The position numbers and the translations under genes are program-made. A DNA stretch of 51,766 nt from the NCBI GenBank assembly GCA_030446715.1, contig JAUJMU010000015.1, positions 100,953 through 152,718 on the forward strand. The letters are read 5' to 3'. Positions 1 through 51,766 of this stretch are shown piece after piece. Each line of letters opens with the position of its first letter. Position 1 is the stretch's first letter. The stretch comes from Cytophagales bacterium (lineage in GTDB: Bacteria > Bacteroidota > Bacteroidia > Cytophagales > 172606-1). The notes beneath the pieces were generated by a model, which worked only from the letters and a program-made list of their open reading frames with translations, ran no database searches and was not told where the DNA came from.

Positions 1-27
1 CCAGTACTGATTGAAAACCACTCCACC

Positions 28-1338
28 ATGAAAAGAAAAATATTTTACGCACTGGGCATCACCGCCCTGCTGGCCCTGTCGGCCTGGTTTATAGTCCGCC
101 CCGGTGCCTCCCAGCAGGCGAACCTGACCGCTCCCGTCAAAAAAGGTCTTTTTGAAATGACCGTCACCGCCACCGGAGAGCTGAAAGCCAAAAACTCGGT
201 GGAAATCTCGGGGCCCATTGCCATGCGCGAGGTGCAGGTGTACCAGGTCAAAATTTCCAACCTCATTCCCGAAGGCACGGTGGTCAAGAAGGGTGATTAC
301 GTGGCTTCACTTGACAAAACCGAACTGATGAATAAGCTCAAGGATTCGGAGTCTGAGCTGCAGAAGTTTCAGGCGCAGTTTACCCAGGCGCAACTCGACA
401 GTTCGCTCAACCTCCGGGCGGCCCGCGATGAAATGGTAAACCTGGGATACGAGGTAAAAGAGAAGCACATTATTCTGGAGCAGTCGAAATACGAGCCGCC
501 GGCCACCATCCGGCAGGCCGAAATTGACCTTGAGAAAATCCGGCGGAAGCAGGAGCAGTCCAGACAGAACCTGAAGATCAAGCGTGATCAGGCCATTGCC
601 AAAATGAGCGAGGTAGGTGCCCAGCTGGCGCAGGCCCAGAGCAAGGTAGACCGGCTCCGGGCGGTGGTGGGGCAGTTTGAGATTACGGCCCCCGAGCCCG
701 GCATGGTTATTTACCACCGCGACTGGTCGGGCAAAAAGGTGATTGTGGGCAGTACCGTCAACGCCTGGGACCCTACCGTAGCCACCCTGCCCGATCTCAC
801 CACCATGATTTCCAAAACGTACGTAAATGAGGTGGATATCCGCAAGATCAGGCAGGGCCAGACCGTGAAGGTGGGTCTGGATGCTTTTCCGGAGAAGAAA
901 CTGACCGGCAAGGTGGTGTCCGTGGCCAACGTCGGCGAACAACTGCCCAACTCCGACTCCAAAGTGTTTGAAGTAAACATTCTCATCAACGAGAGCGATA
1001 CCACCCTGCGGCCCGCCATGACCACCAGCAATCTGGTACTTACCGGCTCGGTCAAGGATGCCCTCCATATTCCGCTGGAGGCTGTCCATACCCAGGGCGA
1101 TTCCATCAACTATGTATTCAAGCTGAACGGAAGCAGTCTGGTCAGGCAGCAGGTAACCCTTGGCCAGACCAACGAAAACGAAGTGGTGGTGCTGGACGGG
1201 CTGAAGGAAACGGAAGAAGTGTACCTGTCGGTGCCCAAAGACGCCGACCGGAAAGAACTGGTGCTGCTGCCCAGGGCCAGGCCGGCTCCTGCGACTCCGG
1301 CCCAATCCAAACCCGTAGCCAACCTTTCCGCCCGCTGA
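28..1338 (+). CDS. HlyD/RND-type periplasmic adaptor subunit of an ABC efflux system
   Basis: This 436-residue protein is a membrane fusion protein linking an inner-membrane exporter to an outer-membrane channel. It has an N-terminal signal/anchor (about residues 5-24), then a split biotinyl-lipoyl-like domain (EGTVVKKGDYVASLD near residue 85 and the FEITAPEPGMV half near 220). Between these lies a long, charged, Gln-rich alpha-helical hairpin (about 95-210). A beta-barrel region follows (TGKVVSVANVGEQ near 295), and the C-terminus is a Pro/Ala-rich tail. Its stop lies one base before the permease start, and that gene overlaps a TolC-type gene, so the three form one operon. The ATPase subunit is not seen and may lie upstream of the window. 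The 27 bases before the ATG show no Shine-Dalgarno sequence. The substrate cannot be inferred. Confidence 0.88.
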   Translation: MKRKIFYALGITALLALSAWFIVRPGASQQANLTAPVKKGLFEMTVTATGELKAKNSVEISGPIAMREVQVYQVKISNLIPEGTVVKKGDYVASLDKTELMNKLKDSESELQKFQAQFTQAQLDSSLNLRAARDEMVNLGYEVKEKHIILEQSKYEPPATIRQAEIDLEKIRRKQEQSRQNLKIKRDQAIAKMSEVGAQLAQAQSKVDRLRAVVGQFEITAPEPGMVIYHRDWSGKKVIVGSTVNAWDPTVATLPDLTTMISKTYVNEVDIRKIRQGQTVKVGLDAFPEKKLTGKVVSVANVGEQLPNSDSKVFEVNILINESDTTLRPAMTTSNLVLTGSVKDALHIPLEAVHTQGDSINYVFKLNGSSLVRQQVTLGQTNENEVVVLDGLKETEEVYLSVPKDADRKELVLLPRARPAPATPAQSKPVANLSAR

Positions 1339-1339
1339 C

Positions 1340-2674
1340 ATGCTGAAACGATATTTTTTTACCCTCGAAATTGCCAGTCAGGCGATTTTGGCGAACAAAC
1401 TGCGTTCACTGCTCACGGCTCTGGGCATTATTTTCGGCGTGGCGGCCGTGATTGCCATGCTGGCCGTGGGCAACGGTGCCCAGCAGGAAATCCTGGAGCA
1501 GATCCGGCTGGTGGGCGTCAACAATGTGGTCATTACCCCGATCATTGGACAGAAGGAAGAAAAGGTGGAAGAGGGGGATAAGAAGCCGGAGAAGAAACAA
1601 TTCTCGCCGGGGCTGACGCTGGCAGACGCCGGGGCCATTCTCCGTCTGATCCCCGAGGTGGAAATGATCAGCCCGGAAATCATGCTGGAAACTTCCCTGG
1701 TCAAAGGCGGTGTGCGGCGGTCGGCGAAGCTGGTAGGCGTGGAACCGGCTTATTTTCAGCTGGCTGATTTTTCCCTGCAGGAAGGTAAAATGTTCAATGC
1801 CCGTCAGCTCTCTCACGGCGAACAGGTCTGCATCATCGGCAAGGGCATTCAGACGAAGTTTTTCAGCAAGGAAAACCCGATCGGTAAGTCCATCAAGTGC
1901 GGCAAGCACTGGCTTACCATCATCGGTGTGCTCAACGAACGGATGATCTCCGAAAACTCTATTTCCAAACTGGGCATCCGCGACTACAATATGGACGTGT
2001 ACGCCCCGCTCAAAACCGTTCTGATCCGGTATGTGAACCGCGCACTGGTGACTGAACGGGCCATTCAGCAGGCCAACAACCGCTCCGGCGGCGACAATCA
2101 GGAAGACAAGGGTGACAAAAACTATCACCAGATTGACCGGCTGGTGATCCAGACGCGGCAGACTGAATACCTGACCCCAACATCTGAAGTAGTTTCGAGG
2201 ATGCTGCAGCGGCGGCACAACGGCAAGATTGACTACGAAATCACCATTCCCGAACTGCTCCTCAAGCAACAGCAGCGCACCAAAGATATTTTCAACGTGG
2301 TGCTGGGGGCCATTGCGGGTATTTCCCTGGTTGTGGGCGGCATCGGCATCATGAATATCATGCTGGCTTCGGTGCTGGAACGGATCAGGGAGATCGGCCT
2401 GCGCCTTTCGCTGGGTGCCAAAAAGCAGGACATCACGATGCAGTTCCTGTTCGAGGCGATGATGATCAGCGTCACCGGCGGCCTCATCGGGGTACTGCTG
2501 GGCATTTCCGGCGCGGTTATCATTTCCAGCATTGCCAGTATTCCCACCATTGTCACCCCGTTTTCCGTGCTGATCTCCTTCTTTGTGGCAGCCTTTACCG
2601 GCCTTTTATTCGGCATTGCTCCGGCCCGCCGTGCTGCCAATCAGGACCCGATAACCTCACTCCGGTATGAATAG
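1340..2674 (+). CDS. MacB-type ABC transporter permease (FtsX/MacB_PCD domains)
   Basis: This 444-residue permease has the MacB topology without a fused ATPase. There is one N-terminal membrane segment (LRSLLTALGIIFGVAAVIAML, about 22-42) and a large periplasmic MacB_PCD domain (about 45-310) containing a charged Lys/Glu insertion near 70-85. Three C-terminal FtsX membrane segments follow (GAIAGISLVVGGIGIMNI near 330, GGLIGVLLGISGAVI near 380, FFVAAFTGLLFGIAPARRA near 415). The ERIREIGLRLSLGA motif between segments is the usual coupling-helix region that contacts the ATPase. It follows the adaptor by one base, and its last 8 bases overlap the outer-membrane channel gene, which suggests translational coupling. 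The separate ATPase partner is absent from the window. Confidence 0.9.
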   Translation: MLKRYFFTLEIASQAILANKLRSLLTALGIIFGVAAVIAMLAVGNGAQQEILEQIRLVGVNNVVITPIIGQKEEKVEEGDKKPEKKQFSPGLTLADAGAILRLIPEVEMISPEIMLETSLVKGGVRRSAKLVGVEPAYFQLADFSLQEGKMFNARQLSHGEQVCIIGKGIQTKFFSKENPIGKSIKCGKHWLTIIGVLNERMISENSISKLGIRDYNMDVYAPLKTVLIRYVNRALVTERAIQQANNRSGGDNQEDKGDKNYHQIDRLVIQTRQTEYLTPTSEVVSRMLQRRHNGKIDYEITIPELLLKQQQRTKDIFNVVLGAIAGISLVVGGIGIMNIMLASVLERIREIGLRLSLGAKKQDITMQFLFEAMMISVTGGLIGVLLGISGAVIISSIASIPTIVTPFSVLISFFVAAFTGLLFGIAPARRAANQDPITSLRYE

Positions 2675-4166
2675 AATGCCTTTTCTTCTGGCGCTTTGTC
2701 TGCTTTGGTTGCAATTTCCTGCTGCCACCGCGCAGGAAAACGCTGGTCTGGAGCGGCAGCTGTCCCTGCCCGAAGCCATCGGGCTGGCCCGGCAGCAGTC
2801 ACCGGCAGTGCGTACGGCCGTCAACCGCTTCCGCAACCGGTACTGGCAGTTCCGCACCTTCCGGTCCAACTACCTGCCCCAGCTCAGTCTGGTGGGCACG
2901 CTGCCCAACTTCAACCGCAGCATTATCCCGGTAACGCAGCAGGACGGCAGCCAGGAATTCCGGGAGGTAAGCCAGTCGGTGGTCAATACCAACCTTCAGC
3001 TTTCGCAGAATATCGGCCTGACCGGTGGTGAGATTTTTCTGGGCAGTGGCCTCCGGCGCATTGATAATTTTGCGCCTGTCACCAGCAGTTCGTACAGCGC
3101 CAATCCGTTTTACATCGGTATCCGGCAGCGGCTGTTCCGCTTCAATGAATTGCAGTGGGACCGGAAAATTGAGCCGCTTCGCTACGAAGAATCCCGCCGG
3201 GAGTACCAGGAGTTTGTGGAGAAAGTTTCTTTCGATGTTACCAGATTGTATTTCAATGCCCTGCTGGCTCAGATCCAGCTGGAAATTGCCGAGAAAAATG
3301 CGGCCAACAACGACACCCTTTACAAAGTAGCCGAGGGCCGGTTTAACCTCGGTAAAATTGCGGAAAACGAACTGCTGCAACTGGAACTGGCGGTGATGAA
3401 TGCCCGGCAGAACCTTGCCCAGTCGGAATTGCAGCTCGAATCAGGCCTGCTCACGCTGCGGGTTCAACTGGGCTTTACCGACAATGTGCCCATCCGCCTG
3501 GTCGTACCCGATCGGATTCCCCAGTTCTCGGTCAGCCGGGACTCAGCCCTGAGTTACGCCCGGCGCAACCGTTCGCAGGTGGTGGGCTTTGAACGGGAAC
3601 TGCTGCAAGCCAAAGCCGAAGTGGCCCGGGCCCGCGGCGAAACCGGACTGAACGCCGATCTGCAGGCCAATTTTGGTCTTACCCAGCAGGCAGAAAGGAT
3701 TCCCGAACTATACGTCAGCCCGCAGAACCAGCAGTTCGTGGCCCTTACTTTTCAGATTCCGCTGGTCGACTGGGGCCGTACCCGCTCCCGTACCAAGACC
3801 GCACAGGCCAATCAGGAACTGGTAGAGGCCAACGTGCAGCAGGACCGGATTACGTTTGAGCAGGAGGTATATCTTCAGGTGAAGCAGTTTGAGGTACTGC
3901 GGCGGCAAATGGAGGTGGCCCGCAAAGCCGATGAGGTGGGAGAGAAGCGGTACGAGATCAGCAAAAACCGCTACCAGATCGGCAAGATCGGCATCACCGA
4001 CCTGACCATTGCCCAGCAGGAAAAGGACCAGGCGAAGCTGGCGTACGCCCAGGCACTGCGCGATTTCTGGCTGGCTTACTACAACCTCCGCTTCCTCACG
4101 CTGTACGACTTTGAGAATAACCAGGGCCTCGCCTCCGAGGATGCGCTGAATGTGCTGGAGCGGTAG
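2667..4166 (+). CDS. TolC family outer-membrane efflux protein
   Basis: This 499-residue protein has a cleavable signal peptide (hydrophobic MPFLLALCLLWLQFPAATA, then Gln-Glu). It carries the two tandem OEP repeats of TolC proteins, recognisable from SLPEAIGLARQQSPAV near residue 33 and from long Gln/Glu/Ala-rich coiled-coil helices in each half, for example around 190-265 and 300-440. RYEISKNRYQIGKIGITDL near residue 430 is the typical second-repeat hairpin motif. It probably forms the outer-membrane exit duct for the adaptor and permease encoded just upstream. The start ATG lies inside the 3' end of the permease gene (8-base overlap), which supports operon membership. No clear terminator follows; the spacer is a low-complexity repeat. 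Confidence 0.9.
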   Translation: MNRMPFLLALCLLWLQFPAATAQENAGLERQLSLPEAIGLARQQSPAVRTAVNRFRNRYWQFRTFRSNYLPQLSLVGTLPNFNRSIIPVTQQDGSQEFREVSQSVVNTNLQLSQNIGLTGGEIFLGSGLRRIDNFAPVTSSSYSANPFYIGIRQRLFRFNELQWDRKIEPLRYEESRREYQEFVEKVSFDVTRLYFNALLAQIQLEIAEKNAANNDTLYKVAEGRFNLGKIAENELLQLELAVMNARQNLAQSELQLESGLLTLRVQLGFTDNVPIRLVVPDRIPQFSVSRDSALSYARRNRSQVVGFERELLQAKAEVARARGETGLNADLQANFGLTQQAERIPELYVSPQNQQFVALTFQIPLVDWGRTRSRTKTAQANQELVEANVQQDRITFEQEVYLQVKQFEVLRRQMEVARKADEVGEKRYEISKNRYQIGKIGITDLTIAQQEKDQAKLAYAQALRDFWLAYYNLRFLTLYDFENNQGLASEDALNVLER

Positions 4167-4174
4167 GGGTTGGT

Positions 4175-4273
4175 GGTTGTTCGTTATTGGTTATTGGTTA
4201 TCCGGGGTCCGGATGAGGAAAGCTTCCTGAGAGCCGGGCATCTTATATCCAACAACGAATAACCCAATCTCCC
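4175..4273. repeat. Low-complexity intergenic repeat (TTATTGGTTATTGG type)
   Basis: The spacer between the convergent tolC-like and helicase genes holds repeated words such as GTTGTTCGTTATTGG and GGTTATTGG. Near its other end is a complementary AACAACGAATAACCCAA, giving a loose inverted repeat. Similar word families occur in other spacers of this window (near 9.5, 11.5, 22.3, 30.5 and 48.6 kb). It may form a transcript-end structure, but no T-run terminator is present. Confidence 0.5.
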
Positions 4274-6760
4274 TCAGCCCGGCAGTTTCCCCTTCCAGGC
4301 CAGGTGTTTCATCACCATTCTCAGTTCGGTGTACGACACCTCTTCTCCCAGTGCAGCCTTGGCGGCACCCATGGCAGCAGTATCGTTGCGGGCGAAGAAA
4401 TCCGCAATCAGATTCACCTTTTCTGCCGGTACCAGCCTGAATACGTCTAGTTCTCCCGTGCCGATGTACTGGATCAGGTGATTTTCAATGGTGGATGCCA
4501 CCAGTCCCCGCGTCTCCGCAATTTCGTTCACGGACTTACCGGCAACAAACAGGTCGTAGCTGACCTGGCTGGTCTGGTTCGGTCCGGATGGTCGGGCTTT
4601 CGGGGCAGATTGGGGTCCTTCCCCACCGGCGTACGGCGGCAGTGCCTCTTCCGCTTCCACTTCGGCAATCACCGCCAGAATTTCGGCTCCCATCTGTTCG
4701 ATCTTTTTCTTGCCCAGTCCCTTGATCGTGTGCAGCTGAGCCGCGGTGCGCGGAATCCGGCCTACCAGTGCTTCCATGGTTTTTAACGGCAGGATCATGT
4801 ACGCCGGTACATCCCAGTCGGCGGCTTTCTTGTCCCGCCACGCCTTCAGCCGGGCGTATAACCGGGGGTGAACGGGATGGCTGAAGTTTTCGGTTGTTTT
4901 TTTCGCCGGCCTGGTCTCAAGTGTTTCAAGCGAAGCTTTGGCCCGCGTTCCGAGGTAGGTCGTCACCGAAAAACCGTCCTTTTCAACCGCCTTCAGGCAG
5001 GCGGATTTTACGTGAGTTTCCGTGAGGGCGTACTCCAATGCATTCTGTACGGACTTTTGCACCGCCTTATTGTCCTGGTATCCACCGGCATTGACCAGCG
5101 GTTGCAGGACAAGGGGATCAATTTTACCGGCAAAATAACTGCTTGCCTGCCTGATCCTCGCCTGCAACGGCTCATTTTCCTCCACCGGTATTTCGTACAG
5201 CCCGAGTTTCTGCATCTGCCCGGCGAACTTTTCGGCTACGGCTATTACCTCCCCCTCAAAAGTCTGGATCATGCCGGTAAATGTATCTCCAAAACCGGCT
5301 GGCAGGCTGCCGGCGTGCTCCTGACCCAGCCGGGCGCAGTACTGCAGCTTGCCCAGCAGGGGCCGGAAAGAAAACAACTCAAGCAGCGATTGTTGCTGGA
5401 ACTGCTGCCGGGCGGTTTGCAGCGCCTCGGGAGTAGGCTGGTTTTTTTCAACGTTGCCCGTAAATCCCTTGATGGAAGCGTTGCTGATGATGCTGGCCGG
5501 CGAAAGCGGATTGCGGAGCACGAGCCCTTCCAGAGAGCGGCAGCGGCTCAGGGCCACGTACACCTGGCCGTGGGTAAAAGCGGCATTGGCGTCAATGATG
5601 GCTTTGTCAAAGGTGAGGCCCTGGCTTTTGTGAATGGTGATGGCCCAGGCCAGCTTCAGCGGATACTGACGGAAAATGCCGGCTACCGTTTCCTGAATTT
5701 CTTTTGTTCCTTCGTTCAGTACGTATTTAAAATTGCTCCATTCGGTCGGCTGCACGTAAATGGGCTCCTTCTCGCCGGCACACTGTACAATGATCATGTC
5801 TTCCCGGATCTCGTGTACGGTACCGATTTTCCCGTTGAAATACCGCTTTTCGCGGGTGACGTCGTTTTTGGCAAACATGACCTGCGCGCCTTTTTTAAGG
5901 GTCAGGGTCTGCTCCGTCGGGTACATGTAGTCGGGAAAATCTCCCTCAATGACGGCAGAGAAGGTCTTTTCCCTGCCCGGAAGTTTCTGCAGTTCCCCCT
6001 CGTTGATCTGCTGGGCCTGGTAATTATGCGTGGTGAGGGTGATGTAGCCCTCGCCGGCCGCCGGACTGAAGCCGGACAAGCAGCGGCGGTTGAGTTGCTG
6101 CAGAAGTTCACCGGTCAGCTGGTTGTCGCGGATGGCGTTGAGGATGTTGATAAAGGTCTGGTCCCGCTGGCGGTAGATGTGCTGCAGGGTCACGCTCACA
6201 TACTGGGTTTTTTGCAGGGCCTGGCTGCCGAAGAAAAACGGGGTCTGGTAATGATCCTTCAGCAGCTTCCACTCTTCGTCCTTCACCACGGGGGCCAGCT
6301 GCTGCAGGTCGCCGATCATGAGCAGTTGCACGCCTCCGAATGCCCGGTTGCGGTCTTTGTACCGGCGCAGCACTTCGTCAATGGCATCGAGCACGTCGGC
6401 GCGTACCATACTGATCTCGTCAATCACCAGCAGATCCAGACTGCGGATGATGCCGATTTTTTCGCGGCTGAACCTGCGGGCCGGTTCCCCGCGTGAGGGG
6501 GAGAAGCCGCCCGGTGCCAGTGCCGGCACGTAAGGCCCGAACGGAATCTGGAAAAAGGAGTGAATGGTTACGCCGCCGGCATTCATGGCGGCCACGCCGG
6601 TAGGGGCAACCACCACCATCCGCTTGGGGGAACGTTTTTTCAGGTTCTGCAGGAAGGTAGTCTTGCCGGTGCCGGCCTTTCCCGTCAGGAACAGGTTCTT
6701 GTCGGTATGTTCCACGTAGCCGAGGGCAAGCTGCAGCGGAGTATTCTGGGACTGTTCCAT
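4274..6760 (-). CDS. PIF1-like SF1 helicase with HRDC and C-terminal HTH domains
   Basis: This is an 828-residue helicase predicted to unwind DNA. The N-terminal motor has Walker A GKAGTGKTT (27-35), Walker B LLVIDEISMV (about 106-115), GDLQQLAPVV (about 145), the UvrD/PIF1 C-terminal motif TIHKSQGLTFDKAIID (about 375) and YVALSRCRSLEGL (about 400). An HRDC-like domain follows (LYARLKAWRDKKAADWDVPAY to GLGKKKIEQMGAEIL, about 640-710). After it come a Pro-rich linker and a helix-turn-helix domain (GKSVNEIAETRGLVASTIENHL, about 755-780). This architecture is common in Bacteroidota helicases annotated as PIF1/RecD-like. ATG at 6760 is chosen: the upstream in-frame TTG at 6766 adds only two residues (TTG AAA ATG). 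The gene converges with the exporter operon. Confidence 0.88.
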   Translation of the reverse strand: MEQSQNTPLQLALGYVEHTDKNLFLTGKAGTGKTTFLQNLKKRSPKRMVVVAPTGVAAMNAGGVTIHSFFQIPFGPYVPALAPGGFSPSRGEPARRFSREKIGIIRSLDLLVIDEISMVRADVLDAIDEVLRRYKDRNRAFGGVQLLMIGDLQQLAPVVKDEEWKLLKDHYQTPFFFGSQALQKTQYVSVTLQHIYRQRDQTFINILNAIRDNQLTGELLQQLNRRCLSGFSPAAGEGYITLTTHNYQAQQINEGELQKLPGREKTFSAVIEGDFPDYMYPTEQTLTLKKGAQVMFAKNDVTREKRYFNGKIGTVHEIREDMIIVQCAGEKEPIYVQPTEWSNFKYVLNEGTKEIQETVAGIFRQYPLKLAWAITIHKSQGLTFDKAIIDANAAFTHGQVYVALSRCRSLEGLVLRNPLSPASIISNASIKGFTGNVEKNQPTPEALQTARQQFQQQSLLELFSFRPLLGKLQYCARLGQEHAGSLPAGFGDTFTGMIQTFEGEVIAVAEKFAGQMQKLGLYEIPVEENEPLQARIRQASSYFAGKIDPLVLQPLVNAGGYQDNKAVQKSVQNALEYALTETHVKSACLKAVEKDGFSVTTYLGTRAKASLETLETRPAKKTTENFSHPVHPRLYARLKAWRDKKAADWDVPAYMILPLKTMEALVGRIPRTAAQLHTIKGLGKKKIEQMGAEILAVIAEVEAEEALPPYAGGEGPQSAPKARPSGPNQTSQVSYDLFVAGKSVNEIAETRGLVASTIENHLIQYIGTGELDVFRLVPAEKVNLIADFFARNDTAAMGAAKAALGEEVSYTELRMVMKHLAWKGKLPG

Positions 6761-6939
6761 TTTCAATACAGGGATCAGATTTTTGCAAATGCGGGCATTA
6801 AGGTGATTCCGCGTAAAAAGTCAGTTGCCTGTGGAGCAAAGGTGCACCGCACACGACGTAAAAATAAGACTTGTTCAGAATTCATACCGGCATGGCAACT
6901 GACATCCGGTTCATCTGCCTGGTGATTTTTTCACCAGTG

Positions 6940-8205
6940 CTACCGATCAGGGTCTGTTTCCATGAATGAAATCAGCAGGTCCTTGATCTTGGGTTTGGTC
7001 AGGCCGGCCTGCTTCATCTCGATCCGCTGCACCACCACGTCGTACTCCTTATTAAAGGAGATCATCGGAACGCCGCCGTGGAGGGCCGAGGCAATAAAGC
7101 CGCGCGAATTGGGGTCGGCGGGGTCGTTGGACTCAAAGGCGTAGGTATTGTTCTTGACGTTCAGGGCCATAAACCGGCCGGTGAGGCTCAGGTCATCATT
7201 GTTGAGGTATTCCAGTTGCGTGATGTTGTCCAGAATGTGCAGCGCCTCCCGGAAGGAGATCGTCTGCTCCCGGTCGGTGCGGCTGTTGGCGTTGGTCCAG
7301 TGCAGGGTCAGTTGCAGTTTGTAGGTCCGGATCAGCTTCAGCAGCGCCTGGTAATTGCTCACCACCTTGGTGTCCACGCGATTGACAAAGTTGCGCAGCT
7401 CGGCAAAGTCGAAGCTCGCCGCGATGAAAGACATCAGGTATTCGTTGTACTTGTCGGCTTCACTCTCCTGACCCGGCAGCGTGAGTTGCTGGTTGAGAGG
7501 ACGCAGCACTACGTTGTAGGAGCCGGGCTCGACACCAATCAGTTCAAAGCGGGCCGCGCTGAGCATGTTGCTCTTGTGGGCCAGCTTGAGGGCTTTGTCC
7601 GTGAAATGTACGGTGGTGGTTTCCTGCCAGCGGCGGTAGTAGCCAAGGCCGAGGTGACTGGTGATTTCGTGCAGGAAAATCAGGGCCGGGGCCAGCACGG
7701 AAAGATAAATGGTGCCGTACCCGATGCGGGCCTGGCTTTGAAAACGTACCTGCATCAGACCGGTCTCCAGCTTGGCCGAAAGCGGCGTAAGGTCGTGCGA
7801 AGAGGCCACCAGGTTGCCCTCAAAAAAGGACTTCTTGTTGGGAAGGTAATAGTCGGGCAGCAGCGACAACGGTACGATCCGCGGGTGCATGTGCCGCTGA
7901 TTGCTGTCGGTTTCCACGCAGTACAGGAAACCGTCGGCGGGTGAGATCAGGATCTGGCGCAGGGTGAGCTTGCGTTCCAGGTATTGCAGCAGCGTATCAA
8001 AACCCACCCGGCAGGCCAGCCACCGCTGGTAAAACAAGCTGGCTTCGATCCGGTAAAACAGATAATGTTCACCCCGGCTGTTGATGTAGTGCGTCACCGG
8101 CGTACTTTCCTGCGTATTGAGATCGGCTACCTTCCGGAAAGGCGGTGAGGGCAGCGAGTCAAGGTTGTAGCCTTCGGGTAACTGGGAGGCTTTGAAATCC
8201 ATCAT
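6940..8205 (-). CDS. Conserved hypothetical protein, 421 aa
   Basis: I do not recognise the family with confidence. The protein is soluble, with no signal peptide and no membrane segment. The N-terminal part (about 35-120: HYLFYRIEASLFYQRWL, then ILISPADGFLYCVETD) reads like a small alpha/beta regulatory or effector-binding fold. The C-terminal half (about 190-400) is mixed helix and strand. It begins with ATGATG at 8205/8202. The spacer to the helicase gene downstream on the same strand is about 180 bases, so co-transcription is possible but not required. Codon use resembles the neighbouring core genes. No catalytic motif was seen, and no function is proposed. Confidence 0.75.
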   Translation of the reverse strand: MMDFKASQLPEGYNLDSLPSPPFRKVADLNTQESTPVTHYINSRGEHYLFYRIEASLFYQRWLACRVGFDTLLQYLERKLTLRQILISPADGFLYCVETDSNQRHMHPRIVPLSLLPDYYLPNKKSFFEGNLVASSHDLTPLSAKLETGLMQVRFQSQARIGYGTIYLSVLAPALIFLHEITSHLGLGYYRRWQETTTVHFTDKALKLAHKSNMLSAARFELIGVEPGSYNVVLRPLNQQLTLPGQESEADKYNEYLMSFIAASFDFAELRNFVNRVDTKVVSNYQALLKLIRTYKLQLTLHWTNANSRTDREQTISFREALHILDNITQLEYLNNDDLSLTGRFMALNVKNNTYAFESNDPADPNSRGFIASALHGGVPMISFNKEYDVVVQRIEMKQAGLTKPKIKDLLISFMETDPDR

Positions 8206-8265
8206 GATCTTTTCGGGTAGCCAGGGGGATTAAAACTAGCAAATAATTCCGGGATTCGATGCTTC

Positions 8266-8295
8266 AATGCGGCGTACTTCGATGCGGCGTACTTC
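8266..8295. repeat. 15-bp tandem duplication
   Basis: AATGCGGCGTACTTC is followed directly by GATGCGGCGTACTTC (14 of 15 bases identical). It lies in the divergent spacer between the hypothetical gene and rplM, upstream of the rplM promoter. Confidence 0.7.
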
Positions 8296-8340
8296 GTGCG
8301 GCAATGATTTTTGCAGTTGTCCGAACCATGATTTACGAGA

Positions 8341-8461
8341 TTATAAGATTAACCAGATTTATTGCTTATCCTGCTCATCCTTCAATCATATAAATCCTGA
8401 TTGGGACAATTCCTTTTTCATCCGGTTAATCCTTTCATCCCGCAAATCCTGATTCTGACTT
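8341..8461. repeat. Dispersed intergenic repeat (AAATCCTGATT family), two tandem units
   Basis: Two related units of about 33 bases (one ending AAATCCTGATTGGGAC, the other ending GCAAATCCTGATTCTGAC) occur within this spacer. The second shares a 23-base match (ATCCCGC...TTCTGAC) with a repeat at 44730-44752. Such ATCC-rich repeats are, from memory, common in spacers of Cytophagales genomes. Its role is unknown; it lies just upstream of the rplM promoter. Confidence 0.55.
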
Positions 8462-8516
8462 CCCGCACGAAGCATCAAATGCCCCGCAACTCCCTAAAAA
8501 TTAAACAGAAGCTCTA

Positions 8517-8547
8517 TTGCATATGCCGGCATAAGCCCCTACATTTG
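8517..8547 (+). promoter_or_regulatory. Bacteroidota-type promoter for the rplM operon
   Basis: TTG at 8517-8519 is followed after 20 bases by TACATTTG at 8540-8547. This fits the Bacteroidota primary-sigma consensus (TTTG, 19-21 bases, TAnnTTTG). Transcription would start near 8553-8555, about 45 bases before the rplM ATG. Confidence 0.7.
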
Positions 8548-8549
8548 CA

Positions 8550-8567
8550 GTCCGTTTTAAAACGGAC
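8550..8567. promoter_or_regulatory. Perfect 18-bp palindrome at the rplM transcription start
   Basis: GTCCGTTTT AAAACGGAC is a perfect palindrome with two 9-base arms. It overlaps or immediately follows the predicted start site and lies 32 bases upstream of the rplM ATG. It could be a protein operator or the base of a short leader hairpin for autoregulation by a ribosomal protein. The sequence alone does not decide between these. Confidence 0.5.
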
Positions 8568-8599
8568 CTGTTTTTCAGCACAAAGAGATAGTAATTCTG

Positions 8600-9043
8600 A
8601 TGGATACTTTAAGCTACAAGACGACCTTCGCCAACAAGGCAACCGTTCAAAAAGGCTGGGTGATTATTGACGCCGAGGGTGCGGTATTAGGCCGTCTGGC
8701 CAGCGTAGTGGCCGGCATCATCCGGGGAAAGCACAAGCCCTCCTTTACTCCCCACGTAGATTGCGGTGACAACGTAATCATCATCAACGCCGAAAAGGTA
8801 CGCCTGACCGGTAAGAAAATGACCGACAAAGTGTACGTGCGCCACACGGGCTATCCCGGCGGACAGCGTTTTACCACTCCCCGCGACGTGTTGCGCCGTT
8901 TCCCTGCCCGGGTGATCGAACATGCCGTGAAAGGAATGCTTCCCAAAAATCGCCTGGGTGCGCGTCTTTTCCACAACATGTATGTATACGCCGGCACTGA
9001 GCATCCGCATGCTGCCCAGCAACCCAGAGAAATCAAATTATAA
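8600..9043 (+). CDS. rplM: 50S ribosomal protein L13 (uL13)
   Basis: This is an early-assembling protein of the large ribosomal subunit, binding 23S rRNA. At 147 residues it has the usual family length. Characteristic stretches are [17 protein letters not shown] (about 19-35), [18 protein letters not shown] (about 56-73), [12 protein letters not shown] (about 79-90) and the signature [16 protein letters not shown] (about 111-126). It starts the rplM-rpsI-rpsB-tsf run typical of Bacteroidota, behind a good promoter and palindrome. No Shine-Dalgarno sequence is seen, as is normal for the phylum. Confidence 0.98.
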
Positions 9044-9102
9044 ATTTTAAATGCTGAATGCTCAATGTCTGATCCTGCGGGCTCATTGAGCATTTAAAAT
9101 TT
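9042..9102. repeat. Hairpin between rplM and rpsI
   Basis: AAATTTTAAATG (9042-9053) pairs perfectly with CATTTAAAATTT (9091-9102), and inside it CTCAATG (9061-9067) pairs with CATTGAG (9084-9090). The left arm carries a 7-base bulge. It starts at the rplM stop. No T-run follows, so it is more likely an RNA-stability or processing structure, or a dispersed repeat, than a terminator. Confidence 0.6.
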
Positions 9103-9124
9103 AACATTCAACATTAACCAAATA

Positions 9125-9511
9125 ATGGAAGTAGTCAATACAATTGGCAGGAGAAAAACGTCCGTAGCAAGAGTCTACCTGACGTCTGGCAAAGGGGCGA
9201 TCACGGTGAACCACCGGGATGTGAAGAATTATTTCCCTTCCGAAATCCTCCAGACGATCATCAACCAACCTTTCGTTGCCATTCAGGGTGTTGGCAATTA
9301 TGACATCAAGGCCAACATCAAAGGCGGTGGGACTACCGGTCAGGCGGAAGCCCTCCGGATGGCGATTGCCCGGGCACTGGTGGAAGTAAACGCTGAGTTC
9401 CGTCCGGCCCTGAAAAAAGAAGGATTCCTGACCCGCGATCCCCGCATGGTCGAACGTAAGAAGTACGGACGCCGGAAGGCCCGCCGCCGCTTCCAGTTCA
9501 GCAAGCGTTAA
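9125..9511 (+). CDS. rpsI: 30S ribosomal protein S9 (uS9)
   Basis: This small-subunit protein has a C-terminal tail that contacts P-site tRNA. It is 128 residues long, the usual length. It shows the N-terminal NTIGRRKTSVARVYL (about 4-18), the GGGTTGQAEALRMAIARAL signature (about 68-86) and the basic C-terminus KKYGRRKARRRFQFSKR ending in the conserved Lys-Arg. It lies 81 bases downstream of rplM, separated by a hairpin, and is probably in the same transcription unit. Confidence 0.98.
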   Translation: MEVVNTIGRRKTSVARVYLTSGKGAITVNHRDVKNYFPSEILQTIINQPFVAIQGVGNYDIKANIKGGGTTGQAEALRMAIARALVEVNAEFRPALKKEGFLTRDPRMVERKKYGRRKARRRFQFSKR

Positions 9512-9514
9512 TAA

Positions 9515-9600
9515 ATTAGTTATTCGTTGTTCGTTATCAGTTGTTCGTGAAATGAGGATCGGATAACTAACCACGAATAACCAGCAACCAACAACTATTA
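9515..9600. repeat. Low-complexity inverted repeat between rpsI and rpsB
   Basis: TTAGTTATTCGTTGTTCGTTATCAG words on the left face complementary-type words (ACTAACCACGAATAACCAGC, CAACCAACAAC) on the right. Together they form a loose inverted repeat of about 85 bases. It belongs to the same word family as the spacer at 4.2 kb. Confidence 0.5.
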
Positions 9601-9668
9601 CATAAGCGGTGCTTACAGAGACCGGTGCACTGCTTATCGTTTTTCATGTATAATCAATTACACAAAAA

Positions 9669-10487
9669 ATGGCTCAACTACAGTATAAAGACCTGCTCGA
9701 CGCAGGCGTACACTTTGGTCACCTGACCCGCAAGTGGGATCCCAAAATGGCTCCGTATATCTTCATGGAGAAGAACGGAATTCACATCATTGACCTCAAC
9801 AAGACGCTGGCTTCCCTGAACGATGCGTCCAATGCCATCAAGAACATTGTCCGCTCCGGACGCAAGGTGATGTTTGTGGCGACCAAAAAGCAAGCCCAGG
9901 AAGTAGTAAGCGAAGAAGCCCGTCGCCTGAAGATGCCCTTCGTGACCGAACGCTGGCTCGGGGGTATGCTCACCAACTTTACAACCGTGCGCAAGTCGCT
10001 GAAGAAAATGTCTTCCATCGAGAAAATGATGAAGGAAGAGACTTTCGAGAATCTTGCCAAGCGGGAGCGCCTGATGGTTACCCGTGAAAAGGAAAAACTG
10101 ACCCGACTCTTTGGCGGCGTTGCCGACCTGACCCGTCTGCCGGCTGCCCTGTTTGTGGTTGACGTAAAGCGGGAGCACATCGCCGTGGCGGAAGCTACCA
10201 AACTGGGTATTCCCGTATTCGCCATGTGCGATACCAACTCAAACCCTGATCTGGTGGATTTCCCGATCCCGGCCAATGACGATGCATTCAAGTCTATTTC
10301 CCTGATTACCCAGGCAATCGGCCAGGCCATTGAAGAAGGCCTGATGGAGCGCAAGAGAGATAAAGATGATACCCGTCTGCAGGAAGAAGAAGAAGCCCGG
10401 CGTCAGTCCGACGGCGCGGCCCCGAGAACACCGGTAGCCGCCGCCGCCCAGGGAGATGATGCTGAGGAGACCGAAGCAGCCGGATAA
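9669..10487 (+). CDS. rpsB: 30S ribosomal protein S2 (uS2)
   Basis: This small-subunit protein is added late and needed for S1 docking. It has 272 residues. The N-terminus [19 protein letters not shown] (about 8-26) and the [16 protein letters not shown] motif (about 96-111) are diagnostic, as are the central coiled coil (about 115-150) and [27 protein letters not shown] (about 181-207). The last 35 or so residues form a low-complexity acidic and Ala-rich tail, as often seen in Bacteroidota S2. tsf follows after 124 bases that contain a terminator-like hairpin. Confidence 0.98.
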
Positions 10488-10513
10488 ACAGTCGGCTTCC
10501 ATAAAAAAAAGTT

Positions 10514-10556
10514 AAAATTGAACATTGAACTTAACCCTCAGTGTTCAATTTTTTTT
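10514..10556 (+). terminator. Intrinsic terminator-like hairpin between rpsB and tsf
   Basis: AAAATTGAACATTGA (10514-10528) pairs with TCAGTGTTCAATTTT (10538-10552), with one G-U pair and a 9-base loop. TTTT follows directly, giving eight T in a row. It may terminate or attenuate the ribosomal transcript before tsf. The stem is A/T-rich, so efficiency may be partial. Confidence 0.6.
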
Positions 10557-10611
10557 AACAGGTTCACCCGAATTTCCATAGTTTTCTACATCATTTTCTT
10601 AAAAGACCATA

Positions 10612-11442
10612 ATGGCAATCTCCGCACAAGACGTAAACAAACTCCGGCAAATGACAGGTGCCGGTATGATGGATTGTAAAAAAGCCCTTTCCGAGGCAGA
10701 CGGCGATTTTGATGCAGCAATCGATATTCTGCGCAAAAAAGGACAGAAAGTATCCGCGTCCCGTTCCGACCGGGCCACTTCTGAGGGAGCTGTTTTCATT
10801 GCCACCAACGCTGATGCCACCAAAGCAACGTTGCTGGCATTGGGCTGCGAAACTGACTTTGTCGCTAAAAACGAGGCGTTTCAGGCACTGGGCCAGAGAG
10901 TACTGAATACTGCTGTTGTGAACAAACCCGAAACCTCCGGCGAACTGCTGACCATTCACGTGGAAGGCCGCACCATTCAGGATCACCTGACGGATCTGAT
11001 GGGTAAAATCGGAGAGAAAATCGAAGTTGTTGCCTATGAATCGGTAGAGGGTGACAAAGTAGCTACCTATACCCACTCCAACGGCAAGGTTGGCGTGCTG
11101 GTAGCCCTGAAAAACGTAAACGGCGGCAACGTAACGGAAATAGGCAAAGATGTAGCCATGCACATTGCCGCCATGCGTCCGGTTGCCGTTGACAAAGACC
11201 AGGTAGATCCGGGTACTGTACAGCGGGAAATCGAAATTGGCAAGGAGCAGGCCCGCGCCGAAGGAAAACCGGAAGCCATGGTGGAAAAAATCGCTATGGG
11301 CAAGCTGAACAAGTTCTACAAAGACAGCACACTGCTGAATCAGGAATTTGTGAAGGACAACACCAAAACGGTAGCCCAGATACTTGACAGCGTACAGAAA
11401 GGCCTTACGGTCTCCGCTTTCAAGCGTATTCAGATCGGGTAG
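10612..11442 (+). CDS. tsf: Translation elongation factor Ts
   Basis: This is the nucleotide exchange factor for EF-Tu. It has 276 residues. The N-terminal UBA-like domain carries LRQMTGAGMMDCKKAL (about 12-27), and the core carries ALGCETDFVAKNEAFQALG (about 77-95), the two EF-Ts signatures. The dimerisation/core module (about 140-260) includes VALKNVNGGNVTEIGKDVAMHIAAM. It is placed after rpsB as in most bacteria. It ends before a strong bidirectional terminator shared with the convergent amt gene. Confidence 0.98.
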   Translation: MAISAQDVNKLRQMTGAGMMDCKKALSEADGDFDAAIDILRKKGQKVSASRSDRATSEGAVFIATNADATKATLLALGCETDFVAKNEAFQALGQRVLNTAVVNKPETSGELLTIHVEGRTIQDHLTDLMGKIGEKIEVVAYESVEGDKVATYTHSNGKVGVLVALKNVNGGNVTEIGKDVAMHIAAMRPVAVDKDQVDPGTVQREIEIGKEQARAEGKPEAMVEKIAMGKLNKFYKDSTLLNQEFVKDNTKTVAQILDSVQKGLTVSAFKRIQIG

Positions 11443-11446
11443 GGGA

Positions 11447-11613
11447 AGTATTAAGTAGTGGGTATTGAGTAGTAAGAAAACGGTATCAGGTACCCTTTTC
11501 AATACGCCCCGTTTTATATGGATTCAACAAAAAAGCCCTCATTTGAGGGCTTGTTTGTTGAAGTATTCTATCTGAACCAGGTACCATCTACTCAATACCT
11601 GATACTCAATACT
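11447..11613. repeat. Long-range inverted repeat flanking the tsf/amt terminator
   Basis: AGTATTAAGTAGTGGG and TATTGAGTAG (11447-11472) face CTACTCAATACCTGATACTCAATACT (11588-11613), an imperfect 26-base inverted pair about 115 bases apart. The terminator lies between them. The GTATTGAGTAG words belong to the low-complexity spacer-repeat class seen elsewhere in the window. Confidence 0.5.
11533..11557. terminator. Bidirectional intrinsic terminator between tsf and amt
   Basis: AAGCCCTC (11533-11540) and GAGGGCTT (11545-11552) form a perfect 8-bp stem with an ATTT loop. An A-run precedes it and TTGTTTG follows it. It can serve both tsf (plus strand) and amt (minus strand). Confidence 0.85.
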
Positions 11614-11617
11614 CCTT

Positions 11618-12940
11618 TCACGCTTCGATCAGCATTTCGTCGTGCTGGCTGATGTCCAGACCAACTTTTTCTTCCTCCTCTGTCACGCGGAGGGGAGAAA
11701 TCTTGTTGGTCACCACCAGCAGCAGGTAAGACATGCCGAAGGCGAAAGCTGACACCAGTACCAGTGCAAGGAGGTGCTTGAGGAAAAGGGCGGTTTCGCC
11801 GAAAAGAAGTCCCTGCTCAGTAACGGCCCCATTGATTGCCGTGCTGGCAAACAGACCGGTCATGACCATACCGACCATGCCACCGATGCCGTGGCATGGG
11901 AATACGTCCAGGGTATCGTCCACGAGGTTAGACTTTGATTTCCAGTGGGCGAAGAAGTTGCTGATGATACCGGCAATGGTGCCGATAAAGATACTCACGG
12001 GTACAGTCACAAAACCGGCTGCCGGCGTAATGGCGACCAGACCCACCACGGCGCCGATGCAGAAGCCAAGCGCAGAAAGTTTTTTGCCTTTTGCCATGTC
12101 AAACAGCACCCACGACAGACCCGCAGCGGCGGCCGCGATGTTGGTGGTGGCAAAAGCAGTAACTGCCAGCGGAGAAGCACTCAGGGCAGAACCAGCGTTG
12201 AAGCCAAACCAGCCGAACCACAGCAGACCCGTTCCCAGCAGCACGAAAGGAATGTTGGCCGGCGGGTGAATCTCCTTCAGTTCCAGCGTTTTTCTTTTCT
12301 TCAGAAACATGGCAGCGGCCAGCGCCGCCCAGCCGGCGGACATGTGAACTACCGTACCACCGGCAAAGTCCAGTACACCCATTTTAAAGAAAAAGCCATC
12401 CGCGTGCCAGGTCATGTGCGCCAGCGGAGCGTATACCAGTACGCTGAAAAGCACGATAAAGATCATGTAACCCTTGAAATGCACCCTTTCGGCAAAGGCA
12501 CCCGTGATCAGCGCAGGCGTGATGATGGCAAACTTCAACTGAAAAAAAGCAAATAAGGCCATCGGAATGGTGCCCCAAAGCGCACCGTCCAGCACACCTT
12601 TGAACATGAAGTGCGTAGCGGGGTTGCCAATGAAGCCCCCAACGGTGTCGCCGAAAGCAAGGCTGTAGCCTACTACCACCCACAGGACGCTGATAATGCC
12701 CATGGAAACGAAGCTTTGCAGCATCGTGGAAATCACGTTACGGGAGTTTACCATTCCGCCGTAGAAAAAGGCCAGACCCGGAGTCATCAGCAGCACAAGG
12801 GCGGAGGCAGTCAGCATCCAGGCCACATCGGCCGGATTCATGCCTTCTGTTATTATTTTAGTGGGTACAGACGGCATAAATACCGCAAGGAGGCTGACTG
12901 CCAGCAGAATCAGCAGCGGAAGAACTGTTCTTTTGTTCAT
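11618..12940 (-). CDS. amt: Amt/Mep/Rh family ammonium transporter
   Basis: This 440-residue inner-membrane channel carries ammonium/ammonia. It has an N-terminal signal-like helix plus about 11 membrane segments. It shows the family stretch SALVLLMTPGLAFFYGGMV (about 46-64), the substrate-path region HMSAGWAALAAAM (about 184-196) and the C-terminal signature DDTLDVFPCHGIGGMVG (about 338-354). A hydrophilic tail ending in an acidic stretch follows. It is the last gene of a minus-strand group porin-DUF4468-amt (gap 68 bases). The usual P-II partner (glnB/glnK) is not adjacent. The group diverges from gltBD, which suggests shared nitrogen control. Confidence 0.96.
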   Translation of the reverse strand: MNKRTVLPLLILLAVSLLAVFMPSVPTKIITEGMNPADVAWMLTASALVLLMTPGLAFFYGGMVNSRNVISTMLQSFVSMGIISVLWVVVGYSLAFGDTVGGFIGNPATHFMFKGVLDGALWGTIPMALFAFFQLKFAIITPALITGAFAERVHFKGYMIFIVLFSVLVYAPLAHMTWHADGFFFKMGVLDFAGGTVVHMSAGWAALAAAMFLKKRKTLELKEIHPPANIPFVLLGTGLLWFGWFGFNAGSALSASPLAVTAFATTNIAAAAAGLSWVLFDMAKGKKLSALGFCIGAVVGLVAITPAAGFVTVPVSIFIGTIAGIISNFFAHWKSKSNLVDDTLDVFPCHGIGGMVGMVMTGLFASTAINGAVTEQGLLFGETALFLKHLLALVLVSAFAFGMSYLLLVVTNKISPLRVTEEEEKVGLDISQHDEMLIEA

Positions 12941-13008
12941 TGGAATAAATAGTTAAGGTTAGATGAATTCAGATGCAGGTGATGAAAGGTTAGATTTAGT
13001 CAGTTGCG

Positions 13009-13587
13009 TTACCATTTTTCGGAGATTACGGCGCTTTTGGCAATTTTTTCCTCTTCCGGCGTTTTGTTCTTCATGCCGGCTTTCAGTCCGGCGGCCAGTT
13101 CAGTTGCCGCCTGCAGGGCAGCTTCCCGGTGTCCTTCCCACGTTTTCTGCCAGCCCGGTGCTTTCGTGTCTTCCAGCGGCCTGGTCCTGCCGGTTGGCAC
13201 CATTTTGTAAGTGCGGTCCATGTGGTAGTAGTGAAACACAAAGTCACTGAGGTAGAAGCGGTACCGGCTGTTCTTGATCTGCAGCACCAGCCGGCAGGTG
13301 ATGGTGCCGTGTAGCTGTTTAGAGATATAACCTTTGGCGTAAACCGGGAACTCGTAAGCAGCTGTAAGCCGGTAAGCAGCGGTATCGCCGTTGGTTTCGT
13401 CCTGCCACGAGGACAGCTTCTCCGACAGCCATTTGATCGCATTGGCGTACAATGCCTTTTTCGGCAGCGGGTCGGTCTGCACAACCTCATAAAAAACTAC
13501 CTTGCCGTTTTCACCGGTTGGCAATCCCTGGCCGGATACCCCGATCAGGGGAGTGAGGAGAAGGAGCAGTGTGGTAAGGACTTTCAT
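13009..13587 (-). CDS. DUF4468-like secreted protein
   Basis: This 192-residue protein has a clear signal peptide (MKVLTTLLLLLTPLIGVSG). The body matches my memory of DUF4468 (TBP-like fold) proteins of Bacteroidota: a start around VVFYEVVQTDPLPKKALY, WLSEKL near residue 50, then TAAYEFPVY and a strand-rich region (TITCRLVLQIKNSRYRFYLSD). The function of the family is unknown. It sits 29 bases downstream of the porin gene and 68 bases upstream of amt on the same strand, so it is probably co-transcribed. That would make it a periplasmic or outer-membrane accessory of the ammonium operon, which is inference only. Confidence 0.65.
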   Translation of the reverse strand: MKVLTTLLLLLTPLIGVSGQGLPTGENGKVVFYEVVQTDPLPKKALYANAIKWLSEKLSSWQDETNGDTAAYRLTAAYEFPVYAKGYISKQLHGTITCRLVLQIKNSRYRFYLSDFVFHYYHMDRTYKMVPTGRTRPLEDTKAPGWQKTWEGHREAALQAATELAAGLKAGMKNKTPEEEKIAKSAVISEKW

Positions 13588-13616
13588 ACCGAAAAAGACT
13601 TTGTAGAACTTGCGGA

Positions 13617-14816
13617 TCAGAACTTATAGATGAATGCGACACCTACAGTTGTCTGAGAATTGTTGGTGAAGTTGCCGCTTGTGTCTTCGAATTGCTGGAA
13701 GGAATCCATACCGGGGCCGTCTACCTTTTTCACCATATCCATCCGTACCTCAGGCTTGAGCAGCAGGTGGCCTTCCGCCAGGGTGATGTTACCCGTGGCA
13801 GTGAGTGAGGTTACGTTGGTGCCGGCAAGGATATCATTTCCTTCTTCGTCCTCGCCGATTTTGGCTTTCAGGTACTGGACACCGGAGGTATTATCGAAAA
13901 CTTCGCCTCTTACACCAAGGGCAAACACATCGGAAATGGCGTAGTTGGTGTACACAGCCGCTCCGCCCCAGGTCTGGGCATCCGATTTCTTCACTTTATA
14001 ACTTCCATAGGCCGAGTTCAGTCCCACCAGCCAGCGGTCGGTGACCTGGTAACTGGTGGTAAGGTCAATCATCTGCTTGAGGCTGCCCAGTTCGGGGCTG
14101 GCATTGATCGGTTGTCCGTTGGCCGGAGAATCTTCGTTGCCGCCGATCCAGTTCAGGTACACGTTCCAGCCGCTTACCGGCGAGAGGTACAACTGGGCAA
14201 TGGCGGTCTTGAACTTGTTGTTGTCAAAGTTGGCATCCCAGTTATTCACGATTCCCGCCATAAACCCAACCCTATCGCTGAGGGCGTAATTGGCTTTAAT
14301 GCCCATGTGGTAGAATGGGCCGTTGGCAAAAAGGTTGGAAAGCGAATAGTTGAAGTTGACCGGTGCATCGATTACTTCATAGCCGATGTGCGTCCCAAAC
14401 TGACCCGCTGTAAAGCTCAGTTTGGAGGTGGCCTTGTAGGTGAAGTAAGCCTGCTTGATGGCGAGGGCAGTGGAGGTACGTGCCGCTGCGTTAGGGCTGA
14501 TAACATTTCCGTAGTTGCCAAGGTCTGCATTGGGGCCAAATACCAGATCAACCACCGCTTCCGATCTGGAATTGGAATAGGCAACGCGGGTCTGGGCCAG
14601 ACCCAGCTGGAACTGTCCTTCCCGCTGATCAAAAACCCGGGCAAAGGTCGAGTATCCGTAATTAGAGCCGGACAAGGGGTTGTTCAGATTCTTGAAGTAG
14701 TAGGTGTCGAGGTAACCCGAGAATGAAAACTGGCCCTTTGTTGCAGTTGAATCCTGCGCGTGAGCTTGCAGAAGGGACAATACAACAAGGGTGAGACAGT
14801 AAATTGTTTTTTTCAT
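13617..14816 (-). CDS. Outer-membrane porin, OmpL-like beta-barrel (porin-2 type)
   Basis: This 399-residue protein has a signal peptide (MKKTIYCLTLVVLSLLQAHA) and then a barrel made of alternating amphipathic strands. FSFSGYLDTYYFKN near residue 30 and TAGQFGTHIGYEVIDAP near 138 are typical of the beta-barrel porin-2 (OmpL-like) family. The last residues (TTVGVAFIYKF) end in the C-terminal Phe of outer-membrane barrels. In Bacteroidota such porins often sit beside amt, and here it is the first gene of porin-DUF4468-amt. It may admit small nitrogenous solutes, but that is inferred from context. A TACATTTG box on the minus strand (14935-14942) could be its -7 element, though no well-spaced -33 was found. 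Confidence 0.82.
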   Translation of the reverse strand: MKKTIYCLTLVVLSLLQAHAQDSTATKGQFSFSGYLDTYYFKNLNNPLSGSNYGYSTFARVFDQREGQFQLGLAQTRVAYSNSRSEAVVDLVFGPNADLGNYGNVISPNAAARTSTALAIKQAYFTYKATSKLSFTAGQFGTHIGYEVIDAPVNFNYSLSNLFANGPFYHMGIKANYALSDRVGFMAGIVNNWDANFDNNKFKTAIAQLYLSPVSGWNVYLNWIGGNEDSPANGQPINASPELGSLKQMIDLTTSYQVTDRWLVGLNSAYGSYKVKKSDAQTWGGAAVYTNYAISDVFALGVRGEVFDNTSGVQYLKAKIGEDEEGNDILAGTNVTSLTATGNITLAEGHLLLKPEVRMDMVKKVDGPGMDSFQQFEDTSGNFTNNSQTTVGVAFIYKF

Positions 14817-15056
14817 AGGTCAGTCAGGTAAGGGTAAAATTAAGTTATGTTCAAATCACGGGGCTAAAAAAGCAAAGCAATACAAATTTTACAAGAACTG
14901 AGTTAAATTTTAAAGATGTTTTTTCAAATGTAGACCTTTTTTTGAACAAATGACTATCTGCGAAGGGTCAATTTTAAAATAAGATTTTTTTTGATAAAAG
15001 TAAAAATAGATCGGTTTTTGTGTTTAAATTATAATAAATATTTATTTCGCAAGATA

Positions 15057-15102
15057 GCCGGCAGCGTGGCAAGTAAAGTTGCCCTGCACGGCGGCCTTTT
15101 TT
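15057..15102 (+). terminator. Predicted intrinsic terminator inside the gltB upstream spacer
   Basis: GCCGGCAG pairs with CTGC-A-CGGC and GGCAA pairs with TTGCC around a GTAAAG loop (15057-15092). A GGCC spacer and six T follow. The position is about 610 bases before gltB and more than 240 bases from the porin start, so it fits no annotated gene end. It may end a small RNA or act as an attenuator. Confidence 0.45.
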
Positions 15103-15511
15103 CTATACAGGGATAGGCCATTTTCGGGGGAATACACAGGAAAAAGCGTGTTTTTATACGTTCAGAATGAAACCGATACTGAGGGAGGGGCAGTGGTGAA
15201 AAAACATCGGGCCTGCCAGGTGAGGTGATGTCACTCCACCGGATTGCGCGAAATCCATGCTGTCTGGTCAGGGACAGACAAGGGGTAACAGACTGACTTG
15301 AGGCTTGCCCGGCAGCATCTCTGCCGGAAAAAATCCCGTGATCAGGTAAGGTTTACCGCCCGTTTATGCTTTCAGCCGGGCAGGTTACGCTTATTTCAGG
15401 CATGCAACTGCCTGAGCCGGGAAAATTTACGGCGGTTCCCAAATTGAACTTATTCAATATCAAACTTGATATTTTGAATTTTTTTCAAAATTAATAAGCC
15501 CCTGCTGAGCA

Positions 15512-15529
15512 AATAATAATATTATTATT
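15512..15529. promoter_or_regulatory. Perfect 18-bp A/T palindrome upstream of gltB
   Basis: AATAATAAT ATTATTATT is a perfect palindrome about 185 bases before the gltB start. It could be a regulator site or simply A/T-rich promoter DNA. Confidence 0.35.
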
Positions 15530-15714
15530 ATCTTTCATATCAGTACTTCCCATTTTTATTTTGGCTTTTGACAATTTATCAAAATTAAAAGGTAGTCTGA
15601 GGTTCATAATTAGCAGGTAAGTATTGATACACTTCTGCAAAGCCAAATTTTTTTGAACCAATCTGTGGTAATAGTATTTTTCCGCTATATAATATCAAAA
15701 TACATATACTCATA

Positions 15715-18700
15715 ATGATGATCGATTCTTTTGAAGGTTTATACCGCCCTGAATTCGAACATGACGCCTGCGGCATCGGTTTTCTGGCCAATCTGAAAGG
15801 CCGGAAATCCCATCAGATCGTAGAAAATGCCATTCAGATGCTGACGCGGATGGATCACCGCGGCGCCTGCGGCTGTGAATCAAATACCGGGGACGGGGCA
15901 GGCATTCTGATCCAGATGCCGCACGAATTTTTTCTGGATGAATGCACCAAACTTGGCTTCTCCCTGCCGCCCTACGGCGGGTATGGAGTAGGCATGGTCT
16001 ATTTCCCCAAAGATGAAAAGCTGCGCGAAGAGTGCCGTACGATCCTCAACCGCAAGATCAGGCAACTGAAGCTGGAGCTGATCGGCTACCGGGTGGTGCC
16101 CTCTGTAAACGGGGACCTGGGTGAAACCGCTCTTTCCAAAGAACCGGTAATGGAGCAGGTGTTCATTGGCCGGCCGGCCCATATTCCTGATCCGGATGAT
16201 TTTGAGCGGAAACTGTTTGTGCTGCGCAATTACAGTACCCGCATCATCAATGAATCAGTGCAGGACGTAAAAGGCGATTTCTACTTCGCTTCTCTTTCCT
16301 ACAAGACCATCGTTTACAAAGGCCAGCTTACCACTGGTCAGTTGGGGCCTTACTTTCCCGATCTGCACAACGAGGCGGTGGTTTCGGCCCTTGCCGTGAT
16401 TCATTCCCGTTTTTCAACCAATACCTTCCCTTCGTGGAAACTGGCCCAGCCCTTCCGGTACCTGGCCCACAATGGCGAAATCAACACCGTAAAGGGCAAC
16501 GTCACCTGGTTTACGGCGTCCGAAACCATGTTTGAGTCGGCGTATTTCTCCAAAGAAGAACTCGATATGCTCAGGCCGGTCTGCAACCCTTCGCAGTCCG
16601 ACTCAGCTAACCTTGACAACGTCATCGAAACGCTGGTGATGAGCGGCCGGTCACTGCCGCACGTGATGATGATGCTCATTCCCGAAGCCTGGGACGGCAA
16701 CGAAGGCATGGACCCGAAACGCCGGGCATTTTACGAATACCACGCCGCCCTGATGGAGCCCTGGGACGGTCCCGCTTCCATCACCTTTACCGACGGCAAA
16801 ATCGTGGGTGCTACGCTGGACCGCAACGGCCTGCGTCCTTCCCGCTACGTGGTCACCAGCGACGACCTTGTGATCATGGCCTCCGAAGTGGGCGTACTTG
16901 ACATTGACCAGTCAAAGGTGGTGATGAAGGGCCGCCTGCAGCCGGGCCGGATGTTTATCGTGGACCTTGAGAAAGGCCGGATTCTGAGCGACGAGGAAGT
17001 AAAAGACGAAATCTGTTCCCGCCATCCGTACGAAAAATGGCTGAAGGAATACAAGATCAAGCTGGCCGATGTGCCTGAGCCTCAGGGTGAATTCAAGCGT
17101 TCCGACGCCGTTACCCTGCTCAAGCGGCAACTATCCTTCGGGTATACTTCTGAAGACCTGAAAATGATCCTCGGCCCGATGTCCCTGAGTGGCTACGAGG
17201 CCCTGGGCTCCATGGGTGTAGATACGCCCCTGGCCGTTCTGTCGGACCAGAGCCAGCACCTTTCCTATTATTTCAAGCAGCTTTTTGCCCAGGTCACCAA
17301 TCCGCCCATCGATCCGATCCGGGAGCGGATGGTCATGTCGCTGCTCTCCTACGTGGGCGGTTCGCAGAACCTGCTCAGCGAAGGGCCCAGGCACTGCCAT
17401 ACCCTTGAACTGCCCCAACCGGTGCTGACCAACGCCGATCTGGAAAAGATCCGCTACATTGACCACCATGGCTTTCAGACCAAAACGATTTACACCTACT
17501 TCCGCGCCGACGGCAAGCCCGGGGCTTTGGAAAGAGCCCTCGACCGGATCTGCCGCTACGCCGTGGACGCCGTGGAAGAAGATTTCTCGATCATACTGCT
17601 CTCTGACCGGAGCTTTGACTCCAGCCATGCCCAGATGCCTTCCCTGCTGGCTGTTTCGGCGGTACACCACCACCTGATCCGCAAGGGAATACGCGGCAAA
17701 GTGGGCATCATCGTGGAGGCTGGCGACGTGTGGGAAACGCACCATTTCGCTACGCTGCTCGGCTACGGCGCTTCGGGCGTAAACCCGTACCTGGCGTACG
17801 AAACCATATCTGACCTGAAGCGGAAAGGTATGCTGGAAACCGACCTTTCCGAAGACCAGCTGCACGCCAATTACGTAAAGGCTGTCGGCAAGGAACTGCT
17901 CAAGATCTTCTCCAAAATGGGTATCTCCACGCTGCAGTCGTACCAGGGCGCCCAGATTTTTGAAGCCCTCGGCATCAGCAAGGCAGTCATTGACCGCTAC
18001 TTTACCCGCACCGTGTCGCGCATCGGCGGCATGACCCTGGACGATATTGCCCGGGAAACCCTGGTGAAGCACCGGCTGGCGTTCCCGGTGGAGCCGGCGG
18101 CCAACCCGCAACTCGAAGTCGGCGGCGTGTATCAGTGGAAACTGCGCGGCGAACACCACTTGTTCAATCCGCAGACCATTCACCTGCTGCAGCAGTCCAC
18201 AAAGACCAGCGACTACGGCCTGTTTAAGAAGTATTCCCGGCTGGTGGATGACCAGTCGCAGAAGGCGCTGACGCTGAGGGGCTTGTTTAAGTTCAAGCCG
18301 GGTAAGCCTATCCCCGTTGAGGAGGTAGAACCGATTGAAAGTATCTTCAGGCGGTTTGCGACCGGTGCCATGTCCTTTGGTTCCATTTCGCACGAGGCGC
18401 ACAGCACCCTTGCGGTTGCCATGAACCGCATCGGTGGCCGGAGCAATTCCGGCGAGGGGGGAGAAGACGAGGCGCGTTTCCACCGCAAGCCCAACGGCGA
18501 CTGGGAAAACTCCGCCATCAAGCAGGTGGCTTCCGGCCGCTTCGGCGTCACCAGCTACTACCTCACCAACGCCGCCGAACTGCAGATCAAGATGGCGCAG
18601 GGAGCCAAGCCGGGTGAAGGCGGGCAGCTGCCGGGCCACAAGGTTGATGAGTGGATCGGCCGGGTGCGTCACTCCACGCCGGGCGTCGGGCTCATTTCGC

Positions 18701-20237
18701 CGCCGCCGCACCACGACATTTATTCCATTGAAGATTTAGCGCAGCTCATATTTGACCTCAAAAATGCCAACCGTCAGGCCCGCATCAGCGTGAAGCTGGT
18801 TTCGGAAGCCGGCGTAGGCACCATTGCCGCCGGGGTTGCCAAAGCCCACGCCGACGTAGTGCTGATCTCCGGCCACGACGGTGGTACGGGTGCCTCGCCG
18901 CTGAGTTCGATCCGCCACGCCGGTCTGCCCGGGAACTCGGCCTTGCCGAAACCCACCAGACCCTCGTGCGCAACAAGCTGCGTGGCCGCATTGTGCTGCA
19001 AACCGACGGGCAGATCCGGACGGGCCGCGACCTTGCCATTGCCGCCATGCTGGGGGCCGAAGAATGGGGTGTTGCCACCGCTGCGCTGGTTACGGCCGGT
19101 TGTATCATGATGCGCAAGTGCCACCTGAACACCTGCCCGTGGGCGTTGCCACGCAGAAAGAGGAACTGCGCGCCCTGTTTACCGGCAAGCCCGAACACAT
19201 CGTGAGCCTGTTTACCTTCCTGGCTACGGAACTGCGGGAAATCATGGCTGAACTTGGCTTCCGGACGGTCAACGAAATGATCGGGCAGACCGACCGCCTG
19301 GACCTGCGCGAAGCCGTCGCCACTGGAAGTACAAGAACCTCGATCTCAATACGATTCTGTACAAGGAGCCGGTAAAGCTGGACGTGGCCCTCTACAAGCA
19401 GGAAGAGCAGGACCATGGCATTGACCACGTGCTGGACTGGAAACTGATCGAAGCCGCCCAACCGGCGCTGGAGAACGCTGAGCCGGTTTTTGCCGAATTC
19501 CCGATCCGCAACCTCGACCGGGCCACGGGCACGATGCTTTCCAACGAAATTTCAAAAAATACCTCGGTCAGGGCCTGCCGGAAGGCACGGTTCACTTCAA
19601 ATTCCGGGGTACGGCCGGGCAGAGCTTTGGTGCTTTCGGGGCCAACGGGCTCCGACTGGAACTGGAAGGCGACGCCAACGACTACTTCGGCAAGGGCCTT
19701 TCCGGTGCCGAACTGGTGTTATACCCCGACCGCAACGCCACGTTTGATCCGGCCAAAAACATCATCATCGGCAACGTGGCCTTCTACGGTGCTACCTCAG
19801 GCGTAGCTTACATCCGCGGTATGGCCGGCGAACGGTTCTGCGTCCGCAACTCCGGCGTGAAAGCTGTGGTGGAAGGCGTTGGTGACCACGGCTGCGAATA
19901 CATGACTGGTGGCGTGGCCGTTATTCTCGGCGAAACCGGCCGCAACTTTGCTGCCGGCATGAGCGGTGGCGTGGCCTACGTGTACGATCCGGGAGGCGTC
20001 TTTAAAAAGCGTTGCAACACCGAAATGGTTGGCTTCGATCCGCTGGAGGATGAAGACAAGGCTATCCTCCATACGCTGATCGCCAATCACCAGGCGTTCA
20101 CCAAAAGTACCGTGGCCGCCCAGATTCTCAAGAACTGGGACAAGGCGATGGTGCACTTTGTGAAGGTGATGCCGAAGGACTACAAGGCCGTGCTTGAGAA
20201 GCGGAAAGTGGCCGCCAAATCCGCTGCATGGAAGTAA
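15715..20237 (+). pseudogene. gltB: Glutamate synthase large subunit (gltB), interrupted by four single-base frameshifts
   Basis: GltB makes glutamate from glutamine and 2-oxoglutarate with GltD. Segments in three frames restore one protein of about 1,508 residues, the normal length. Domains in order are the class-II amidotransferase ([10 protein letters not shown], with Cys19 the nucleophile after propeptide removal), the central domain, the FMN synthase domain ([15 protein letters not shown]), the 3Fe-4S cluster ([12 protein letters not shown]) and the GXGXG C-terminal domain. The uninterrupted 5' frame ends at 19110. Each break is one missing base: after 18930 (CCC-T-GGG expected), at about 19139 (CCGGTG reads CCGTG), at about 19317 (GTCCGCC reads GTCGCC) and in the A-run 19554-19559 (7 expected, 6 present). 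All four lie within 630 bases and downstream sequence is intact, so sequencing error is as likely as real inactivation. gltD follows after 193 bases. Confidence 0.92.
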
Positions 20238-20278
20238 CTGGGGTAGCAGGCAGCCCGTAGCGGTGCTGATGAAGTAGG

Positions 20279-20318
20279 AGCCTCACCCCAACCCCTCCCC
20301 GAAAGGGAGGGGAGCCCC
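20279..20318. repeat. CCTCACCCC-type intergenic hairpin repeat
   Basis: CCTCACCCCAACCCCTCCC, then a CGAAA loop, then GGGAGGGG gives an 8-bp perfect G/C stem (20292-20299 with 20305-20312). It resembles the larger palindrome at 39661-39717. This CCTCACCCC motif recurs in spacers of many unrelated bacteria (recalled, not searched). Confidence 0.6.
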
Positions 20319-20430
20319 AGCGAGCTAAGTTATATGTACTTGGATGTGAAATGTATATAAGTAGCCGCGAGAGGGAGGCGTTTTAAAACCTGATTGCTAA
20401 CACCCAATACCTAATACCCAAAACCTAAAG

Positions 20431-21915
20431 ATGGGAAAGCCAACCGGATTCATGGAGTTTGAGCGGGAAGTGCCTGCCAAACGCAAAGTGGAAGAAAGAT
20501 TAAAGGATTACAAGGAAATAGAACTGACCCTGCCGGAGCCAGCCGCGCAGAAGCAGGCCGCCCGCTGTATGGACTGCGGCGTGCCGTTCTGCCACAGCGG
20601 CTGTCCGCTGGGCAACATCATTCCTGAGTTCAATGATGCAGTTTACAACCAGAACTGGGAATATGCTTACCAGATTCTGGCCTCAACGAATAATTTCCCG
20701 GAGTTCACGGGGCGAATCTGTCCGGCTCCCTGCGAGTCGTCGTGCGTGCTGGGCATCAACAAGCCGCCGGTGACCATCGAAGCCATTGAACGCTTCATCA
20801 TTGAAACTGCGTACAGCAAAGGGCTGGTGAAGCCCACTCCTCCGGCCCGCCGCACCGGCAAACGGGTGGCCGTGGTGGGTTCGGGACCAGCCGGTCTTGC
20901 CGCCGCTGCCCAGCTGAACAAAGCCGGGCACTGGGTAACGGTGTTTGAACGGGCCGACGCCATCGGCGGGCTGCTCCGCTACGGCATTCCTGATTTTAAA
21001 CTCGAAAAGTGGGTGATCGACCGCCGCATCCGGATCATGCAGGAAGAAGGCATTGATTTTCGTCCGGGTACCAATGTGGGCGTGGATGTTAAAGCGTCCC
21101 GCCTGATGGACGAGTACGACGCCCTGCTGCTCTGCGGTGGCTCCACAGTTCCGAGGGATCTGCCCATTCCCGGCCGCAACCTGAAGGGTGTCCATTTTGC
21201 CATGGAGTTTCTGCCCCAGCAGAATGCGCGGATCAGTGGCCGGCCGGTTCCGGGCAAGGAAGCCATCTTTGCAACCGGCAAAAACGTGCTGGTGATCGGC
21301 GGTGGCGACACGGGTTCAGACTGCGTGGGTACTTCCAAACGCCACGGTGCCAATTCAGTCAGGCAGATCGAACTGATGCCCATGCCACCCAGGGACCGGC
21401 ACGAAACTACTCCCTGGCCGCACTGGCCGATGATACTCCGTACGTCTACTTCGCACGAAGAAGGCTGTGACCGGCACTGGGCCATCCTGACCAAAGAATT
21501 CGTGGGCGACGAAAACGGTAACCTGAAAGCCGTAAAGCTGGTTGACCTGGACTGGGCCAAAACCGAACCCGGCAAACCGCCAAGGTTCGAAGAGGTAGCC
21601 GGTACGGAACGCGAAATCCCCTGCGAACTGGCCTTGCTGGCCATGGGCTTCCTGCACCCGCAGAAAGAAGGCATGGTGGAGCAACTCGGCCTGGAACCCG
21701 ATGAGCGCGGCAACGTGAAGGCAAACAACTACCAGACCAGCGTCCCTAAGGTATTTTCCGCCGGTGACATGCGCCGCGGACAGTCGCTGGTGGTGTGGGC
21801 CATTTCCGAAGGCCGCGAAGCCGCCCGGCAGGTAGACATCTTCCTGATGGGCGAATCCCGGCTGGAGTCAAAGGAAATCGGCGTGCTGAACGTCGCCAGG
21901 GCCTATGCGGTTTAG
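20431..21915 (+). CDS. gltD: Glutamate synthase small subunit
   Basis: This 494-residue protein passes electrons from NAD(P)H through FAD and iron-sulfur clusters to GltB. The N-terminal cluster domain has CMDCGVPFCHSGCPLGN (about 47-63) and CPAPCESSCVLGI (about 97-109). Next is the FAD-binding VVGSGPAGLAAAAQL (about 149-163) and the NAD(P)H-binding LVIGGGDTGSDCVG (about 288-301). The C-terminal FAD contact is KVFSAGDMRRGQSLVVWAI (about 439-457). It follows gltB by 193 bases containing a hairpin repeat, and a strong terminator follows it. Its intactness argues that the pair is functional and that the gltB breaks may be artefacts. Confidence 0.97.
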   Translation: MGKPTGFMEFEREVPAKRKVEERLKDYKEIELTLPEPAAQKQAARCMDCGVPFCHSGCPLGNIIPEFNDAVYNQNWEYAYQILASTNNFPEFTGRICPAPCESSCVLGINKPPVTIEAIERFIIETAYSKGLVKPTPPARRTGKRVAVVGSGPAGLAAAAQLNKAGHWVTVFERADAIGGLLRYGIPDFKLEKWVIDRRIRIMQEEGIDFRPGTNVGVDVKASRLMDEYDALLLCGGSTVPRDLPIPGRNLKGVHFAMEFLPQQNARISGRPVPGKEAIFATGKNVLVIGGGDTGSDCVGTSKRHGANSVRQIELMPMPPRDRHETTPWPHWPMILRTSTSHEEGCDRHWAILTKEFVGDENGNLKAVKLVDLDWAKTEPGKPPRFEEVAGTEREIPCELALLAMGFLHPQKEGMVEQLGLEPDERGNVKANNYQTSVPKVFSAGDMRRGQSLVVWAISEGREAARQVDIFLMGESRLESKEIGVLNVARAYAV

Positions 21916-21953
21916 GCAGTGGTAAGTTGTTAGTGGTAAGTTTTCAGTTTTCT

Positions 21954-22007
21954 GCAGTCGCCCGGCTCTTGCCGGGTGATCACTATCTGGAGGGCCTCCC
22001 GGCCCGG
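21954..22007 (+). repeat. 54-bp spacer element, copy 1 (inverted partner at 22200-22253)
   Basis: It starts GCAGTCG, contains CGGCTCTTGCCGGGTGA and ends GGCCCGG. The reverse complement of 22200-22253 has the same length and the same blocks, differing mainly in the middle. The two copies flank the gltD terminator as an inverted pair. Confidence 0.65.
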
Positions 22008-22041
22008 GAATTGAAACCTGTTTGGAAACCCTTCGAAAAGT

Positions 22042-22076
22042 AAGCCCTTCACTTTATGCAAGTGAAGGGCTTTTTG
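22042..22076 (+). terminator. gltD: Intrinsic terminator after gltD
   Basis: AAGCCCTTCACTT (22042-22054) and AAGTGAAGGGCTT (22060-22072) form a 13-bp perfect stem with a TATGC loop, followed by TTTGG. It ends the gltBD unit, 127 bases after the gltD stop. Confidence 0.85.
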
Positions 22077-22118
22077 GCTCATATACGTTTTTCTCTGCTG
22101 GTCCGGATGTCCCGTTTC

Positions 22119-22298
22119 CGGCACCGCTGGTTCAGGCTTTGGGCCTGGACCCATTTTAAAATTCTGGCACCTGCCGGAGCCGGATACACTGCCGCACATC
22201 CGGGCCGGAAGCCCTGCCAATAACTGTCACCCGGCAAGAGCCGGAGCGACTGCGGAGGAATGTTGGGGAGGCCCAGGCGGGACGCCTGAACCAGCGGG
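22119..22298. repeat. Nested inverted repeats between gltD and hemB, including divergent REP-like ends
   Basis: Outer arms are CCGCTGGTTCAGGC with GGCCTGGAC (from 22119) and CAGGCGGGACGCCTGAACCAGCGG (to 22298). The inner part contains copy 2 of the 54-bp element (22200-22253, minus orientation). The CGGGACGCCTGAACCAG end resembles the REP half CGTGGACGCTTGAACCAG found near the RAYT gene, so these may be distant members of that family. Confidence 0.5.
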
Positions 22299-22325
22299 AA
22301 CGAATACCCAATAACCAACACCCGT

Positions 22326-23300
22326 CTACCCCTTCCGCTGCCACCCGGCAAACTCCCGGGCAAAATAGGTCAGAATGATGTTGGCACCAGCCCGTCGCAT
22401 GCTCATCAGGCATTCTACCATGGCCCGTTCGCCGTCCAGCCAGCCGTTGCGGGCCGCCGCCTTGATCATAGCGTATTCACCGCTCACGTTGTAGGCGGCA
22501 ATGGGAAGGTCATAGTTCTGGCTGAGCAGGCTGATCACGTCGAGGTAGGCAAGGGCCGGCTTCACCATCAGCATGTCGGCGCCTTCTTCCACGTCGAGGT
22601 CGGCTTCAATGAGGGCCTCGCGGCGGTTGGCCGGATTCATCTGGTAAGTCTTTTTATCGCCGAACTTCGGGGCCGACTCCAGCGCATCGCGGAAGGGGCC
22701 GTAGAAGGCGCTGGCGTACTTGGCCGTGTACGACATGATGGACACATTCGTAAAACCCTCAGCGTCCAGAATCTGCCGTATGAAGCCCACCCGTCCGTCC
22801 ATCATGTCGGAGGGTCCGATGATGTCGGCACCGGCCCGGGCCTGGGCCAGTGCCATTTTTCCGAGAATTTCCAGTGTTTCGTCGTTCAGAATCTGACCGT
22901 TGCGCACCAGTCCGTCGTGGCCGTCGGAGCTGTACGGGTCCATGGCCACGTCGGTCATCAGACTGGCCTCCGGGAATTGCCCCTTGATCTGCCGGATGGT
23001 GCGCAGGTACAGGCCTCCCGGATTATGGCTCTCCCGGGCGTGGCTGTCCTTGAGCGACTCATCGATCTGCGGGAAGAGGGCAAAGGTGCGGATGCCCAGT
23101 TCCATACAGGTATATATTTCTTCCAGCAGGTGATCGGGTGAAAGCCGGTGGATGCCCGGCATGGAGGAAATTTCTACTTTCTTGTTCTGCCCTTCCGTCA
23201 TGAAAAGCGGAAAAATCAGGTGGTCGGTGCTCAGGTGGGTCTCCTGCACCATGGCTCTCACGGTGGCTGACTTGCGGTTGCGGCGTGGTCTTCTCAGCAT
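22326..23300 (-). CDS. hemB: Porphobilinogen synthase (delta-aminolevulinic acid dehydratase)
   Basis: This enzyme condenses two 5-aminolevulinate molecules to porphobilinogen in tetrapyrrole synthesis (cytoplasm). From ATG at 23300 (MLRRPRRNRKSATVRAMV) it has 324 residues, the family norm. The frame stays open for 23 more codons upstream, but those residues do not look like HemB. Active-site lysines are visible in SYTAKYASAFYGPFRDA (about 194-210) and in MLMVKPALAYLDV (about 244-256). SPDHLLEEI and ADIIGPSDMMDGRVG are further signatures. The gene converges with gltD and is transcribed alone. Confidence 0.96.
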   Translation of the reverse strand: MLRRPRRNRKSATVRAMVQETHLSTDHLIFPLFMTEGQNKKVEISSMPGIHRLSPDHLLEEIYTCMELGIRTFALFPQIDESLKDSHARESHNPGGLYLRTIRQIKGQFPEASLMTDVAMDPYSSDGHDGLVRNGQILNDETLEILGKMALAQARAGADIIGPSDMMDGRVGFIRQILDAEGFTNVSIMSYTAKYASAFYGPFRDALESAPKFGDKKTYQMNPANRREALIEADLDVEEGADMLMVKPALAYLDVISLLSQNYDLPIAAYNVSGEYAMIKAAARNGWLDGERAMVECLMSMRRAGANIILTYFAREFAGWQRKG

Positions 23301-23516
23301 AATTTTACCGGTTAGAAAGGTCCGGACCGGGCAGCAAATCTGACTGCTCCCAGGTCCGGTTGTGGTCATTTGGGTTACTCGAGAAACAATACCTGGCGGA
23401 AAATTACTCCATCCGCAGCAAATCTTTCCGCCGCCGGTGATTAAACTTTATCAAACGCCTGTCGTAGTACCGACTATCGGTAATAAAAAAAGAGTCGGGT
23501 TTAAAAAGCGTATTAT

Positions 23517-24026
23517 ATGAACGATAAGTCAAATGGCGTAGCTGCCAGTCTTTTGAAGGGCGCCATTGCCGGCGCTGCCGGCATGTGGGTGATGGACCGG
23601 ATCAGCTGGTACCTGTACCGGCGGGAAGATCCGGCGGCCCACCGTCAGGAGAAAGAAGCCCAGACCGGTGGCATGTATACCACCCACGTAGCCGCAAAGA
23701 AGCTGCTTGATCCGCTCGGAATAACCCTTTCGGACAAACAATTTTATGCGGCCGGCAAAGTGGTGCAATACGGATTGGGCATGGCTCCCGGTGCTTTGTA
23801 CGCCCTCTACCGGGACCGTCTGAAAATGAGCAGTTCGCTGAAGGGCCTGCTCTACGGCTTTGGACTTTTCGTGGTCGTGGACGAAGTGGTCATGCCTCTG
23901 CTCGGGCTGGCATCTGGTCCGCGGGCTTATCCGTGGCAGGCGCATGCGCGTGGCCTGGTGGATCACCTTGCCCTCGGCGTCGCTACCGATGCGGCGCTGA
24001 ACGCCCTCAACCGGGCCACCTCCTGA
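23517..24026 (+). CDS. Small membrane protein, possibly DUF1440/YagU-like
   Basis: This 169-residue protein has about three to four hydrophobic segments: LLKGAIAGAAGMWVMDRI (13-30), YGLGMAPGALYALY (near 85-100), LLYGFGLFVVVDEVVMPLLGLA (about 110-131) and DHLALGVATDAALNAL. A motif AYPWQAHARGLVDHLALG lies before the last segment. The pattern resembles small inner-membrane proteins sometimes assigned to DUF1440, but I cannot confirm this. It begins 217 bases upstream of the hemB start on the opposite strand. An SDR oxidoreductase gene follows after 84 bases on the same strand, so a two-gene unit is plausible. Confidence 0.7.
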   Translation: MNDKSNGVAASLLKGAIAGAAGMWVMDRISWYLYRREDPAAHRQEKEAQTGGMYTTHVAAKKLLDPLGITLSDKQFYAAGKVVQYGLGMAPGALYALYRDRLKMSSSLKGLLYGFGLFVVVDEVVMPLLGLASGPRAYPWQAHARGLVDHLALGVATDAALNALNRATS

Positions 24027-24110
24027 CGACAGCTTCACCTGTTTCTCAGCTTAGAGTATTTTATTTTTCAGGATAGATTTTAAAAATTAAATGACAAATC
24101 AGAAACCAGT

Positions 24111-25115
24111 ATGAAACTTAAAAAACTAGCTGATCAGGTAATTGTCATTACCGGTGCCACCAGCGGCATCGGCCTTACTACTGCCCGCGCCGCCGCTCAG
24201 AAGGGAGCCAAGCTTGTCCTGGTAGCCCGCAACGAAGATGCGCTGCGCAAGCTTTCCGGTGAACTGCAGGGAATGGGTGCCAGAGCCATCTACTCAGTAG
24301 CCGACGTGGCCGACGAGGCGGCACTGGCTAAAGCCGCTCAGGCCGCCAAAAGTGAGTTTGGCCGGATTGATACCTGGGTGAATAACGCCGGCGTTTCCAT
24401 TTACGGCAAAATTTCTGAGGTCTCGGTTGAAGACATGCACCGGTTGTTTGACACCAATTTCTGGGGACTCGTGTACGGTTCGCGCATTGCCGTTGAACAT
24501 CTGAAAACCAGTGGCGGCGCGCTGATCAATGTTGGCAGCGTACTCAGTGACCGGGCCATTTCCCTGCAAGGCATCTACAGCGCCTCCAAACATGCCGTAA
24601 AAGGTTTTACCGATGCCCTGCGCATGGAACTGGAGCAGGATGAAGTGCCCGTTGCGGTAACCCTTATCAAGCCCAGTGCCATCAATACACCCTACGTAAA
24701 ACACGCCAAGAACTATTTGGACCGGGAGGCAACGGTGCCGCCGCCGGTGTTTGCCCCCGAACTGGTAGCCGAAGCCATCCTGCACTGCGCTGAGCACCCC
24801 GTCCGTGATTTCACGGTTGGTGAAGGCAAAATGCTGGCCGCTATGGGACAAATGGCTCCCCGGCTCACGGATAAGGTAATGGAATGGGATATGTCGGACC
24901 GCCAGATGAAAGACCAGCCTAATCCCGGCCGGCCCGACGGCTTGTACGAAACCCAATCTTCCCTGCAGGAACGTGGTGATTACGAAGGTCACGTTTTCGA
25001 GCAAAGCCTCATGCAGCGGGCAAAACTGAATCCCGTGCTTGCCGGGGCCGCGCTGCTGGGCGGGGCCGTAGCCCTTACCGCGCTGCTGCGGGCAGATAGC
25101 CGCCGGGATACGTAA
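24111..25115 (+). CDS. SDR family oxidoreductase with C-terminal hydrophobic tail
   Basis: This 334-residue short-chain dehydrogenase/reductase is expected to use NAD(P)H on an unknown carbonyl or alcohol. The cofactor motif is ITGATSGIGLTTARA (about 13-27), the structural NNAG is at about 88-91, and the catalytic Ser/Tyr/Lys are in GSVLSDRAISLQGIYSASKHA (about 142-162). It is longer than the 250-residue classical SDRs. About 80 extra residues end in a hydrophobic segment (VLAGAALLGGAVALTALL) followed by basic residues, suggesting membrane association. It follows the small membrane protein gene and ends before a terminator. Confidence 0.88.
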   Translation: MKLKKLADQVIVITGATSGIGLTTARAAAQKGAKLVLVARNEDALRKLSGELQGMGARAIYSVADVADEAALAKAAQAAKSEFGRIDTWVNNAGVSIYGKISEVSVEDMHRLFDTNFWGLVYGSRIAVEHLKTSGGALINVGSVLSDRAISLQGIYSASKHAVKGFTDALRMELEQDEVPVAVTLIKPSAINTPYVKHAKNYLDREATVPPPVFAPELVAEAILHCAEHPVRDFTVGEGKMLAAMGQMAPRLTDKVMEWDMSDRQMKDQPNPGRPDGLYETQSSLQERGDYEGHVFEQSLMQRAKLNPVLAGAALLGGAVALTALLRADSRRDT

Positions 25116-25138
25116 TTTATTTTGCTTGCCAGGCTGAG

Positions 25139-25169
25139 ATCCGGCTTCTGCATCAGGAGCCGGATTTTC
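25139..25169 (+). terminator. Intrinsic terminator after the SDR gene
   Basis: ATCCGGCT (25139-25146) and AGCCGGAT (25158-25165) form the stem, followed by TTTCT. It lies 23 bases after the SDR stop. Confidence 0.7.
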
Positions 25170-25202
25170 TATTCGGCAGCAACTTGAAATAAAGTTATCT
25201 TT

Positions 25203-26933
25203 TCAACGGAAATGAAAACCCGCTTTCAGACTTTTGCCTCTGAACCGGGTGCTTTTTCCGTCAATGCCATAATGAAACGGCGCACAGGGTAAAGCTATAT
25301 CCCAGCACTGATCTCCCGTCTCAGGCACATACACCTGGCCGTATTCCAGTTTAATGGTTTTGTAGCCTACCGGGAACTCATCTTCCGGCTCCGCGTAGAG
25401 TTCACTCCCGGTATTCCGGATCAGGCGCCAATACCCCGAACTCATGTTAAAAAGCAGGTAGACGGTGTAGCCAATGCCGATGGCCAACCTCAGGTCGTAT
25501 AACAGCTCCTTTATCAGGATTGCGATTAGCAGAATGACCGGGAAAAAGGTGAATCCAAACCCGAACCTGAAGTCGGGTATGTTTAAAAACCATACCACGG
25601 TACCTGTCAGCATTACCAGATAAATCATCAGAAAGGGCAATGAATTGTAAAAAACCTTCCTTTTAGCCACCAAGTGCATCACCAGCAGGCCCCAGTACAG
25701 CGCATGGGCATAAATAACCAGCCACAGGTACTGTTCGCGGGGTTCTTCCAGTCGCTCATACCAGCCGGGCACCCATTCCGGTAAAGTGGCCGTGTGCCGA
25801 TCAACTCCCGGAATCTTTGCCCAGCTGCCGACATTGGTGGCCGCATATTTTACCAGTGCATCAGGTACTTTCCAATCAACAGAAAACAGGTCAATCTGGT
25901 AAATAGGGAATACCAGGTAGCCGGACATAATCACATTACTGACCAGCCAGGGAGAAACAAACAGCAATGCGACCAGGCTGATTGCAACGGGTCCTTTCCA
26001 TTTTTTACTGGCTGCATTGGTGAGGAAAATAATGACCACCAGCAATGCCAGTGGCGCTACGGATAGTTTTATGGTGATTGTGAAACACACCAGTATCACA
26101 ATCAGAACAGTGTTCAGGTCAAACGTATACCAGGTATTCTGCTCCGCCTTGTGCAAGGCCAGCAGAAAAATATACCAAGTCAGAATCGCTGCCGGCAGAT
26201 CGGGAGTTGAAGAAGTTACCACCCCGTAATTATATACAGTAAAGTAAGTTGTGCCGTTCGGGTACAGCAACAGGAACAGAATCAGGATTCTGACATAGTT
26301 GGTAAGGGTGTTGACGCGATGTACGGCCAACGCATACAATCCGGAAAGTCCGTACACAATGGCAAGCGCCATCAGAAAGCCATTCAGGTCATTGAACCGG
26401 ACCCCGGAAAATAAAGTGTTTTCATACACCGCCGTCAGCAGGTGCCACGTGGAGTTGTTAGCCAGGCGGAAGTGCAGGTTGCCCAGGCCCGGAATCACCG
26501 GATACTCCTTAAGCCAATGCACAAAAGTGCGGTAGTACAAACCGTCGTCATAATGGTGGGGAACGATAAATGACAGATTTGCAACATCCAGTATGCGGTT
26601 AACGGCAATAATGCCAAGCACGGCTGTTAAAACCCATTGATAAGTTCTTGCCTTCTCCCGCTTAAGATTCAGATAATGCCTGAACAGAAATGGCAGCAAA
26701 ACCACACCAGCGGCAAGGATGCCGTGGATGAATACCGGGGATAGGGGCAGAAACAGATGGTATATTCCGGCCGCAAACGACAGGAAAGCCAGCCCGGCAA
26801 GGGTAAGGTACAGAAAATCAACTCTTTCCTGATGTTCTTTAAAAAGGTGCTTTTCCAGGATCAGTACTAATCCCTTGCCTGCCACCAGTGAGGTCAGGCC
26901 AATAATCAGCCAGTTCAGCAGTATGTAAATCAT
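25203..26933 (-). CDS. Polytopic membrane protein, possibly LIC_10190-like
   Basis: This 576-residue protein has roughly 12-13 predicted membrane segments, from MIYILLNWLIIGLTSLVAGKG at the start to IGIGYTVYLLFNM near 480. A soluble C-terminal tail of about 90 residues follows. An extramembrane stretch with FIVPHHYDDGLYYRTFVHWLKEYP (about 122-145) carries conserved-looking acidic and aromatic residues. The layout is that of GT-C type glycosyltransferase-like membrane proteins, and it may match the LIC_10190 family. No catalytic residues can be assigned. It converges with the SDR gene, and the 126-residue gene lies 115 bases downstream of its start on the same strand, so it may be in the same unit. 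Confidence 0.7.
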   Translation of the reverse strand: MIYILLNWLIIGLTSLVAGKGLVLILEKHLFKEHQERVDFLYLTLAGLAFLSFAAGIYHLFLPLSPVFIHGILAAGVVLLPFLFRHYLNLKREKARTYQWVLTAVLGIIAVNRILDVANLSFIVPHHYDDGLYYRTFVHWLKEYPVIPGLGNLHFRLANNSTWHLLTAVYENTLFSGVRFNDLNGFLMALAIVYGLSGLYALAVHRVNTLTNYVRILILFLLLYPNGTTYFTVYNYGVVTSSTPDLPAAILTWYIFLLALHKAEQNTWYTFDLNTVLIVILVCFTITIKLSVAPLALLVVIIFLTNAASKKWKGPVAISLVALLFVSPWLVSNVIMSGYLVFPIYQIDLFSVDWKVPDALVKYAATNVGSWAKIPGVDRHTATLPEWVPGWYERLEEPREQYLWLVIYAHALYWGLLVMHLVAKRKVFYNSLPFLMIYLVMLTGTVVWFLNIPDFRFGFGFTFFPVILLIAILIKELLYDLRLAIGIGYTVYLLFNMSSGYWRLIRNTGSELYAEPEDEFPVGYKTIKLEYGQVYVPETGDQCWDIALPCAPFHYGIDGKSTRFRGKSLKAGFHFR

Positions 26934-27048
26934 GAAAGATAAAGCTACGCGGGAAACTGCTTACAAGAAAAGGGATTATAAAAGACAGAAGACATGGGTA
27001 AAGCTGGTGAGCCGGTAATGGTAAACTGAGCCTCCGGTGCCGGTTTCG

Positions 27049-27429
27049 TTATTGCTTTTTTCTGGCTGACTCTGCCGGGGCATTATAGTAGTAGGCCGCT
27101 AATTCATAAAAAAAATACTGAACTGGCTGGTTTTTATCTTTCATTCTGTTCATAATGTGGGAGGAATTTTCTTCCCTGTTATACATTTCATTGAGGTTAC
27201 TCTGCATGTTGACATCACGGCTGAAGATTTTTCTATGATCAAGGTAAACCGAATCTCCTTTATAATGCTCTGACTGCTTGATTCTCTGAATTATTTCTGC
27301 ATCGGTGTAGTATACAGTAGTTCCGGCTATATTCACCTTATACATCCGGTTCATTTTAAGGGTAAGCACAACGATTACAAAGCCCATTACCAGCACAAGG
27401 AAGAGAAGCAGCCGTCTGTCAGGTGTCAT
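27049..27429 (-). CDS. Hypothetical protein with one membrane anchor
   Basis: This 126-residue protein has an N-terminal membrane segment (LLLFLVLVMGFVIVVLTL, about 7-24). A hydrophilic, mostly helical domain with many Asn, Tyr and Lys follows (for example DAEIIQRIKQSEHYKGDSVYLDHRK). No family is recognised. It is transcribed toward the polytopic membrane protein gene (115-base gap) and may be co-expressed with it. It is the only candidate gene in this stretch, and the reading is supported mainly by the clean membrane anchor plus a composition that looks like protein. Confidence 0.55.
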   Translation of the reverse strand: MTPDRRLLLFLVLVMGFVIVVLTLKMNRMYKVNIAGTTVYYTDAEIIQRIKQSEHYKGDSVYLDHRKIFSRDVNMQSNLNEMYNREENSSHIMNRMKDKNQPVQYFFYELAAYYYNAPAESARKKQ

Positions 27430-27674
27430 AAATTTTTACGATAAACAGGGACAAATCTGACACATTCAGAAGGAAATTCCAAACCGATGCAGTCAGTATC
27501 GGGCTATGGTCAGGCGGAATAGTGTCTTTACCATTTTCGGGTCAGGCGGCATTGCGTTTCACCAGCCAGAATACAATCCGGTTATGGGAGTGACTACAGG
27601 CACACGGCCAGCTCAGGAGAAACGGGAAGAAATAACAGGTTGGTGGCCATCCCTGTCCATGGGGGCATTGGCGT

Positions 27675-27857
27675 TTATACTGCGGCCACTGCTTCCGGCT
27701 CAGGTTCGATGATGGGTGGGTTATCACTACTACCACCTGCCTGCTTTGTGAAAGCGTTGCCCCGATTCACCGACTGGGCCTGAAGGTTTGCCACCCTGGT
27801 GGTAAGCACAGGTACGCCGAAAGGCAGGCTGGAGACCTGATCCTTCGTCTCACCAGA
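27675..27857 (-). pseudogene. Possible coding remnant continuing in frame after the GH140 stop
   Basis: Directly after the GH140-like gene's TGA (27858-27860), the same frame stays open for 60 codons (SGETKDQVSSLPFGVPVLTT and onward, ending PPIIEPEPEAVAAV) to a TAA at 27675-27677. The composition looks protein-like, with no start codon at its head. It could be the tail of a lost gene or chance. The rest of the spacer 27430-27674 shows nothing I can identify. Confidence 0.25.
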
Positions 27858-29240
27858 TCAGTACTCCCGGCGGCGGCCGGGCGGGTCAAAGCTTTTGCCG
27901 GCGTCGTCCAGCACCAGCACCCAGTCATTGCCTTCAAAGGTTTCTCCGGGCGGATCAAATTCTCTGGTGTGCCCATTCTTGAACTTACCGATCCGGGCAG
28001 TGGCGCCATTGCCGGGGTTGTACCACCACGCCATCACATTGCGGCCGCTAATCCTGGTCAGATCCACCTTAGCCGGTTCGCCGCCGGGCATGTATACCAG
28101 AATAAAACTGCCGTCTTCGGCCCGGGCGGCGCGTACATGGTTGCGGCTGGTATCGTGCACGGTGATCAGCGACTGGTCAGGCACGAGCTTCTGCCAGGGA
28201 CGTGACTCAAACAGGTCCCTCAGGTAGCCCATCTGCTCGGCACCGGGCTGTTCAATGGCTTCCTTCCAGGGAGTACGGGCCGAAGAAATGGGACTGCGGC
28301 TTTTGTCGTAAAACTGCCAGATGTTGTGATTGCCGTAGGTGTGGCCGGCCGCACCCGAAAGCACCGACCAGTAAGCCGCCTGCCGCACGTCAAAATCCTC
28401 AAACCAGCCGTTTTTCGGGTTCCAGTTCACGGGATGGTCTTCGTAACGTGGCTCGCCGTCCAGCACGGGTTTAGTGGGTGTCATGTTGCGGGCGGCCAGC
28501 GTCTTCTCGAAGTTCGGAAGGCCAAACGCCGCGTGGCCGGACTGGAACATATTGAAATCCAGCCAGTTATCACTGTGGAAAAATTCGGCAGAACTGCCGC
28601 CGCCTCTGGGGTGAAAGGTGATCAGCTGCGTATTGCCCACGGCGCTGCGGATGCCTTCTGCCATGGCCCGGATCACGGCCCGGTGGGTTTCATTTTCGGG
28701 ATTCCGGTCGCCGCCAAGTATCCAGATCACGGGTTTGCCCTTGTAGCGGTTGCCGATCCAGGCGCCATAAGTGCGGGCATTTTCGGGCGTGAAAATTTCC
28801 GGCTTTTTTCCCATGCCATTCCATTTATCCCCCCAGGTGGGCAGGAGACCAATGAACATTCCGAGTAGTTCGGCCTTATTGACCACGTAATCCACGTGCC
28901 TGAAGTAAGCATCATTGGGCTGGGCCGGATCGTTGTTGTTCAGGGGGAGGTGGCCGTACCGGTTGGGCTCCGTGAGGCCATTCAGTTCAGCAAGCGCCAC
29001 GGCCTGAATAACGTTGTAGCCTTTCTGGGCCCGGTCTTCCAGGTACATATCGGCTTCGTCACGGTCGAGGCGGTGAAACAACTCCCATGCCGTATCACCA
29101 AGGTAGAAAAAGGGTGCACCATCACTCTTTACCAGATAACGTTTATTGGGACTTACCTTCAGCGTCTGGCCAGTAAGCGGAAGGAGGGTGCATGCGCAGC
29201 CTAATGCAAGCGCAAGAAACCGCAGTAGTGCTTTTTTCAT
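27858..29240 (-). CDS. DUF4038/GH140-like glycoside hydrolase, secreted
   Basis: This 460-residue protein has a signal peptide (MKKALLRFLALALGCACTLLPLTG). It starts with the DUF4038 signature LVKSDGAPFFYLGDTAWELFHRL (about 36-58) and continues as a TIM-barrel (LLPTWGDKW near 130, KPVIWILGGDRNPEN near 170, LDGEPRYEDHPVNW near 260). A small C-terminal beta domain (about 370-460) follows, of the type annotated as a putative collagen-binding domain. GH140 members include apiosidases acting on pectic rhamnogalacturonan II; the substrate here is not proven. ATG at 29240 is preferred to 29249 because the signal peptide then starts MKKALL. There is no SusC/SusD or other carbohydrate operon beside it. 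Confidence 0.85.
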   Translation of the reverse strand: MKKALLRFLALALGCACTLLPLTGQTLKVSPNKRYLVKSDGAPFFYLGDTAWELFHRLDRDEADMYLEDRAQKGYNVIQAVALAELNGLTEPNRYGHLPLNNNDPAQPNDAYFRHVDYVVNKAELLGMFIGLLPTWGDKWNGMGKKPEIFTPENARTYGAWIGNRYKGKPVIWILGGDRNPENETHRAVIRAMAEGIRSAVGNTQLITFHPRGGGSSAEFFHSDNWLDFNMFQSGHAAFGLPNFEKTLAARNMTPTKPVLDGEPRYEDHPVNWNPKNGWFEDFDVRQAAYWSVLSGAAGHTYGNHNIWQFYDKSRSPISSARTPWKEAIEQPGAEQMGYLRDLFESRPWQKLVPDQSLITVHDTSRNHVRAARAEDGSFILVYMPGGEPAKVDLTRISGRNVMAWWYNPGNGATARIGKFKNGHTREFDPPGETFEGNDWVLVLDDAGKSFDPPGRRREY

Positions 29241-29699
29241 AACGGGCAAGGTAAGGAGGTTAGCATTTCGCAGCGGTAGTGTGCTAATTTAGCATTGTTA
29301 AATGATAATTGAAACCATTCTGGCCCGGTCGTGCTGATAATTGGGATCAAATCTTTTTTTATCCCGATTATCCAGGCTGCCTGTCCGGCACAAATACCGA
29401 TTCTGAACCAGTGAAGACCATTTTTCCGGGGCAGAAGGACGGCGGCCAATCCTTGCGGATGAATCAGGGATATACGCAAACCTTCGCGGAATTGAATTCC
29501 TGCCTTTTCTTTTCCCTAAAGTTGCGTCCGCCTGATTAAATTGCAGCATCCGGCATACCTTACCCGCTTTAAGTACCCGATCAGAATTATAGATTATAGA
29601 TTCTGAATTTTGAATTTTAAAATCAAACCTCCCGCATACAGTGTGTTATTATGTCCATTCAAAATTTAGAATTCCTGATTTAAAATTGTTTTCTTACTT
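29241..29699. other. Divergent spacer between GH140-like gene and cyclophilin gene
   Basis: No credible gene is seen in 459 bases. From about 29590 on, A/T-rich words (GATTCTGAATTTTGAATTTT, then ATTCAAAATTTAGAATTCC) form loose inverted repeats of the low-complexity class found in other spacers. Promoters for both flanking genes must lie here, but none matches the consensus well. Confidence 0.4.
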
Positions 29700-30449
29700 A
29701 TGACCAACAGGAAACTCCCGGCTTCCCATCACTTCTTCAATATCTCCCACCTACTGACTTTGGTGTCGCTGCTGGCCTTGTTCAACTGCAACAACAAAAG
29801 CCGGCAGGAGGAAATTTCCGATCCGGCTACCGCCGAAATTACGGGCCGCAACGTACGGAAAGTGCTTACGGCTTACGGAGAGCAAAACCCTGAAAATATG
29901 GTGATCATCAGCACGCCATTTGGCGATATGAAGGCGCAGCTGTACGAACAGACGCCCCTGCACCGGGCCAATTTCATCCGGCTCACCAGGGCGGGCTTTT
30001 TCGACAGTGCGTCTTTCCACCGGATTGTGAAGGATTTTATGGTTCAGGCCGGTTACGCCGACAAAAGAAAATTGAAACTGGATAATTACCTTGTACCGTA
30101 CGAGGTGGACCCGATGCTGTATCACAAGAAAGGTGCCCTGGGCATGGCCCACCACGACGGAGCAAAAGGTTCTTCACCGTTCGACTTTTACATTGTGCAC
30201 GGCACCGTCCTGACCAAAGACAGCCTGCGCAACTTCTCCTCGGCCACCGGAAAAATTTTATTTCCCGAACATATCGACACCTACACTACCCTGGGCGGTG
30301 CCCCGCACCTTGACAGTACCTACACGGTGTTCGGCGAGGTGATCGAAGGACTTCATATCATTGACAGCATTGCCGGCGTACCCGCCGACCTAAAGGCCGA
30401 AAAACCCCTGTCCCGGATTCCGGTCACGGTGAAGATTGCAAATCAGTGA
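29700..30449 (+). CDS. Cyclophilin-type peptidyl-prolyl cis-trans isomerase, lipoprotein
   Basis: This 249-residue protein is predicted to speed proline isomerisation during folding in the cell envelope. The N-terminus has a lipoprotein signal with a lipobox ending ALFNC (Cys30). The cyclophilin domain (about 65-245) shows MVIISTPFGDMKAQLYEQTP, HRANFIRLTRAGFFDS, the active-site FHRIVKDFMVQAG (usual FHRVI-FM-QGG) and VFGEVIEGLHIIDSI. An insertion around 110-130 replaces the standard loop. It stands alone, and the 120-base spacer to the helicase locus is a repeat. Confidence 0.9.
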   Translation: MTNRKLPASHHFFNISHLLTLVSLLALFNCNNKSRQEEISDPATAEITGRNVRKVLTAYGEQNPENMVIISTPFGDMKAQLYEQTPLHRANFIRLTRAGFFDSASFHRIVKDFMVQAGYADKRKLKLDNYLVPYEVDPMLYHKKGALGMAHHDGAKGSSPFDFYIVHGTVLTKDSLRNFSSATGKILFPEHIDTYTTLGGAPHLDSTYTVFGEVIEGLHIIDSIAGVPADLKAEKPLSRIPVTVKIANQ

Positions 30450-30453
30450 CAAG

Positions 30454-30558
30454 TGGTTAGTGACCAGTGGTAAGCAGCGTGCGGAAACTTACAGATGATT
30501 CTCTGTATCGTGCTCTAACCACTTTACCGCCGGCAACTTACCACTTACCACTCTGCAC
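30454..30558. repeat. Low-complexity inverted repeat (AGTGGTTAGTG / CTTACCACT)
   Basis: AGTGGTTAGTGACCAGTGGTAAG on the left faces CTTACCACTTACCACT on the right, a loose inverted repeat filling the spacer. Related TTAGTGG words occur at 21.9 and 48.55 kb. Confidence 0.5.
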
Positions 30559-30569
30559 CTACAACTCCC

Positions 30570-33500
30570 ATGCAGCCCATCCTGAAAGCTTACCTGAAGC
30601 GGCTTACCGACCTGACGACTTCCAACAAGTCGCTGCTGTTGCTGCAGCTTCCGGCCGAGCAGTTCATGGACCTGCACGAACTGGACTACCTGATGGGCAA
30701 ACCTTCCTTCGATCTGGTGGCCCACCTCATGGCGGGTAAGCCGTCCATTCCGCTCTGCGACGTGCTCGACAGCCGTTATGACCGCGTCAACGAAGCGGGT
30801 AGGAAACTGGCGAAAATTGCCCGGACATCGGCATTTATCGAAGCGGAACGGGGCACGCAGGACCTGTACGTCGGGTATCCGATGGTGCGGGGCAAGCTGG
30901 CCGATGGTACGCCGGTGCGGTGCCCGCTGCTGTTTTTTCCGGTGCAGCTGGAACGCCGGCTCAATCAGTGGGCCCTCCGGCCCCGGGAAGGAGAGGAGGC
31001 AATCCCCAACAAAAGTTTTCTGCTGGCTTATGGTTATTTCAGCGGTGTCACCATGCCCGACGAATGGCTGGAAATGAACTTTGCAGGGTTCAGCCCCGAT
31101 CCGCTGGTGTTCCGGACGCAACTGTACGAAAAGCTGAAGGAGAGTCCGCTGGAAATCAATTACAATCCTGATACATTCACCGATAAGCTGCAGCCCTTCC
31201 AACGCTTTACCAGAGTTGATTTTGAGGAGGGGGAGCGGAATGGAGAAATAAAATTATATCCGGAGGCGGTGCTGGGCATTTTTCCGCAGGCCGGCTCCTG
31301 GCTGGTGCCCGATTACCGCGAGCTGATCGAACGCGACGGTTTTCGTTCGCCCGAAGACTCTCTTCTATACCTATGCCGCCTCGCTGGGTGATGATATGCC
31401 GGCGGTCCGCGAGGAAGCGCTGCTTACGCCCTTTGCCCTCGATGCCTGGCAGGAAAAGGCCATCCTCACCGTCAGGTCGGGCGGCAGTCTGGTGGTGCAG
31501 GGACCGCCGGGCACGGGCAAATCGCAGCTGATCTGCAACCTGATCGCCGATTATACGGCCCGGGGCAAAAAGGTACTGCTCGTTTGTCAGAAGCGGGCCG
31601 CCCTCGACGTGGTACACGCCCGGCTGAAAAGTATGGGCCTGGCCGGCTTTGCCGCTCTGGTACACGATTTCCGGCACGACCGGAAAGCTATCTACAGTCA
31701 GATCGCATCGCAGGTGGGCCGGCTTGAGGAGTACAAGCGGCAGAATGCCAGCCTCGACGCCATCATGCTTGAACGCGGATTTTTGCAGGAAAGCCGCAAG
31801 ATAGACCGGCTTGCCGCCGAACTGGAGGAGTTCCGGAAGGCACTCTTCGACGCTTCGGAGTGCGGCCTTACCGTAAAGGAACTCTACCTCACCAGCCAGC
31901 CGGACGGGGCCGCGGTTCCGCTGAAAAAGGAATACCGGCATTTTCATTTTGACTCTGTTGAGGAGTTCCGGCACCGGCTTTCGCAGTACGGGGCGTACGC
32001 CACCGGGCTGGAAGCCGATGATTACGTCTGGAAAGACCGGCTTTCCTTTGCGGGGTTTACCCATGCCGATCTGGTGGCGCTGTCGGAGGCCATTGCCGAA
32101 GTGCCGGAGGTGGCTGCCGGCGTAACCGCTCAGGCCGAAAAGGTGACCGGGCAGCCCTGGGCCATCTCCCGGATCGAACAGCTGGACGGGGACGAACGGA
32201 AGATTACCAACCTGCTGGACACCATCAAGACCCAGACGCAGTGGGAAATATTCCAGAGCCAGCTTTCCCGGGGCCGGGAAGGGCACTTGCCGGGCAAGGC
32301 ACTGGATGCCCTGGAACGCAGGCTGCTCAGATGCCTGAAAGGGGAAGGGATTGATAAAAGTCTGGATACCAGTTCGCTGGAAGGCTTTGGTCACCAATTG
32401 AAAAAGGCGCGGCGGGCCCGGCAAAACTGGTTCCGGTGGCAGTACTGGCGGCTGTTTGATGCTGACCGTACCGTCGTCCGGAAGGTAGCCGCCTCCAATG
32501 AACTGCCGCTTACGGGGGAAGGATTGCAGGTGCTGGCCGAAAAAGTGCAGAACCGTCTGCGGGCCGAATCGCTGATCGCAAAGCTGCAGAAGATCTGGCC
32601 GGCCGTGGGGCTGTACGAAGAAGCAGGGGTACGCGTGTGGTTCAGCGATCAGCGGCAGGCAGCCAGGGCCCGTAAAATTGCCGAAAAAAGTGCGTTCTGG
32701 CAGGTACAGGGAGCCCCACTGCTGATGCCGGCGTTCAGTCATTTTCAGAAGAAAATGTTCCAGCTTTTCTTCGTGGCGGGGGAGTGGGTCACGTTCCGGC
32801 TCAAATGGCATTCTTACCTGACGGAACGGCAGATCCATACACTGCTGGAGCATCCGGAGTACCGGTCGCCGTGGACCGCCGTGCTGCAGGAAGATTTCGA
32901 TCAGCTGATTGAACTGGACCGGCTGAAGGAGAACTTTACACCCGCGGAAAAGGAAGTGGTGACAAGGCTGGTGACGCACCGGAAAGCCAGCCCCGACACC
33001 TCCCTGGTGGCGCTGTTCGACAACAGCCTGCGCCTCGCCTGGATCGAACACATCGAAGGAAAACACCCGGTGCTGCGGGCGGCGTCTACCCTCAGACTGG
33101 CCGGGCTTGAGCAGGAACTGCAGATGAGCCTTGCGCGGAAAACTGCCCTGAGCCGGGATGTGGTGCTGCTCCGGTTGCGGGAGCAGACCTACCGCCGCGT
33201 AGAGGAAAACCGGCTCGGCAACCGCGTCACCTACCGCGACCTTGAACATCAGGTCACGAAAAAACGCAATAGCTGGCCGGTCCGGAAGCTGCTGACTCAT
33301 TTCAACCGCGAGATTTTTGATCTGGTGCCCTGCTGGATGGCTTCGCCCGAATCCGTATCGGCGCTGTTCAGTCTGGAGAAGCAATTTGACCTTGTGATCT
33401 TCGACGAAGCTTCCCAATGTTTTGCCGAAAGGGGCATACCGGCCATGTACCGCGGCCATCAGGCGGTGGTCACCGGCGACGACAAGCAGTTGCCGCCCGG

Positions 33501-34509
33501 CGACCTGTACCGCATCCGGTTTGAGGAAGAAGGCGAACACCCGGACCTGGAAACAGATTCGCTGCTCGGCCTCGCCTCCCGGTATTTCGCGCAGATGCAG
33601 CTGGGTGGCCACTACCGGAGCCAGTCCCTTGAACTGATTGATTTTTCCAACCGGCACTTTTACGGCAATACCCTGCAACTGCTGCCCGACTTCGAAGTAC
33701 TCAACCGCCGCCAGCCCGCCATCCGTTACCTGAAAACGGAGGGCATCTGGGAGAAAAACACCAATCAGGCCGAGGCCGACACGGTAGCCCGGCTGGTGCT
33801 GGGGCTGTTGCGGGAAGGTTCCGGCAAAGAGATCGGCGTGGTTACGTTCAACTTTCCGCAGCAGCAGCTGATACTGGACGTACTGGAAGCGCATGCGCTG
33901 GAGGCGCAACTGGTGCTGCCGGGAAGCCTGTTCGTGAAAAATCTGGAGAACGTACAGGGGGATGAACGCGACATCATTATCTTCAGCATCGGGTACGCAC
34001 CCGACGGGAAGGGCCGCCTGACCATGCAGTTTGGCAGCCTCAACCAGGCCGGTGGCGAAAACCGGCTCAACGTGGCCGTGACCCGCGCAAGGGAGCAGAT
34101 TTACGTGGTGAGCAGCCTGCTGCCCGGCCAGCTCCGCACCGAAGAATCGCAGCACGACGGCCCGAAGCTGCTGAAAAAGTACCTCGAATACGCGTGGCAG
34201 GTATCGGAGGGTGGTTTTGTGCCGGTGCCGAAAGCCGTTGATGGCTTTGCATCAGATCAACTGCTGAAGGACCAGCTCCTTAAAAAGGAATCCGGAATGG
34301 TCAAGGAACTACCCTTCGCCGACCTCACCGTTAAAAAGGGTGACCGCTACGAAAGCCTTTTGCTAACCGATGATGATCTGTACTTTGCCAGCCTTTCGGC
34401 CAAGGACGCCCACGCCTACGTGCCCTTCCTGCTGACCGGCAAGAACTGGCCCTTCCGCCGCGTCTACAGCCGGGAATGGTGGAAGAAGAAATTGAAAATT
34501 GATAATTAA
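30570..34509 (+). pseudogene. DUF4011-type SF1 helicase with nuclease-like C-terminus, one frameshift
   Basis: Two open frames (30570-31391 and an overlapping frame open from before 31360 to 34509) read as one protein of about 1,313 residues. The frame changes in the CT-rich run near 31357-31366 (...FRSPED-S-LFYTYAASLGDDMPAV...), net +1 or -2. The N-terminus resembles DUF4011 (LTDLTTSNKSLLLLQL; VRGKLADGTPVRCPLLFFPV). The motor has VVQGPPGTGKSQ, VIFDEASQCFAERGIP, VVTGDDKQLPPG, GGHYRSQSLELIDF, ENVQGDERDIIIFSIGY and LNVAVTRAREQIYVVSSL. The last 60 residues (ADLTVKKGDRYESLLLTDDD, then NWPFRRVYSREWWKK) resemble the MTES_1575/Vsr-like nuclease fold of related helicases. Such proteins recur in defence islands, but no partner genes are seen here. 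The shift could be a sequencing error. Confidence 0.8.
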
Positions 34510-34518
34510 AAATTGAAA

Positions 34519-35502
34519 ATGTACACACCCAAAAATGAAATCCGCTGGGGCATAATCGGCTGCGGCGACGTAACGGAAGTCAAAAGTGGTCCGGCATTCA
34601 GTAAAGTGGCTCATTCGCGGCTGGTAGCAGTTATGCGCCGGGATGGCGAAAAAGCTGCTGATTACGCCCGCCGTCATCAGGTGCCGAAGTGGTACACCGA
34701 CGCTTCCGCACTGATCAATGATCCGGAGGTAGATGCCGTATACATTGCCACGCCGCCGGATACCCACGCGCCGTATGCCCTGCAGGTGGCCGAGGCCGGT
34801 AGACCGTGCTACGTGGAAAAGCCAATGGCGCTCAGTTTCACCCAGTGTCAGGAAATAATACAGGCGTTTGAATCGCAGGGACTGCCTTTGTTTGTGGCAT
34901 ACTACCGGCGTTGCCTGGCGCAGTTTGTCAAGGTAAAAAGTCTGATTGATGAAGGGGCCCTGGGCAACATCCGGGCGGTAAATATCCGGCTGATCCAGCC
35001 CGTAAAGCCGGATGACCGGGAGCAGCCCTGGCGGGTGAATCCCGAGGTTTCGGGTGGCGGCCATTTTCACGACCTTGCCTCCCATCAGTTTGATTTTCTG
35101 GATTACATGCTCGGGCCAGTCGCGGAAGCAGCCGGCATGGCGGGCAACCAGGCGGGTCTGTACCCGGCCGATGATATCGTGACAGGCACCTTCCGCTTCA
35201 GGTCAGGGGTGCTGGGTACGGGCACCTGGTGCTTTACCGCGGCTCCGGCTGCCGCCGAAGATACGGTTGAAATTTTCGGTGACATGGGCAAAGTTTCTTT
35301 CTCCTCCTTTTCGGCCAGCCCGATCCGGTTTACCGGTGAGAAAGGTGCTCAGCAGTGGAGTATGCCCTTTCCGCCGCACGTGCAGCAGCCTTTGATCCAG
35401 ACGGTGGTGGACCAGTTGCGCGGCGTGGGGGAGTGCCCCAGTACGGGCCGGACCGCCGCCCGGTCAAGCTGGGTGCTGGATCAGATTACGGGGCACCGGT
35501 AA
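34519..35502 (+). CDS. Gfo/Idh/MocA family NAD(P)-dependent oxidoreductase
   Basis: This 327-residue protein is predicted to oxidise or reduce a sugar-like substrate with NAD(P). The N-terminal Rossmann domain has RWGIIGCGDVTEVKSGPAF (about 8-26), DAVYIATPPDTHAPYAL (about 73-89) and the family EKP motif (VEKPMALS, about 100-107). The C-terminal substrate domain carries GGGHFHDLASHQFDFLDYML (about 181-200), with the His/Asp of the catalytic region. ATG at 34519 is used; the in-frame TTG two codons upstream (TTG AAA ATG) is less likely. It begins 9 bases after the helicase stop, so read-through from that gene is possible. The substrate cannot be named. Confidence 0.92.
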   Translation: MYTPKNEIRWGIIGCGDVTEVKSGPAFSKVAHSRLVAVMRRDGEKAADYARRHQVPKWYTDASALINDPEVDAVYIATPPDTHAPYALQVAEAGRPCYVEKPMALSFTQCQEIIQAFESQGLPLFVAYYRRCLAQFVKVKSLIDEGALGNIRAVNIRLIQPVKPDDREQPWRVNPEVSGGGHFHDLASHQFDFLDYMLGPVAEAAGMAGNQAGLYPADDIVTGTFRFRSGVLGTGTWCFTAAPAAAEDTVEIFGDMGKVSFSSFSASPIRFTGEKGAQQWSMPFPPHVQQPLIQTVVDQLRGVGECPSTGRTAARSSWVLDQITGHR

Positions 35503-35532
35503 GCCCGCGGAAGGAAAGTTCAGCAGTCGCTT

Positions 35533-36147
35533 TTATGATCTGGCAAAGGAGACGTTCTGATAAATTTCTGTAAGTGAAAGCTGCCAGGATAAAGCCGTTA
35601 CTGACAACGTATCCCCGGGATTGTTCAGGTGCTGGTGCGCGTTCCAGCTGCCATTTTCGCTGCGTTCATACATCCGGATCCAGCACGAATACTGATCTAT
35701 GATGATATAGGCTTTCAAGCCCGGAACAGCCTGATACATCTCAACTTTTTGAATCAGGTCTTTCCTCTCAGTTGAGTCAGACAGAACTTCAATGATCAGC
35801 ACCGGGTCTTTTATTAACTGACTGGATTGCCAGTCCCGGTCTGAGCAGCTTACCATCACGTCAGGATAGACGTAACGCTTATCCTTTGCCACTTCCAGTT
35901 TTACGTTCTCGGTGAGTACCTGGCATCCTTTCGGGCCAAAGCAATTCCGCAGGGAAAATGCACAGTTCTGGATGATCCGGTTGTGAATGATAGTACCGCC
36001 GGACATAGCATACACTACGCCATCCATAAATTCATACCGGAGGTCTTCTCCGGAGACTTTTTCCAGTGCCTCGTATTCCTGGAGCGAAAGCGGTGATTGT
36101 CTGAACCAGGGATCTCCCATGATATATACTTTGGCTGCAGTACTCAC
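35533..36147 (-). CDS. Uma2 family (DUF820) PD-(D/E)XK nuclease-fold protein
   Basis: This 204-residue protein belongs to the Uma2/DUF820 family, whose cellular role is unclear. Its core fits the restriction-endonuclease-like fold: SLQEYEALEKVSGEDLRYEFMDGVVYAM (N-terminal), HNRIIQNCAFSLRN, then YPDVMVSC and PVLIIEVLSDSTERKDLIQKVEMYQ with acidic and basic residues in the catalytic order. The C-terminus is YIIIDQYSCWIRMYER plus a beta-rich tail. The start could be GTG 36147 or ATG 36120 (MGDPWFRQSPLSLQEYEAL). It lies 46 bases downstream of the PAS kinase on the same strand. It converges with the oxidoreductase gene (30-base gap). Confidence 0.88.
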   Translation of the reverse strand: MSTAAKVYIMGDPWFRQSPLSLQEYEALEKVSGEDLRYEFMDGVVYAMSGGTIIHNRIIQNCAFSLRNCFGPKGCQVLTENVKLEVAKDKRYVYPDVMVSCSDRDWQSSQLIKDPVLIIEVLSDSTERKDLIQKVEMYQAVPGLKAYIIIDQYSCWIRMYERSENGSWNAHQHLNNPGDTLSVTALSWQLSLTEIYQNVSFARS

Positions 36148-36193
36148 TAAAGCTACCGGAAAACCGGCATTTATAAAAGTTTGCTATCTGCCC

Positions 36194-38215
36194 CTAAAAC
36201 TTGCGGTTGGGCAGGGTGATGGTAAAAATGGTACCGGCTTTGAGCTGGGACTGCAGTTGTACCGTGCCGCCCAGTATATCCACGATTTCCTTCACCAGGT
36301 ACAGGCCCAGTCCGGTGCCATCCCTTGAGTCGGTGGCCCGGTAGAACATATCAAAAATCCGGGGCAGATGTTCGCTGCCGATGCCGATGCCGTTGTCAGA
36401 AATTCTGATCACCGCTTCCCGGTCAGTTATGTCCACATCTACCTCCACGAATGGATCAGCCTTTTCGCTGTCGCTGTACCGGAATGCGTTGGACAGCAAG
36501 TTGTTGAACATGATTACCAGCCTTTTGGCATCGGAACAGAAAGGAGTGTCACCTTTCACGTCCACGCGTACAGCAATGCTTTCCGCACCCGGCAGGTGAC
36601 TCAGCCCTTCCCCGATTTCGCGGATGATCTGGGCAAAATCAATCTTTTCCGTCTGCACATCGGTCCGGCGGTTGCGCGAAATGTCCACAATGTCGCGGAT
36701 GATATTGTCCAGCTTTTCAATGCTGCGCAGCATCATCTGGTAATATTTTTCCTGCTGGTCGGGTTCGGTGTCAATCTGCGCCAGGTTCACCAGACCCTTC
36801 ATGGACATCAGCGGAGCCCGCAGGTCGTGGGTGGCAGAGTACACGAAGCGGTCAAGCTGCCGGTTGATGCGCTGTAGTTCGTCGTTGTGCTGCTGCAGGC
36901 TTTTCTCGGCCAGTTTCCGGTCGTTGATGTCCATCACGGTTCCATACAGCTTGGTCACCCCGCCGTTATCGGCCACCACCGGCTTTCCGATGATGTTGAT
37001 GTAGCGCACGGTGTTATCCGGACGGATGATCCGGACGTCAATCGTCTGAACTTCATGGTGTACGCCGGCAAGGTCACTGGCCTCTTGCAGGACGAGCCAG
37101 TCTTCCGGATGGTGAAACTTCGCAAGTTCATCAAACGACGGCACACCGCCTGACGGATCAATGCCATAAATGCTGAACACTTCATCGGACCACACCAGTT
37201 GCCGGTTGCCGGGGTCGTATTCCCAGTTACCAATCCGGGCGACGGCCTGCGCCTCCCGCAGCCTGACTTCACTCCGGCGGATCTTTTCCTCGATCAGCTT
37301 CCGGCCGGTGAGTTCGTAGCCGAAAAACAGGTAGCGGCTTACCTTTCCCTGAGTCATCTGGGGCTGGATCAGCGCCTCCACCCAATAGACATTTCCGTCT
37401 TTGGTGCGGTTACACAACTCACCCCGCCACTCCCGGCCCTGTGAAATGGTTTCCCGGACATAGTTCAGGAATGACTCAGAATGAGAACCTGAATTGAGAA
37501 GAATGCGCAACTCTTTGCCCAGCAGTTCCTCCCGGCTGTACCGGGCCCGGTTGCAAAGCAGGTCGTTGACCTGAATGATATTGCCGGTAGTGTCGGCAGT
37601 GGCTACCAGCACACTTTTGTCCAGCGCATCGCGGTAAAGCTGTAGTTCAAGATGGTAGGCATCCAGTTGCGGCCGGGCCTCCATGCTGCCGGTGATGCCT
37701 TCTTCAGCCGCTGCGTATAAGGTAGGGCCGGTGGGGCCACCTGCTGACGGACTCAGGTTTATATTGCCGCTTTTGTTTTTTGCAGTGAAATTCAACTCGC
37801 TTTTTGCCTCACCCGGTTGAGTCCGGAAGGCATGATCCGGATCCAGAAATGAGTTTTGCTGGGAGTACAGAATATATCCTTCCACAATATTATAGGAAGT
37901 GACACAGGTAACCGTTGTTTCTACCGTAACATAGCCGCCACTCCCTTTGCGCAGCCGCAAGGGAAGCCGGGACTTTGATCTGGCATCAGACTTAACGCCC
38001 ATCAGCGCAGTGACCAGCGGCTGCACGTCCAGCGGATGCAGAACCTGCAAAAAATTTTCTCCCAAAGTTTCTTCCGGCTGATAATCCGTACAGGCGTAAA
38101 AGGATGCGCTGTGGAACTGAATCGTAAAATCAGAATGGAGAAAAGTGATGATACCCGGACTTTCCCGGATCAGCGTGTAATAAAAACTGGCCGGATGGTT
38201 AGTTGAAAGAATCAT
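36194..38215 (-). CDS. Soluble PAS-domain sensor histidine kinase
   Basis: This 673-residue kinase has no membrane segment, so it probably senses a cytoplasmic signal. There are three PAS-like regions: about 10-110 (ESPGIITFLHSDFTIQFHS), about 195-310 (KSVLVATADTTGNIIQVND) and about 325-430 (AVARIGNWEYDPGNRQLVWSD, PAS_3 type with IRPDNTVRYI). A HisKA dimerisation domain with H-box YSATHDLRAPLMSMKGL (near 460) follows. The HATPase domain has N-box NNLLSNAFRYS, G1 ISDNGIGIG and G2 GTGLGLYLVKEIV, and its last strand GTVQLQSQLKAGTIFTI is complete. No response regulator is adjacent, so the partner is encoded elsewhere. It is probably the first gene of a unit with the Uma2 gene. Confidence 0.93.
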   Translation of the reverse strand: MILSTNHPASFYYTLIRESPGIITFLHSDFTIQFHSASFYACTDYQPEETLGENFLQVLHPLDVQPLVTALMGVKSDARSKSRLPLRLRKGSGGYVTVETTVTCVTSYNIVEGYILYSQQNSFLDPDHAFRTQPGEAKSELNFTAKNKSGNINLSPSAGGPTGPTLYAAAEEGITGSMEARPQLDAYHLELQLYRDALDKSVLVATADTTGNIIQVNDLLCNRARYSREELLGKELRILLNSGSHSESFLNYVRETISQGREWRGELCNRTKDGNVYWVEALIQPQMTQGKVSRYLFFGYELTGRKLIEEKIRRSEVRLREAQAVARIGNWEYDPGNRQLVWSDEVFSIYGIDPSGGVPSFDELAKFHHPEDWLVLQEASDLAGVHHEVQTIDVRIIRPDNTVRYINIIGKPVVADNGGVTKLYGTVMDINDRKLAEKSLQQHNDELQRINRQLDRFVYSATHDLRAPLMSMKGLVNLAQIDTEPDQQEKYYQMMLRSIEKLDNIIRDIVDISRNRRTDVQTEKIDFAQIIREIGEGLSHLPGAESIAVRVDVKGDTPFCSDAKRLVIMFNNLLSNAFRYSDSEKADPFVEVDVDITDREAVIRISDNGIGIGSEHLPRIFDMFYRATDSRDGTGLGLYLVKEIVDILGGTVQLQSQLKAGTIFTITLPNRKF

Positions 38216-38508
38216 TTTTCGTCATAAAAGAGCCCGTATTTTATCTGGTTGCTGGCCAATGGTGAGGAAATAAAAGCGGATATTTTCAACCTTTATACTA
38301 CCTGGGTAAACAAAGTAAATAAATAGATACAACAGTTGAACGGAATGCTTTTATAATTTTTTGGATGCACCGGCAAAGCCGTTCTTTTCCCGAAAGCAGT
38401 GCCACCCACCCCGGCGGAGCGGATTCTTCCGGAAAACCTTCTTCCCCAGAATTTTGCTTGACAGGTAATGATTCATTTATTAACTTTGAAACTCAAAGTA
38501 CTTTTTAT

Positions 38509-39198
38509 ATGCTAATCAAAAGAGATAGGTTTACTTTCCCCTTCCGCGAACCGGTGATCCGGCTGCTGGCAGTATCGGTGCTGTGCGTGGGTTTGCTCAT
38601 TTTCCGGATGTACCGGACGGAGAGCATCCGGTTTATGTTTCTTGCCTGGAACCTGTTTCTGGCGTGGGTGCCGCTGGGCATTGCCCTGCTGGTGTACCAG
38701 CGGATGGGGCAGGGGCGGCTGCGCGGTTACCACGGCCTTGCCGGCTGGGCCAGCTGGCTCCTGTTTTTTCCCAATGCGCCGTATATTATCACTGACCTGC
38801 TGCACCTGCGCAAGCCTTCTGCGATACCGGTCTGGTACGATTCGCTGATGGTATTTTCGTACGCCCTGGTGGGGCTGCTCACCGGTCTGCTCTCCCTGTA
38901 CCTGATTCACCGGGTGATGGACCGGCTGGTGGGTACCCTTGCCGCGTGGGGCGTAGTAGCGGGCAGTCTGCTGCTGGCGGGGTTTGGCATCTACCTGGGC
39001 CGTGTGGAGCGGTGGAACAGCTGGGATATTCTGACAAATCCTGCCGGGCTGCTGAGCAATGCACTGGGGCAGCTTACCCATCCGCCGGCCCTCCAGCTGA
39101 CCGGTGTTTTTGGCTTGATGCTGATGGCGATTTATCTCACTTTTGTGAGCTTTATTCAACCTCCGTCCCCCCATGTGGTTTCAACCCATCCTTCTTAG
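38509..39198 (+). CDS. DUF1361 integral membrane protein
   Basis: This 229-residue protein has about six to seven membrane segments. Diagnostic stretches are FLAWNLFLAWVPLGIALLVY (about 44-63), WLLFFPNAPYIITDLLHL (near 86-103) and GIYLGRVERWNSWDIL (about 161-176), all typical of DUF1361. The function of the family is unknown. ATG at 38509 (MLIKRDRFTFPFREP) is chosen. The frame is open 48 codons further upstream, but those residues are hydrophilic and unlike the family. The 3' end overlaps the diacylglycerol kinase gene by 26 bases, so the two are co-expressed. The spacer upstream (38216-38508) separates it from the divergent kinase and shows no other gene. Confidence 0.85.
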   Translation: MLIKRDRFTFPFREPVIRLLAVSVLCVGLLIFRMYRTESIRFMFLAWNLFLAWVPLGIALLVYQRMGQGRLRGYHGLAGWASWLLFFPNAPYIITDLLHLRKPSAIPVWYDSLMVFSYALVGLLTGLLSLYLIHRVMDRLVGTLAAWGVVAGSLLLAGFGIYLGRVERWNSWDILTNPAGLLSNALGQLTHPPALQLTGVFGLMLMAIYLTFVSFIQPPSPHVVSTHPS

Positions 39199-39574
39199 CA
39201 TCCGCAAAACCGTCAGGAGTTTCGGTTACGCCTGGCACGGCATCTGGCTGGTGGTCCGTTACGAAAACAACACCCGCGTACACCTGCTGGCCTCGTCGGG
39301 GGCGGTGGTGCTGGGCGTTTTTCTGGATCTGAATTACCTGGAGTGGGCAATCATCCTGATGCAGATCGGGCTGGTGTGGGCGGCCGAAACTTTCAACACG
39401 GCACTGGAAAAGCTGGTGGACCTGGTTTCGCCGGAATATAACCCGCTGGCCGGCAAGGTGAAAGACATTGCTGCCGGGGCCGTGCTGTTTGTGTCGCTGA
39501 TGACGGTGGGAGTGGGGGGCATTATTTTCGGTCACCGGCTATACCAACTGCTCGTAACCGGCCCGGGCGGCTGA
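39173..39574 (+). CDS. Diacylglycerol kinase family protein (DgkA type)
   Basis: This 133-residue integral membrane kinase phosphorylates diacylglycerol or, in many non-proteobacteria, undecaprenol. The pattern is the usual one: an N-terminal amphipathic segment (SIRKTVRSFGYAWHGI), then three membrane helices (VHLLASSGAVVLGVFLDL; YLEWAIILMQIGLVWAAETFNTALEKLVDLV; KDIAAGAVLFVSLMTVGVGGIIF). The signature runs AAETFNTALEKLVDLVSPEYNP (about 70-91) followed by AGKVKDIAAGAV. Its start lies inside the DUF1361 gene (26-base overlap in another frame), which suggests coupled translation. Confidence 0.93.
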   Translation: MWFQPILLSIRKTVRSFGYAWHGIWLVVRYENNTRVHLLASSGAVVLGVFLDLNYLEWAIILMQIGLVWAAETFNTALEKLVDLVSPEYNPLAGKVKDIAAGAVLFVSLMTVGVGGIIFGHRLYQLLVTGPGG

Positions 39575-39985
39575 GTTTACAGAATTAAGTCACTTTTGCA
39601 ATCCGGGCCGGGTTAAAATAATTGTCATACCAGGGTACATGTACCAGTTCCTGCCTCTTCAGGGACCTCACCCCCAGCCCCCTCTCCCTGGGTGAGGGGG
39701 CTGGGGGTGAGGTCCCTTGCCGGAATGTACCGTAGTATAAATAATTGTTAAATCTGTTACGGGTCCATTTAACATTGACGGATGGCCGGGTACCGGGATG
39801 TTGCGCAAGCGGTATTGATTTTCAATTATTTACGGATTTGTTTAAATTGTTCCCAAATAAGCCGGGTAAGGGAATGGTAAAATGGGCTTAAAAATAAGGT
39901 AACAGGCGGGGAATAGTTTTGGAGCATAATTCCATTTACCCACAAAACCTTACTCCAAACCCTACATAATTACCTTCGCAAAAGT
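39575..39985. other. Spacer with long palindrome before the PhoX-like locus
   Basis: About 410 bases without a gene. The first half holds the large palindrome at 39661-39717. The second half is A/T-rich and must contain the promoter of the PhoX-like locus. The signal-peptide-like frame of that locus is open from 39917. Confidence 0.5.
39661..39717. repeat. Perfect 24-bp inverted repeat, CCTCACCCCCAGCCCC type
   Basis: The left arm 39661-39684 (AGGGACCTCACCCCCAGCCC plus CCTC) is perfectly complementary to the right arm 39694-39717, with a 9-base loop TCCCTGGGT. It is the larger relative of the element at 20279-20318. This class of CCTCACCCC palindromes is found in spacers of many bacteria (recalled). 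There is no T-run, so a terminator role is unlikely unless Rho-assisted. Confidence 0.85.
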
Positions 39986-42297
39986 GTGCTGATGGCCGCG
40001 ATGGCCGGTACAGTTATGTTTTCTTCCTGCGAAAAAATAGGACTGACCGAAATCGAGAACCGCTTTTTCGGGCCGGCCGGCCTGAAAAATCATTCCGTGA
40101 CGCCGCCCCTGATAAAACCATGCCGGGCTTTGAAAACATTCAGATTTTCTCCCTCATCGGCAGCGACGACGTACTGCCTCAGTCTCCTGATTTCGTATTC
40201 GGCGGCTCTGCCGACGGTGCCGGGTTTATGAAGAATCCTGACGGTCCCGGTTTTGTGGCCGTGGTAAACCACGAAGACAACTGTGCCGTATCCCGCATCT
40301 ATTTCAACCCGGTCCTGAAGCCGATGCGTGGCGAGTACCTGCTCAACTCCGACGGTGGCGGCTCTGCTCGGCTACGCTGGCCACGCCCGAAGAGCACGGC
40401 TTTGGGCCGCTGTTCCTGACTGCGGCGAAAGTGGTAAAGAGTCCCGTACGCACACCATCAATCCGTTCGAAAAGCCCGCCTCTCCTTCCGTAAGCCGCGA
40501 AGTACCCGGTCCGGGCCGCTGGCCGCTGGCACCTTTGCCGGTAAAACGGTGATTATCATCGGCGACGACGATCCGGCTGCCGATGGCGGACAGGTGTTCA
40601 TGTACGTGGGCAACTGCGGCGACCTGAACAACGGTGATTTTTACATGCTGAAGCGCAAGGACGACAACCAGCGGGAAAGAGATATTGTGCTGGGTCAGAA
40701 ATATGCTGTAGAGTTTGTAAAGGTAGAAAACCACAAAAACCTCACCAGGGAAGCCAGCGGTGCCAATGCCGATTTCAGCCGTACCAAATACGGCCGCGTG
40801 TACAAAATGGTGCTGGACGCCAACGATCCGACCAAGGGTGAGCTGCAGGTGATTCTGGACGGCGACATTGCCAGCGGGATTGCCAACGAGTTCCAGAACC
40901 CGGACAACATCGTAGTGACAGACAACTACGCCTACATTCAGGAAGATTCCAACGGATACGGCAACGTGAAGGGCACCAACCACGATGCCTACATCTACCA
41001 GTACAACCTGGCTACCGGCGACCTGGAAGTAGTATTCGAACTGGATCACCGCCGCAATGCGCCGGACGTGGTTGAGGAAATACTATTTTCCGGATACAAC
41101 GCTGATGCCAGGCGGGAGGTTTTGCAGGAGATGAAAATACTGTCTTCCAACATAAAACGGCTGTATTACGTGTTCAGAACCGCCGCGTTTACCGGCGCCC
41201 AGATTCTGGATGCGGTGCGTAACCAGCTTTTTGCCCGCACCTTATTTGACAAAGAGGCCTTTGATGTCAATTATTTTACTCCCGATTACCAGTCCCACCA
41301 ATCGGCCGAACGGGTGGAGTTAGGCAAAATGTTGTTTTTTGAACCCGTTTTGTCGGGCAACGGTTCGCGGTCCTGCGCCTCCTGCCACCAGCCGGAAAAA
41401 GCTTTTTCGGACGGAAAACCAAAGAGCATTGCGTTTGATTTCAAAGGACAGGTAGCCCGCAACGCGCCTACCGTCATCAATGCCGGCCTGCAGCAGGGAT
41501 TGTTTCACGACCTGCGCGTCAGTTTTCCGGAAGACCAGGCTTCGGCCGTACCGGTAAATCCGGAGGAGATGCACGGCGACCCCGAAAAAGCGGTGGGCGA
41601 CCTGAAGATGAGCCCCGAATACGTGGGACTGTTCCGCAATGCGTTTCCCGAAGCGAAAGAAGGCCCGGTAACGGCAAGGCACCTGAAAACCGCCATTGCC
41701 TCCTACATCCGGTCCCTGACCGGTTTCGACTCCCGCTTCGGCCAGTATATGCGCGGCGGCCAGACCCGCCTGACGGCGCTGGAAAAAGAAGGATTCAATC
41801 TGTTTGCGGGCAAAGCCAAATGTGTCACCTGCCACTTTGTTCCCTTGTTCAACGGCACCGTGCCGCCGGATTTTGACAAGACCGAAGCCGAAATTTTCGG
41901 GGTGCCCGCCAGCAAAGACACCCTGCATCCGTCGCTGGACTCCGATCCCGGAAAATTTGCCCTCTACCGCCGCGATTTGCACAAGTTTGCCTTTAAAACC
42001 CCGACCCTCCGCAACGTGGCCCTTACGGCCCCCTACATGCACAACGGCGTGTACGACACGCTGGAAGAAGTGGTAGACTTTTACAACCGGGGTGGCGGCA
42101 CCGGTCCGGGGCTGGACGTGCCCAATCAGACTTTACCTGCTGATCCCCTGAACCTGTCGGCCGGTGAGAAGAAAGCACTGGTGGCTTTCATGCACACCCT
42201 TACGGATACTTCAGCGACAAGGAACGTTCCCCGGCGGTTGCCCTTTTTTCCGGCCCAGGCGGTGGTGAAAAGCCGCAAAGTCGGCGGCGCATACTAA
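39986..42297 (+). pseudogene. PhoX-like (DUF839) gene, frameshifted, joined in frame to a MauG-type cytochrome c peroxidase
   Basis: The left part (to about 41067) reads as a lipoprotein (lipobox VMFSSC) followed by a DUF839/PhoX-like beta-propeller: PGFENIQIFSLIGSDDVLPQ, GFVAVVNHEDNCAVS, LATPEEHGFGPLFLTA, IIIGDDDPAADGGQ, FQNPDNIVVTDNYAYIQEDS. Four frame changes must be undone, near 40069 (one C lost), 40350-40358 (net -1, perhaps 7 bases between GGTGGC repeats), 40428 and 40522 (one G lost each). After ELDHRRNAPD the frame passes without a stop into a di-heme peroxidase, so the propeller's C-terminus and the peroxidase's N-terminus are both missing. No certain ATG is seen: residues resembling a signal peptide (KTLLQTLHNYLRKSV) precede the first GTG at 39986. 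Assembly chimera and true deletion fusion are both possible. Confidence 0.65.
40549..42297 (+). CDS. Open frame: PhoX-like fragment fused to di-heme cytochrome c peroxidase (MauG/CcpA family)
   Basis: This is the intact 582-residue frame within the chimeric locus. Residues 1-173 are PhoX-like. From about 174 a helical segment (DARREVLQEMKILSSNIKRL) leads into a di-heme peroxidase. Signatures are VELGKMLFFEPVLSGNGSRS, first heme site CASCH (276-280), RNAPTVINAGLQQGLFHDLR, second heme site CVTCH (425-429) and FKTPTLRNVALTAPYMHNG plus EEVVDFYNRGGG. Family members reduce hydrogen peroxide in the periplasm with electrons from cytochromes or oxidise protein substrates. The peroxidase core is complete, but this frame itself encodes no signal peptide and starts at an internal GTG, so export would depend on the broken upstream part. 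Confidence 0.8.
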   Translation: MIIIGDDDPAADGGQVFMYVGNCGDLNNGDFYMLKRKDDNQRERDIVLGQKYAVEFVKVENHKNLTREASGANADFSRTKYGRVYKMVLDANDPTKGELQVILDGDIASGIANEFQNPDNIVVTDNYAYIQEDSNGYGNVKGTNHDAYIYQYNLATGDLEVVFELDHRRNAPDVVEEILFSGYNADARREVLQEMKILSSNIKRLYYVFRTAAFTGAQILDAVRNQLFARTLFDKEAFDVNYFTPDYQSHQSAERVELGKMLFFEPVLSGNGSRSCASCHQPEKAFSDGKPKSIAFDFKGQVARNAPTVINAGLQQGLFHDLRVSFPEDQASAVPVNPEEMHGDPEKAVGDLKMSPEYVGLFRNAFPEAKEGPVTARHLKTAIASYIRSLTGFDSRFGQYMRGGQTRLTALEKEGFNLFAGKAKCVTCHFVPLFNGTVPPDFDKTEAEIFGVPASKDTLHPSLDSDPGKFALYRRDLHKFAFKTPTLRNVALTAPYMHNGVYDTLEEVVDFYNRGGGTGPGLDVPNQTLPADPLNLSAGEKKALVAFMHTLTDTSATRNVPRRLPFFPAQAVVKSRKVGGAY

Positions 42298-42405
42298 GAG
42301 GCTACGCAATTTTAAATGGCGGATTCTGGATTTTGAATGTCCGGAACCACTGCCTGCCGGTCCTTTTCATCAAATGCTGAAATCCAAAATACCTGCTCCT
42401 GCAAG

Positions 42406-42429
42406 GATTTCAGCGTGGACGCTGGAATC
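42406..42429. repeat. REP-like palindrome, CAGCGT subtype, copy 1
   Basis: GATTTCAGCGT GG ACGCTGGAATC, arms of 11 bases with one mismatch. It resembles the palindromes near the RAYT gene but has CAGCGT in place of AAGCGT. Confidence 0.65.
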
Positions 42430-42470
42430 AGTTGGAGGTACACAGGTCATTGTTTGTATCTGATTTCTGT

Positions 42471-42498
42471 CTGGTTCCAGCGTGAACGCTGGAACCAG
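42471..42498. repeat. REP-like palindrome, CAGCGT subtype, copy 2
   Basis: CTGGTTCCAGCGT GA ACGCTGGAACCAG, perfect 13-base arms with a 2-base centre. It lies 41 bases from copy 1, in the spacer between the convergent peroxidase and GATase-like genes. Confidence 0.75.
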
Positions 42499-42509
42499 TT
42501 CCAACTTCT

Positions 42510-44291
42510 TCAAAGTTTCCGCTCCAGCCACAAGTATCCGGCACTTGCCAGAAAAAGCAGATAAAACCAAATTTCCGGAACCGGTTCCCGACGGGTAGCC
42601 GGAGACGCTTTTTCCGCCGTGGCCTGTCCATTTTTGACAAACGCCAGCGTTGCTTCGTACCGCTGCCGGGCCTGCAGGTCCGGCCAGTCGCCGGGACCGT
42701 AGATGTAAAAGGGGCAAGGCTTGCCGGATGGCGTGGTAGCCGTGTGCCATCCTTCGTGGTGCGGCCAGAAGTTTGATTCCCACAGGGGCAGACCGGGTGC
42801 CGTTTGCTGCGGATAAAGGGCAATGCTGTCTACGGTCAGTTCCGGCAGTTGTGCGCCGTCCCGGACCAGTTGTATGATTGCCGGATGGTCCACCGGCGGC
42901 AGGGGAGTGGCTGCCTGCCACATCTCCGGATCGCGCCGTTTTCGCGCCGTTGCCGTCAGCAGGTGACTCCACCAGGAGGCATGGAGGCCCGGCTGGCCCG
43001 ACAGTATCCACTCAAAAGTATTGCCGGCTACTGCCACTGCAACTCTGCCCAATCCGTAAGGTTTCACTGCCGCCAGGGTTTGTCCTTTCGGATCCGTCGC
43101 CAGCGGCCGGACTGCAGGGCTCTCCTTCAGGAACAGGGGAGAAAACGTAACGGGAGCCGGTTTGGCCGGACTGCCGCTCCATTCCGGTGACAATCTGGTG
43201 TCTTCTGATCCGGCCACCACGGAAAGCTGAAAGTCGGTAAAAGGCGGGACGGCGGGAAACGGGGTTCCGGAGGCCAGCACCAGCACACCAAGCCCATCCC
43301 GTACTTCGCTGTTTATAGCCGCCTTTTCCGTGGCAGAAAACCGCCTGAGCGAGGCATCGTCCAGAATAACCAGGTCAAATTTTTCCAACAGTCCGGCATT
43401 CATCCGGTTCAGGGAAACGGGTTCCGCGTTCAGAAATTCCGTCCGGAATTTTTCCTTGCTGATGGCCGCCCGGGCCGTAACCGAATGGCCCGTTTCGGCA
43501 AGGTAAGCTTTCAGAAACTTGCTGCCGAACGTAGGAAAGGATTCCAGAAACAGCACCCGGAGGGATTGGCGGGGCTCCACCCGGAAGGGTATTTTTTCGG
43601 GAGTAACCTTTTTCCCTGCCCGGATCGTCAGGGTGAATACCAACTGCCCGGCTTCTTTGGGAGCAGACCGGAGCGAAAAGGCTTGCCGTTGCCCGGCGGC
43701 TATTTCCAGAGAATCCAGACCAGTTCCAAAGCCTTCCAGCCTCAGCTGCACCGGACCGTCACCGGTGTTCTGATAAACGCCCTGCAGCACCAGAGGGTCA
43801 CCAAGGGTCACCTGCTGCGTCCAGTTTGCTGCATCCAGGCCGCCGGATGGCTGGGAGAGATGCGGGATCACATTCACCGAATCCAGTTCTTCCAGCTGAT
43901 AATCCGTTAAACCATACCCCAGCAGATGCAGGGATTTTACTTGTGGATGGTTACGGCGCAGGTACGCCAGATCAGGCAAAATGCTGGCACCATACCGGGA
44001 AAACTCACCGGCCAGGTTGCTGTCAATGGCGTAAATTTCGGGTACGGCGGGCAGTGATTGTAAAAAGTTATTAAGTGAGTCGGCGGAAGCTCCCCGGGTA
44101 AGTAAAATTGCCATGCCCGGTGCCGTACGGACGGAAATTGATGGGCGGAAAACCAGCAGGCCCAGTGCTGCTGTCGCCAATAGCACAGCCGTAAGCCGCC
44201 AGACCAGCCGTTGCCGGTTTGGGCGGCGCACCTCCAGCCAGAAGAAGAACAGTGCGGCTAAGCCAATGGCAAAAAGAATTACTGCGGTCAT
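42510..44291 (-). CDS. Membrane protein with glutamine-amidotransferase-like domain, BatA-cluster member
   Basis: This 593-residue protein has two N-terminal membrane segments (VILFAIGLAALFFFWLEV, 3-20; LTAVLLATAALGLLVF, about 34-49). A long periplasmic part with an Ig-like region (about 150-245) follows. Next comes a class-I glutamine-amidotransferase-like fold (LRVLFLESFPTFGSKFLKAYL, then FDLVILDDASLRRFSATEKAAINSEVRDGLGVLVLASG, about 250-350) without a clear catalytic triad. A C-terminal membrane segment (IWFYLLFLASAGYLWL) ends in basic residues. Such proteins occur with DUF58, BatA and DUF4175 genes in Bacteroidota. Here it follows them on the same strand but 573 bases away. The biochemical role is unknown. 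Confidence 0.75.
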   Translation of the reverse strand: MTAVILFAIGLAALFFFWLEVRRPNRQRLVWRLTAVLLATAALGLLVFRPSISVRTAPGMAILLTRGASADSLNNFLQSLPAVPEIYAIDSNLAGEFSRYGASILPDLAYLRRNHPQVKSLHLLGYGLTDYQLEELDSVNVIPHLSQPSGGLDAANWTQQVTLGDPLVLQGVYQNTGDGPVQLRLEGFGTGLDSLEIAAGQRQAFSLRSAPKEAGQLVFTLTIRAGKKVTPEKIPFRVEPRQSLRVLFLESFPTFGSKFLKAYLAETGHSVTARAAISKEKFRTEFLNAEPVSLNRMNAGLLEKFDLVILDDASLRRFSATEKAAINSEVRDGLGVLVLASGTPFPAVPPFTDFQLSVVAGSEDTRLSPEWSGSPAKPAPVTFSPLFLKESPAVRPLATDPKGQTLAAVKPYGLGRVAVAVAGNTFEWILSGQPGLHASWWSHLLTATARKRRDPEMWQAATPLPPVDHPAIIQLVRDGAQLPELTVDSIALYPQQTAPGLPLWESNFWPHHEGWHTATTPSGKPCPFYIYGPGDWPDLQARQRYEATLAFVKNGQATAEKASPATRREPVPEIWFYLLFLASAGYLWLERKL

Positions 44292-44864
44292 TCAGGTCTG
44301 TTTTTGTGTCTGTGACGGACGATAAACAGTCTGCCGTTTCAACCGTGGGCTATTGATATCCATCCTGTTTCGGCCCTGCAATGAGCCTTGGCCAACGCTG
44401 ATCACTTACGTTTTCGGCAAATCAATCCGGAGCAATGGATCGCAAATATGCGGGAACCTTACCTTTCTGCGGAAGCAGCCTCTATTAAATTTTGCCTGGC
44501 CATCTCAACCAACACATTTGTGAAATCGCAGGTATGGCAAAACGCGTATGAGAACAACTTTTTCCTTTCTTTTTCTCCTTCTTTCTTTTTTTTCCTGCCG
44601 CACAGTTGAAGTATCGCCCCGGCAAATTTCTTCATTGCCGGCCGGTGGCGGGTAACGATTTGTCAGAATCAGGATTTACGGGATCAGCAGGATGAAAGGA
44701 TTCCGGGATCAGGTCCTGTTTATCTTTTAATCCCGCAAATCCTGATTCTGACCACCTGCCCCGGAGCTAACCAAAACGGTACTTCGAGAAAGTCCTGATA
44801 TTTCCAAACTACTCCTCACCACAACTACAGGGGACAACTAAAACTGCCCGGCAGCCGATCATTG
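44292..44864. other. Spacer between DUF4175 and GATase-like genes
   Basis: No gene is seen in 573 bases. It contains the inverted repeat at 44662-44752 and a T-rich stretch (TTTTTCCTTTCTTTTTCTCC near 44560). The length suggests the GATase-like gene has its own promoter here. Confidence 0.45.
44662..44752. repeat. Inverted copy of the AAATCCTGATTCTGAC dispersed repeat
   Basis: The arms 44662-44684 and 44730-44752 are 23 bases long with one mismatch (GTCAGAATCAGGATTT.CGGGAT). The right arm matches the repeat at about 8439-8461 over 23 bases. Confidence 0.7.
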
Positions 44865-47006
44865 TCAATTGTCAATTGCCTTAAGGTACATTTCCCCCAG
44901 CCGGCTGCCGGCGTGACCCGTTTGCCCCGGCGACTCTCCGGCGGGAGGCAGCACCGACCAGAAAGCCTTCTGCACGACTGGCAGGCAGCCTTCACAAACT
45001 ACTTTTTGCTCCCTTGCTTCGCTGACCAGTTGCCGCAAGGCCCGGAGAGCGGCCAGATACCGGCCCGGCTGACGGATGGCTTCTTCGCCCAGTTCACTGC
45101 CGGCCGCTTCCAGTCTGCCCAGTTCAGCTTTCGTGAGTTTTCCTTTTTCCTGCAACTTTGCCAGCACCGGCACTGCCTCCCGGATAGCAGGAAATTTCGG
45201 GTCCGGCCCGGTTTTCCGGCGGTTTACCGGTTGCCCGATTTTATCGAGTTCACCCGTCAGGCGTTTCTCCTGCGGCTTCAGCGGCGGCGGCTCAAAGCCG
45301 GTCCTGGCCACGTAGGCCCGCGAACTCTGCTGCACTTCCTTGAGCAGTTTCAGCGCCTGGTACTCATACGGCAGCGCCTCCTTCAGGCGGTAAGTCCGGA
45401 GCCGGAGTTCGGCTTCCCACATCTGGGCGAGGCAGGCTTTCAGCTTCGTTTTCACGGCCGGTTCCAGAAAAGTGGCCTCTTCGGATTCGTCGTGGGCGTG
45501 CACGAATGCCTCCAGCCCCTGCAGGTCACCGGAATGGTCGTGCCCGTCGCCGTCGAAATGGCCTTCGTCCACCAGTTTTTCCTGACCGGCAATTTCGCCG
45601 ATCATGTCTTCAAACTCTTCACCCAGAAACTTGCCGTAGCGCAGGCGCAGCACTTTCTGATCAATGCCGATGGCGTTGCTGCGTTCTTTAAAAACGTTTT
45701 CTTTGAGCCGGGGAGCTTCTTTTAAAAGTTTTTCGGTGTCGATAATAATCTGCCGCTGGCTGCGGAAATACTCCGGAACGGGGTTTATGCCCATCGTCAT
45801 GGCCTCGGCAAGGGTAACCTGGGCGGTGTCCTGCAGGGAAATAATGTAGGTATCTGACCGGGTTGACTGGGCGTGGTTGTCGGTGGCCTGCACGTAGAAG
45901 TACAGCTCGTCGCCGGGAGCCATGTCCATCCGCGCCGGCTGCAACATTTTAAACATACCCGATTCTTTCTGGAACGGAGGAAAACTGGACCCGAGGCTGA
46001 TTTTTTCCTCCCGGAATTTGACGGCTTCCCCCGAACCTTTGGCCACGGTAGCCACCAAAAAAGCTTCGCGCAGGCCGTAATCGTCTTTCAGGCTGATCTG
46101 CACCCGCACGTCCGTGGGCTTGCCGTAGGGAATCTCCACGTAAGGCTCCGGAGCGGAGATCACCAGCACGGGCGGCTTGTCTCTGATCGCCTCCAGCCGG
46201 TAAAATTCGGAAAGTTCCCCGTCCACGCGGATCTGGTACAGGCTGTTTTGGGTAATGGTTTTCACCCCCGACCAGCTGTCTTTCTGCCGCCTGAGGGGAA
46301 GAGTATCGCCTTTCCCAAGAATCAGTTCCACCCGCCGGGCGGGAATATCGGTGGTGATCCGCCAGGTGACCGTGCCGCCTTCTTCCACCGAAACGTCCGC
46401 CGTTTCCTGCTCCCGGACCGCACCGCCGGTATAGGAAGGAGGCGCAATGGTGAGGGACAATGCAGCTAGCCGGGGCCTTGCCGGTACGTTGACCTGTTGA
46501 AAAGGTGTTGACAGAGTAGCCGGTGGCGCAAAAAGCGGATCTTCCGGCGGCGGGGCCGGCCAGGCCAGTATCCCCAGGCCGACCAGCAGGCAAGCTGCCG
46601 CCGAAAACATTTCCCTCCGGTAAGACCGCTTCAGCGCCTTTTGGGTATCCACGGTTCGCAGTGCCTCCAGCAGCCTTCCGGTTTGCATGCGTTCGAGCAG
46701 CGACAGTTCACCGGCGGGTTTGAGCAACAGATGGGTACTTTCTTCCAAATGCGGAAACCGCGCATTGAGGTGAAAAGCGATTTGCCGCAGGGTAACCGAC
46801 CAGGGTCTGGCGAGGAAAAGGACAAGTGCCCAAACCAGTATAAAAGCCGGCACCGCCATTCCCCACGACCAGCCGAAAAACCGGAATCCGGCGGCACTGA
46901 TCAAAAAGGCAAGTCCCAGCGCCGGCAGCGCAGAGGGCAGCACGCCACGGATCACCAGATTCCGGCGGATGCGTTGCAGCAAAGCCATTCCTTCCCCTGT
47001 TGTCAT
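44865..47006 (-). CDS. DUF4175-like membrane protein of the BatA cluster
   Basis: This 713-residue protein starts with two membrane segments (VLPSALPALGLAFLISAAGF; MAVPAFILVWALVLFLA), and a third lies near 150 (FSAAACLLVGLGILAWPAPP). A periplasmic Ig-like part follows (ARPRLAALSLTIAPPSYTGG; VRVQISLKDDYGLREAFLVA). The C-terminal half (about 430-640) is a long charged helical region with Glu/Lys/Gln-rich repeats and a His/Asp-rich patch (EGHFDGDGHDHSGD). This is the layout of DUF4175 proteins. The start at 47006 overlaps the BatA-like gene's stop as ATGA, indicating translational coupling; ATG 46988 is an alternative. The function is unknown; the cluster is linked to envelope stress in other bacteria. 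Confidence 0.75.
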   Translation of the reverse strand: MTTGEGMALLQRIRRNLVIRGVLPSALPALGLAFLISAAGFRFFGWSWGMAVPAFILVWALVLFLARPWSVTLRQIAFHLNARFPHLEESTHLLLKPAGELSLLERMQTGRLLEALRTVDTQKALKRSYRREMFSAAACLLVGLGILAWPAPPPEDPLFAPPATLSTPFQQVNVPARPRLAALSLTIAPPSYTGGAVREQETADVSVEEGGTVTWRITTDIPARRVELILGKGDTLPLRRQKDSWSGVKTITQNSLYQIRVDGELSEFYRLEAIRDKPPVLVISAPEPYVEIPYGKPTDVRVQISLKDDYGLREAFLVATVAKGSGEAVKFREEKISLGSSFPPFQKESGMFKMLQPARMDMAPGDELYFYVQATDNHAQSTRSDTYIISLQDTAQVTLAEAMTMGINPVPEYFRSQRQIIIDTEKLLKEAPRLKENVFKERSNAIGIDQKVLRLRYGKFLGEEFEDMIGEIAGQEKLVDEGHFDGDGHDHSGDLQGLEAFVHAHDESEEATFLEPAVKTKLKACLAQMWEAELRLRTYRLKEALPYEYQALKLLKEVQQSSRAYVARTGFEPPPLKPQEKRLTGELDKIGQPVNRRKTGPDPKFPAIREAVPVLAKLQEKGKLTKAELGRLEAAGSELGEEAIRQPGRYLAALRALRQLVSEAREQKVVCEGCLPVVQKAFWSVLPPAGESPGQTGHAGSRLGEMYLKAIDN

Positions 47007-48535
47007 GCGGTTACTCGTTTGGTGGTTTCCCGCTTTTGCCGGTGGGAAAGCCACCTTTCCAGCCAGAAAAGCAGCAAGGCTGCCAGCAGGAGCGGCTCGC
47101 GCAAAGGTACGGTCCGGTCAGCAACGGGGCGGTCTGGTTTTTTGCCATCCGTGCGGGGCATCAACTGCCGGGCATCCACTCCGCGTAAATCGGTAAAGCC
47201 GGTACGCGGGGCACGGGGCTCCCACAACGAAGTGCGGAGCAAACTCAGCAGGGCCTCGGGAAATGCGGGGCTCCAGGCGAGGTCATTCCACTGTGGGGCA
47301 AACCGGCTGTTGAAGTAGTAAGTGACCGGACCACGCTGGTCGTCGCGGCTGAGCATTGACTCCCCGAAGCCATTCCGCCAAACCGGCAGGCCGGGAACAT
47401 CGCCTTTGAATTGTCTGGAAACATCCACTGGCCGGGCACTGACCAGCGGCCACTCCAGCCAGGTATTTATATTGTGAGCGGAATCAGAAAGCGGATACCG
47501 GAACAGGACGCTGGTTTCCGTGACGTCACTTTCCGGAAAAGGTGCGTGCGAAAGCCAGAAAACCATGTTCTCCGGGAAAGCAATTTTATCCGGACCAGTT
47601 GTGACCGTAATCACCATCTTCCGGCCCGTGAAGCGGGAGATCGCCTGCAGGGCGGTCTGCAGGTAACGGACATCGGAACTGTACCGGGTGGCGTAATAAA
47701 TATTTATCCGCGTGGTGGCGGTATCCACCTGCACTGCATTGCCGCCGTTCAGCCGCACCGACGGAGCACCATTGGACGTAGTTACCTGCAAAATCTGTCC
47801 GCCTGGCTGCGGGAACCTTCCCGTTCGAGCGGGCAAAGTGCTGATGCGCAGTTGGTTTCCTGCCGGGCGGCTCTCTCCCCACACCACGCGCAGGCTGTCG
47901 GTGGTGGTAAGGTACGTTTCATGTATCCAGGTGGTGGTCGTGTCAGAAGCAGGAAAAGTCAGCCAGTTTACGCCCAGGCCCACTGCCGGCCGTTCTCCCT
48001 TCAGGGAAGCCAGCCTTTCGCCGGTCAGGAGGAAAACCGCTGCCTGGTCCGGCAATAATTGCGCTGCTTCCCGGAGCAGCGACCAGTAATTTTCCGGCTC
48101 CTCCGTACGGTTCCGGTTAACAGGAGGTTTGCCAACTTCAATCACTGGAAAGCCCTCCGTAAACCACCTCTGTTCCGTTGCGGTCGTGGTCAGGCTGTCC
48201 ATCGCCTGTCTTACGAGGCTCGCAGAGTCGGCCACCTGGGCTGCCAGTTCGGGGCTCACCAGAAGCCAGTTTTTTACCTTTTCTTCTCCCGGCGTTACCC
48301 ACTGCGGCCCGGCCAGCAGCAGGGCCAGCAGACTCAGCAGTCCGCAGCGGACCAGCAGGAGCCACAACTCACCCAGCCGGATGCTGCTCATGCGGCGGCT
48401 CTGCGCCTCTTTCAGCAAGGCAATGCTGCCCACCCTGATCCGGCGGCCCTGCTTCCGGTTCCACAGGTGGATGGCAACCGGCACGGCCAGCCCCAGCAGG
48501 GAAAAAGGCCAGAAAGGTTGCAGCAGTTGGAGCAT
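47003..48535 (-). CDS. BatA (aerotolerance) domain membrane protein
   Basis: This 510-residue protein opens with the BatA N-terminal domain: PFWPFSLLGLAVPVAIHLWNRK (membrane segment 1), the basic KQGRRIRVGSIALLKEAQSRRMSS, then LWLLLVRCGLLSLLALLLAGPQW (membrane segment 2). A large periplasmic part without an obvious MIDAS motif follows. The C-terminal membrane segment is LLLAALLLFWLERWLSH and the protein ends in a basic tail. BatA-type proteins, named for Bacteroides aerotolerance, work with DUF58 and MoxR proteins. It overlaps the DUF4175 gene by 4 bases. The DUF58 gene lies 79 bases upstream, separated by a low-complexity repeat. Confidence 0.85.
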   Translation of the reverse strand: MLQLLQPFWPFSLLGLAVPVAIHLWNRKQGRRIRVGSIALLKEAQSRRMSSIRLGELWLLLVRCGLLSLLALLLAGPQWVTPGEEKVKNWLLVSPELAAQVADSASLVRQAMDSLTTTATEQRWFTEGFPVIEVGKPPVNRNRTEEPENYWSLLREAAQLLPDQAAVFLLTGERLASLKGERPAVGLGVNWLTFPASDTTTTWIHETYLTTTDSLRVVWGESRPAGNQLRISTLPARTGRFPQPGGQILQVTTSNGAPSVRLNGGNAVQVDTATTRINIYYATRYSSDVRYLQTALQAISRFTGRKMVITVTTGPDKIAFPENMVFWLSHAPFPESDVTETSVLFRYPLSDSAHNINTWLEWPLVSARPVDVSRQFKGDVPGLPVWRNGFGESMLSRDDQRGPVTYYFNSRFAPQWNDLAWSPAFPEALLSLLRTSLWEPRAPRTGFTDLRGVDARQLMPRTDGKKPDRPVADRTVPLREPLLLAALLLFWLERWLSHRQKRETTKRVTA

Positions 48536-48544
48536 GGGAGGAGA

Positions 48545-48614
48545 AGGGGGTTAGTAGTTAGTGGTTAGTGGTTAGGAGGGAAATAGTGGGCTGTTATCTA
48601 TTATCTGCTATTTG
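48545..48614. repeat. Low-complexity repeat between DUF58 and BatA genes
   Basis: Runs of TTAGTAGTTAGTGGTTAGTGG and of TTATCTATTATCTGC / TTATCTGTTATCC words fill this 70-base spacer. They belong to the same class as the spacers at 21.9 and 30.5 kb. Confidence 0.55.
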
Positions 48615-49496
48615 TTATCTGTTATCCGTTATTTGTTTCAAAAAGTCGCGGAGGGCTTCGTCGAGGGGCTGGTCGGTGATCTGCAGGCGGTAGTATACGT
48701 CGTTTTCCAGCATGCGGCGGCGGGTGGTTTCCAGATAATCCTGCAAGCTCTTCCGGTAACTTTCCCGCAGTCCGTCGGTGGCAACTTCCACCTGCCGGCC
48801 GGTTTCCCAGTCTTCCAGCGTCACGTGGCCGCCGTAGCTCAGGTTCAGTTCGTTGGCCGCCAGCAGTCCGATCACAATCACTTCGTTGCCGTGCGCCCTG
48901 ATCTGACTGATCAGCCGGGTAATTTCATTATCGGTTTCGTACAGATCAGTTATGATAACGGTCAGTTCGCGGCCGGTGGTACCCGCCAGCAGCTTAATTC
49001 CTTCTTCCTTGCCGGGAAAAGTACTGCCCGGTTGCAGATTTTCAAGCTGGTAAAACAGCCGTTGCAGGTGCTGGGTGTCGCGGCGGGGCGTCAGGGAAAA
49101 AACATTGCCTTTGCTCATCGTAAACAGCCCAACGGCGTCGCCCTGGCTCTGCGCCAGATACGCAAGGGCCGCCGCCAGCCACCGGGCATACTGGATTTTG
49201 GTCACTCCGTCGTCTTCATGGTTCATGGACGCACTGGCATCCACCACCAGACGTACGGTGATGCTGTTTTCGGTCTCAGCCTCCCGGATGTAGTACCGGT
49301 CGGACCGGGCAAACAGTTTCCAGTCGAGCTGCCGCAGATCGTCGCCGGGCTGGTAGCTGCGGTACTGGCTGAACTCCATGCCCGAACCTTTCTGCGCACT
49401 TTTCTGCATCCCGGTCATAAACCCGTCCACCACCGTTTTTGCCAGCAGGGACAGATTCTTGAGAGAGGCCAGGGTTTTGGGAGTGAGCAGGGACAC
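48615..49496 (-). CDS. DUF58 domain protein (MoxR-associated, vWA-like)
   Basis: This 293-residue cytoplasmic protein shows the DUF58 signature GSGMEFSQYRSYQPGDDLRQLDW (about 38-60), with KLFARSDRYYIREAE after it. A von Willebrand A-like fold follows (VRLVVDASASMNH, where the D-A-S-A-S MIDAS motif is intact, about 81-93; TVIITDLYE, about 178-186). Family members usually act with a MoxR AAA ATPase as a chaperone-like pair for metal insertion or complex assembly. No MoxR gene is found in the 335 bases upstream. The start is a GTG at 49496 (MSLLTPKTLASLKN). It heads the minus-strand set DUF58-BatA-DUF4175-GATase-like. Confidence 0.92.
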   Translation of the reverse strand: MSLLTPKTLASLKNLSLLAKTVVDGFMTGMQKSAQKGSGMEFSQYRSYQPGDDLRQLDWKLFARSDRYYIREAETENSITVRLVVDASASMNHEDDGVTKIQYARWLAAALAYLAQSQGDAVGLFTMSKGNVFSLTPRRDTQHLQRLFYQLENLQPGSTFPGKEEGIKLLAGTTGRELTVIITDLYETDNEITRLISQIRAHGNEVIVIGLLAANELNLSYGGHVTLEDWETGRQVEVATDGLRESYRKSLQDYLETTRRRMLENDVYYRLQITDQPLDEALRDFLKQITDNR

Positions 49497-49578
49497 GATG
49501 GTATTTGAAGGATGAAAGTTGATAATTTAAAATGAGTGTGGCGTAGTTCGGGTTATCTGTTGGCCTTGCAACTGCCAG

Positions 49579-49606
49579 CTGATTCAAGCGTCCGCGCTTG
49601 AATCAG
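49579..49606. repeat. REP-like palindrome B
   Basis: CTGATTCAAGCG TCCG CGCTTGAATCAG, perfect 12-base arms. It lies upstream of the DUF58 gene and is the leftmost member of the cluster around the RAYT gene. Confidence 0.85.
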
Positions 49607-49615
49607 TCTGAGGTA

Positions 49616-49660
49616 ATATCTGAATGAAGCAGACAAAATATGTCTGCTTCATTCAGATAT
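49616..49660. repeat. Perfect 20-bp stem hairpin next to palindrome B
   Basis: ATATCTGAATGAAGCAGACA (49616-49635) is perfectly complementary to 49641-49660, with an AAATA loop. Its sequence is unrelated to the REP palindromes. No T-run follows, so it is not a standard terminator. Confidence 0.85.
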
Positions 49661-49830
49661 CCGATAAAAAGAAGGTTAAGCACAGATTGAATTTAGGGAT
49701 AACTTTATAACCAGGGAAAATAAGACTTTGATCTAATTGCCGGTTGATGATAATGGTGCCTCTTCGAATGAGTAGGTCTCATTTGAAAAGTACAGGCTTG
49801 AAAAGCTTCATTGAAATCTTCTTTCATTAA

Positions 49831-50163
49831 ATGCTTATTATGAAAACTTATCTCAAAAGGGCTGGTAGTATCTTGATTATTTGTGAATCAGCAGTTTTAA
49901 TGTTGTATGCCCTGAATCACTTTTTTGCAGATAAATTATTAGAAACAACCGGTTTCGATACCTGGTCTGAAGATTATGAAGAGATTGTCCGCTGGGTAGT
50001 TATAAATAACCTGTTAGCTACCCCGGTACTGTTCTTGTACAGTATTAGTTCTCTTATAAATAACAGGCATCAGAGAATTAATTACGGTACTTTATTTGCT
50101 TTGCTCAGTAGTAGTTTTTACTTGACTTTACTTTTTCGTGATATGTACCTTAAATCTGTTTGA
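49831..50163 (+). CDS. Small hypothetical membrane protein
   Basis: This 110-residue protein has about three membrane segments: AGSILIICESAVLMLYAL (about 12-29), VINNLLATPVLFLYSISSLI (about 56-75) and YGTLFALLSSSFYLTLLF (about 85-102). A short acidic loop (FDTWSEDYEEIVRW) lies between the first two. The family is not recognised. It starts at ATG 49831, or at ATG 49840 (MKTYLKRAG). It is clearly more A/T-rich than the surrounding genes and sits between REP palindromes B and C, so it may be acquired cargo; that is inference. Confidence 0.6.
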   Translation: MLIMKTYLKRAGSILIICESAVLMLYALNHFFADKLLETTGFDTWSEDYEEIVRWVVINNLLATPVLFLYSISSLINNRHQRINYGTLFALLSSSFYLTLLFRDMYLKSV

Positions 50164-50199
50164 GTGAAATTATAATCAGGTTAACTGCCAGTACAGACT

Positions 50200-50223
50200 G
50201 ATTCAAGCGTCCACGCTTGAATC
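50200..50223. repeat. REP-like palindrome C
   Basis: GATTCAAGCGT CC ACGCTTGAATC, perfect 11-base arms. It lies 50 bases past the RAYT stop, between the RAYT and small membrane protein genes. Confidence 0.85.
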
Positions 50224-50273
50224 TCTTCAATGGAAATCTAATCTGAAATTCCCACGCGCTGATCTGTTATTTT

Positions 50274-50831
50274 TCATACGGGGCACAATTTAACCGGACT
50301 GGACGGATAAGCACTGCTGTAGTAATAGTCCTGAGGTTCGGCCACAAAACCTGACCTGACCGGATTCTGGTGGATATAATTGATTTTCTGCTGAACCTTA
50401 GCCAGATGATCAAGCAGAACAGGGTAATTTTCGTTTTGCCACAACTGATGATAGTTTTGCCACAACTGATGATATTTATTGAGCGGATTTTCCGATCCGT
50501 GCTTTCTGAAGAGAGGTAACATCCAGTCCTTTCGGCTCTCCTGCGGATTATTCATGATCATCTTGACCAGTTCTTTGGAAGTGAATGTTTTAAAGTCTCT
50601 CAAAGTGTTGCCCAAAGGTTTTTCAAGTGATCTTGCTACCAGATGCAGATGGTTGGTCATCAGCACATATGCAAAAACTTCCAGTCCTTTGTTTTTCACG
50701 CAGTGGTTCAGACAATCCACAACAAAATCTCTGTAAAGGCGTCGGGTGAACACATCTGCCCAGTCAACAACGGTCAAAGTGAGAAAGCTGACATCGTTTG
50801 GTGCAGTTGTTCTTCGCATTGTTAAAAGCAT
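50274..50831 (-). CDS. REP-associated tyrosine transposase (RAYT), Y1/HUH family
   Basis: This 185-residue, single-domain Y1 transposase is related to IS200/IS605 TnpA. Such enzymes (TnpA-REP) cut and join single-stranded DNA at REP hairpins. The metal-binding motif is YVLMTNHLHLVARS (His61 and His63, HLH form). The catalytic Tyr152 lies in the RAYT hallmark KINYIHQNPVRSGFV. LGNTLRDFKTFTSKEL is also typical. The start is ATG 50831 or 50819. The frame is open to 50954, but those codons only translate REP palindromes. Palindrome D touches the 50831 start codon. A 7-residue tandem repeat (YHQLWQN twice) precedes Tyr152. No terminal repeats typical of a free IS are seen; palindromes lie on both sides. 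Confidence 0.88.
   Translation of the reverse strand: MLLTMRRTTAPNDVSFLTLTVVDWADVFTRRLYRDFVVDCLNHCVKNKGLEVFAYVLMTNHLHLVARSLEKPLGNTLRDFKTFTSKELVKMIMNNPQESRKDWMLPLFRKHGSENPLNKYHQLWQNYHQLWQNENYPVLLDHLAKVQQKINYIHQNPVRSGFVAEPQDYYYSSAYPSSPVKLCPV
50434..50475. repeat. 21-bp exact tandem duplication inside the RAYT gene
   Basis: GTTTTGCCACAACTGATGATA is present twice without a gap (50434-50454 and 50455-50475 by 21-base unit, the first base of copy 2 being 50455). It duplicates seven residues (YHQLWQN) in frame, so the reading frame is kept. Confidence 0.9.
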
Positions 50832-50860
50832 CTGGTTCAAGCGTGGACGCTTGAACCAGA
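50831..50860. repeat. REP-like palindrome D
   Basis: TCTGGTTCAAGCGT GG ACGCTTGAACCAGA, perfect 14-base arms, the best-formed copy. Its left edge shares a base with the RAYT start codon at 50829-50831, so it lies in the RAYT promoter/leader. Confidence 0.9.
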
Positions 50861-50899
50861 AAATGTAATGTTGGATACTGATACTGACTTTGTTTACAA

Positions 50900-50950
50900 A
50901 CTGGTTCAGGCGTCTAACAAACTGGCTCAAGTGTCCACGCTTGAACCAGT
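50900..50950. repeat. REP-like palindrome E plus half-copy
   Basis: A half element ACTGGTTCAGGCGT (50900-50913) is followed by a full one, ACTGGCTCAAGTGT CC ACGCTTGAACCAGT (50921-50950, two mismatches). With D, 40 bases away, this makes a clustered REP array upstream of the RAYT gene. Confidence 0.8.
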
Positions 50951-50954
50951 CCAT

Positions 50955-51127
50955 TCAGTCCGATTCTGCTGCCTGTCTGATGACTTGGTTGCGTTCCGGA
51001 AGTAATTTTTTCATGTAGCCGGTGAGCACCAACTGGTTGAACAGCTGCCCCAGAGGTCCCAAGGGAGACTGGAAATCAAATTTATCCGTCATGAGTGTAA
51101 ACTGACCCTGCTCACGGACCCCACGAA
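50955..51127 (-). pseudogene. C-terminal fragment of an SRPBCC family protein
   Basis: The frame encodes GVREQGQFTLMTDKFDFQSP, then LGQLFNQLVLTGYMKKLL and ERNQVIRQAAESD, which matches from memory the last third of START/SRPBCC-fold proteins of Cytophagales (full length about 150 residues). The first two thirds are missing. Upstream, the sequence switches directly into palindrome F (51128-51155). Downstream, palindrome E begins 4 bases after the stop. It has no start codon of its own outside the palindrome and is a remnant. Confidence 0.7.
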
Positions 51128-51155
51128 CCGGATCAAGCGTGGACGCTTGATCCGG
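51128..51155. repeat. REP-like palindrome F at a gene breakpoint
   Basis: CCGGATCAAGCGT GG ACGCTTGATCCGG, perfect 13-base arms. It lies exactly where the DUF433 gene ends and the truncated SRPBCC sequence begins. The outer bases differ from D (GATC in place of GGTTC) while both arms stay complementary. Confidence 0.88.
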
Positions 51156-51384
51156 TATGAGTAAAATCCTCATACCTGAATTGAGGAGATGTGATTACGC
51201 GGCCTGCCAATTCAGTTATTGCTTCAGCCTGTTCGCGGCTTACACCCGGGAATCCCTGGAGGAACTCATCCAAGGAACGGGCTTCCGGATAATCAAAAAG
51301 AGTTTGTACAGCTACTCTGGTGCCGCGGAATACGGGTGTGCCTCCCAGTATTTCCTTGTTTACCTCAATTACGTTTTGATTCAT
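51133..51384 (-). CDS. DUF433 protein (antitoxin-like)
   Basis: This 83-residue protein has the DUF433 core: EILGGTPVFRGTRVAVQTLFDY (about 11-32), then SLDEFLQGFPGVSREQAEAITELA (about 37-60). DUF433 proteins are predicted DNA-binding antitoxins usually followed by a DUF5615 PIN-like toxin. No such toxin follows here; the next sequence is palindrome F and an SRPBCC remnant. The last residues (GSSVHA) and the stop codon are encoded by the palindrome itself, so the native C-terminus has been replaced. ATG 51384 (MNQNVIEVNKE) is used; a GTG at 51423 is less likely. Confidence 0.82.
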   Translation of the reverse strand: MNQNVIEVNKEILGGTPVFRGTRVAVQTLFDYPEARSLDEFLQGFPGVSREQAEAITELAGRVITSPQFRYEDFTHTGSSVHA

Positions 51385-51504
51385 AAAGGTTTTGCCGTTA
51401 TTCTCCAATAAACGGAAACTCACCGGAAACTGCTGATTACCATCAGGATTTTGCGTCCATTTACAGAAAAATTTTGGCGTCCATATCAGAAGACTTTACC
51501 ATTT

Positions 51505-51532
51505 CTGATTCAGGCGTCCACGCTTGATCCAG
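51505..51532. repeat. REP-like palindrome G (imperfect)
   Basis: CTGATTCAGGCGT CC ACGCTTGATCCAG, 13-base arms with three mismatches. It lies upstream of the DUF433 gene and is the rightmost copy seen. The remaining 234 bases to the window end show no gene I can support. Confidence 0.65.
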
Positions 51533-51766
51533 TTTGAGCTACCGCTGACGCAAATAATCACCGTTGTGGTGGAGCAATGCATTCAGGCAGGGGGGCATTT
51601 CAGCGTGGTGTTATGGGTGGTTATTCTTTTAGTGAATATCCCAGATCATTTTTAATTGTCCTGTTTTCGCCCCAAGAGGCAAGTACCGCAGATAAGCTTC
51701 ATTGGTGTAACAGACCTGCGGCGAAATAAAGTACTGTAAAACAACAAGTTACAATAAATGCAGTTG

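Follow-up and report, generated by a model that had tools for sequence, protein, structure and literature searches.

The locus described here is likely to be a REPtron, composed of a single-copy domesticated HUH/Y1 transposase of subclass 2.6 (RAYT group 5) and its cognate family of REP palindromes, with a mechanism based on hairpins carrying a CT-ended foot as the most likely one. The REP-RAYT pair proposed in an earlier note on this DNA is borne out by a match of the protein to NCBIfam NF047646, by a palindrome family found throughout the host genome, by the association of the palindrome core with one RAYT clade and by the Foldseek similarity to 4er8. Subclass 2.6 is typical of Bacteroidetes and, in the survey text available to us, is already described with "atypical" REPs devoid of GT[AG]G (PMC6006769), therefore the pair is of a known kind and the view that such pairs are mainly gammaproteobacterial is outdated. 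The gene and the REP copies located in the 51,766-nt window (the whole stretch of DNA analyzed) are listed below, with E-values from a covariance model.

22127 to 22153, plus strand: decayed REP copy, left end of an inverted pair of about 170 bp (E 1.1e-3)
22268 to 22294, minus strand: decayed REP copy forming the right end of that ~170-bp inverted pair (E 3e-5)
42404 to 42431, minus strand: REP copy of the CAGCG subtype, imperfect (E 5.4e-10)
42471 to 42498, minus strand: REP copy of the CAGCG subtype with perfect 13-bp arms (E 2.6e-11)
49579 to 49606, plus strand: REP copy B; the plus strand is the CC strand and carries the CT foot (E 3.6e-12)
50198 to 50225, plus strand: REP copy C, downstream of the RAYT gene (E 9.3e-13)
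50274 to 50819, minus strand: RAYT gene, TnpA_Y1 subclass 2.6 / RAYT group 5, 181 aa (NF047646, 36-protein alignment, AlphaFold, Foldseek)
50832 to 50859, minus strand: REP copy D (E 4.7e-14)
50900 to 50914, plus strand: half copy of E, read directly from the sequence
50922 to 50949, plus strand: REP copy E, full (E 6.7e-11)
51128 to 51155, minus strand: REP copy F (E 5.3e-11)
51505 to 51532, plus strand: REP copy G (E 1.5e-10)

The cluster reported around the transposase was recovered, with six complete palindromes and a half copy surrounding the gene, and so were the CAGCGT-subtype pair near 42.4 kb and the distant, decayed relatives at 22.1-22.3 kb. The full copies in the window, including the 42.4-kb pair, match the covariance model at E ≤5.4e-10, scores which are partly circular because most of these copies were among the 45 genome copies used for training. 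A pattern scan with TCAAGCGTSSACGCTTGA allowing up to 3 mismatches gave 8 matches in the window, against a mean of 0.04 and a maximum of 1 in 100 shuffled windows. The CT foot of copy C corresponds to 50198-50199, the end distal to the RAYT gene, and copy D lies 12 nt upstream of the RAYT start codon with its foot on the gene strand, at the outer end. The half copy looks like a tandem duplication of about 21 bp comprising one arm and its flank. The final codons of a DUF433 gene, stop included, are provided by copy F read on the minus strand.

The RAYT protein scores 85.8 bits against NF047646 (cut-off 80) and, in an alignment of 36 proteins, displays intact catalytic residues and the motifs NHLH, WQ, YIHQNP and SS in the tail, in agreement with those given for subclass 2.6 in Table 1 of PMC6006769 (NH[LIV]H, WQ, YIH[QN]NP and an SS tail). 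Translation more likely starts at the ATG at 50817-50819, since close aligned relatives begin there, and the motif residues would thus be H57, H59 and Y148; the HUH and tyrosine residues pointed out in the earlier note are present, but its numbering (61, 63 and 152) was counted from an ATG 12 nt upstream. The AlphaFold model (pLDDT 92.9) has the predicted fold of an HUH single-strand nuclease, and its top Foldseek match is 4er8, the E. coli RAYT bound to REP (E 2.3e-6). In contrast to subclass 2.6 as described, the protein harbors an additional tandem 7-aa repeat at the W motif, which none of the other 35 proteins in the alignment shares and which is modeled with reduced confidence. Due to this duplication the HUH-to-Y spacing is 92, or 85 if the repeat is discounted, compared with mostly 84-86 in the relatives analyzed and a median of 82 in the part of the survey consulted (PMC6006769); we read it as a variant of one single protein, the median being no strict limit. 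In the host genome the gene has one full match, the remaining matches being partial and far under the cut-off, and an IS200/IS605 element, for which several near-identical transposase copies are expected, was rejected.

The palindromes are dispersed over the host genome (G000). Within 3 mismatches, 79 places were found, as opposed to 4 for a reversed-pattern control, and 25 exact 18-mer copies are spread over 12 of the 25 contigs. Confinement of the palindrome to the vicinity of the gene, which the earlier note named as an observation that would speak against the pair, is thus contradicted, and local duplication was rejected on the same grounds. The REP 10-mer occurs at 75 places, 13 of which are left out of the copy counts, with one further place at the edge of a stretch; in addition, 8 of 62 copies were taken out before the foot and covariation counts because they are of the CCAGGCGTGGACGCCTGAACCAG repeat type. 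These matches resemble a SusC protein motif at first sight, but lie in reading frames no longer than 125 aa; a coding origin was rejected, and they constitute a second repeat of about 105 bp with terminal inverted repeats. Among the 54 copies counted, the CT foot is present on the CC strand in 47 and on both ends in 27. The host REPs lack the GT[AG]G of canonical REPs and, as reported for subclass 2.6, they are hairpins that flank the gene and have copies elsewhere in the genome.

By crude ORF calling 48 of the 54 copies are intergenic, and the 46 with a clear gene setting are distributed as 26 convergent, 17 tandem and 3 divergent. Such a location would also fit hairpins of the host itself, bidirectional transcription terminators for example, among which the RAYT gene lies by chance. 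Nevertheless, we consider this explanation very improbable, as it does not account for the fixed core and loop sequence, the CT foot and the tracking of the palindrome with the RAYT clade across the phylum. G004 and G006, two genomes of the same family as the host in which a search at E 1e-10 found no RAYT, lack any covariance-model match, and G003 and G005 have weak matches only (best E 0.013).

The association with the clade is evident in the RAYT tree, in which the own clade is supported at 100/97: the AGCGTCCACGCT core is found no further than 400 bp from 11 of its 12 genes and from 5 of the 154 others. The exception is G135, which has a separate REP type with 12 forward places in that genome, none in G000, G001, G145, G115 and G082, and a single place, at 3 mismatches, in G004 and likewise in G058. 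Core and clade are not strictly paired, since in G128 the core adjoins a RAYT of a different clade. Likewise, high dispersal is not general in subclass 2.6, because the REP type of G040/G054 has few copies, mostly close to the RAYT gene. The other observation named in advance as adverse, palindromes in genomes devoid of the transposase, holds in part for a few genomes, such as G082 and G042 of genus g23, with 65 and 38 strand matches, respectively, and no own-clade RAYT among that part of the matches placed in the tree. Together with the shifted REP of G135, genomes whose REPs lack a matching RAYT make the co-evolution of REP and enzyme testable beyond Proteobacteria.

Genomes of genus g23 are also compatible with the locus being a relic, in which REPs were spread earlier by the RAYT lineage, the 7-aa duplication has damaged the enzyme, and the palindromes persist today either passively or for some unrelated reason. 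The occurrence of this duplication in just one of the 36 aligned proteins and the two decayed copies in the window point in the same direction. However, the intact catalytic residues, the confident model outside the duplication and the 25 exact copies on 12 contigs speak against it, and we regard a relic as rather unlikely.

In order to characterize the hairpins, a sample of 171 RAYT genes was compared. Hairpin density reached 1.39/kb within 350 bp of these genes, falling to 0.16/kb past 700 bp; 90 of the 171 have no qualifying hairpin and 78 have usable flanking ones. A CT-ended foot separated from a 3-4 nt loop by exactly 10 bp was found in 41 of the 78 genes on the loop strand and in 12 on the opposite strand. 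Counted per gene, the foot is on the loop strand only in 31, on the opposite strand only in 2, on both in 10 and on neither in 35. Gene-weighted over the same 78 genes, CT directly 5' of the stem amounts to 41% at a stem length of 10, 4% at 9 and 1% at 11, with 7% on the opposite strand at stem length 10; among relatives whose stem is 10 bp, position -1 is G in 2%. Hairpins distant from the genes also favor the CT foot (18 of 47 versus 7), and in the own clade, where 10 genes are too small a sample to decide, the corresponding figures are 4 loop strand only, 0 opposite only, 3 both and 3 neither. The earlier remark that no guide sequence is obvious is therefore probably wrong, as a CT foot at a fixed 10 bp recurs in 41 of 78 genes. 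The shared design suggests a target-finding mode of this poorly studied enzyme group; no prior description of a CT foot at a 10-bp stem was found in the titles and parts of the RAYT/REP literature searched. According to the section of the 2018 survey consulted, the region contacting GTAG is not conserved in group 5 RAYTs (PMC6006769), and a foot, stem length and loop that recur across RAYT lineages offer a concrete handle on GTAG-less REP recognition.

The stems covary strongly. Of 12 stem pairs compared over 45 distinct copies, 7 show changes in both partners, giving 44 such cells against 14.3 in shuffles, a value equaled in none of 500 shuffles. The covariation reported in the earlier note is thus confirmed, but the selection that it was taken to imply is less certain: among the 19 copies in which all 13 pairs are perfect, 12 have perfect arms of 16-31 bp with a locus-specific outer part, whereas by chance about 0.3 copies would reach 16 bp. 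Complementarity alone is no proof of selection, since matching arms could also be maintained by self-templated copying, and the locus-specific arms question how far complementary changes in REPs show selection. A purely mutational origin, in which a fold-back nascent strand copies arm and flank by template switching or by priming from a nicked 3'-OH, repairing mismatches and lengthening the palindrome, is a real possibility that we place somewhat below an even chance. These long arms are consistent with it, as is the inverted loop (GG versus CC) at L001 and L156, which have a similar left flank; yet copying alone does not predict the stem length, loop size and foot position that recur across clades with unrelated stems. 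That subclass 2.6 REPs extend by self-copying is a speculative and improbable reading: synthesis along the opposite arm and into the flank, primed by a nascent strand that folds back or by the 3'-OH which the RAYT leaves at the hairpin, would turn one-footed REPs into double-footed palindromes with locus-specific arms of up to 31 bp. If true, self-copying, combined with the CT foot, the stem of 10 bp and the short loop, would represent a mode of recognition and spreading unlike that of GTAG REPs.

An empty-site search for the long arms gave no match to the L159 region in G001 or G002; partial similarity of 64% was found in G007 (plus one short stretch) and G004, the palindrome not being spanned as compared, with the G007 locus alone aligned. 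G002, with only four covariance-model matches in total, shares one 4-kb stretch with the host at 99.5%, and this contig was left out of the analysis because it may be a transfer or contaminant.

Regarding the mechanism of the proposed REPtron, the CC strand of the locus, once single-stranded, would fold into a 10-bp hairpin (G-R-N-N-C-A-A-G-C-G) with a TCCA loop. The RAYT would bind this hairpin through the inner stem and loop and read the unpaired CT-ended foot directly 5' of the stem; Tyr148 may then cut near a CT dinucleotide, leaving a protein-linked end or a 3'-OH through which the REP, or an inverted REP composite, would be copied or joined elsewhere. From the enzymes of E. coli and S. 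maltophilia, which cleave at CT beside the REP according to the portion of PMC8266576 consulted, we infer that the RAYT binds single strands, cuts them and carries out strand transfer, with the foot as a guide.

The E. coli TnpA_REP / REP-BIME system (group 2; 4ER8) shares with the host the HUH fold, the single gene, inverted flanking REPs, mostly intergenic dispersal and a 5' unpaired motif at the hairpin foot, but relies on GTAG and a bulged stem instead of a CT-ended foot and a straight 10-bp stem. The group 3 REPtrons of Stenotrophomonas and Marinomonas, as far as the excerpted text of PMC8266576 describes them, have in common short perfect hairpins, important loop bases and, in their case, CT cleavage, yet belong to another subclass with a GTAG-type motif and, in the S. 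maltophilia REP, an 8-bp stem. The pair itself belongs to subclass 2.6, from which, in the passages of PMC6006769 available, motifs, protein length, Bacteroidetes host, atypical flanking hairpins and dispersed copies are all familiar; hairpins there are called atypical and weaker, whereas here many are perfect over 10 bp with a one-sided CT foot. CGTC-tagged REPs are also short palindromes of Bacteroidetes and other phyla, with CGTC as an unpaired end tag and, in the part of PMC3733652 consulted, no associated transposase found. In the host REPs, which are linked to a RAYT, CGTC is internal, at the stem-loop junction in mid-palindrome, and this assignment was rejected.

Only two related REP units, 83% identical over 213 bp, were found in the host genome, and most fetched copies are single. 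Two inverted REPs dispersed as one unit are known as a REPIN or BIME; in G001, 13 stretches were fetched and 10 of them tallied, of which 8 hold complete quads in the order CC+, CC+, CC-, CC-.

REP copies B to G, short palindromic hairpins, surround the gene of the REP-associated tyrosine transposase (RAYT):

50274-50819, minus strand, RAYT gene (181 aa)

This Y1/HUH protein belongs to an enzyme subclass already known, its motifs agreeing with those of TnpA_Y1 subclass 2.6 as set out in PMC6006769, except for the HUH-Y spacing, which is 92 because a 7-residue repeat lengthens it. This repeat, in which 7 aa (21 bp) around YHQLWQN are duplicated in tandem at the W motif (residues ~111-130), occurs in none of the 35 other proteins of the alignment, and H57, H59, W127 and Y148 are identical throughout all 36. 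A Pfam search gave no match and NCBIfam REP_Tyr_transpos matched with 85.8 bits (cut-off 80); among named genomes, the closest match is that of 'uncultured Cytophagales AVDCRST_MAG56' (58% identity). The AlphaFold2 model (pLDDT 92.9, confidence dropping around the extra repeat) resembles in its predicted fold 4er8, the E. coli RAYT-REP complex, which is the top Foldseek match (E 2.3e-6) and is followed by IS200/IS605 transposases; a PDB sequence search reached 4er8 only at E 0.32. Two things are added here to what is known of the subclass, a foot-stem-loop rule that covers many of its REPs and a puzzle of arm extension.

The palindrome family that the earlier note described around the transposase is real, since a pattern scan of the window yielded 8 palindromes at up to 3 mismatches against 0.04 expected, and a covariance model recovered the same sites and, near 22.1-22.3 kb, two decayed ones. 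The whole-genome count proposed there gave 79 places at up to 3 mismatches in the genome holding the window (G000; 6.43 Mb in 25 contigs), against 4 for the reversed pattern. The model search returned at least 137 strand matches at E<=1 (150 of 2071 candidates scored) and, among the matches listed, at least 63 separate places with E 3.6e-7 or lower, a count that takes in a second repeat type and is partly circular because 45 distinct copies trained the model. This second repeat (~105 bp, with terminal inverted repeats of the TCAGGACTTTCTCA type and a REP-like palindrome as axis) lies at loci L140, L158, L165, L168, L169, L171, L172, L175, L001 and L156, some copies having only one half. In L169, the stretch CGTCATTGCGAGGAGC..., directly 3' of the palindrome at 2054, looks like a possible CGTC-type REP, and therefore G000 may hold two REP superfamilies.

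Fetched stretches of G000 contained 79 sites at up to 3 mismatches to the 14-nt core, a count made differently from the genome-wide 79; 62 of them had no more than 2 mismatches together with 9/13 pairs or better, and setting aside 8 of the second repeat type left 54 copies (48 intergenic), 45 of them distinct. In these 45, 89.6% of cells are paired, double changes occur at 7/12 pairs (as many in 19/500 shuffles) and double-change cells number 44 versus 14.3 in shuffles (0/500 as high), a covariation signal lost when pairing partners were slid out of register. The 54 copies prefer a CT foot, the unpaired bases directly 5' of the stem, on the strand with CC in the loop (that strand alone in 20, the other alone in 3, both in 27, neither in 4), and the bias is clearer in G001, of the same genus (33/50 versus 3/50).

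RAYT homologues were found at E 1e-10 in 76 of 148 genomes, counting G000; named genomes supplied 80 loci, and the collection came to 171 distinct genes. Within 350 bp of a RAYT gene, 116 kb contain 162 hairpins with arms of at least 8 bp and a loop of 3-5 nt (1.39/kb), and beyond 700 bp 406 kb contain 63 (0.16/kb); 81 of the 171 genes have at least one, 37 on both sides. When hairpins were oriented by loop alone and arm length 10 was selected, the bases 5' of the stem were G 67%, C 70% and T 88% (70 hairpins, 44 genes). A loop-anchored, gene-weighted test on 78 genes placed CT at 15, 4, 41, 1 and 8% for stems of 8, 9, 10, 11 and 12, with 7% at stem 10 and 16% at stem 8 on the opposite strand. 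The foot of individual genes is summarised below.

CT foot per RAYT gene (loop strand only; opposite only; both; neither)
All, n=78: 31; 2; 10; 35
Outside the window RAYT's own tree clade, n=68: 27; 2; 7; 32
Within that clade, n=10: 4; 0; 3; 3

GCT stands in 12/14 hairpins of five RAYTs from Planctomycetota, Nitrospirota and Thermodesulfobacteriota, and 25 hairpins of 11 Chitinophagaceae-type genes include 16 GCT and 5 GTT. Far hairpins have CT in 18/47 versus 7 opposite (stems 9-11 allowed), and are no clean negative since some may be REPs themselves. Around RAYT genes, 63/85 CT-footed hairpins are in inverted order, feet pointing outward. By eye, the 3' flank seems conserved in Chitinophagaceae-type loci L089, L095, L097, L100, L105, L106 and L113, with TTGC or TCGC as its end some 10-14 nt past the stem, which may be a cleavage site.

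Our mechanism is modelled on the E. coli and S. maltophilia enzymes, which, according to PMC8266576, bind a single-stranded hairpin with a 5' foot motif at the guide position, cut at CT and then transfer the strand. As the G000-type foot itself ends in CT, it may serve the window RAYT as guide, cut site or both, and loop and inner stem would be recognised, both being conserved.

Palindromes are also assembled into composite units. G001 has repeated ~200-bp units of four in the order CC+,CC+,CC-,CC-, complete in 8 of 10 stretches tallied (of 13 fetched, chosen for palindromes), the foot being mostly on outer palindromes and mostly missing from inner ones; G000 has two related units (83% identity over 213 bp), and in Mucilaginibacter gossypiicola (L057) quads flank the RAYT on both sides.

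Among the 19 G000 copies whose 13 pairs are all perfect, 12 have arms that match perfectly over 16-31 bp, the outer parts varying between loci. Chance alone would give about 0.3 such copies, and the long arms therefore call for explanation. Either REPs inserted into hairpins already present or self-templated copying could have produced them; comparison of the L159 region with G001, G002, G004 and G007 found no empty site, and G001 copies have arms of 13 bp at most.

The earlier note also proposed a tree of RAYTs with matching REPs, and here the association stood while strict pairing did not. Among 166 RAYTs, the window RAYT falls in a 12-member clade (support 100/97, bootstrap not fully settled) with members from Mucilaginibacter, Bacteroidales, Flavobacteriales and Chlorobiota, and the core AGCGTCCACGCT (up to 1 mismatch, within 400 bp) adjoins 11/12 of them and 5/154 others (Fisher 1e-12, relatedness not corrected for). 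The remaining member, from G135, is accompanied by a REP that is related but shifted; this REP has 12 forward places in G135 and, at 3 mismatches, a single place in each of G004 and G058, and a search of five further genomes gave none. Two observations speak against strict pairing: in G128 the core adjoins a RAYT of a different clade, and G082 and G042 are rich in palindromes, with no own-clade RAYT among those of their matches that were placed in the tree. At least 9 places at up to 2 mismatches occur in 3/5 genomes with an own-clade RAYT and 3/143 others (148 searched), clade status covering matches placed in the tree and absence from a draft genome being no proof. Locus L189 (G002 contig C126) is 99.5% identical over 4 kb to L136 (G000 C2), which points to transfer or a contaminant contig; both genomes are classed as different species of one genus, and G002 has only four model matches in all.

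In the window itself, a 20-bp perfect inverted repeat (49616-49660; weak model match, E 0.008) adjoins REP copy B, a near-perfect C-rich 28-bp inverted repeat with a 1-nt spacer lies at 39661-39717, and copy F (51128-51155) provides the final codons and stop of a DUF433 gene (ORF 51133-51423).
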